Notes under the pieces: model-generated
Database searches by the model: none
What the model was told of the DNA's origin: nothing
The model's input: the letters and a program-made list of their open reading frames with translations, nothing else
IMG/VR virus record: IMGVR_UViG_3300025131_000334
Coordinates: 1-27,289 of that record
Origin: a virus
Length of the DNA: 27,289 nt
Direction: 5' to 3' (one strand)
Shown: one piece after another, positions 1 to 27,289 of the stretch
How positions within the stretch are numbered: the stretch's first letter is position 1
Layout: each line of letters opens with the position of its first letter
Translations under genes and position numbers: made by a program

Positions 1-1263
1 CAATTAGAAAGGCTTTATAAGCCGTGTCGCCCCGGCGCAGTCACCACGAGCGCACAAAACCGGCCCTTATCATCGGCGGAATATCTCACCATGTATGGAG
101 AAGCGATCGGGGAAGTGATCGCGGAAATGGGCCGAGAAAAATCTGTGTATCGTCACGGGAACTTAATCGAGGGGTGTTGTGTACCCGCCAAAGTGACGCC
201 CGCGCACAATCCACACGTCGCAGAGTGGTTGCGGTTGTTAGCCGGTGGGCACCATGAAAAGCTCTTGGACTGGCTCGCCACGGTCACACAGTTGTCAGAT
301 CCTACGGCGGCGATCTACCTCCAAGGGCCGCCCTCGATCGGAAAAGGTCTACTCGCAAACGGGGTTGCTAGCCTTTGGCCCGGGGGGGCTACGTCCTTCG
401 GGGATGCTACCGGGAAATTCAACGGCGCCTTGGCCCGTAATGCTCTCGTTTACGTTGATGAAATCTCGCAGACGTTCGACGGCGGCGATGGCTTTTCTGG
501 GAGCTTTCGATCGCTGATCTCCGAAAGTTCTCGCCAACTACGGCGCAAAAACCTACCTAGCGGCACGCTCCGAGGTTGCCCCCGGTTGATTATAGCCGCC
601 AACAATTCAGACGCTCTAAGGCTACGCGAAAGCCTCACAAAAGCCGATCTTGAAGCTATCGCGCTTCGGATCCTCCATATTCAAGCGGATGATCAAGCGG
701 CGCGCTACCTAGAAAAGTTGGGAGGGCGGGCCTTCACGAAATTTTGGGTGACCACAGCCGACGGCGCCCCCGGCGTGATCGCGGCCCATATCGCCCACCT
801 AGCGGCAACGCGGGAAGTGCAACCCGGATCGAGGTTTCTAGTCGAGGGTGTGATCAGTGATTGGCACCGGGGGCTTATGGGCTGTTCAGGCGTGCAAGGC
901 GATGTTTTGGCGGCGCTGGCAAAGTACAGAAAAGATCTACACCGGCGTGGGGTTCTCGGGATCGAGTTCGACGATCGGGGGTGTTGGGTCAACGGGCCGG
1001 CGCTCCGTGGCCAATGGGAACTGTTGCTAAGACGCCCACCCCCGGACGAAAACACCCTAGCCCGTGCCCTTCGCGTCTTAAGCAACGAAACGACGCACCG
1101 GCGGCGGTTCGGTGAAAAGGGCATTCAAAAACGGTGCTACTTGATCGAGCTTGGCGACATCGATCGCCGGGACGCGGCCTTACAAATCAGCGATTTAACC
1201 CCCGACACATGGACCGAAGATGACGAAGAATGTACCGACGAACTTGGAGCTATCCCCTTCTAG
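1..1263 (+). CDS. Phage primase/SF3-type helicase, 3' part (5' end outside window)
   Basis: This is the C-terminal part of a phage replicative ATPase of the primase-helicase type, which would unwind DNA at the replication fork. The frame is open from base 1 with no stop, so the ATG at 91 is probably internal and the gene begins upstream. Counting from that ATG, a Walker A motif GPPSIGKG lies at residues 79-86, a Walker B strand ALVYVDEI at 118-125, and a sensor-like strand LIIAANNSDALR near 166-177. This spacing and the NNSDALR sensor fit superfamily 3 helicases. The primase domain, if present, would be outside the window. The 3' end overlaps the next gene by 44 bases, so the two are likely co-transcribed. 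The ATPase call is firm. The family name is inferred from motifs and from the replication genes downstream. Confidence 0.75.
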   Translation, partial: QLERLYKPCRPGAVTTSAQNRPLSSAEYLTMYGEAIGEVIAEMGREKSVYRHGNLIEGCCVPAKVTPAHNPHVAEWLRLLAGGHHEKLLDWLATVTQLSDPTAAIYLQGPPSIGKGLLANGVASLWPGGATSFGDATGKFNGALARNALVYVDEISQTFDGGDGFSGSFRSLISESSRQLRRKNLPSGTLRGCPRLIIAANNSDALRLRESLTKADLEAIALRILHIQADDQAARYLEKLGGRAFTKFWVTTADGAPGVIAAHIAHLAATREVQPGSRFLVEGVISDWHRGLMGCSGVQGDVLAALAKYRKDLHRRGVLGIEFDDRGCWVNGPALRGQWELLLRRPPPDENTLARALRVLSNETTHRRRFGEKGIQKRCYLIELGDIDRRDAALQISDLTPDTWTEDDEECTDELGAIPF

Positions 1264-3124
1264 GGCGATCCGCGTTTCAAACTCCCAGATAAGCAAGTAT
1301 ATGCGGTGCCCGAAAAAATGGTGGTATACCTACGGCCCTCTCCAACTGAAAGAGCCCACCAGCAAAAAGGCCGCTTTGGGGACGGCGGTGCACGCTGTTT
1401 TGGAGGCTTACCTTCGAGACGGGACGCCGATCCCAGACACCCCAGCGGGCCGGATCGCGTCGGTTGGGTTGGACAAACTAAGACCCGCCGAAGATCTAGA
1501 AATTGAGCGATCGATCACCCTCCCCCTGAACGACGCCGCGAACATGCTTTGTCGGATCGATATGTTGGGAAAAAACGAGCCTTATGTGGGGGATCACAAA
1601 ACCACAAGTGACCTCAAATGGGTTAAAACTAGGGCACAAGTGGCGCGGGATATTCAGCTTATGACCTACGCTTACGCGGGATACCACGAAACAAAACCCG
1701 ACACCGTAACCGGGGAACTTATCTATTACGTGCGCGAAGGCCAAAAAGTTTCTATGGCCGTGGGCGCTGAATTTTCTTGGGAAGACATCGAGGAAAATTG
1801 GCGTTTAATGGGGGAAATTGCCCGCGAAATGCTACCCCGCAAAACGGACCCAACAGGCGAAACTTGCGCGGGCAACTCTAGCGCCTGCGGTGATTACGGC
1901 GGATGTTTTTTTCAGGATCGATGCCCGGTTTCCCCCCGAAACGCATCAAAGATAAAAAAAGAGTTTGCAGAAAGTTGCAGACCTGCTAATAATGGAACAG
2001 AAATTAACCCCGAAGAGGAGCAACACATGTCTGGTTTTTTAGATGAGATGATGACACGGCCGAACAAGCGGCCCCCCGGCGACAACGGATCGAGCTTTGG
2101 AGGCTTCGCGGCCCCCTCGGTTCTACCTCCCGAGCACCCAGCCCCCACACGTCAAGCTGCGGCCACCGCGCCAATTTTTGACGACGTGAAAGCAGCGCCG
2201 GTGCCAGCACCGGTTGAAACGGTAGCGCAACGAACCCCCACAAGCTGTGGGAAAAAAGAACAAGAGGAGATCGGAGCATTGTTTCGCGAACATCGAATGA
2301 GCCACCCGGCGAATTGGGAGATCACCGAAGAGCAAGCCGAGTCAGTAGTGGAAGATTTGATCAAAAAGCACACCGGGCGAAATATGACCAAATCGCGCTT
2401 TGTAAACGTGATCAAATTCGCGGGCTATGTCTTTGAGGAGGGGCTTTTGGTGGACACCCGCCTAGCTCCCACCGAAGGCCCTTTTAACCCCGGCTACACC
2501 GCCGATCCGCAAGGCCACGACGCCGAAGATCTCACCGACGACGCCCAACAGTGGGAAGCTTTGGCCGAAAACCAACCCACGGCGGCCCAAGCTGCCGATC
2601 GTGAAGACTACGAGCGCCGAAGCGGGAAAACCTCCCCGAAGCCCGAAAACGCGCCTATGGTATTCGAGACGGAAAAAGGCCGCGCTATTCACATGATCGA
2701 TCTGATCTCCGAATGTACCCGCCACGCGGACGCAATATCGAAAGGTTGGGCTTCGAGCGCACACGCAGAGGTCTGGGAGATCGGCAAGATCTTCGACACC
2801 CGAGGCACACCCGACGCCGCCCTAGACGCGCCCTGTGTGTTGTTTGTTGACGTAGCACACACGGGCGCGGATGCGGAGACCGTCGACGGTTGGCTTGATC
2901 CGATCAAACTCCAAGCAAAAGACGCCCACCCTCAAAAAGACTATCCTTCTTACCTCGCGGCGGATCTGGACTATGGCGCCGGGGCTAAGCTCCTAGCCCA
3001 CGTCCTAAAATCCCACACAGAACCCCCGGCGGGCCTGTGGATGATGAGGAGCACTCATAAAGAAGCCGAGGTAGTTTTAGCCACCTTCGAGCGCTTGGGC
3101 GCTTGTATCGTCTACGGTAACTGA
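1220..3124 (+). CDS. Cas4/RecB-like PD-(D/E)XK nuclease fused to an unknown C-terminal region
   Basis: The first ~240 residues are a PD-(D/E)XK nuclease of the RecB/AddB/Cas4 type. Visible motifs are the N-terminal SQISKYMRCPKKW segment, H58 in GTAVHAVLE, D114 in CRIDML, D125 and K127 in GDHKT, and Q146 with Y150. C30 plus C223, C229 and C235 could hold an iron-sulfur cluster, as in AddB and Cas4. The likely role is processing DNA ends during replication or recombination. Residues 270-634 are unrelated: a proline-rich linker followed by two mixed helical regions (about 340-410 and 490-634) that I do not recognise. The join (residues 240-269) reads like translated intergenic DNA and contains an A7 run, promoter-like boxes and a ribosome binding site. 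The ATG at 1220 was chosen because the nuclease motif begins at about residue 20. A homopolymer sequencing error could have created the fusion. Confidence 0.75.
   Translation: MTKNVPTNLELSPSRAIRVSNSQISKYMRCPKKWWYTYGPLQLKEPTSKKAALGTAVHAVLEAYLRDGTPIPDTPAGRIASVGLDKLRPAEDLEIERSITLPLNDAANMLCRIDMLGKNEPYVGDHKTTSDLKWVKTRAQVARDIQLMTYAYAGYHETKPDTVTGELIYYVREGQKVSMAVGAEFSWEDIEENWRLMGEIAREMLPRKTDPTGETCAGNSSACGDYGGCFFQDRCPVSPRNASKIKKEFAESCRPANNGTEINPEEEQHMSGFLDEMMTRPNKRPPGDNGSSFGGFAAPSVLPPEHPAPTRQAAATAPIFDDVKAAPVPAPVETVAQRTPTSCGKKEQEEIGALFREHRMSHPANWEITEEQAESVVEDLIKKHTGRNMTKSRFVNVIKFAGYVFEEGLLVDTRLAPTEGPFNPGYTADPQGHDAEDLTDDAQQWEALAENQPTAAQAADREDYERRSGKTSPKPENAPMVFETEKGRAIHMIDLISECTRHADAISKGWASSAHAEVWEIGKIFDTRGTPDAALDAPCVLFVDVAHTGADAETVDGWLDPIKLQAKDAHPQKDYPSYLAADLDYGAGAKLLAHVLKSHTEPPAGLWMMRSTHKEAEVVLATFERLGACIVYGN
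1954..1960 (+). other. A_AAA_AAA slippery run at the nuclease/C-terminal junction
   Basis: Seven A bases sit in frame as A_AAA_AAA, a possible -1 slippage heptamer. A -1 shift here would add about nine codons and stop at the tandem TAA TAA at 1987-1992, giving a nuclease-only protein of roughly 256 residues. One extra A in the real genome would have the same effect. Whether slippage happens is inference. Confidence 0.4.
1965..1993 (+). promoter_or_regulatory. Candidate intragenic promoter upstream of an internal start
   Basis: TTGCAG at 1965-1970 and TAATAAT at 1987-1993 are 16-17 bases apart, and a TG one base upstream of the -10 (1984-1985) gives an extended -10. The local DNA is much more AT-rich than its surroundings. 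It lies about 35 bases before an in-frame ATG that has its own ribosome binding site, so it could drive the C-terminal region alone. Confidence 0.4.
2027..3124 (+). CDS. Nested in-frame product: C-terminal region of the nuclease fusion, unknown function
   Basis: An in-frame ATG at codon 270 of the nuclease fusion is preceded by GAGGAG (2015-2020) with a 6-base spacer, a better ribosome binding site than that of the fusion itself. Starting here gives a 365-residue protein beginning MSGFLDEMMTRP. It has a Pro/Ala-rich stretch (residues about 20-75), a helical region containing EEQAESVVEDLIKKHTGRN, an acidic linker, and a C-terminal region ending ATFERLGACIVYGN. I do not recognise the family. 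Its place among replication genes suggests a DNA-metabolism accessory role, which is inference. Either it is made as well as the fusion, or it is the true gene and the fusion is artificial. Confidence 0.5.
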   Translation: MSGFLDEMMTRPNKRPPGDNGSSFGGFAAPSVLPPEHPAPTRQAAATAPIFDDVKAAPVPAPVETVAQRTPTSCGKKEQEEIGALFREHRMSHPANWEITEEQAESVVEDLIKKHTGRNMTKSRFVNVIKFAGYVFEEGLLVDTRLAPTEGPFNPGYTADPQGHDAEDLTDDAQQWEALAENQPTAAQAADREDYERRSGKTSPKPENAPMVFETEKGRAIHMIDLISECTRHADAISKGWASSAHAEVWEIGKIFDTRGTPDAALDAPCVLFVDVAHTGADAETVDGWLDPIKLQAKDAHPQKDYPSYLAADLDYGAGAKLLAHVLKSHTEPPAGLWMMRSTHKEAEVVLATFERLGACIVYGN

Positions 3125-3196
3125 TTTCCTGGCGTGGAAGCCGGCGTGATCTCCCTGCTTTTTTGCTCCGCGGGGGGATCGCGCTTTGGAGGGCAA

Positions 3197-3496
3197 ATGC
3201 ACTTTTACGTAGTCTCTTTTCGCAACCTTTCCATCTTGGATGAATCGGCACAAAAACAGCGGTTTTACTTTGGGAGAAAAGCCGCCGCCGTGAAGTCTTG
3301 GAGGAAATTAAAGACGGACGGATCGGATGACCTAGAATATGCAGAGTTATATATTGTGAAAATCTCCCCGGGAAAGGGAAATTTTATCCATTGGCTAAAC
3401 GAACACTCTATGGGTTTGTTTGAATGTCACTACTCTGGTAGGTGGATAACCACCCGTCTCGATAAAGACGGGGTTTTGCTTAGTGTCCCTACCTAA
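3197..3496 (+). CDS. Small hypothetical protein (99 aa)
   Basis: The frame is open from a GTG at 3134, but the ATG at 3197 is preferred because GGAGGG lies just upstream (3188-3193) and the protein then begins MHFYVVSFRNL. The product is compact and mixed: a basic segment FGRKAAAVKSWRKLK and a C-terminal WITTRLDKDGVLLSV. It has no signal peptide or membrane segment. Local DNA is more AT-rich and poorer in GATC than the flanking replication genes, as if acquired separately. No family recognised. It starts a run of three very small genes that ends at a terminator. Confidence 0.6.
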   Translation: MHFYVVSFRNLSILDESAQKQRFYFGRKAAAVKSWRKLKTDGSDDLEYAELYIVKISPGKGNFIHWLNEHSMGLFECHYSGRWITTRLDKDGVLLSVPT

Positions 3497-3524
3497 AGCC
3501 TCAACACACTACTTTGGAGGGGAT

Positions 3525-3632
3525 ATGTCCCGGCGCGAAAAGCTTTTTTATGGCTGTTTTTATGGAACTTTTGTGATTTTTTTATACGTCCATGTAGCAC
3601 TGACAGTGCTCGAACGGTCGAGGGGGTTGTAA
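3525..3632 (+). CDS. Tiny membrane protein (35 aa)
   Basis: A 36-codon frame starts with ATG at 3525 behind a strong ribosome binding site, TTGGAGGGG (3514-3522), and ends in a TAATG overlap with the next gene. The product begins with a short basic end (MSRREK) followed by a single hydrophobic stretch of about 20 residues rich in F, Y, V and L, then a short basic tail. It is probably a one-pass inner-membrane micropeptide. The basic N-terminus predicts that end stays in the cytoplasm. Function unknown; small early phage membrane proteins often alter host physiology or superinfection, but nothing here shows that. Confidence 0.6.
   Translation: MSRREKLFYGCFYGTFVIFLYVHVALTVLERSRGL
3596..3610. 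repeat. 15-base dyad AGCACTG-A-CAGTGCT
   Basis: A perfect inverted repeat with 7-base arms around one base lies inside the 35-codon gene. It has the size of an operator half-site pair, but its coding position and the lack of a nearby promoter leave its role open. Confidence 0.3.
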
Positions 3633-3814
3633 TGCCGATAATTAACAAAACGAGCGAAATGGGGGGCACGGGGTGGCCAAGTCTACACTTGGCTCTTGAT
3701 CGCGCAATAAAGCGAAAATTTCCCTTTGACTATCGACGGGAGGCAAAGGGGAGTCAAGCCGCCGAAAAAGGGAAGGCTGCCCACGAAGCCCTAGAGAAGA
3801 AACTTAAACCATGA
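3632..3814 (+). CDS. Small hypothetical basic protein (60 aa)
   Basis: The ATG at 3632 overlaps the preceding stop (TAATG) and is preceded by GAGGGGG, so the two small genes are probably translationally coupled. The product is rich in Lys and Ala, with a C-terminal helix containing AAEKGKAAHEALEKKLKP, and no membrane segment. It may bind nucleic acid or a partner protein; no family is recognised. A terminator-like stem follows at once, making it the last gene of this unit. Confidence 0.55.
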   Translation: MPIINKTSEMGGTGWPSLHLALDRAIKRKFPFDYRREAKGSQAAEKGKAAHEALEKKLKP

Positions 3815-3815
3815 G

Positions 3816-3875
3816 GGCGGCGGGGTTTTTCAACCGGGGGATCTTCGGTTGTTGCCAAGCCCCCGCCGTCTTTTT
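3816..3875 (+). terminator. Rho-independent terminator candidate
   Basis: GGCGGCGGGG (3817-3825) can pair with CCCCGCCGTC (3861-3870), followed by five T. A smaller hairpin, CAACCG/CGGTTG, sits inside the loop. It directly follows the 60-aa gene and precedes the SF2 helicase ribosome binding site. Confidence 0.6.
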
Positions 3876-3884
3876 GGGGAGACA

Positions 3885-5561
3885 ATGAGCATTTTTAACC
3901 TACCCAACACCACGCGGCGCGTTGTCGTGCCTACCGAGTTTGATCGGATCCTCGACATGCCCAAAACGCCCCCTTTAGGCCCCCCCGGCGCGGCGGCTTA
4001 TTGGTCCGAGCGACTGGGCACCGGAACCGGCGTGGCCCTTCGTACCCCACAAGGTGGCGCTTTAGACGCTATCCACAAGTACCGCAGCGCCTTTTGTTCA
4101 ATCACCGTGGGCGGCGGTAAAGCCTTGATCGCCTTGCTAGCCGGTGAGGTTTGCGGAGCAAAACGCCCCTTGATCCTGTGTCCCCCGGCCCTCGTGCCCT
4201 TGATGCACGCCGAAGCCGAAAAATGGGAACCTCATTTCAAATTTACCACGCCCGAGATTGTGTCTTATGGCATTTTGAGCACTCAAAAAGACCTGCTCGA
4301 ACGCCTACGGCCTGATCTAATTATCGCGGACGAAGCACATTGTTTGCGCAATTTGAACACCAGCAGAACAAGCCGGGTGGGCGAGTATATTGATCACCTT
4401 AATCCCTCCGCCGGTTTTGTGGCTTTGAGCGGCACGATCACGAATAAAAGCCTTCTTGATCACGCCCATTTGCTGTGGTGGTGTTTGCGCGACCGCACGC
4501 CGATCCCTTCTCGCCGGTCCTACCAAGATCTCCACCGCTGGGCGGCCTGTTTGGATCCCGATGGGGAGCCCACCCGCGCCGATCGGATCTCGATGATCCC
4601 CCTTGTGCGGTTTGCTGGGAGTTTTGAAGCAGTACCCACACGCAGGACTATCCGTGACGCCTACCGGCGGCGGCTAGTCTCCACCCCGGGCGTGATAGCC
4701 ACCACCGAAACAAGTTGCAACGCTAGCCTTTACCTGATCAGACACGAGCCCCCGCCCACCCCAACGATCAAAAGAGCCATCGATCTACTCGAAAAAGAAT
4801 GGGTTTTGCCGGATGGTGAACCCGTGGCGGATGCGAGCTTGCACAGCCGAGCCCGTCAACAGGTGGCGCTCGGGTTTTACTATCGGTGGGAATGGGGGTC
4901 AGCAGGGGAAGACCTAGAATGGCTAAACCTACGCCGACGAAGAAATAGACTGATCGCTAAGGTCATTCGAGGGGGGCGGGTAAAGCAAGCAGATAGCCCC
5001 CGCCTAGTGGAACAGTGGAGCCTAGCCGGTGGGGGCTCCCGTGAACTTCGGGAAACGCTGATCGAGTGGCGGGAAATTGAGCACCGGGCGCGCCCTCAAA
5101 CGGTGGCAGTCTGGCTCGATCGATCGCGGTTCGATTACCTCGATGTTTTTTTAGCCCAACAAACCGCGCCGACCCTCGTATGGTATCGCTCAAAGGCCGT
5201 GGAAGCAGAGCTTGAGGCGCGGGGTTTTATCGTACACGGCCCCGGCTCGAAGCCCCCCACCGGCGGAACTTGCGCTGCTTCGATAGGTGTCCACGGGAAG
5301 GGGCAAAACCTCCAAATGTACGCTAACGCCTTTATTATCGAGCCCCCCGGCGGGGCTGGTGTTTGGGAACAGTTGATCGGCCGCCACCATCGATCCCGCT
5401 TCGATTTTGACGCTCTACATATTGATTATTTTTCATTTGATGCGTTTCGACGCATGAAAAAAGCAAGGGGGGAAGCCGACTATATAGAGGAAACACAAGG
5501 ATCCAAACAAAAATTGAATTTAGCGAGTTTTTTAAAAACGGGGTTTAACCCCACAAAGTGA
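3885..5561 (+). CDS. SF2 DNA/RNA helicase (DEAH-box, SNF2/UvsW-like)
   Basis: The start ATG at 3885 is preceded by GGGGAG (3876-3881). An in-frame TTG at 3849 lies in the terminator loop and is less likely. The 558-residue product has superfamily 2 motifs: motif I as TVGGGKALIAL (about 74-84), motif II IADEAHCLRN (about 147-156), motif III LSGT, and near the C-terminus a GKGQNLQ motif V segment and motif VI QLIGRHHRSR. The layout is that of phage helicases that remodel forks or branched DNA. One oddity is that the usual Thr/Ser after the motif I Lys is Ala, so magnesium coordination may be altered. It sits between the nuclease and polymerase genes, consistent with replication or recombination. 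Family assignment is firm; the substrate is unknown. Confidence 0.85.
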   Translation: MSIFNLPNTTRRVVVPTEFDRILDMPKTPPLGPPGAAAYWSERLGTGTGVALRTPQGGALDAIHKYRSAFCSITVGGGKALIALLAGEVCGAKRPLILCPPALVPLMHAEAEKWEPHFKFTTPEIVSYGILSTQKDLLERLRPDLIIADEAHCLRNLNTSRTSRVGEYIDHLNPSAGFVALSGTITNKSLLDHAHLLWWCLRDRTPIPSRRSYQDLHRWAACLDPDGEPTRADRISMIPLVRFAGSFEAVPTRRTIRDAYRRRLVSTPGVIATTETSCNASLYLIRHEPPPTPTIKRAIDLLEKEWVLPDGEPVADASLHSRARQQVALGFYYRWEWGSAGEDLEWLNLRRRRNRLIAKVIRGGRVKQADSPRLVEQWSLAGGGSRELRETLIEWREIEHRARPQTVAVWLDRSRFDYLDVFLAQQTAPTLVWYRSKAVEAELEARGFIVHGPGSKPPTGGTCAASIGVHGKGQNLQMYANAFIIEPPGGAGVWEQLIGRHHRSRFDFDALHIDYFSFDAFRRMKKARGEADYIEETQGSKQKLNLASFLKTGFNPTK

Positions 5562-5567
5562 GGAAAA

Positions 5568-6200
5568 ATGACACAGATAATAAATGACTTTTCAAACCAT
5601 CCAATCAGCGGGATCGGCGCGGCTTCAGCACGAGGGGCGGATCCAGTCCCTGCGATGTGTGGCACCTATGCCGCAACGATTCTGAAGATCACCGGGATCA
5701 CACAGAAAACCCCGCCGAACGTGGGCAACATATTATTCATTATCGAATACAAAATTGATGATGTTTTGAGGGGGCACGGGCCGAACGGTGATCACGACTA
5801 CACCGACGCGCTAGGTGCGGAAAAAACGGCCAATGTCCCCGGCGACACTGGGAAAGTATGGCTCCACGAAAAATTCGGAGCGTCGACAAAAAAGGCCCAA
5901 AAAGAGCTTTTGATCAGTGTTGATCAGAGGGTTTACAGCGATCAATGGGTCGAACATTACCCCGACGGCGCCCCCGAAGAGGTTTGGACAGAACTATTTT
6001 GTCGAGCTTGTTACGACGGTTTTCAACCGCCCCCCGGTTGCGATCGCATGGATCTTTCTACTTGGGGGGCTCAACCCTACCAAGGATGTGCAATCACGCT
6101 ACAGATCACAGATAAGCTCAACAAACAGGGACGGGAAAACATCGAAGACCCGGAGGCCAAAGTTTGGCCGAACTACTTGTTTTTACGCTCGGATAACTAG
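5568..6200 (+). CDS. Hypothetical protein in the replication block (210 aa); ssDNA-binding role possible
   Basis: It starts at ATG 5568 behind GAGG, seven bases after the helicase stop. It has no nucleotide-binding or membrane motif. The sequence looks like a beta-rich globular fold: an N-terminal extension, strands around residues 32-65 (GTYAATILKITG, NILFIIEYKID), a Lys-rich segment (AQKELLISVDQRVYSDQW) and a C-terminal part with several aromatics (PNYLFLRSDN). A protein of this size between a helicase and a family A polymerase is often a single-stranded DNA binding or recombination accessory protein. That is inference from position only. Confidence 0.5.
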   Translation: MTQIINDFSNHPISGIGAASARGADPVPAMCGTYAATILKITGITQKTPPNVGNILFIIEYKIDDVLRGHGPNGDHDYTDALGAEKTANVPGDTGKVWLHEKFGASTKKAQKELLISVDQRVYSDQWVEHYPDGAPEEVWTELFCRACYDGFQPPPGCDRMDLSTWGAQPYQGCAITLQITDKLNKQGRENIEDPEAKVWPNYLFLRSDN

Positions 6201-6208
6201 CCTTTTCC

Positions 6209-6226
6209 GGGGGGCTTCGGCCCCCC
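6209..6226 (+). promoter_or_regulatory. cUUCGg tetraloop hairpin in the polymerase leader
   Basis: GGGGGGC-TTCG-GCCCCCC is a perfect 7-bp GC stem closed by the very stable UUCG tetraloop. There is no T run, so it is not a classical terminator. It ends seven bases before the TTGGAGGGGG ribosome binding site of the DNA polymerase gene. It could protect mRNA ends or modulate polymerase translation. Confidence 0.5.
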
Positions 6227-6241
6227 ACCTTGGAGGGGGCT

Positions 6242-8011
6242 ATGCTCGTTTTTGACCTAGAAACGCACCTAATCGAACAAGACGCAAACAAGGTGCCCAC
6301 GGCGCCCTGTGCGCCTCGGATCGTGTGTGTCGCCTTAAAAACTGATCGCGTGGGTGGTGTCGCCATCCACACGCGGAACACCCTCGATCAAGCTGTGGCC
6401 ACCATCGAAGACGCTTGGGCCGCCGGGGAACCTACGATCGGCCACAACATATCCTTCGATCTTGGTTGCCTTGCGGCCACCCTCCCCCGGCTGATCCCCG
6501 TCATTTTTTCAGCCTACGAACGCGGCTTGATTATTGACACAAAGATCCGCGAACAGTTGATCTCGATTGCTATGGGCACGTTCGACCGGCGGGGTTTTGA
6601 TCTTGGTGCTCTGGTGAAAACCTACGAAGGGATCACCCTCACCGGCAAAAAGGGCCCGGATGTATGGCGGTTGAAATATTCCCAACTTGACGGGGTGCCC
6701 CTTGAACACTGGCCACCGGCGGCGAAAGCCTACTGTGTTTCGGATGTTGAACACACTTGGGCGGTTTACGAGGGACAAGAAGCCCTAAATCTCACCACCG
6801 AAGCGGGGCGCTCTGTGATGCCCCTAGCCGACGAAAAGGCCCAAACCCAAGCGGCTTGGGCGCTGCATTTGATCGGCTTGTGGGGGATGAAAATCGACCA
6901 AGAAGCAGCGGCGGCGTGGGTTGCGGAGGTCAAGCGGGACGCAGATCAAGCCCTAAGCCTAGCAAAAAAAGCCGGGTTTATCCGCGGCGACGGCACAAAA
7001 GATCTTTCCGTGCTTCGGGGGATGCTCGAAAAAGCCTATGGATCAAGTGTTCCACGAACCGAAAAAGGGGCGATCAAAACCGACGAAACAACCGTAAAAA
7101 ACAGCGGTCACCCGGTTTTGATGGAATATTGCGAGTACAAGTTTGCTGAAAAACTCAACACTACCTATGCGCCTATTTTATCCCGTTCGACGGTCCACCC
7201 TTCATATGGTGTCTTGGTGAAAACCGGGCGTACGAGTTGCAAAAAGCCGAACATGCAAAACCCACCACGGGCGGGGGGTTTTCGGGGCTGTTTTATGCCG
7301 CGCCCCGGCAATGTTTTTGTGCTCTGTGATTTTGCGCAAGTGGAGCTTTTGGCCCTCGGCCAAATCCATTATTGGATGTTTGGACGCTCCTCGATAATCG
7401 AAGCGGTCAACGCGGGGCGCGATCTTCATTTGGAGGTAGCCGCACAGCTCAACCCGGCGGATCCAGCGGCCTATCGCCAGTTTTCAAAGGTGGCTAATTA
7501 TGGCTTCCCAGGAGGGTTAAGCGCCGATAGCTTTGTAGCCTACGCTAAAGGCTACGGCTTAAGCATGACACCCGAGGAGGCGCACGCGCTCCGGACGGCT
7601 TGGCTTAACACGTGGGAGGAAATGCGGGCTTATTTCAAGGACATTTCGACCCGAACCCAGTGGGGAAACACCACCATCATTCAATGGATCAGTGAACGGC
7701 AACGGGGCGGGTGTAGCTACACCCAAGCCGCGAACGGATTTTTTCAAGCTCTGGTGGCCGATGGCTGCAAGGCGGCACTATGGGAAGTCCAAAAACAAGC
7801 CTACACACAACCGGCTAGCGATCTGTTTGGGTGTCGTGTCGTGGCTTTTTTGCATGATGAAATCATACTTGAGGCGCCGATCGGGGTGCGTGCGGGGGCG
7901 GCGGCGGTGGCGCTTGAGAAGACAATGATCGAGGCCATGAACCGCTTTTTGCCAGATGTCACGGTGAGCGCCGACGCCTATTGTTCGGCGCGGTGGGTGA
8001 AAGGTGGCTGA
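6242..8011 (+). CDS. polA: Family A DNA polymerase with 3'-5' exonuclease domain
   Basis: This is the phage replicative polymerase (589 residues from ATG 6242, behind TTGGAGGGGG). The exonuclease domain shows FDLET (D5, E7), GHNISFD (N69, D73) and YCVSD (Y164, D168). The polymerase domain shows TGRTSCKKPNMQNPP (~328-342), motif A as CDFAQVELLAL (D363), motif B RQFSKVANYGFPGG (R412, K416, Y420) and motif C FLHDEI (H538-E540). There is no 5'-3' nuclease domain, as is usual for phage enzymes of this size. Tyr occupies the position of E. coli Phe762. Gly occupies the usual motif B Tyr766 position, which is uncommon. The end overlaps the methyltransferase gene by 8 bases. Confidence 0.95.
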   Translation: MLVFDLETHLIEQDANKVPTAPCAPRIVCVALKTDRVGGVAIHTRNTLDQAVATIEDAWAAGEPTIGHNISFDLGCLAATLPRLIPVIFSAYERGLIIDTKIREQLISIAMGTFDRRGFDLGALVKTYEGITLTGKKGPDVWRLKYSQLDGVPLEHWPPAAKAYCVSDVEHTWAVYEGQEALNLTTEAGRSVMPLADEKAQTQAAWALHLIGLWGMKIDQEAAAAWVAEVKRDADQALSLAKKAGFIRGDGTKDLSVLRGMLEKAYGSSVPRTEKGAIKTDETTVKNSGHPVLMEYCEYKFAEKLNTTYAPILSRSTVHPSYGVLVKTGRTSCKKPNMQNPPRAGGFRGCFMPRPGNVFVLCDFAQVELLALGQIHYWMFGRSSIIEAVNAGRDLHLEVAAQLNPADPAAYRQFSKVANYGFPGGLSADSFVAYAKGYGLSMTPEEAHALRTAWLNTWEEMRAYFKDISTRTQWGNTTIIQWISERQRGGCSYTQAANGFFQALVADGCKAALWEVQKQAYTQPASDLFGCRVVAFLHDEIILEAPIGVRAGAAAVALEKTMIEAMNRFLPDVTVSADAYCSARWVKGG

Positions 8012-8558
8012 TCCTCTGTGTCTTGATGCCTACTACACGCCGGATCCCCTTGCGGCGGCTTTGGTGGATTTGTTGCCGATTACCGCCCAAGACACGGTGA
8101 TCGAGCCTTCATGCGGCGGTGGTGCTTTTGTGCGGGCGCTACTCAAAAAAACCCCCCACGTGATCGCCGTGGATCTAAACCCAGAAGCCCCCGGCCTATC
8201 GTTGACCCTTAGCGCGGCGCGGGATTTTTTGGACATCATGCCCCGATCGCGGCCCGTGTGGGTGGTGGGAAATCCACCCTATAATAAAGCTCTCGAACAT
8301 GTCACCCACGCGCTAAACATGGCCGATCAACACGTCGCTTTTTTGCTGCGGCTCGGCTTTTTGGAGAGTAAAAAACGCCTTGAATTTTGGCGGCGGTGGC
8401 CGTGTCGAAAGGTTTTTGTTTTGGTGGAGCGTCCAAGTTTCACCGGCGGCGGCACAGATTCGGCGGCTTACGCGTTATTTTGGTGGGACAAAGGCCACCG
8501 GGGGCCAACCGAATTGGAGATCATATCGTGGAAAGTTTCGCAGCAATTAAGTTTTTGA
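8004..8558 (+). CDS. Small N6-adenine-type DNA methyltransferase (NPPY)
   Basis: A GTG at 8004 overlaps the polymerase stop. The 184-residue product has the Rossmann methyltransferase core: an N-terminal YYTPDPLAAALV segment, motif I as IEPSCGGGAFV (33-43, the AdoMet loop), the acidic D57 of motif II, and motif IV NPPY at 90-93, the amino-methyltransferase catalytic motif. It is short, with no room for a full separate target recognition domain. It probably modifies phage DNA to evade host restriction. No restriction endonuclease is adjacent. The recognition sequence cannot be read from the gene. It overlaps the resolvase gene by 31 bases. Confidence 0.8.
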   Translation: MADPLCLDAYYTPDPLAAALVDLLPITAQDTVIEPSCGGGAFVRALLKKTPHVIAVDLNPEAPGLSLTLSAARDFLDIMPRSRPVWVVGNPPYNKALEHVTHALNMADQHVAFLLRLGFLESKKRLEFWRRWPCRKVFVLVERPSFTGGGTDSAAYALFWWDKGHRGPTELEIISWKVSQQLSF

Positions 8559-8977
8559 GCATTGACCCAGGCGTCAACCGGAGCGCCCTAGCCGCTTGGG
8601 ATAAGGATCGGCGGCTTTTGTACGCTGATAACCTCGAAACGGGGGCGGTGGGAGCGATCCTCGATGAACTACCCGCCGGGGTTGACGTGTGGGTAGAAGT
8701 GCCAATCAAGTACCCGACGAAGAGGAAAAAACACTATCAGATCGGGCGGCTTCTGGCGGTTGCAAACGCCTTCAAGGCCGTGGCGGGGGGTGTTGGGGTG
8801 TCCCCGAGCGCGTGGAAAGCACAGATCCCAAAAAGCGTACACAAAAGCCGGATCCTCGGTACGCTCGACGCGGGGGAGTTTCGGGCGATTGTGTCACCCG
8901 CGGACCACAATACGATCGATGCCATAGGGATCGGCCTGTGGGCGCTTGGAAGAAGCGGCCGGGGGGGTGGAAAATGA
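8528..8977 (+). CDS. ruvC: RuvC-like Holliday junction resolvase
   Basis: The preferred start is GTG 8528, with GGAGA seven bases upstream (8516-8520). An upstream in-frame extension to 8387 lies wholly within the methyltransferase gene and lacks a good site. The 149-residue product has an RNase H-like fold with FLSIDPGVN (D13), VWVEVP (E57) and a C-terminal ADHNTIDAIGIGLWAL (D126, H127, D131), which match the acidic residues of RuvC. It would cut branched replication or recombination intermediates. Its stop overlaps the large terminase start as ATGA, so it is probably coupled to packaging, where branches must be removed. Confidence 0.85.
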   Translation: MESFAAIKFLSIDPGVNRSALAAWDKDRRLLYADNLETGAVGAILDELPAGVDVWVEVPIKYPTKRKKHYQIGRLLAVANAFKAVAGGVGVSPSAWKAQIPKSVHKSRILGTLDAGEFRAIVSPADHNTIDAIGIGLWALGRSGRGGGK

Positions 8978-10341
8978 GCGAAAAAGATCGACTATTCGCC
9001 GAAGCTCTCCAACGTGATCCGCTTCGTTTTGAGCGTTTCCGGTGTGGGGCGTCGGCCCCCCTTTTTCATAGTGATAAGGCGCGTGAGAAGCTCTTACTCG
9101 CAGGAAACCAGTGGGGAAAAACCCGAGCCGGTGCTAGAGAAAGCCTGTGGATCATGACCGGATCCCACCCGTGGCGCGAGGTAGCCAAGCCACCGGTGCG
9201 GGGGCGCGTGGTTACCTATTCGTGGGCCCAAAGTGTCGAAGTACAACGACGAATAAACGAGATCCTACCTAGCTTTTTAGTCGAGGGGTACGATTTTAAC
9301 GATCAAAGAGGCTTCGTAGGTAGCCGGATCAAGTTAAAAAACGGATCACTTTTGGAGGTTATGACAGCTTCGCAGGGGACAATAGCCCACGGTGCAGCTA
9401 CCCTCGATTTTGTGTGGGTGGACGAACCTCCGGAAAGACGGCTTTATTCCGAGCTTTTGGCGCGTTTGCTTGTAAAAAAGGGAACACTTTTTCTAACCAT
9501 GACCCCGATCGGGCGCCCTGTGGATTGGCTGATCGAAGAGGTTGAAGCAGGGAAACTAAGCGCCCACCGTTTTGATCTAACGCCGGAAAATTGCCCGCAC
9601 CTAGACGCCGAACAAATAGCCGCCATAGCCCAAAAATACCTACCTCATGAACGGCCCCAACGGATGCACGGCCATTGGCACGGCGAAAGTAGTGACCGGC
9701 TCATAGAATCCTTTTCAGAGCGTGCGATCAATGAAGACATGCCACCGGGTAGCGTGGGGATCGGGCTAGGAATTGACCACGGCGAAGGGGTGGGCCGCGA
9801 GGCGGCGATCCTCCTTTGTTATGAACTCGACGCAGATTTCCCGCGAATTTGGGTGATCGACGAATACACCAACAAAAGCCGAACCGATCCCGAGGAAGAC
9901 GCCGCCGGGATCCTTGACATGCTCCGCCGGCATAACATAGCCCCCGGTGAGGTAGATCTCGCCGTGGGGGACATCAACACCGCCGGCAAGGGTGGGGGCG
10001 GAATTAAGGTGAACACGGCCCTAGCCGGGGCCATCCAACGCCAAACAAAAAAACACTATGTCCCGATCACCATCCGATCCGCCAAAAAAGGCCGGGGCTC
10101 GGTTATGTATGGATGCCGACTGCTAAATTATGCGTTTCGCCGGGGGGATATGACGATCCACCCCCGGTGCAAAGCCTTGATCCATTCCTTGCGACATTGG
10201 AAAGGGGAGGAGGATCTAAAACACCATATTGATGCTGTGCGTTATATTACCTCCGCGATCCTATCCCAGAAAAAGGGTTATTATCGTTTAAGGTTTGACG
10301 CACCACCACCCCGCGAGGCTTTACGATATGCCCAACGCTGA
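8974..10341 (+). CDS. terL: Terminase large subunit (packaging ATPase/nuclease)
   Basis: The motor that pumps DNA into the prohead and cuts it. The ATG at 8974 overlaps the resolvase stop (ATGA), giving 455 residues; the frame extends further upstream only inside the resolvase gene. The ATPase domain has Walker A GNQWGKT (44-50), Walker B FVWVDE (D150, E151) and a coupling motif TMTP (175-178). The RNase H-like nuclease domain shows GLGIDHG (D268), VGDINTAG (D333) and HHIDAVRY (D420). No small terminase gene was recognised next to it. The portal gene overlaps its 3' end by 14 bases. Confidence 0.95.
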   Translation: MSEKDRLFAEALQRDPLRFERFRCGASAPLFHSDKAREKLLLAGNQWGKTRAGARESLWIMTGSHPWREVAKPPVRGRVVTYSWAQSVEVQRRINEILPSFLVEGYDFNDQRGFVGSRIKLKNGSLLEVMTASQGTIAHGAATLDFVWVDEPPERRLYSELLARLLVKKGTLFLTMTPIGRPVDWLIEEVEAGKLSAHRFDLTPENCPHLDAEQIAAIAQKYLPHERPQRMHGHWHGESSDRLIESFSERAINEDMPPGSVGIGLGIDHGEGVGREAAILLCYELDADFPRIWVIDEYTNKSRTDPEEDAAGILDMLRRHNIAPGEVDLAVGDINTAGKGGGGIKVNTALAGAIQRQTKKHYVPITIRSAKKGRGSVMYGCRLLNYAFRRGDMTIHPRCKALIHSLRHWKGEEDLKHHIDAVRYITSAILSQKKGYYRLRFDAPPPREALRYAQR

Positions 10342-11764
10342 TCTTTACGCGCCCCCCTTTCCGGATGATGACTACGATCGTGAGAGGGTAGAGCACACCC
10401 GGCTAAGGCGGCGGATGCTTTCGGGGGCTTGGGGCGCTGATCTAGATGCGTTTTTAGCCCATGAAATTGGCCCCGTGAGGCTTCGATCTTGGGGGAACAC
10501 CGGCGACAAAACAAAAAATGTCTTCAGAAACGTCGTTAACGAGTTGTCGGTTTTGTACGATCAACCTCCTATAATCGCACATGACCAACCGGGTGTCGCG
10601 GACGAACTAACAAAAATTCTTGAGCAGTGCGGTTTGTGGCAACTTGCCCCCCGGCTTCAGCAAACCACGATCGGGCTTAGGGAAGGGCTTTATCGTGTCG
10701 GAGCCTCCAACACAGAGCGCGACGGCCCGCAAATCCACGCCCGGATCGTTTCGCCGGATATGGTCTACGGATATGGAAGTTATCACGCGCCCGACGAGCC
10801 GATCGTCTTGAATGAGTACCGGATCCGGCGCCTCGAAGGTGACGACGAATGGACGATTGATCATTTTGACATCACACCGGGCCGCCCCCCGGCTTTTCGC
10901 GTCTTATCGGCGGACGAAAAAGAGGATCTTTCTGGGATTTTCTTAGACGCCCCCGGCGGGCTCGTGGGGGAAGCCTACCCCTATTGGAAAACAGACGAAA
11001 ACGGCAATGCTTACCCGTTTATTCCCTACATCCTTTACCATGCGGAGCGACATTCAAACGGGCTTTTTGATCCTTTCGAGGGTTACGAATGTGTCGAGGG
11101 ATCGCTAGTTGTGGCGCTTTTATGGACTTTCTGGCGAAATTGTGTGTCTCAAAGTTCATGGCCGCAACGTTACGCGGTAGGGGTGAGGCCCGCCGGTGGG
11201 CGAATGACGCAAGCCGGGGAAAACATGGCTTATATCCCCACCGATCCGGCTTCGTTGCTCAACTTCGAGGTTTCGGGGGACGCTACGCCGATCCTTGGAC
11301 AGTTCAAGGCGGGATCTGATCCCGTGGCTTTAGGCGAGGCGATCCGAGCTTACAGCGCAGATCTTTCGATGGATATGGGCATATCGAGTACGGACGTTGC
11401 CAGGGTGAGCGCGAACCCCCGATCCGGCTATGCCATCGCCCTAAGCCGTGAAGGTGTGCGAGGCGCCCAACGCCGAGCGGAACCACAGTTCAAACGCGGC
11501 GACATCGAAACACTGTCAAAAATTTGCGCACTTTGGAACTCCACAACCGGCGGATCGTTGCCGGTTAGTGGGTGGACGATCAGCTACCCCGGCGTACCTT
11601 TATCGAGCGAGGAAAAAACCAAATCAATAGAAGAGTATAAAGCCTTGGTTGAACTTGGTGTAGCCTCTCCGGTGGACCTTTACCGGATGATCTACAATGT
11701 GAGCAAAGAGACGGCTACCCTCGAACTTGAAAGGATCGCGCTCGAACGCGCACGCTTTACATAG
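10328..11764 (+). CDS. Portal protein (putative)
   Basis: The dodecameric portal through which DNA enters the capsid. The ATG at 10328 has GAGG nine bases upstream; an in-frame TTG at 10295 is less likely. At 478 residues the protein has portal-like size and order: an N-terminal helical part (LSGAWGADLDAFLAHEIG), a mixed stem and wing region, a conserved-looking SANPRSGYAIALSREGVRGAQRRAEPQFKRGD segment split near residue 360, and a helical C-terminus. No sharp motif exists for portals, so the call rests on position between terminase and scaffold/capsid genes, length and character. Confidence is good but indirect. Confidence 0.8.
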   Translation: MPNADLYAPPFPDDDYDRERVEHTRLRRRMLSGAWGADLDAFLAHEIGPVRLRSWGNTGDKTKNVFRNVVNELSVLYDQPPIIAHDQPGVADELTKILEQCGLWQLAPRLQQTTIGLREGLYRVGASNTERDGPQIHARIVSPDMVYGYGSYHAPDEPIVLNEYRIRRLEGDDEWTIDHFDITPGRPPAFRVLSADEKEDLSGIFLDAPGGLVGEAYPYWKTDENGNAYPFIPYILYHAERHSNGLFDPFEGYECVEGSLVVALLWTFWRNCVSQSSWPQRYAVGVRPAGGRMTQAGENMAYIPTDPASLLNFEVSGDATPILGQFKAGSDPVALGEAIRAYSADLSMDMGISSTDVARVSANPRSGYAIALSREGVRGAQRRAEPQFKRGDIETLSKICALWNSTTGGSLPVSGWTISYPGVPLSSEEKTKSIEEYKALVELGVASPVDLYRMIYNVSKETATLELERIALERARFT

Positions 11765-11772
11765 GAGAAAAA

Positions 11773-12342
11773 ATGAGCGATGAAACCCCGAACACAACGC
11801 CACCGGCGGCCACCGGTGATGCCCCCGCTACCGCCCAAGCATCCGCGCCCGCTGCCACCCCTGCCACCACGACCGAAGCCCAAACCGTTCCCTATGAGCG
11901 ATTCGCGGCCAAAGTTGCCGAGGTTGCAGAACTAAAGACGATCGCGGCGTCGGTAGGCGAGCTTCAGGGACAGTTCCAAGCCCTACAAACCGAGGTTGCA
12001 AAAGAGCGATCAGCGTGGGGAGAAAAAGAGACTCTTTACAAAGCCGGGATCGTTGATCCCGACGTGGGCGAGGTTGTACGGTTTCAATATGAGCGATCGG
12101 GATCTGAAGACTTCGCGGATTTTGTGTCGAAAGCGGATCAAGATCCAGTCTTAAAAAAACTTCTAAGCAACACGAAACCACTAGCCGCCACCCCCCCGGA
12201 AAACGTGGGGGCAAGAAACAGCCCACCGCCACGCGGCGAGTTTTCCCCTGAAAGCGTGCAGAACATGAGCGTGGATGAAATAAAGGCTAATTATGCAAAG
12301 TTTGCCGGGGCATGGGGGATCCCTGCTAGCCGGTTTAAATAG
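11773..12342 (+). CDS. Capsid scaffolding protein (putative)
   Basis: It starts at ATG 11773 behind AGGAGA. The 189-residue product has a low-complexity Pro/Ala/Thr-rich N-terminus (1-38), a helical, probably coiled-coil region (about 42-85, FAAKVAEVAELKTIAASVGELQ), and a C-terminal part ending in a helix-loop AGAWGIPASRFK. This composition, and placement just before the major capsid gene, are typical of scaffold proteins that guide prohead assembly and then leave. No protease gene is visible nearby, so the scaffold may exit intact. Function is inferred from context and composition. Confidence 0.75.
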   Translation: MSDETPNTTPPAATGDAPATAQASAPAATPATTTEAQTVPYERFAAKVAEVAELKTIAASVGELQGQFQALQTEVAKERSAWGEKETLYKAGIVDPDVGEVVRFQYERSGSEDFADFVSKADQDPVLKKLLSNTKPLAATPPENVGARNSPPPRGEFSPESVQNMSVDEIKANYAKFAGAWGIPASRFK

Positions 12343-12359
12343 CACCCCGCGCCGCCCCG

Positions 12360-12368
12360 TGATATTAT
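12360..12368 (+). promoter_or_regulatory. Extended -10 promoter candidate upstream of the capsid gene
   Basis: TG-A-TATTAT (12360-12368) is an extended -10 match in the 113-base gap between scaffold and capsid genes, within an AT-rich stretch. No good -35 is visible, which extended -10 promoters tolerate. The same TG-N-TATTAT form recurs at 26145-26153. Confidence 0.4.
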
Positions 12369-12455
12369 TTTTCTTATCAGGTCCACGGTTCGCCCCGTTA
12401 AGTGCGTAGAAGGACACCGAAAAAAACTCTTTTACACCCTTAGTGAGGTAGAACC

Positions 12456-13367
12456 ATGCCTATTTTGAACAGCAACTTGATCCCTAACCTTCGCCAAGCT
12501 GTGGCTCTCGAAGCGTCATTACGGGTAATACTCCATGATGAAATGTCCCTTCGTAATACCGGCGCGGTCGACTATTTGGGATCGGTAAACGGCACCCTCA
12601 GCGACACCTCTCAGGTACGCCTTGCTGGGCTTGACGGGCTCGATCCTATGCAAGTCATAGCGGGGCCCGAAGATCAACCGATCGCAGAGACGCCTTTTTT
12701 GGACAACGCCGTTCCGATCGCGGTAGCTCGTGCGGGTATCCGTCGAGACATTTCCGATCTAGCTGTGCTCACCGGCGTCCCAGGTAGCCAATTAGACCCC
12801 ATGCGCCTCGCTTATTCGATGGTGGGGGCCTATGAGCAGTTTTTCAACGTCACCGCAAGCGCGGCGATCGGTGGCCTTGCGGGCGTGCCTACAGGCGTAC
12901 CTATGATCGTAACTGACTTCTATGCCGCGATCTTTGCGCTTGAAGTTGCCAGTGTTCCACGTGATCGCGGCTACTACGCCCTTTTAGCACCTCAACAACT
13001 TGCTGATTTTCAATCATCACTACGAACAGAGGGCGGCGCGGTGGGCTTTCAGTACTACGAGACGGTAGAGCAGCTAAAGATCAAGGGTCAAGGTTTCGTT
13101 GGGGAATTCCTCGGCGTTGACATCTACAAAAGCGACAAAATCACCGGTCCGGCGTTTGCCGGTGGCATGTGGGGCGGCGGCTGCCTTGGGTACAAAAACG
13201 GTATCCCGGCGGCGCCTCTTGGTGGTGTTGTGATCTCCCCCGGTGGTGAGATCATGGTCGAATTTAACCGTAACGCAGCCGCATCCACCACTGAAATTAT
13301 CGGCACGTGTTATCTTGGTTTGAGCGTTATCGAGGCCGCACGCGGCGCCGGTATACAGACCAGCTAA
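12456..13367 (+). CDS. Major capsid protein
   Basis: It starts at ATG 12456 behind GTGAGGT. The 303-residue protein has the features of an HK97-fold capsid subunit: an N-terminal helical arm (LRQAVALEASLRVILHDEMS), a loop region, a central helix (YSMVGAYEQFF), a PRDRGYYALLAPQQLADFQ spine-like segment, and a Gly-rich C-terminal half with beta strands ending GTCYLGLSVIEAARG. Its place after the scaffold, with its own promoter candidate and a large stem-loop after it, fits the most abundant virion protein. There is no pro-domain long enough to suggest protease maturation. Confidence 0.85.
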   Translation: MPILNSNLIPNLRQAVALEASLRVILHDEMSLRNTGAVDYLGSVNGTLSDTSQVRLAGLDGLDPMQVIAGPEDQPIAETPFLDNAVPIAVARAGIRRDISDLAVLTGVPGSQLDPMRLAYSMVGAYEQFFNVTASAAIGGLAGVPTGVPMIVTDFYAAIFALEVASVPRDRGYYALLAPQQLADFQSSLRTEGGAVGFQYYETVEQLKIKGQGFVGEFLGVDIYKSDKITGPAFAGGMWGGGCLGYKNGIPAAPLGGVVISPGGEIMVEFNRNAAASTTEIIGTCYLGLSVIEAARGAGIQTS

Positions 13368-13376
13368 AACCCCTTT

Positions 13377-13436
13377 TGTCACCCTCCAAGACCCCCCACT
13401 TCGTCGGGGTTGCGGGGGGTTGCTTGGGGGGTGACA
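13377..13436 (+). terminator. Long stem-loop after the capsid gene
   Basis: TGTCACCCTCCAAG (13377-13390) pairs with CTTGGGGGGTGACA (13423-13436) with one wobble. ACCCCCC (13391-13397) pairs with GGGGGGT (13414-13420), giving a ~21-bp stem with a 2-base bulge and a 16-base loop. No T run follows, so it may stabilise or process capsid mRNA, or cause partial termination. Confidence 0.6.
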
Positions 13437-13460
13437 TCCCCCCCGACACAAGGATCCGAC

Positions 13461-14114
13461 ATGGCTAAAAAATTCCAAGCAACCTCGATCGTTCCTCGAT
13501 CGGCTGGTGATCTACTACCGACACCGCCAAACGATCAGTTTATTTTGACCCACCATCCCGAGCGGTGGCAGTTGGAAAAAACCACAGACGGTGGCTTCGA
13601 GCTTTTGCCGATCCTAACAAAGTTTCTTCTGCGACCAGGTTTGAACGGTGTTCGAGCCCGCCCTAAAGGGGGTGTTGACTACTCCGAAACGCGGGGAATC
13701 TATCAAGATCTGGGGTGGGTCTTCCTTCCCGCCGATATTATCGAGGGCGGCTATTTACGTGAGTATCAAGGCCGCCGCGGGAAAGTTTACGCGGATCGAT
13801 GGACTACACCACGATCCCTCGGCGGCGGCTCGCGTGTCGTGTGGGACATTGACGCCAAAGGCTACAACGATTTTCGCCGGGGGCTAGTCGAAAACGGCAC
13901 CATCGCAAAACCGGATCCCTTGATTTTTGATTTTTTGGCTGCTCAATACAGCCGGCGGATCCAATACGAGCAGCAAAAAGGCCATTTGCCCCACGTGGCA
14001 AAGTCTATTGAAGCTAACGAAGAGAAAAAGGAAGCCCTGATCGAGATCAAAAAGACCAAAAAGCCCACCAAGAAAAAAACCAAGAAACCACCGGCGGCGG
14101 AAAAGGGGGCGTAG
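13461..14114 (+). CDS. Hypothetical virion-region protein with Lys-rich tail (217 aa)
   Basis: The ATG at 13461 has AAGGA just upstream; an in-frame GTG at 13410 lies inside the stem-loop and was rejected. The first ~160 residues look globular, with several aromatics and SETRGIYQDLGWVFLP. Residues 185-217 form a highly charged tail dominated by Lys and Pro (KKTKKPTKKKTKKPP). Lying between the capsid gene and connector genes, it could be a minor head protein whose tail contacts DNA. No family is recognised and the role is inference. Confidence 0.6.
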   Translation: MAKKFQATSIVPRSAGDLLPTPPNDQFILTHHPERWQLEKTTDGGFELLPILTKFLLRPGLNGVRARPKGGVDYSETRGIYQDLGWVFLPADIIEGGYLREYQGRRGKVYADRWTTPRSLGGGSRVVWDIDAKGYNDFRRGLVENGTIAKPDPLIFDFLAAQYSRRIQYEQQKGHLPHVAKSIEANEEKKEALIEIKKTKKPTKKKTKKPPAAEKGA

Positions 14115-14115
14115 C

Positions 14116-14280
14116 ATGGCGGAAAAAGTCACCGAAAGCCAGATCCGAGGCGCCATCGATCGCACCGCCCGCCGTTTTGTGGATCAAGCTCAAAAAGAGG
14201 GGCGTACAACTTCCCATGAAAAAGAGCGATCAAAGGCCCTTCAAGCGGCGCGACGATATGATCGCGAGCGGGGGAAATGA
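14116..14280 (+). CDS. Small charged hypothetical protein (54 aa)
   Basis: A 55-codon frame begins at ATG 14116, one base after the preceding stop (14112-14114), and its TGA overlaps the next ATG. The product, beginning MAEKVTESQIRG, is almost all charged and polar helix, rich in Arg, Lys, Glu and Gln, with no hydrophobic core. It resembles a helical adaptor or nucleic-acid-binding peptide. The tight packing between two frames and use of the whole gap support it being real. Function unknown. Confidence 0.6.
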   Translation: MAEKVTESQIRGAIDRTARRFVDQAQKEGRTTSHEKERSKALQAARRYDRERGK

Positions 14281-14630
14281 TGGTAACCGGCGTGATCGAT
14301 CTGATCGTCCGTTTCACCTTCCCAAAGGCGCCTCCCTGGATCGGGGTGGTGCTCTCTACTGTGATCCCCGCTGTGATCGATCTAGTCGAAGCCGCCGGGG
14401 ACACTGACAAAACCGGGGGTGAGAAATTCGCTTTTGTGGCTTCCGAGGTGGAAGAACTACTAACCGAAAGTATGGCCCACGTCCCCGCGTGGCAAGAGTG
14501 GAGCCCGCAAGGGCGCCAACGTATAACCGAGGGCCTAACAGAGCTTGCGGTGTTTATTCACTCTCTAGGGGCCAACGAACAACGGGCGGCGCGGCGTCAG
14601 GTACGGCGGGCGCTAAAAAAACTCCGTTGA
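14277..14630 (+). CDS. Possible holin or small membrane-associated protein (117 aa)
   Basis: It starts at ATG 14277, in an ATGATG run overlapping the preceding stop. The N-terminus holds a hydrophobic stretch, APPWIGVVLSTVIPAVIDLV (about 18-37), long enough to span a membrane. A soluble helical part follows (EKFAFVASEVEELL, ITEGLTELAVFIHSL), with a very basic tail RRQVRRALKKLR. Basic C-termini are common in holins, and the next gene looks like a cell-wall enzyme, so a holin role is plausible but unproven. Alternatively it is a head-tail accessory protein. Confidence 0.5.
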   Translation: MMVTGVIDLIVRFTFPKAPPWIGVVLSTVIPAVIDLVEAAGDTDKTGGEKFAFVASEVEELLTESMAHVPAWQEWSPQGRQRITEGLTELAVFIHSLGANEQRAARRQVRRALKKLR

Positions 14631-15235
14631 AACCGCCCGTCCTTGCTCGCATGCAAGCGCTAGGGCACAAGGTGTTCACGGGCGAGCCCTACGATCTGAA
14701 TTTGTTTGGGATCCGCCACAAAAACCGCACCCCCGGCGTTTTTGATGATCTGATCGGGTGCGCATGGAGAGAGGATCGATCGTGGCATGTTCGCTACTGG
14801 CCAGCCACAACGGATCCCGGCGTAGACAAAAACGCTGCCCTTGCCACCAAAAACGCCGGGGGTGCGGCGGTACTTGCACCGGGGCAATACCTCGGAGTGT
14901 GGGAAATTGGCCCCCACGGGAAAAGCCAATACGAAGCCTTGATCCAAACAGGCGCCCCCGTGCGAGTTTTCCGCCCCGGCCCTGGTGCAACGACCCTAGA
15001 CCTTGACGAAAGCACCATAGAAACCGGCTATTTTGGGATCAATTGCCACGCTTCAAGCATGCGGCCATATGACGACGACCGAAGCCGCGAGAGTATCCGG
15101 GGTTGGTCAGAAGGTTGCCAGACACACGCCACAAATTCAGGTTTTCGGAGTATGATGGAACTAGCGAGCAGTCAGACTTTAGCCCACCCGACTTGGCAAA
15201 AGTTCAGTTATACCCTACTTGATCAATGGTGGTAG
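14627..15235 (+). CDS. Putative cell-wall-active enzyme (L,D-transpeptidase-like WSxGC motif)
   Basis: The likely start is TTG 14627, which overlaps the preceding stop as TTGA; an ATG at 14651 is the alternative. The ~202-residue protein has the pattern YFGINCHAS (His) followed by RGWSEGCQT (Ser, Gly, Cys) and a C-terminal KFSYTLLDQWW. From memory of phage sequences, this GINxH...WSxGCQ...FxYTL pattern recurs in phage proteins of unknown or lytic role. The His...SxGC arrangement resembles the catalytic His/Cys of YkuD-type L,D-transpeptidases. With flanking membrane-type genes, an endolysin role is plausible. The catalytic assignment is inference. Confidence 0.55.
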   Translation: MKPPVLARMQALGHKVFTGEPYDLNLFGIRHKNRTPGVFDDLIGCAWREDRSWHVRYWPATTDPGVDKNAALATKNAGGAAVLAPGQYLGVWEIGPHGKSQYEALIQTGAPVRVFRPGPGATTLDLDESTIETGYFGINCHASSMRPYDDDRSRESIRGWSEGCQTHATNSGFRSMMELASSQTLAHPTWQKFSYTLLDQWW

Positions 15236-15457
15236 ATGATGACAACAGACGAAAAAGTTATTTTAAGTAGGCTCCAAACCCTAAAAGAAAACCCGAAAAG
15301 CTTCGGACTTGTGGCCTTGGCGGTGGCTTTAATGGGCGGTGTGTACCTCGGTGAAGGTTTTACCGTGGAGGTCTCAACGTGTGAAACAGCCACCGAAGCG
15401 CCGCCCGAACCTCCACCCGAGCCCGAGCCCGAGCCCGAAGCCCCACGGGAGGGATAA
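15236..15457 (+). CDS. One-TM membrane protein with proline-rich tail (73 aa)
   Basis: It starts in an ATGATG run directly after the previous TAG. The product has a short soluble N-terminus, one membrane helix (SFGLVALAVALMGGVYLG, about residues 22-40) and an outer tail of repeated Pro-Glu (PEPPPEPEPEPE). A TM helix with a stiff Pro-rich periplasmic tail is typical of small lysis or spanin-like proteins. Its position just after the cell-wall-enzyme candidate supports that, but no lipobox or partner is visible. Confidence 0.6.
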   Translation: MMTTDEKVILSRLQTLKENPKSFGLVALAVALMGGVYLGEGFTVEVSTCETATEAPPEPPPEPEPEPEAPREG

Positions 15458-16237
15458 ATGTCTACCTCGTTTGCTTTTTCGCCATACACGGGGATCCCTC
15501 GAATGATTTTGAGGGACGAAAATCAGATTATAGACTGTTCTTGGTTTGAGGACACTCTTTTGATTGTCCCCACGGCTTGCACGGTGACGCTAAAACAGGG
15601 CTCAAATGTGCTTTTAGACGCGATAGCCGCCACCACGATCGGCGGCCCTGGGAACTCTGCAACGTTGGATTTCCCGGCGGCGCTCACCACAGATCTCCCT
15701 TTTTCCGATACTATGCTCGAATTGTGGAATTTTCAGGGGCTAGTAGGTGGGCTCCCTGTGGAGGTAACCGCACGAAGATCCGGTCATTTGGTACGATCGA
15801 TCCTTCACCCCCACATTCAAGATTCAGACCTGTTAGCCAGACACCAGCGTTTAAACGATATCAGGCCCCCCGGTTTAGCGTCGTTTCAAGACTACAGAAC
15901 CACGGCTTGGGAAGTACTCAACCGGGATTTGATAAAGCAACGGCGGCGCCCCGAATTGATCCTTGATAGCTATGCCATTATCGACATGCACATTTTTAAG
16001 AGTCTCGAACTCATTTTTAGGGATGCGATCACGTTTGTGGGCGATGGACGATACAACGATCTAGCCGCCATGTATGCCGAAAAATATACCGATGAATGGG
16101 AAACCGTTGTTTTTCGCTATGACCGAAACGAGGACGACGCGATCAGCGATTCAGAGCTTGAAGCCGCCACCCCGTCGACTTGGCTAGGTGAGCCCCCACC
16201 GGGTGGCCTGATCCGGGGGTTGTTCGGTGCCGGGTAA
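15458..16237 (+). CDS. Head-tail connector (adaptor) candidate with EF-hand-like loop
   Basis: It starts at ATG 15458 behind GGGAG, directly after the previous stop. The 259 residues fall into an N-terminal beta-rich domain (about 10-110) and a helical part (about 120-215, including a long IFKSLELIFRDAI helix). Then comes DRNEDDAISDSE (222-233), which matches the calcium-ligand spacing of an EF-hand loop (D1, N3, D5, S9, E12). The helical part and the position upstream of tail-completion genes suggest a portal-bound adaptor. Calcium binding is inferred from the loop alone. Confidence 0.55.
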   Translation: MSTSFAFSPYTGIPRMILRDENQIIDCSWFEDTLLIVPTACTVTLKQGSNVLLDAIAATTIGGPGNSATLDFPAALTTDLPFSDTMLELWNFQGLVGGLPVEVTARRSGHLVRSILHPHIQDSDLLARHQRLNDIRPPGLASFQDYRTTAWEVLNRDLIKQRRRPELILDSYAIIDMHIFKSLELIFRDAITFVGDGRYNDLAAMYAEKYTDEWETVVFRYDRNEDDAISDSELEAATPSTWLGEPPPGGLIRGLFGAG

Positions 16238-16664
16238 CATTTCCGAAGTTTTGGCGGATGTGATCACGGTGATCGAGGCCATCCCCGCCCCCTATAGCGT
16301 GGCACTCAGCGCGGCGGCGCTCAATGGTACAAACATCCCCAACACCACCGCAGAAAAGGTGTTTGCTGTGACAATGCAAACCAACAACACGGACAAGTTT
16401 AGAGACGGATCGCCGGGGCATATGAGGCTAAATCACGATCTAACCGTCGATCTTTTGTGTCGGATCTTCCCGCTAGATCAAATGCGAGGCTATCAAGAAG
16501 CGATCGACATTGAAGAGGAAATCATTCAGGCCCTTTTACATCAAGCGGATCTTCCTCCTTATCGTGTTTTGTATACCCGCACCCGGCGGATCCTTACTTC
16601 GTCCGGTGAATATCTAGCCTCCGCGATCGAGTTTTCAATCGAACAAAGTTTGGGGGTTTTATGA
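16227..16664 (+). CDS. Neck or tail-terminator candidate (145 aa)
   Basis: A GTG at 16227 overlaps the connector gene by 11 bases. The product is a small alpha/beta protein: an N-terminal helix (ISEVLADVITVIEAI), strands around LNHDLTVDLLCRIF, a long helix GYQEAIDIEEEIIQALL, and a final strand pair ending LASAIEFSIEQSLGVL. This order of elements resembles tail-terminator and neck proteins of siphoviruses, but no signature residue confirms it. Its stop overlaps the next start as ATGA. Confidence 0.5.
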   Translation: MPGNISEVLADVITVIEAIPAPYSVALSAAALNGTNIPNTTAEKVFAVTMQTNNTDKFRDGSPGHMRLNHDLTVDLLCRIFPLDQMRGYQEAIDIEEEIIQALLHQADLPPYRVLYTRTRRILTSSGEYLASAIEFSIEQSLGVL

Positions 16665-17107
16665 GCCACCCTTTTAACGAAATGTCGGCCCAATTCGATA
16701 AACTTACCGAAAAAGAGGTAGTCAGGATCCTTGATTGGTCCATGCGATCCGCCTGTTTCCAGGTCTTAAAGTTGATCCGAAAACCGGACGTGTGGCCGAT
16801 CGACACGAAAACAAGTTGGAAACACTGGGGGTTTAAGCTCTTAAAAACGAAGGGTGATAAGGTGTTTTTCGAGTTTTACAATGATGCCACCGTAGCCGAA
16901 CAGAGGGCGGCGCGGGGTGCTCCCCCCCTCAAAAGCGGCGGCGGCGGGATTGAATACACACAATACGTGTATGCTAAGGGCGATGGTCAGCGGCGGAAAC
17001 CGATCGCACCGGGTATAGTGAAAAGGGCGATCGCCGAAGTGGAGCCTTCTTTAGCCGCCGATTTTGCGGCGCGGATCGATAAGTTTCTAGTGAAGCGGGG
17101 GCGATAG
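16661..17107 (+). CDS. Head-tail joining / tail-completion candidate (HK97 gp10-like, 148 aa)
   Basis: ATGA overlap with the upstream gene. The product has an N-terminal helical section (KEVVRILDWSMRSACFQVLKLI), a central strand region GDKVFFEFYNDATVAEQ, an IEYTQYVYAKGD segment, and a basic helical C-terminus. The pattern and location fit small completion proteins that join the capsid to the tail tube. Assignment rests on synteny and secondary-structure impression only. Confidence 0.5.
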   Translation: MSHPFNEMSAQFDKLTEKEVVRILDWSMRSACFQVLKLIRKPDVWPIDTKTSWKHWGFKLLKTKGDKVFFEFYNDATVAEQRAARGAPPLKSGGGGIEYTQYVYAKGDGQRRKPIAPGIVKRAIAEVEPSLAADFAARIDKFLVKRGR

Positions 17108-17298
17108 TGACCGAAGCCGAAGCAAAAAAGATCCTCGACGATCACAAGTGGACGCCCGGTGAAGTCCTACGAAAACGGCCCACAAACGAGCACCACCCGA
17201 TCGCTTCGGCAATTACCGCGCTATATCATCTAAATGTGGAGTATAATCCACCCAAGAAAAAGACCAAGACCAAGAAAGGGGATCAAGATAATGGCTGA
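17107..17298 (+). CDS. Small hypothetical protein with Lys-rich tail (63 aa)
   Basis: A GTG at 17107 shares a base with the previous TAG. The 63-residue product has an N-terminal helix (EAEAKKILDDHK), a central IASAITALYHLN helix, and a Lys-rich C-terminal tail. It overlaps the tail-tube gene by 8 bases. No family recognised; the position suggests a tail-assembly accessory. The Lys-rich tail resembles that of the 217-residue protein at 13461. Confidence 0.5.
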   Translation: MTEAEAKKILDDHKWTPGEVLRKRPTNEHHPIASAITALYHLNVEYNPPKKKTKTKKGDQDNG

Positions 17299-17791
17299 AA
17301 GTACAGTGGTTAAAAACAAACGGGACGGCACGATCGTCTTTTCCGATCTGGCGGCCGCCAACTCTTTTACCGTAGCCTTTGAAGCGGGGGATTTATCTCT
17401 CACTATACCCGGCACGACGGTGAGCAACTACCTGGATCGCGGCACAATGGTGCCAAGCCTGCGACTTGTAGACGATCAACCTATCACGGGATCCTTTACG
17501 GCCTACCTTCGCGATTTTTCCGACGCGGCATACGCAACCCTAATGGAGTTGATCACCCTCACGGGCGACGTAGGCGCGAACTGGACATCAACCGGATCGA
17601 TCGCGCCGGTGATAGCTGACGTCTTTTTGGTGGATCTGACTTGGACCGTGGCGGGGGTGATCCATGGCGACGCATCGGATCATGTTATTGAATTGAATTT
17701 TTGCCACCTCACCGGCGCCACGTCAGAGGGTGATCCCGATCAGATTACCATCAATTTCACGAGTTACACCGTCTACCCGACCGTTACATAA
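17291..17791 (+). CDS. Major tail (tube) protein
   Basis: The ATG at 17291 with GGGG upstream is preferred over a GTG at 17234 inside the previous gene. The 166-residue product is beta-rich with the repeating strand pattern of tube proteins (DGTIVFSD, NSFTVAFEAGDLSLTIPG, DQPITGSFTAYLRDFSD, HVIELNFCHLTGA). Its place just before the tail chaperone and tape measure is the standard siphovirus order. It would polymerise around the tape measure. Confidence comes mainly from synteny. Confidence 0.7.
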   Translation: MAESTVVKNKRDGTIVFSDLAAANSFTVAFEAGDLSLTIPGTTVSNYLDRGTMVPSLRLVDDQPITGSFTAYLRDFSDAAYATLMELITLTGDVGANWTSTGSIAPVIADVFLVDLTWTVAGVIHGDASDHVIELNFCHLTGATSEGDPDQITINFTSYTVYPTVT

Positions 17792-17800
17792 GAGGAAACA

Positions 17801-18283
17801 ATGCAACCCCGACCCACCCCGCGCACTGTACCCGACCGCCCGATCTACCTTACCCTAAACGTTGTCGATCTAGGCGTTACAACTTGGCGAATGCCTTCGG
17901 CCCTACGTTCGGCGGAAATTTTCGCCCTTCTTCAAGAGGCAGGGATCGCCGAAGCCGCCGAAGCCGCCGACAATGACGGTGATCTTCTCCAACAAATGAG
18001 CGCGCGCCTCCCGGTCCTATTTGCCTGTCAGGGGGCTTTGTTGGGCTTGTGTTGGTTTGACCCTTCCCAAGACCTTGAAACGGCTAGAAAGGACTACGCC
18101 ACCCTATCAGAGTACGGCGCCGAAGTTTACGAAGAACTACACGAAGCCGGGTGGGGTAGTCTCGGAGCGATCCAAGCGATTTGGCAAGAACTCACAAAAC
18201 GGCTCGTTGAAAACTTTGTAAGTCAAAAAGAGGTGGCCGAAAAAAAGCTTTTTTTGGAACCGACGCCGGGCGCCTCGAACTGA
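17801..18283 (+). CDS. Tail assembly chaperone, short (G-type) product
   Basis: It starts at ATG 17801 behind AGAGGA. The 160-residue zero-frame product is mostly helical (LRSAEIFALLQEAG, EYGAEVYEELHEAG, IQAIWQELTKRLVENF) and ends shortly after the string A7GCT7. It corresponds to the G product of lambda-like tail chaperones, which coat the tape measure before tube assembly. A -1 shift near its end yields the longer GT product (separate entry). The stop lies about 320 bases before the tape-measure gene, the space that the T part fills. Confidence 0.75.
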   Translation: MQPRPTPRTVPDRPIYLTLNVVDLGVTTWRMPSALRSAEIFALLQEAGIAEAAEAADNDGDLLQQMSARLPVLFACQGALLGLCWFDPSQDLETARKDYATLSEYGAEVYEELHEAGWGSLGAIQAIWQELTKRLVENFVSQKEVAEKKLFLEPTPGASN

Positions 18284-18597
18284 TCGCGCTCGACATCGGG
18301 ATCAACTACCTCGGTGATCCGTGGGCCTTTGAAACGCTCCCCAAAGCCAAACAGATCGATTTGTTGGCCTATTGGCATATTCAGCACGAAAACACGCCCG
18401 ATCGGTGGTATCTGTCCCGGCCTGCGACTATGCGTGACATTCTTGATATGCTGAACGCGTCACGAGGGAGGGCACCCCGGCCCCTTTTTGGCAACCCAAG
18501 ATCAAGCGTCGGCGGGGTTGATCCTCTCACCCGGCGGGCTTGGGAGAAAAACACGAAATCAACACCCGCCGGTATTGACTGGCTATTGAAGGGGTAA
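17801..18597 (+). CDS. Tail assembly chaperone, -1 frameshift (GT-type) fusion
   Basis: The longer product reads zero-frame to the slippery site (18241-18256), then continues in the -1 frame to a TAA at 18595-18597. That gives 265 residues from either of the two shift positions. The -1 frame has no stop from before the slip site onward and contributes a T part beginning AFFGTDAGRLELIALDIG and containing LAYWHIQHENTPDRWY. This part would link the chaperone to tube protein. The T part has no good start of its own; its first ATG is well inside it. The arrangement, spacing and position before the tape measure match the classic frameshift pair. Confidence 0.75.
18240..18256 (+). other. Programmed -1 frameshift site with two tandem slippery heptamers
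   Basis: The string A7GCT7 (18240-18255) is a perfect 16-base palindrome. In the zero frame it gives A_AAA_AAG (18241-18247), identical to the E. coli dnaX slip site, and T_TTT_TTG (18250-18256), a second valid X_XXY_YYZ heptamer. Both shift to the same -1 frame. An SD-like GAGGTG (18230-18235) lies just upstream, closer than in dnaX. No clear downstream stem was found by eye. Confidence 0.75.
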
Positions 18598-18601
18598 AAA
18601 A

Positions 18602-20551
18602 ATGGCCACCGATCGCACCGTGTACACCTTCGAGGGGGATGCTAGCGACCTGATCGATGCTCTTCAACAGGTAGACAAAAACCTAAGGGTGGTGGCTAAA
18701 GACGCAGACAAAACAGACAAAAAGATCGATGAGCTTGGGGAAGGGTCGAAAAAAGCAGGAAAAAAGGTCAATACTTTAGGGGCCGATTTTAAAGCCCTCC
18801 AAGGAAAGCTTAAAATTGGAACGGTAGCGGCGGGAAAACTTGCGGCGGGGATTTTAGCCGCCGGGGTTGCGGTGGTGCGACTATCGCAACACATGGCCGA
18901 CACGCAAAACCAGTTGTCCGACATGGCAGCGCGAACCGGCGTTAGTACTAAAACGCTCGCCGGGCTGAAATTTGCAGCCGAAGGAAGCGGCCAAAGCCTC
19001 GAAGATATGCAAAGCATTCTAGAGCCGATGATCGAGCGGATCGGCCAAGCGGCGAAAGGATCTGAATCTGCGGCGGAAGGTTTCGCCGGGGTTGGGGCTT
19101 CGGTGAGGGATGCCAAGGGGGATCTCAAAAGCGCCGACGACGTGATCAAGGATGTCACTAAAGGTCTAGCGGCCATCGAAGATCCAACCGAACGCGCGGC
19201 GGCGGCGGCGCTCGCCTTTGGGGGCGCGGGCACGAAGCTTGTACAGGCGCTAGGCGATGCCGATTTAGCCACTTTTATCAACGCCGCCGAACGCTTCGGG
19301 ATAGACACCGGCCCCCAAGCCGCGAAAGCCGCCGACGATTGGCAACGGGCTTTTTCCCGGCTCAACCTCGTTACTGAAGCTTTTTCGGCTGATCTAATTA
19401 ACCTCTCCACAGGAATTATGAAAGACTTCACTCTAGGTTTTGTCTACATAAAAACTCTTTTGGAACACATTGACAAGATCACGATCACAGAACTAGGGAG
19501 GGGGTTTAAAGGACTATTTCTTGACGCGGCGATCTATATGACGGATCTACGCGATCACGTCATTTTAGGCGTTTATGAGTCAATTCTCGAACTCTCGAAG
19601 CTACTATCCAAAGTGTTTGGGGATGACACCGAGTATAAAATGCTCGAACGCACACTAACTGGGGTGGATCGAGCCACCTATGATGCTTGGGTGGAACTTA
19701 AGCGTCTAAACGACGAAGCTGGGAGCGTGGGGGGGAGTTTTGAGGAGGCGTGGCGGAAAGCTAAAGCCTTTTTTGACTTTGGTAAGCGAGGCGCGGCGGA
19801 GGTTGGGGAAGCCATCGAGGAAATCCCGACACCTTTTGAGGATGACGAAAAGAAAGAGGTCATAGATCCCTATGAAGACGCCCAAGCCTTCGCCGATGCT
19901 TTCGCCCATTACATGCGAATGGTATCCAACAGCGCCGAAGATACGAAATTTCAGCTCACCGAAGATCAAGCAGAAATGATGGACACCACTTCGGGGATGA
20001 TGTCCAATTATGCCGACTCTATAGGAAACGCGATCGGGATCATGGCCGACGCAATGGGGGACATGACCAAACGTCAAAGAGCGGCTTTAGTGGCTTTGTA
20101 CCGAGTTCAGCAAGCGGCGGCTATGTCCTCGATCTTAATCGACACCGCCCGTGGGGTGATGAAAATGGCGTCTAGCCCTCTCATCCCTCCACCTCTCAAC
20201 ATAGCGGCGGCCATCGCAATGGGGACCCTCGGAGCCACCCAGGCAGCCGTTGTAGCCGCTGCCCCTCCACCCTTCCACGTGGGCGGAATTATCCCCGGCC
20301 CCCCTTCAGGCGTCACAGTCCAAGCGTTAGGGGGTGAAAGCGTCCTAAACCGTGAGACCACGGCCCGCCTTGGGCGTGAGGGCGTGGGGGATCTAAACTC
20401 CGGCGGTGGTGGTGGCTCGCCGGTGGTGGTGGAAATGGTTTATAAACACCAAATTTTTGATTCTTTCGTTTCGGATAATATCAAAAAGGGCGGCCCTCTT
20501 CGTAATGCGATAAAATCAGGCCGCCGGGTAGGACATAGCGGGGGGAACTAA
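18602..20551 (+). CDS. Tape-measure protein
   Basis: It starts at ATG 18602 behind AAGGGGT. At 649 residues, using the usual ~0.15 nm per residue, it would set a tail of roughly 100 nm. The N-terminal half is a long helical region with heptad-like spacing and a hydrophobic stretch (IGTVAAGKLAAGILAAGVAVV, split near residue 80). A second hydrophobic zone lies near 530-565. The C-terminus has FHVGGIIPG followed by ALGGESVLNRETTARLG, a pattern common at tape-measure ends. Its stop shares bases with the next start (TAATG). Confidence 0.9.
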   Translation: MATDRTVYTFEGDASDLIDALQQVDKNLRVVAKDADKTDKKIDELGEGSKKAGKKVNTLGADFKALQGKLKIGTVAAGKLAAGILAAGVAVVRLSQHMADTQNQLSDMAARTGVSTKTLAGLKFAAEGSGQSLEDMQSILEPMIERIGQAAKGSESAAEGFAGVGASVRDAKGDLKSADDVIKDVTKGLAAIEDPTERAAAAALAFGGAGTKLVQALGDADLATFINAAERFGIDTGPQAAKAADDWQRAFSRLNLVTEAFSADLINLSTGIMKDFTLGFVYIKTLLEHIDKITITELGRGFKGLFLDAAIYMTDLRDHVILGVYESILELSKLLSKVFGDDTEYKMLERTLTGVDRATYDAWVELKRLNDEAGSVGGSFEEAWRKAKAFFDFGKRGAAEVGEAIEEIPTPFEDDEKKEVIDPYEDAQAFADAFAHYMRMVSNSAEDTKFQLTEDQAEMMDTTSGMMSNYADSIGNAIGIMADAMGDMTKRQRAALVALYRVQQAAAMSSILIDTARGVMKMASSPLIPPPLNIAAAIAMGTLGATQAAVVAAAPPPFHVGGIIPGPPSGVTVQALGGESVLNRETTARLGREGVGDLNSGGGGGSPVVVEMVYKHQIFDSFVSDNIKKGGPLRNAIKSGRRVGHSGGN

Positions 20552-23500
20552 TGGCCGACAAAAGCCGCGATTTGTACCGGGGGATCTTGATCCCTGATGG
20601 TGACATCACCGAAATTTGGGAGGCCGAAAGCACGATCGATCAGGAGGGGAACCGCGCCGGCGTGCCTGATACCCCCTCACGCACCGAGGCCGTGATCGAA
20701 AGTTCTGGCCACCAAGACGCAACCGGTGACGGCCAAACTCTCGACGTGTTGACCCTTCGGGGAGGTTACCCGGCCCCCGGCGGCGCGGGTTTTGGGTGGC
20801 GCCAACCTAACGCGGCCCAAGCCCAAGACCAGGAATATCGGGGGTGGGACGTCCCTCATGCGATCAGTGGGTGGGAAAATTCACGGTGGAGCACCGGCGC
20901 CGTCCCTACCAACAAATTTTTACACGGCGATCTTGTAAACGTCACAAGGGAGGACGGATCAGATTTCATGCTTTGCGCCTATGAAAACGTGACGCCGGTA
21001 GGTATATCCGTAGCCATCCAAACTCGAACCGGCGTGTCTTGGGAGGTTGCTGCAAGTGTGCCACTGGGATCGCTCCAATCCCTAGTAGGGGACTATACCT
21101 GCCACCCTGCGATCTTGTCCCTTCCCTCGGGGCGGATCCTTGTTTTCTATTGGATCTATGACCACGACAACAACAAAGCTCAAATTCAAATGGCCTACAA
21201 CGACGGTGAGGGGGCACCCGGTACGCCGTGGGTGGTGGGAGGTGAGTACACCCTCACCGACGCAATTGACACGACCACGATCATCACAAAGAGGATCCGG
21301 GCGGCCTACAAAGACGGCCAAATTCTTTTGGTGGCTCACCTTAGCGACACCACCCCCCCGGCGGCGGGAAATGTAAACGATCGCTTAATCCAGTTCGCAA
21401 GTGATGATCTTGGGGCAACATTTACAACAGTAACGGAGTTTAGCGGTATAACCGATCAGGATGGTGGGGTCGCCCCGGATATTGGGGTAGTAAACGGCAC
21501 TTTTTTGGTGGTGTGGGTAAGTACTGATCTCGGCCACCGCCCGAGGATCGCCAGTTTAGGATCAGCTTATGAGGCAATTAGTCCCCTTTCGCCGGATGTT
21601 GCTTTTCCTTATCCTTGTGCATCCTATGATCTACCCGCCGGGGCTGCTATTACCGAGGCCAATCTAACGATCGCGATCGATGATGACGGGGCGGCCTACC
21701 TATTTACTACGGGTTTTGACGGTACAGTTTCGGTCCTTTTGGGGGCGGCGGGCCTTGCTGCCCGAAGTTTCGACGGGGGGGCAACTTGGGAAGCTATGGG
21801 GAGCGGGGCGGGGACAATTTTTGGTGAGTACGGCCGGTGGTGGGGGGCGGCTTCCCCCGGTCAGGTAGACGTGGATGTGCAGCCTATAGACTACACGGCT
21901 GAATTTTCCCGATCACAACTCGTTTTAGTCCACGGCTACAGAAACAGCGCCGGGGGGGCCGTTCCTGTGCATGGGTTAGGTGAAAATTCGCTTTGTTTCT
22001 TATACATGGGGAGTTATGGCACCGTCACCCTCCCAGGCTTAGAAAAATTCAAAAGGGATACAAAAAGAGCAGGATTGCCCGTTACATGGTTGCCTTTTTG
22101 TGTCCCTTCTAACCTTGCGATCTGGACAGGCGTCACTGGGGGGGCCGGGGCTAGTATTGAGTGGATCAATGCTGGGGGCTTTTTAAGGTTAGTCTGTACG
22201 GCGGGAAATAGTAGGTATTACGAGACTATTCCCCCTATTGGCACGGGGGAGGATGAAGTAGCCTTTTTAGACGGTTTTTTTGGTCGTTTCGTCTATGATG
22301 TTGATTTTTTGGGTGGCGGCGCTCCTAGCTTGCAAGAAGTTGAGATTCAACTTTCGACGGCGGGGGCAATGACCCCATATTGTCGGCTCTTGTTGCAGAT
22401 AGGAAACGCTGCTTTTAGAGTTTTGGACGGCCTAACTCTCGCGGTGTTAGGGTCGGTTCCTTATCAAGTGGGGGTAGACACCTCAAAAAGGGAAATTTTC
22501 TGGGCGGTACGTGGGACCACCACAGCCGGGGATCCTCCTGTGTTGGGGGCGGAATACTGTGTATGGATGAGGGCAAGTGATGGCACCATTGGAGGGGATC
22601 GCGTAGGGCTCGAAGGGCCCGATCGAACTTTCACGCTCGTATCTCAAGGATCCTTAACGCTTGGTAGTATCTTAGTGGGCCAATCGTATGTGCGGTGGGG
22701 GGATCAAGGAGCTGGTACCTCTGATGTGGCTTGGTATGCTTTTAACCTCTGCTATGGACACACAGCCACGGGTGAACCTCTCACCGGCGAGCACTTAGCA
22801 CAGGGTCAAGACAACCCGGGTGATCTTTTCCCGCGAAGCTACGCGGCGGCGCCTCTTTTTGTGGACGCCAACACGCGGATCGCCGCCGTGGATGGTCCTA
22901 CCTTCGAGGCCGACACGTGGAGCATAAACACCCGGTTTCTCGACGCCGCCGACAACGTGATCCCCTCTGTGTCCCCCTCACCGGCGAAACCGTGGCGAAG
23001 CAAAACCGCGTCCCCGGGGGATACGATCGCTTTCCAACGCAACCCGGACGGCGAAAATGCTTTCCCCCTTAATTGTCTTTACGGTATCCACTTTCAAAAC
23101 GTCAATTTTAAGCGTGCCCGGATCGAAACCAAGATCGGCGCGGCTTGGGTTTCGTCGGGTGATTGTGAGCTTTTCGAGGCGTTCCAGTTCGAGCGGCGGG
23201 GGCACACCCTCCATATTGCGAACGGTTTAGCTCAAAAAATGTACTGTTTTTATAACGAGTTCGCCGGCTGTAAATTCGAATTTGATCCCGACGACGAAGA
23301 AAGCCAGGTCGCCACGATCCTACGAAATTCAGAGGGCATGTCCTACAGCGGCGCGGCGCCCAAAACCACCACGATCGCGCTTGATCCTAACACTTTCGAC
23401 ACGGCTACCGCCCCCGTTAGTGGGATCGGCCACATTTGGTTTAAAACTGTTACCTTTTTAGCTAAATTTCCTCTGAATGGTCGTTTTGTGGGGATAAGAG

Positions 23501-24054
23501 TGGTGTTATGTCCGACTGGCACAAGACCCCCCGAAGGTTTCTATGAGGCGGGCGTGATCGCCCCCGGCCCCGTGGGGGTGTTTGGTTGGGATTACTCACG
23601 CGAACGAGCGATCACGAAAACGCCAAACGTGGAACTTTTGACGCTTCGGGACGGCACGCGCCACGCCTACCAAGCGGGTACCCGGCGAAAAAAAGTGGCT
23701 TTTTCTTGGGCCGAGGGTGTGGACGAAACACAATTAAGGCTAAGTGTGAGCGCTCCTAGTGTAGACATTGACTATATCACCACATCTGCTACCGGGGCCC
23801 CTATGGCGCTTCGGCAGGATGGCCCCTTTTTTATGTGGGGGCTCATGGATAGGCTCGACGGTCCCGCGCTCCCTGTGGTCTATATCCCCCGGATCGAATT
23901 TGACGAACGTATTCGCTGCGACCCCCGCCAAAACAACCGGGGGGCTATTTATAGCCGTCTAACGACGCCGATCACGTTAGAGCAGGTAGTAGGCGACGAG
24001 GAAACTTCCGAGGTTTACCGAGTTAACAGCGTGACTTTCGAAGAGGAGCTATAG
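20551..24054 (+). CDS. Large tail protein with sialidase-type Asp boxes (receptor-binding candidate)
   Basis: The TAATG start overlaps the tape-measure stop. The 1167-residue product has two Asp-box motifs, SDDLGATF (about 284-291) and SFDGGATW (about 405-412), and related strands (ILSLPSGRILVFYW, DDDGAAYLFTTGFDG). These suggest a BNR/sialidase-type beta-propeller in the first ~450 residues. The rest is beta-rich, with LPVTWLPFCVPSNLAIW near 510 and a lectin-like look between about 520 and 750, then a C-terminal domain that may attach to the hub. A glycan-binding or glycan-cutting host-contact role is inferred. The middle of the gene differs in base use from both ends. The tail-tip place between tape measure and hub is unusual for so large a spike. 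Confidence 0.6.
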   Translation: MADKSRDLYRGILIPDGDITEIWEAESTIDQEGNRAGVPDTPSRTEAVIESSGHQDATGDGQTLDVLTLRGGYPAPGGAGFGWRQPNAAQAQDQEYRGWDVPHAISGWENSRWSTGAVPTNKFLHGDLVNVTREDGSDFMLCAYENVTPVGISVAIQTRTGVSWEVAASVPLGSLQSLVGDYTCHPAILSLPSGRILVFYWIYDHDNNKAQIQMAYNDGEGAPGTPWVVGGEYTLTDAIDTTTIITKRIRAAYKDGQILLVAHLSDTTPPAAGNVNDRLIQFASDDLGATFTTVTEFSGITDQDGGVAPDIGVVNGTFLVVWVSTDLGHRPRIASLGSAYEAISPLSPDVAFPYPCASYDLPAGAAITEANLTIAIDDDGAAYLFTTGFDGTVSVLLGAAGLAARSFDGGATWEAMGSGAGTIFGEYGRWWGAASPGQVDVDVQPIDYTAEFSRSQLVLVHGYRNSAGGAVPVHGLGENSLCFLYMGSYGTVTLPGLEKFKRDTKRAGLPVTWLPFCVPSNLAIWTGVTGGAGASIEWINAGGFLRLVCTAGNSRYYETIPPIGTGEDEVAFLDGFFGRFVYDVDFLGGGAPSLQEVEIQLSTAGAMTPYCRLLLQIGNAAFRVLDGLTLAVLGSVPYQVGVDTSKREIFWAVRGTTTAGDPPVLGAEYCVWMRASDGTIGGDRVGLEGPDRTFTLVSQGSLTLGSILVGQSYVRWGDQGAGTSDVAWYAFNLCYGHTATGEPLTGEHLAQGQDNPGDLFPRSYAAAPLFVDANTRIAAVDGPTFEADTWSINTRFLDAADNVIPSVSPSPAKPWRSKTASPGDTIAFQRNPDGENAFPLNCLYGIHFQNVNFKRARIETKIGAAWVSSGDCELFEAFQFERRGHTLHIANGLAQKMYCFYNEFAGCKFEFDPDDEESQVATILRNSEGMSYSGAAPKTTTIALDPNTFDTATAPVSGIGHIWFKTVTFLAKFPLNGRFVGIRVVLCPTGTRPPEGFYEAGVIAPGPVGVFGWDYSRERAITKTPNVELLTLRDGTRHAYQAGTRRKKVAFSWAEGVDETQLRLSVSAPSVDIDYITTSATGAPMALRQDGPFFMWGLMDRLDGPALPVVYIPRIEFDERIRCDPRQNNRGAIYSRLTTPITLEQVVGDEETSEVYRVNSVTFEEEL

Positions 24055-25691
24055 TGTATCAAAAGCCGTTACGCTGGATCGAACTTCTGGACGATCTGAC
24101 CTCTGTGGAGTTTTTGCTAGCCGTCACGGTGGCGGGGCGTGAGTTTTATTTTTCCACGCGGCCCCTCACGGTCCCCACCGAAACCGGCTCGATCGTCTAC
24201 CGGGGAGGCTTGGCGGCTAGGTGGACGGACGCCCTAAACCTCTTTAACTATAGCCCCACGTTGCTAGCTATCCCCCTTGAGATCATTTTTCCGGTGGATG
24301 TGGCGGAACTGGTGGCGCGAGGTTTTAACCTTTGGCGGGGTGTCGGTGAGCTTTCCCTATGGGTGGAAGGGCGGACCTATGAAGAGCGGATCGTCTTAAT
24401 GCGGGGCTCGATGGTGGAGCCGACCTACGGCGCCCTGAACGAGCCGGTGAAATTTTCCCTTGAAGCTAACGGTTTTCAAGACACGTCTTTAGTCTTAGGG
24501 CCTACACAACGCGTTCTAGCCGGGGTGACGTGGCCCTCTCCCATAGATTCAGAAAACGCCTACTATCCGATCGTTTTTGGCACCCCCGGCGCCTATTCGG
24601 ACTTGACCGGGGGTATGCTTTATGTCCCTGGATCCCCGGCCCTCGTGGTGGAAAACCCAGCAGGCAATGATTATTTGGCAGTCATAGCGGCCCACCCCGT
24701 ACAGGCTACCGAAGTGGTGATCTCGAACAGTTCCAAAGCTGGGGTGGCTTGGGGGGCTACCGTCACGCTGGAAACCGACGATCTAGATCAACAAGTATCC
24801 ATCGCCTCCTACACCACCGGGGGGTTTGATTATGACGTGGGGGATCAGCTTCAAGTCATTTGGTACGATACCACCGTGGGGGCGCCCACCGGGGCCCTAT
24901 GGAACGATCACCACACAGCTCCCCGCACTGGCGCCGGTGAGTTGATCAATTACTTCCTACGCCGGAGTACACTCGAAACCGATGCAGGGACTTGGCGATC
25001 TATTGCTTCGGAGCTTGATCAACAGTTCAAGTTTTCCGGCTATGTCAACGAACCGTGTAGCGCCTGGGAATACATCGATGATAACTTTTTGCCGTTACTC
25101 CCTGTGTCGGTCTACGCAACGGGAGAGGGTATTAGTGTGTCGTATTGGCGCCGTGAAGCTATCGCTAGTGATATTGTGGGTACAGTATCGACCGGGGGCG
25201 GCGCGGCGCGTGTGGGCCCCATTACCTACGAAAAACAGGAAATTTTAAACGACATCCGACTAAGCTATGCTTTGAGCCTACAAGATCGATCGCACAAAAT
25301 GACGCGGGGGGTAGTGGGGGATCGTGAAACCTTCCCGGCGGATGACGTGGGAAGGGTTTTATTTTCGTCTTCTTTTTCTCGTGCGAGCTATTTATCCTTC
25401 GGCACACACGCAGAGACCATCACGTCTGATGTAGTCTACGAAACCGCCACGGCAACGAATGTTTTAGAGTGGATGCACCGTGCCGCCGCTTTCCCTCACC
25501 GGGTGGTGAGGTATGACGTCCCGATCCGGCTTGGCTTCCTACGTCGCGGGAATCTGATCCTTTTGACGGATCATGAGGTGCACATGGAGGATCAAGTATG
25601 TATCGTGCGGGACGTATCCTGGATCGACGGACGCCCGCGGCTCACCCTTTTGATCATGGCCGATCCTCCTCGTGACGATCGGCAGGGGTAG
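24054..25691 (+). CDS. Tail hub / tip protein (putative)
   Basis: A GTG at 24054 shares a base with the previous TAG. The 545-residue product has an N-terminal beta-sandwich-like part (WIELLDDLTSVEFLLAVTVAGREFYFSTRPL) and a region with WRSIASELDQQFKFSGYVNEP and IDDNFLPLLPVSVYATGEGISVSYW. These resemble central hub or base-of-tail proteins, where similar helix-strand units build the ring under the tube. It lies after the tape measure and the large Asp-box protein, the normal place for a hub. No enzymatic motif is seen. Family membership is not proven from sequence alone. Confidence 0.55.
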   Translation: MYQKPLRWIELLDDLTSVEFLLAVTVAGREFYFSTRPLTVPTETGSIVYRGGLAARWTDALNLFNYSPTLLAIPLEIIFPVDVAELVARGFNLWRGVGELSLWVEGRTYEERIVLMRGSMVEPTYGALNEPVKFSLEANGFQDTSLVLGPTQRVLAGVTWPSPIDSENAYYPIVFGTPGAYSDLTGGMLYVPGSPALVVENPAGNDYLAVIAAHPVQATEVVISNSSKAGVAWGATVTLETDDLDQQVSIASYTTGGFDYDVGDQLQVIWYDTTVGAPTGALWNDHHTAPRTGAGELINYFLRRSTLETDAGTWRSIASELDQQFKFSGYVNEPCSAWEYIDDNFLPLLPVSVYATGEGISVSYWRREAIASDIVGTVSTGGGAARVGPITYEKQEILNDIRLSYALSLQDRSHKMTRGVVGDRETFPADDVGRVLFSSSFSRASYLSFGTHAETITSDVVYETATATNVLEWMHRAAAFPHRVVRYDVPIRLGFLRRGNLILLTDHEVHMEDQVCIVRDVSWIDGRPRLTLLIMADPPRDDRQG

Positions 25692-25693
25692 CC

Positions 25694-26113
25694 GTGTCCG
25701 ATCTAACCGAAATCAAAAACAAACTCCGCGAGGATCGTAAAAGGATCATCACATTAGAGGGCGACTTAGGCGAACTCAAGATCGAAGTAGGAAAAGTTTC
25801 GGTAGCCCTCGAACACTCCGACAAACGAGCCGAAGAGCGACACGCCGGGGTGAAGACTAGCCAGTTGGAGATCAAAACCCTGATCCAAGAACGAATCGAG
25901 ATCGACCGGGAGCGCGAAAAAGACGCCCGAGAATACCGCCAACAACGCGAAACCCTCGAACGCGAAGCCGCCATAGCTCGCCAAAAATGGGCGCAAAGTC
26001 TACTAACCCCCCAAACATTGATCATTATTCTAGCTGTGATCCTTTCGTTAATGGGGGTTAAAGCTGGAGAATTGATATGGTTTGCAGAAAGTGTGGGCGA
26101 TTTGGAAGAATAA
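25694..26113 (+). CDS. Coiled-coil protein with C-terminal TM helix (XhlA-like holin accessory candidate)
   Basis: It starts at GTG 25694, just after the hub gene, with AGGGGTAG upstream. The 139-residue product has a long charged coiled coil (about 5-95, many Glu, Arg and Lys in heptads), one hydrophobic helix TPQTLIIILAVILSLMGV (about 104-121) and a short acidic tail. This architecture matches XhlA-type phage membrane proteins linked to lysis. It could equally be a tail-anchored scaffold. A weak hairpin plus T run overlaps its stop. Confidence 0.6.
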   Translation: MSDLTEIKNKLREDRKRIITLEGDLGELKIEVGKVSVALEHSDKRAEERHAGVKTSQLEIKTLIQERIEIDREREKDAREYRQQRETLEREAAIARQKWAQSLLTPQTLIIILAVILSLMGVKAGELIWFAESVGDLEE

Positions 26114-26124
26114 AATTCTTTTTT
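26106..26124 (+). terminator. Weak terminator-like hairpin
   Basis: AAGAAT-AAA-ATTCTT is a perfect 6-bp, 3-base-loop hairpin that includes the stop codon of the coiled-coil gene and is followed by TTTT. The stem is AT-only except for one pair, so termination would be partial. Confidence 0.4.
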
Positions 26125-26144
26125 GTGGCTAAAGTTTGCAGTTG

Positions 26145-26153
26145 TGCTATTAT
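26145..26153 (+). promoter_or_regulatory. Extended -10 promoter candidate for the terminal two-gene unit
   Basis: TG-C-TATTAT (26145-26153) is an extended -10 in the 78-base AT-rich gap before the 67-codon gene. No convincing -35 is seen. It matches the form found upstream of the capsid gene. Confidence 0.45.
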
Positions 26154-26191
26154 GTAAGTGTTGAAACCAAAAAACACACCGGAGCAAAACC

Positions 26192-26395
26192 ATGGACATC
26201 AAAGAGTTTATTATTACTTTCTACCCTGAAATCTTCTCCTTGATGCTCGAAGATTGGCACGAAATACCCCTTATGGCATTACAGACCTTTAAGATGGAAT
26301 CTTATTGTGGAAACAAAACAGACGGGATCCTTAAAAATCCCCAACTTTCAGACAGAGAAAAAGCCGATAAAATCTCTGCTGTGTGTTTTGGTTAA
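26192..26395 (+). CDS. Small hypothetical protein (67 aa)
   Basis: It starts at ATG 26192 with GGAG (26181-26184). The product begins MDIKEFIITFYPEIFSLML, then EIPLMALQTFKMESYCGN, with a polar C-terminus ending ISAVCFG. It has two Cys and a mildly hydrophobic N-terminus, but no clear membrane helix. Base use is AT-richer than most of the window. It is the first gene of a unit with its own promoter and terminator, and its stop is only three bases before the PP-loop gene, so the two are likely partners. No family is recognised. Confidence 0.6.
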   Translation: MDIKEFIITFYPEIFSLMLEDWHEIPLMALQTFKMESYCGNKTDGILKNPQLSDREKADKISAVCFG

Positions 26396-26398
26396 AAC

Positions 26399-27154
26399 AT
26401 GAAATATCACATTAGTTTCAGCGGCGGCCTAGGGTCGGCGATCACTGCTCTGATTGCCTACGAGAAAGGGTTAGATTTTTCACTTTTGTTTGCGGACACC
26501 TTGATCGAAGATGAGGATCTCTACCGCTTCATCGAAGACGTCGCTCAAGCCGTCCGCGCCCCTATCGTGCGCCTAACCGACGGGAGAAATCCTTGGGAGG
26601 TTTTTAATGCCGTGCGGTATCACGGCAATAGTCGTACAGCTCACTGTAGCCAGAAGCTAAAGACCGATCAGGTTCGAGGGTGGCTCGATGTCCACGCCGC
26701 GCCCAATGATCCTCTTGTCTTGGGCATGGATTGGAGTGAAGAAGATCGGATATTGCGAGCCGGGGAAAACTGGGCGCCGCGTCCCGTCGTCTCACTGCTT
26801 ATGGAATATCAAGTGTACCGGCCACAGTGGGCGCCTATGCTTGAAGCCTACCAAATAAAACCGCCCCGGCTTTACGAGCTAGGTTTCCCCCATAACAACT
26901 GCGGCGGGTTTTGTGTGCGTTCAGGTCTCGCGCAAATGCGGCTCTTGAAGCTCAAATTTCCAGAGCGGTATGCTTGGCACGAAGAGCAACAGGAAAAGCT
27001 CCTAGCGGATATTCCCACCACAAAGCCGTTTATCCGCCAAAAAATAAACGGGGAACTTCAATACTTAACTCTCAAAGAGTTAAGAACTATGGACGAAGCA
27101 CAACTTTCTATGTTTGACGCCGGGGCTTGGGGTTGCTCCTGCTTTGTCGATTAA
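26399..27154 (+). CDS. PP-loop ATPase, PAPS-reductase-like, with five cysteines
   Basis: The 251-residue product belongs to the adenine-nucleotide alpha-hydrolase superfamily. The N-terminal SFSGGLGS (6-13) is a PP-loop that binds ATP pyrophosphate, followed by the core strand LLFADTLIEDED. Conserved-looking later blocks are SRTAHCSQKLK (C83), GFPHNNCGGFCVRSG (C168, C172) and WGCSCF (C246, C248). Five Cys in these positions suggest a metal or iron-sulfur site, as in PAPS reductases and thiolation enzymes. Close relatives are often labelled PAPS reductase, but the exact reaction is unknown; nucleotide or nucleic-acid modification is possible. The ribosome binding site is weak, so translation probably follows from the small gene before it. 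Confidence 0.75.
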   Translation: MKYHISFSGGLGSAITALIAYEKGLDFSLLFADTLIEDEDLYRFIEDVAQAVRAPIVRLTDGRNPWEVFNAVRYHGNSRTAHCSQKLKTDQVRGWLDVHAAPNDPLVLGMDWSEEDRILRAGENWAPRPVVSLLMEYQVYRPQWAPMLEAYQIKPPRLYELGFPHNNCGGFCVRSGLAQMRLLKLKFPERYAWHEEQQEKLLADIPTTKPFIRQKINGELQYLTLKELRTMDEAQLSMFDAGAWGCSCFVD

Positions 27155-27182
27155 ACATTTAAGATAAACCCTCCCCTCCAAG

Positions 27183-27221
27183 CCCCCAAGCCCTCACCCG
27201 GCTTAGGGGTTTTTTCTTTTT
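27183..27221 (+). terminator. Strong rho-independent terminator
   Basis: CCCCAAGCC (27184-27192) pairs with GGCTT-A-GGGG (27200-27209) across a 7-base loop with one bulged A, followed by six T, a C and five T. It lies 29 bases after the PP-loop gene and closes the unit. Confidence 0.8.
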
Positions 27222-27242
27222 CGCACCGGCCGAAAACGACGG

Positions 27243-27258
27243 TGTGACATCTGTGACA
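27243..27258 (+). repeat. Direct repeat TGTGACA-TC-TGTGACA at the window end
   Basis: Two copies of TGTGACA nine bases apart follow the terminator. GGTGT and ACACC around them can also form a weak dyad. They may be a protein-binding site for a unit that starts beyond the window. No gene is visible between the terminator and base 27289. Confidence 0.3.
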
Positions 27259-27289
27259 CCCTGCAAAGCTCCACTTTCAGCTACCCCCC

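Follow-up and report, generated by a model that had tools for sequence, protein, structure and literature searches.

The nuclease gene at positions 1220–3124 of the phage DNA studied here is likely to be one case of a conserved gene within a gene, in which a full-length nuclease-tail protein and a separate tail would both be encoded. The window (the whole stretch of DNA analysed, 27,289 nt of the IMG/VR virus record IMGVR_UViG_3300025131_000334) holds, on its plus strand, a frame of 634 amino acids (1220–3124) that stays open across the junction between the two parts; all features of this gene described below lie on the same strand. The exact start of the full-length fusion is uncertain, both putative starts, ATG 1220 and TTG 1244, having weak Shine-Dalgarno (SD) pairing (−3.0 and −1.0 kcal/mol, respectively).

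The junction elements that the earlier note had described (a run of seven A, a double stop in the −1 frame, promoter-like boxes, GAGGAG and an in-frame ATG) were each found where it had placed them. The A7 run, in A_AAA_AAA phase, occupies 1954–1960 and was judged incidental, and the TAA TAA of the −1 frame lies at 1987–1992, where frame 0 reads GCT AAT AAT GGA (A-N-N-G). A sigma-70-like hexamer pair spans 1964–1993 (TTGCAG at 1965–1970, then TAATAAT at 1987–1993), and a promoter at this site was rejected, since the scan count was not above chance (three promoter-like pairs in 9 kb versus 4.2 expected from shuffles). AAGAGGAG (2013–2020), the SD sequence of the internal start, contains GAGGAG (2015–2020) and pairs with the anti-SD at −8.3 kcal/mol, on a par with the other gene starts of this phage (mostly −6 to −12); the internal in-frame ATG (2027–2029), residue 270 of the fusion, stands 6 nt downstream of it. 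A separate tail protein of 365 aa (MSGFLDEMMTRP...IVYGN, 2027–3124) is predicted from this ATG, on the basis of the internal-start statistics given below and of the stand-alone tail genes present in three relatives (L047, L052 and L079). Positions 1950–2049 form the most A+T-rich stretch of the gene (37% GC), as expected of a gene junction.

The nuclease half belongs to the RecB/Cas4-like PD-(D/E)XK exonuclease superfamily, as seen in its profile, motifs and fold. The PD-(D/E)XK (RecB/Cas4/RecE-like) domain at 1265–1924 scored 60.7 bits against Pfam PF12705 (cut-off 22) and carries the nuclease motifs GxxxH, D (1559), DHK (1592–1600) and QxxxY (1655, 1667), together with four cysteine codons (1307, 1886, 1904 and 1922) arranged as in Fe-S nucleases. 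The invariant columns of a 19-sequence alignment include G39, H43, D99, D110, K112, Q131 and Y135, as well as C15, C208, C214 and C220. The structure model of the domain, with pLDDT over 90 across most of its length, matched RecE (3h4r), SSO0001 (4ic1), MGME1 and EXO5 in the PDB (Foldseek E values of 6e-6 for RecE and 2e-5 for SSO0001, probability 1.00), and placed the junction methionine outside the confidently folded nuclease core. Against the CRISPR Cas4 equivalog TIGR00372 the nuclease reached 27.6 bits, under the required 65 bits, and no Rpn or transposase model was present among its Pfam matches at E up to 1 (PF12705, Cas_Cas4, DUF3799 and DUF2800 only).

We assembled a family of relatives by aligning the DNA polymerase of the window to that of a metagenomic phage, and two further scans enlarged the set; the queries (polymerase, nuclease and Cys-motif) were devoid of the internal methionine. 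The family consists of 48 distinct, de-duplicated loci with a readable junction, the window counted in, all of them metagenomic or environmental sequences from uncultivated phages. Used as single-protein queries, the fusion, the nuclease or the tail retrieved no relatives from viral_contigs; INPHARED yielded none for the fusion or the tail and weak partial matches for the nuclease alone, a scan of genome_contigs gave no prophage relatives, and an exact-DNA search for a second assembly found no other contig spanning the A7. The annotation of MW202816 shows one protein, named 'cas system-associated protein'.

When the relatives were compared for one long gene versus two, as the earlier note had proposed, the nuclease frame was found to continue stop-free into the tail in 45 of the 48 loci, with tails of 105 to 481 residues and with most of these fused members at 25–60% identity. 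The remaining three (L047, L052 and L079) are split, the nuclease stop being followed by a tail gene that begins 1–21 bases on; the NPP motif described below is present in all three of their tails and the C-terminal domain in that of L079. A clean stop between the two parts, which the earlier note had named as evidence against a fusion, thus does occur in the family, and only in distant members: such members attest to a split form in other parts of the family and are not evidence of a split in the window itself. In a tree of the family L047 and L052 grouped together and L079 stood apart, giving two state changes as drawn, with weak deep branches. The nuclease stop of L079 nearly overlaps the tail start (TAAAATG, within L079:1869-2646) and the two frames differ, while L047 and L052 are split within the same frame, so that reading through the stop in these two would restore a fused product.

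We defined the junction start as the first ATG 9–40 residues past the last cysteine of the nuclease and chose it blind to SD. An in-frame start 9–39 residues past this cysteine was found in all 45 fused members (ATG in 43, GTG in two), with a chance of 0.33 per gene of meeting an ATG in such a stretch (binomial P = 6e-19). In the two GTG members, L045 and L070, the start lies exactly at the usual +12, after ATGAGGTCCCAC and ATGGAGGCTCAA (GAGG and GGAGG), respectively. SD energies, calculated as pairing to the common CCUCC anti-SD core, had a mean of −5.64 kcal/mol at the junction start versus −3.08 kcal/mol at a further 254 in-frame Met codons taken from these genes (P = 9e-10), and with the members grouped into 45%-identity clusters, clustering being the only handling of their relatedness, the junction SD was stronger in 28 of 30 (P = 4e-6). 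Shuffling of synonymous codons reached the observed SD value in 5 to 19 of 1000 shuffles, which makes this signal modest when taken alone. The SD was weak at the first eligible Met in L061, L040, L037 and L020, and a better one was present a few codons on, at the second Met, in L040 and L020.

Codon and residue choice around the start pointed in the same direction. AGG or AGA accounted for 22 of the 33 arginine codons just upstream of the start versus 126 of 1063 elsewhere (P = 9e-13), and all of these AGG/AGA codons were placed 3–5 codons ahead of it. Serine, a start-like choice, was the second residue at 22 of 43 junction starts versus 14 of 263 other Met, and position 2 was Ser, Ala, Gly, Asn or Thr in 39 of the 43. 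The layout is that of the in-frame genes within genes (iTSS) of phages: the internal start is in frame and has an RBS of its own, and the stop codon is shared with the longer gene. Judging from these sequence features, it is highly likely that the fusion is real and has a functional internal start, and both products are probably translated. Our search of the literature found no phage exonuclease of the Cas4/RecB-like type described with an internal start.

The tail is proline/alanine-rich and highly variable. It opens with a short helix-like motif, which in many members reads MSxxFLxxLRxRK, and further on [IVL]N[PSC]P was found in the tails of 35 of the 45 fused members (1.2 expected), and AT-hook-like GRP/GRK/RGR stretches in 27 of the 45. 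An [IV]NPPE motif and an AT-hook-like KRGRGRPRK were observed within disordered-looking, variable Pro/Ala linkers, for example in L018:1640-2212 and L039:2520-3179; [IV]NPPE is possibly a partner-binding motif. The window tail retains the opening motif and the C-terminal domain but is devoid of NPP and AT-hook-like motifs. This C-terminal alpha/beta domain (2804–3121, about 100 residues) is common to the 23 members aligned, and its structure is Rossmann/P-loop-like, with a best Z of 4.2 and no usable match; a Foldseek search of the PDB returned no match below E 0.3 for the tail domain, and no family of PHROGs, Pfam or NCBIfam matched the tail.

The neighbours of the nuclease are a primase/helicase-like gene (DUF5906), a helicase, a family A polymerase and a terminase. 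Its place between the primase/helicase and DNA-polymerase genes makes it probable that the nuclease serves the replication or recombination of phage DNA. The terminase gene (8953–10341) has a 100% identical copy on contig L003 (IMGVR 3300002518_004037) and relatives at 68–76% in L004–L010, and none of these terminase-related contigs (L003–L010) extends to the nuclease junction. At the contig end, past the structural genes, 26399–27154 encodes a PAPS-reductase-domain protein (PF01507, E 3.7e-6; PADLOC SspD model, E 2e-5).

Other readings of the junction were weighed against an internal start. The simpler alternative raised by the earlier note, that a miscalled A in the A7 run had misjoined two ordinary genes, so that TAA 1987 would end the nuclease and ATG 2027 would open the following gene, is in keeping with the GC dip and intergenic-looking composition at 1950–2049, with the good SD-ATG at 2027 and with the natural split of three relatives. 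However, the nearest relatives, L040 and L060 (nucleases 57–61% identical), are fused without any A7, as 42 other members are also fused, and the frame-0 linker ANNGT of the window recurs in L060, again in frame 0 (A-N-N-G-T), while the −1 peptide RVCRKLQTC is like nothing seen; with its nearest relatives fused without an A7 and the linker shared in frame 0, a miscall in the window is very unlikely. Programmed −1 slippage on A_AAA_AAA, which would yield a nuclease-only product ending at TAATAA, can draw on a correctly phased heptamer with stops close downstream and on one relative (L080) that has an in-phase A7 and a −1 stop before its internal ATG, as the window does. It is nevertheless highly improbable, given that these two were the only members with an in-phase A7 among the 43 fused members scanned (those with an ATG junction start), that the heptamer is missing from the two nearest relatives, that, of nine A7 runs within genes of the window, six are in this phase (including runs in the terminase and polymerase genes), and that the sequence after the A7 (1964–2050) folded no better than shuffles (z 0.27, for pseudoknot-free folds). 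In L080:313-360 the −1-frame stop immediately precedes the internal ATG (GATAAAATG). As a programmed −1 frameshift cassette the site was rejected, the slippery heptamer being present but conservation and a downstream structure lacking. The earlier proposal of three proteins from one locus thus holds for the full fusion and for the C-terminal part alone, both backed by the 45 fused members, and not for a nuclease made alone by slippage. We also considered that a role within the protein might explain the conservation of the junction Met, where the last helix of the nuclease ends (CNLSPxERxxSIM), with the full-length fusion as the only product. The start does lie at a fixed +11/12 in 29 members, usually inside a conserved peptide, but in the other 16 it is found elsewhere (between +9 and +39), within unrelated linkers and still with the stronger SD (P = 0.001), and the persistence of this SD difference off the usual spacing disfavours a purely structural Met. 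The choice of AGG/AGA codons would moreover be invisible to constraint at the protein level, the Met is mostly followed by one of the five residues named above, and two members replace it by a Val whose codon is GTG and is preceded by a good SD, a modest argument alone, as GTG makes up 40% of Val codons. We therefore regard a purely structural role as quite unlikely.

We propose instead a gene within a gene whose internal start lies at the junction. The long frame as a whole would give an exonuclease of the RecB/Cas4/RecE-like type with a flexible tail attached, while additional initiation by ribosomes at the SD-ATG of 2027 would yield the tail by itself (365 aa). The free tail may then bind full-length copies of the nuclease through tail-tail contacts, and this binding might assemble or adjust an enzyme equipped with additional tails for contact with DNA or partners. 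By analogy with known systems, we tentatively suggest that the free tail is a partner subunit of the nuclease. With the same gene arrangement the tail could instead inhibit the nuclease, much as RpnS inhibits RpnL, and so keep phage or host DNA safe until the enzyme is required. Rpn nucleases are also of the PD-(D/E)XK type, and their highly variable C-terminal part is separately translated, with the product RpnS inhibiting RpnL (PMC10327210); the tail here is highly variable too. Pfam, however, does not detect our nuclease as an Rpn, and the position in the replication module and the free tail gene of the split members suit a partner equally well; an inhibitor appears somewhat unlikely. The partner reading is slightly favoured over it by the persistence of the tail as an independent gene in members whose fusion is broken, together with the DNA-binding-like segments present in many members. 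Whether as an intragenic inhibitor or as a hetero-oligomer subunit in excess, the separately translated tail may set the activity or processivity of its own exonuclease, with members of the family interconverting in the course of evolution between a single gene with an internal start and two genes.

Comparable layouts are found in several known systems. In two-polypeptide phage endolysins, initiation at an internal in-frame site that has its own RBS, with the stop shared, gives a short product that is the C-terminal binding domain, and in some of them full-length and C-terminal products form heteromultimers, for example 1:3 or 1:5 (PMC9430671). The present gene resembles them as one phage gene with an internal in-frame start, an RBS and a common stop; in contrast, its enzyme is a replication/recombination-type nuclease and not a lysin, and its layout is predicted from sequence. 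The likeness to Rpn lies in a PD-(D/E)XK nuclease with a variable C-terminal part that has its own internal start, whereas the Pfam nuclease family differs, Rpn are found in bacterial defence islands and our nuclease in a phage replication module, and the Rpn tail is a three-helix bundle while the tails of this family are disordered in part and often carry the NPP motif and AT-hook-like stretches. With Cas4, RecE, MGME1 and EXO5 the nuclease half shares the fold, the catalytic motifs and the four cysteines (not every named enzyme has all four), although it does not reach the curated Cas4 score; to our knowledge, a tail of this kind with its own internal start is not found in any of these enzymes. 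Cas11, which arises from internal starts within cas8 and cas10d, is alike in that the C-terminal part of a larger DNA-acting protein is made separately in frame, the proteins being unrelated. Likewise, M13 gene X within gene II and phage lambda Nu3 within C each give, separately and in frame, the C-terminal part of a larger DNA-acting or capsid-related protein, again unrelated to our nuclease.

If the conserved hidden start is true, a tail protein has been missed by annotation across the 45 divergent phages found, and an arrangement familiar chiefly from endolysins, Cascade and Rpn would extend to a replication-type enzyme.
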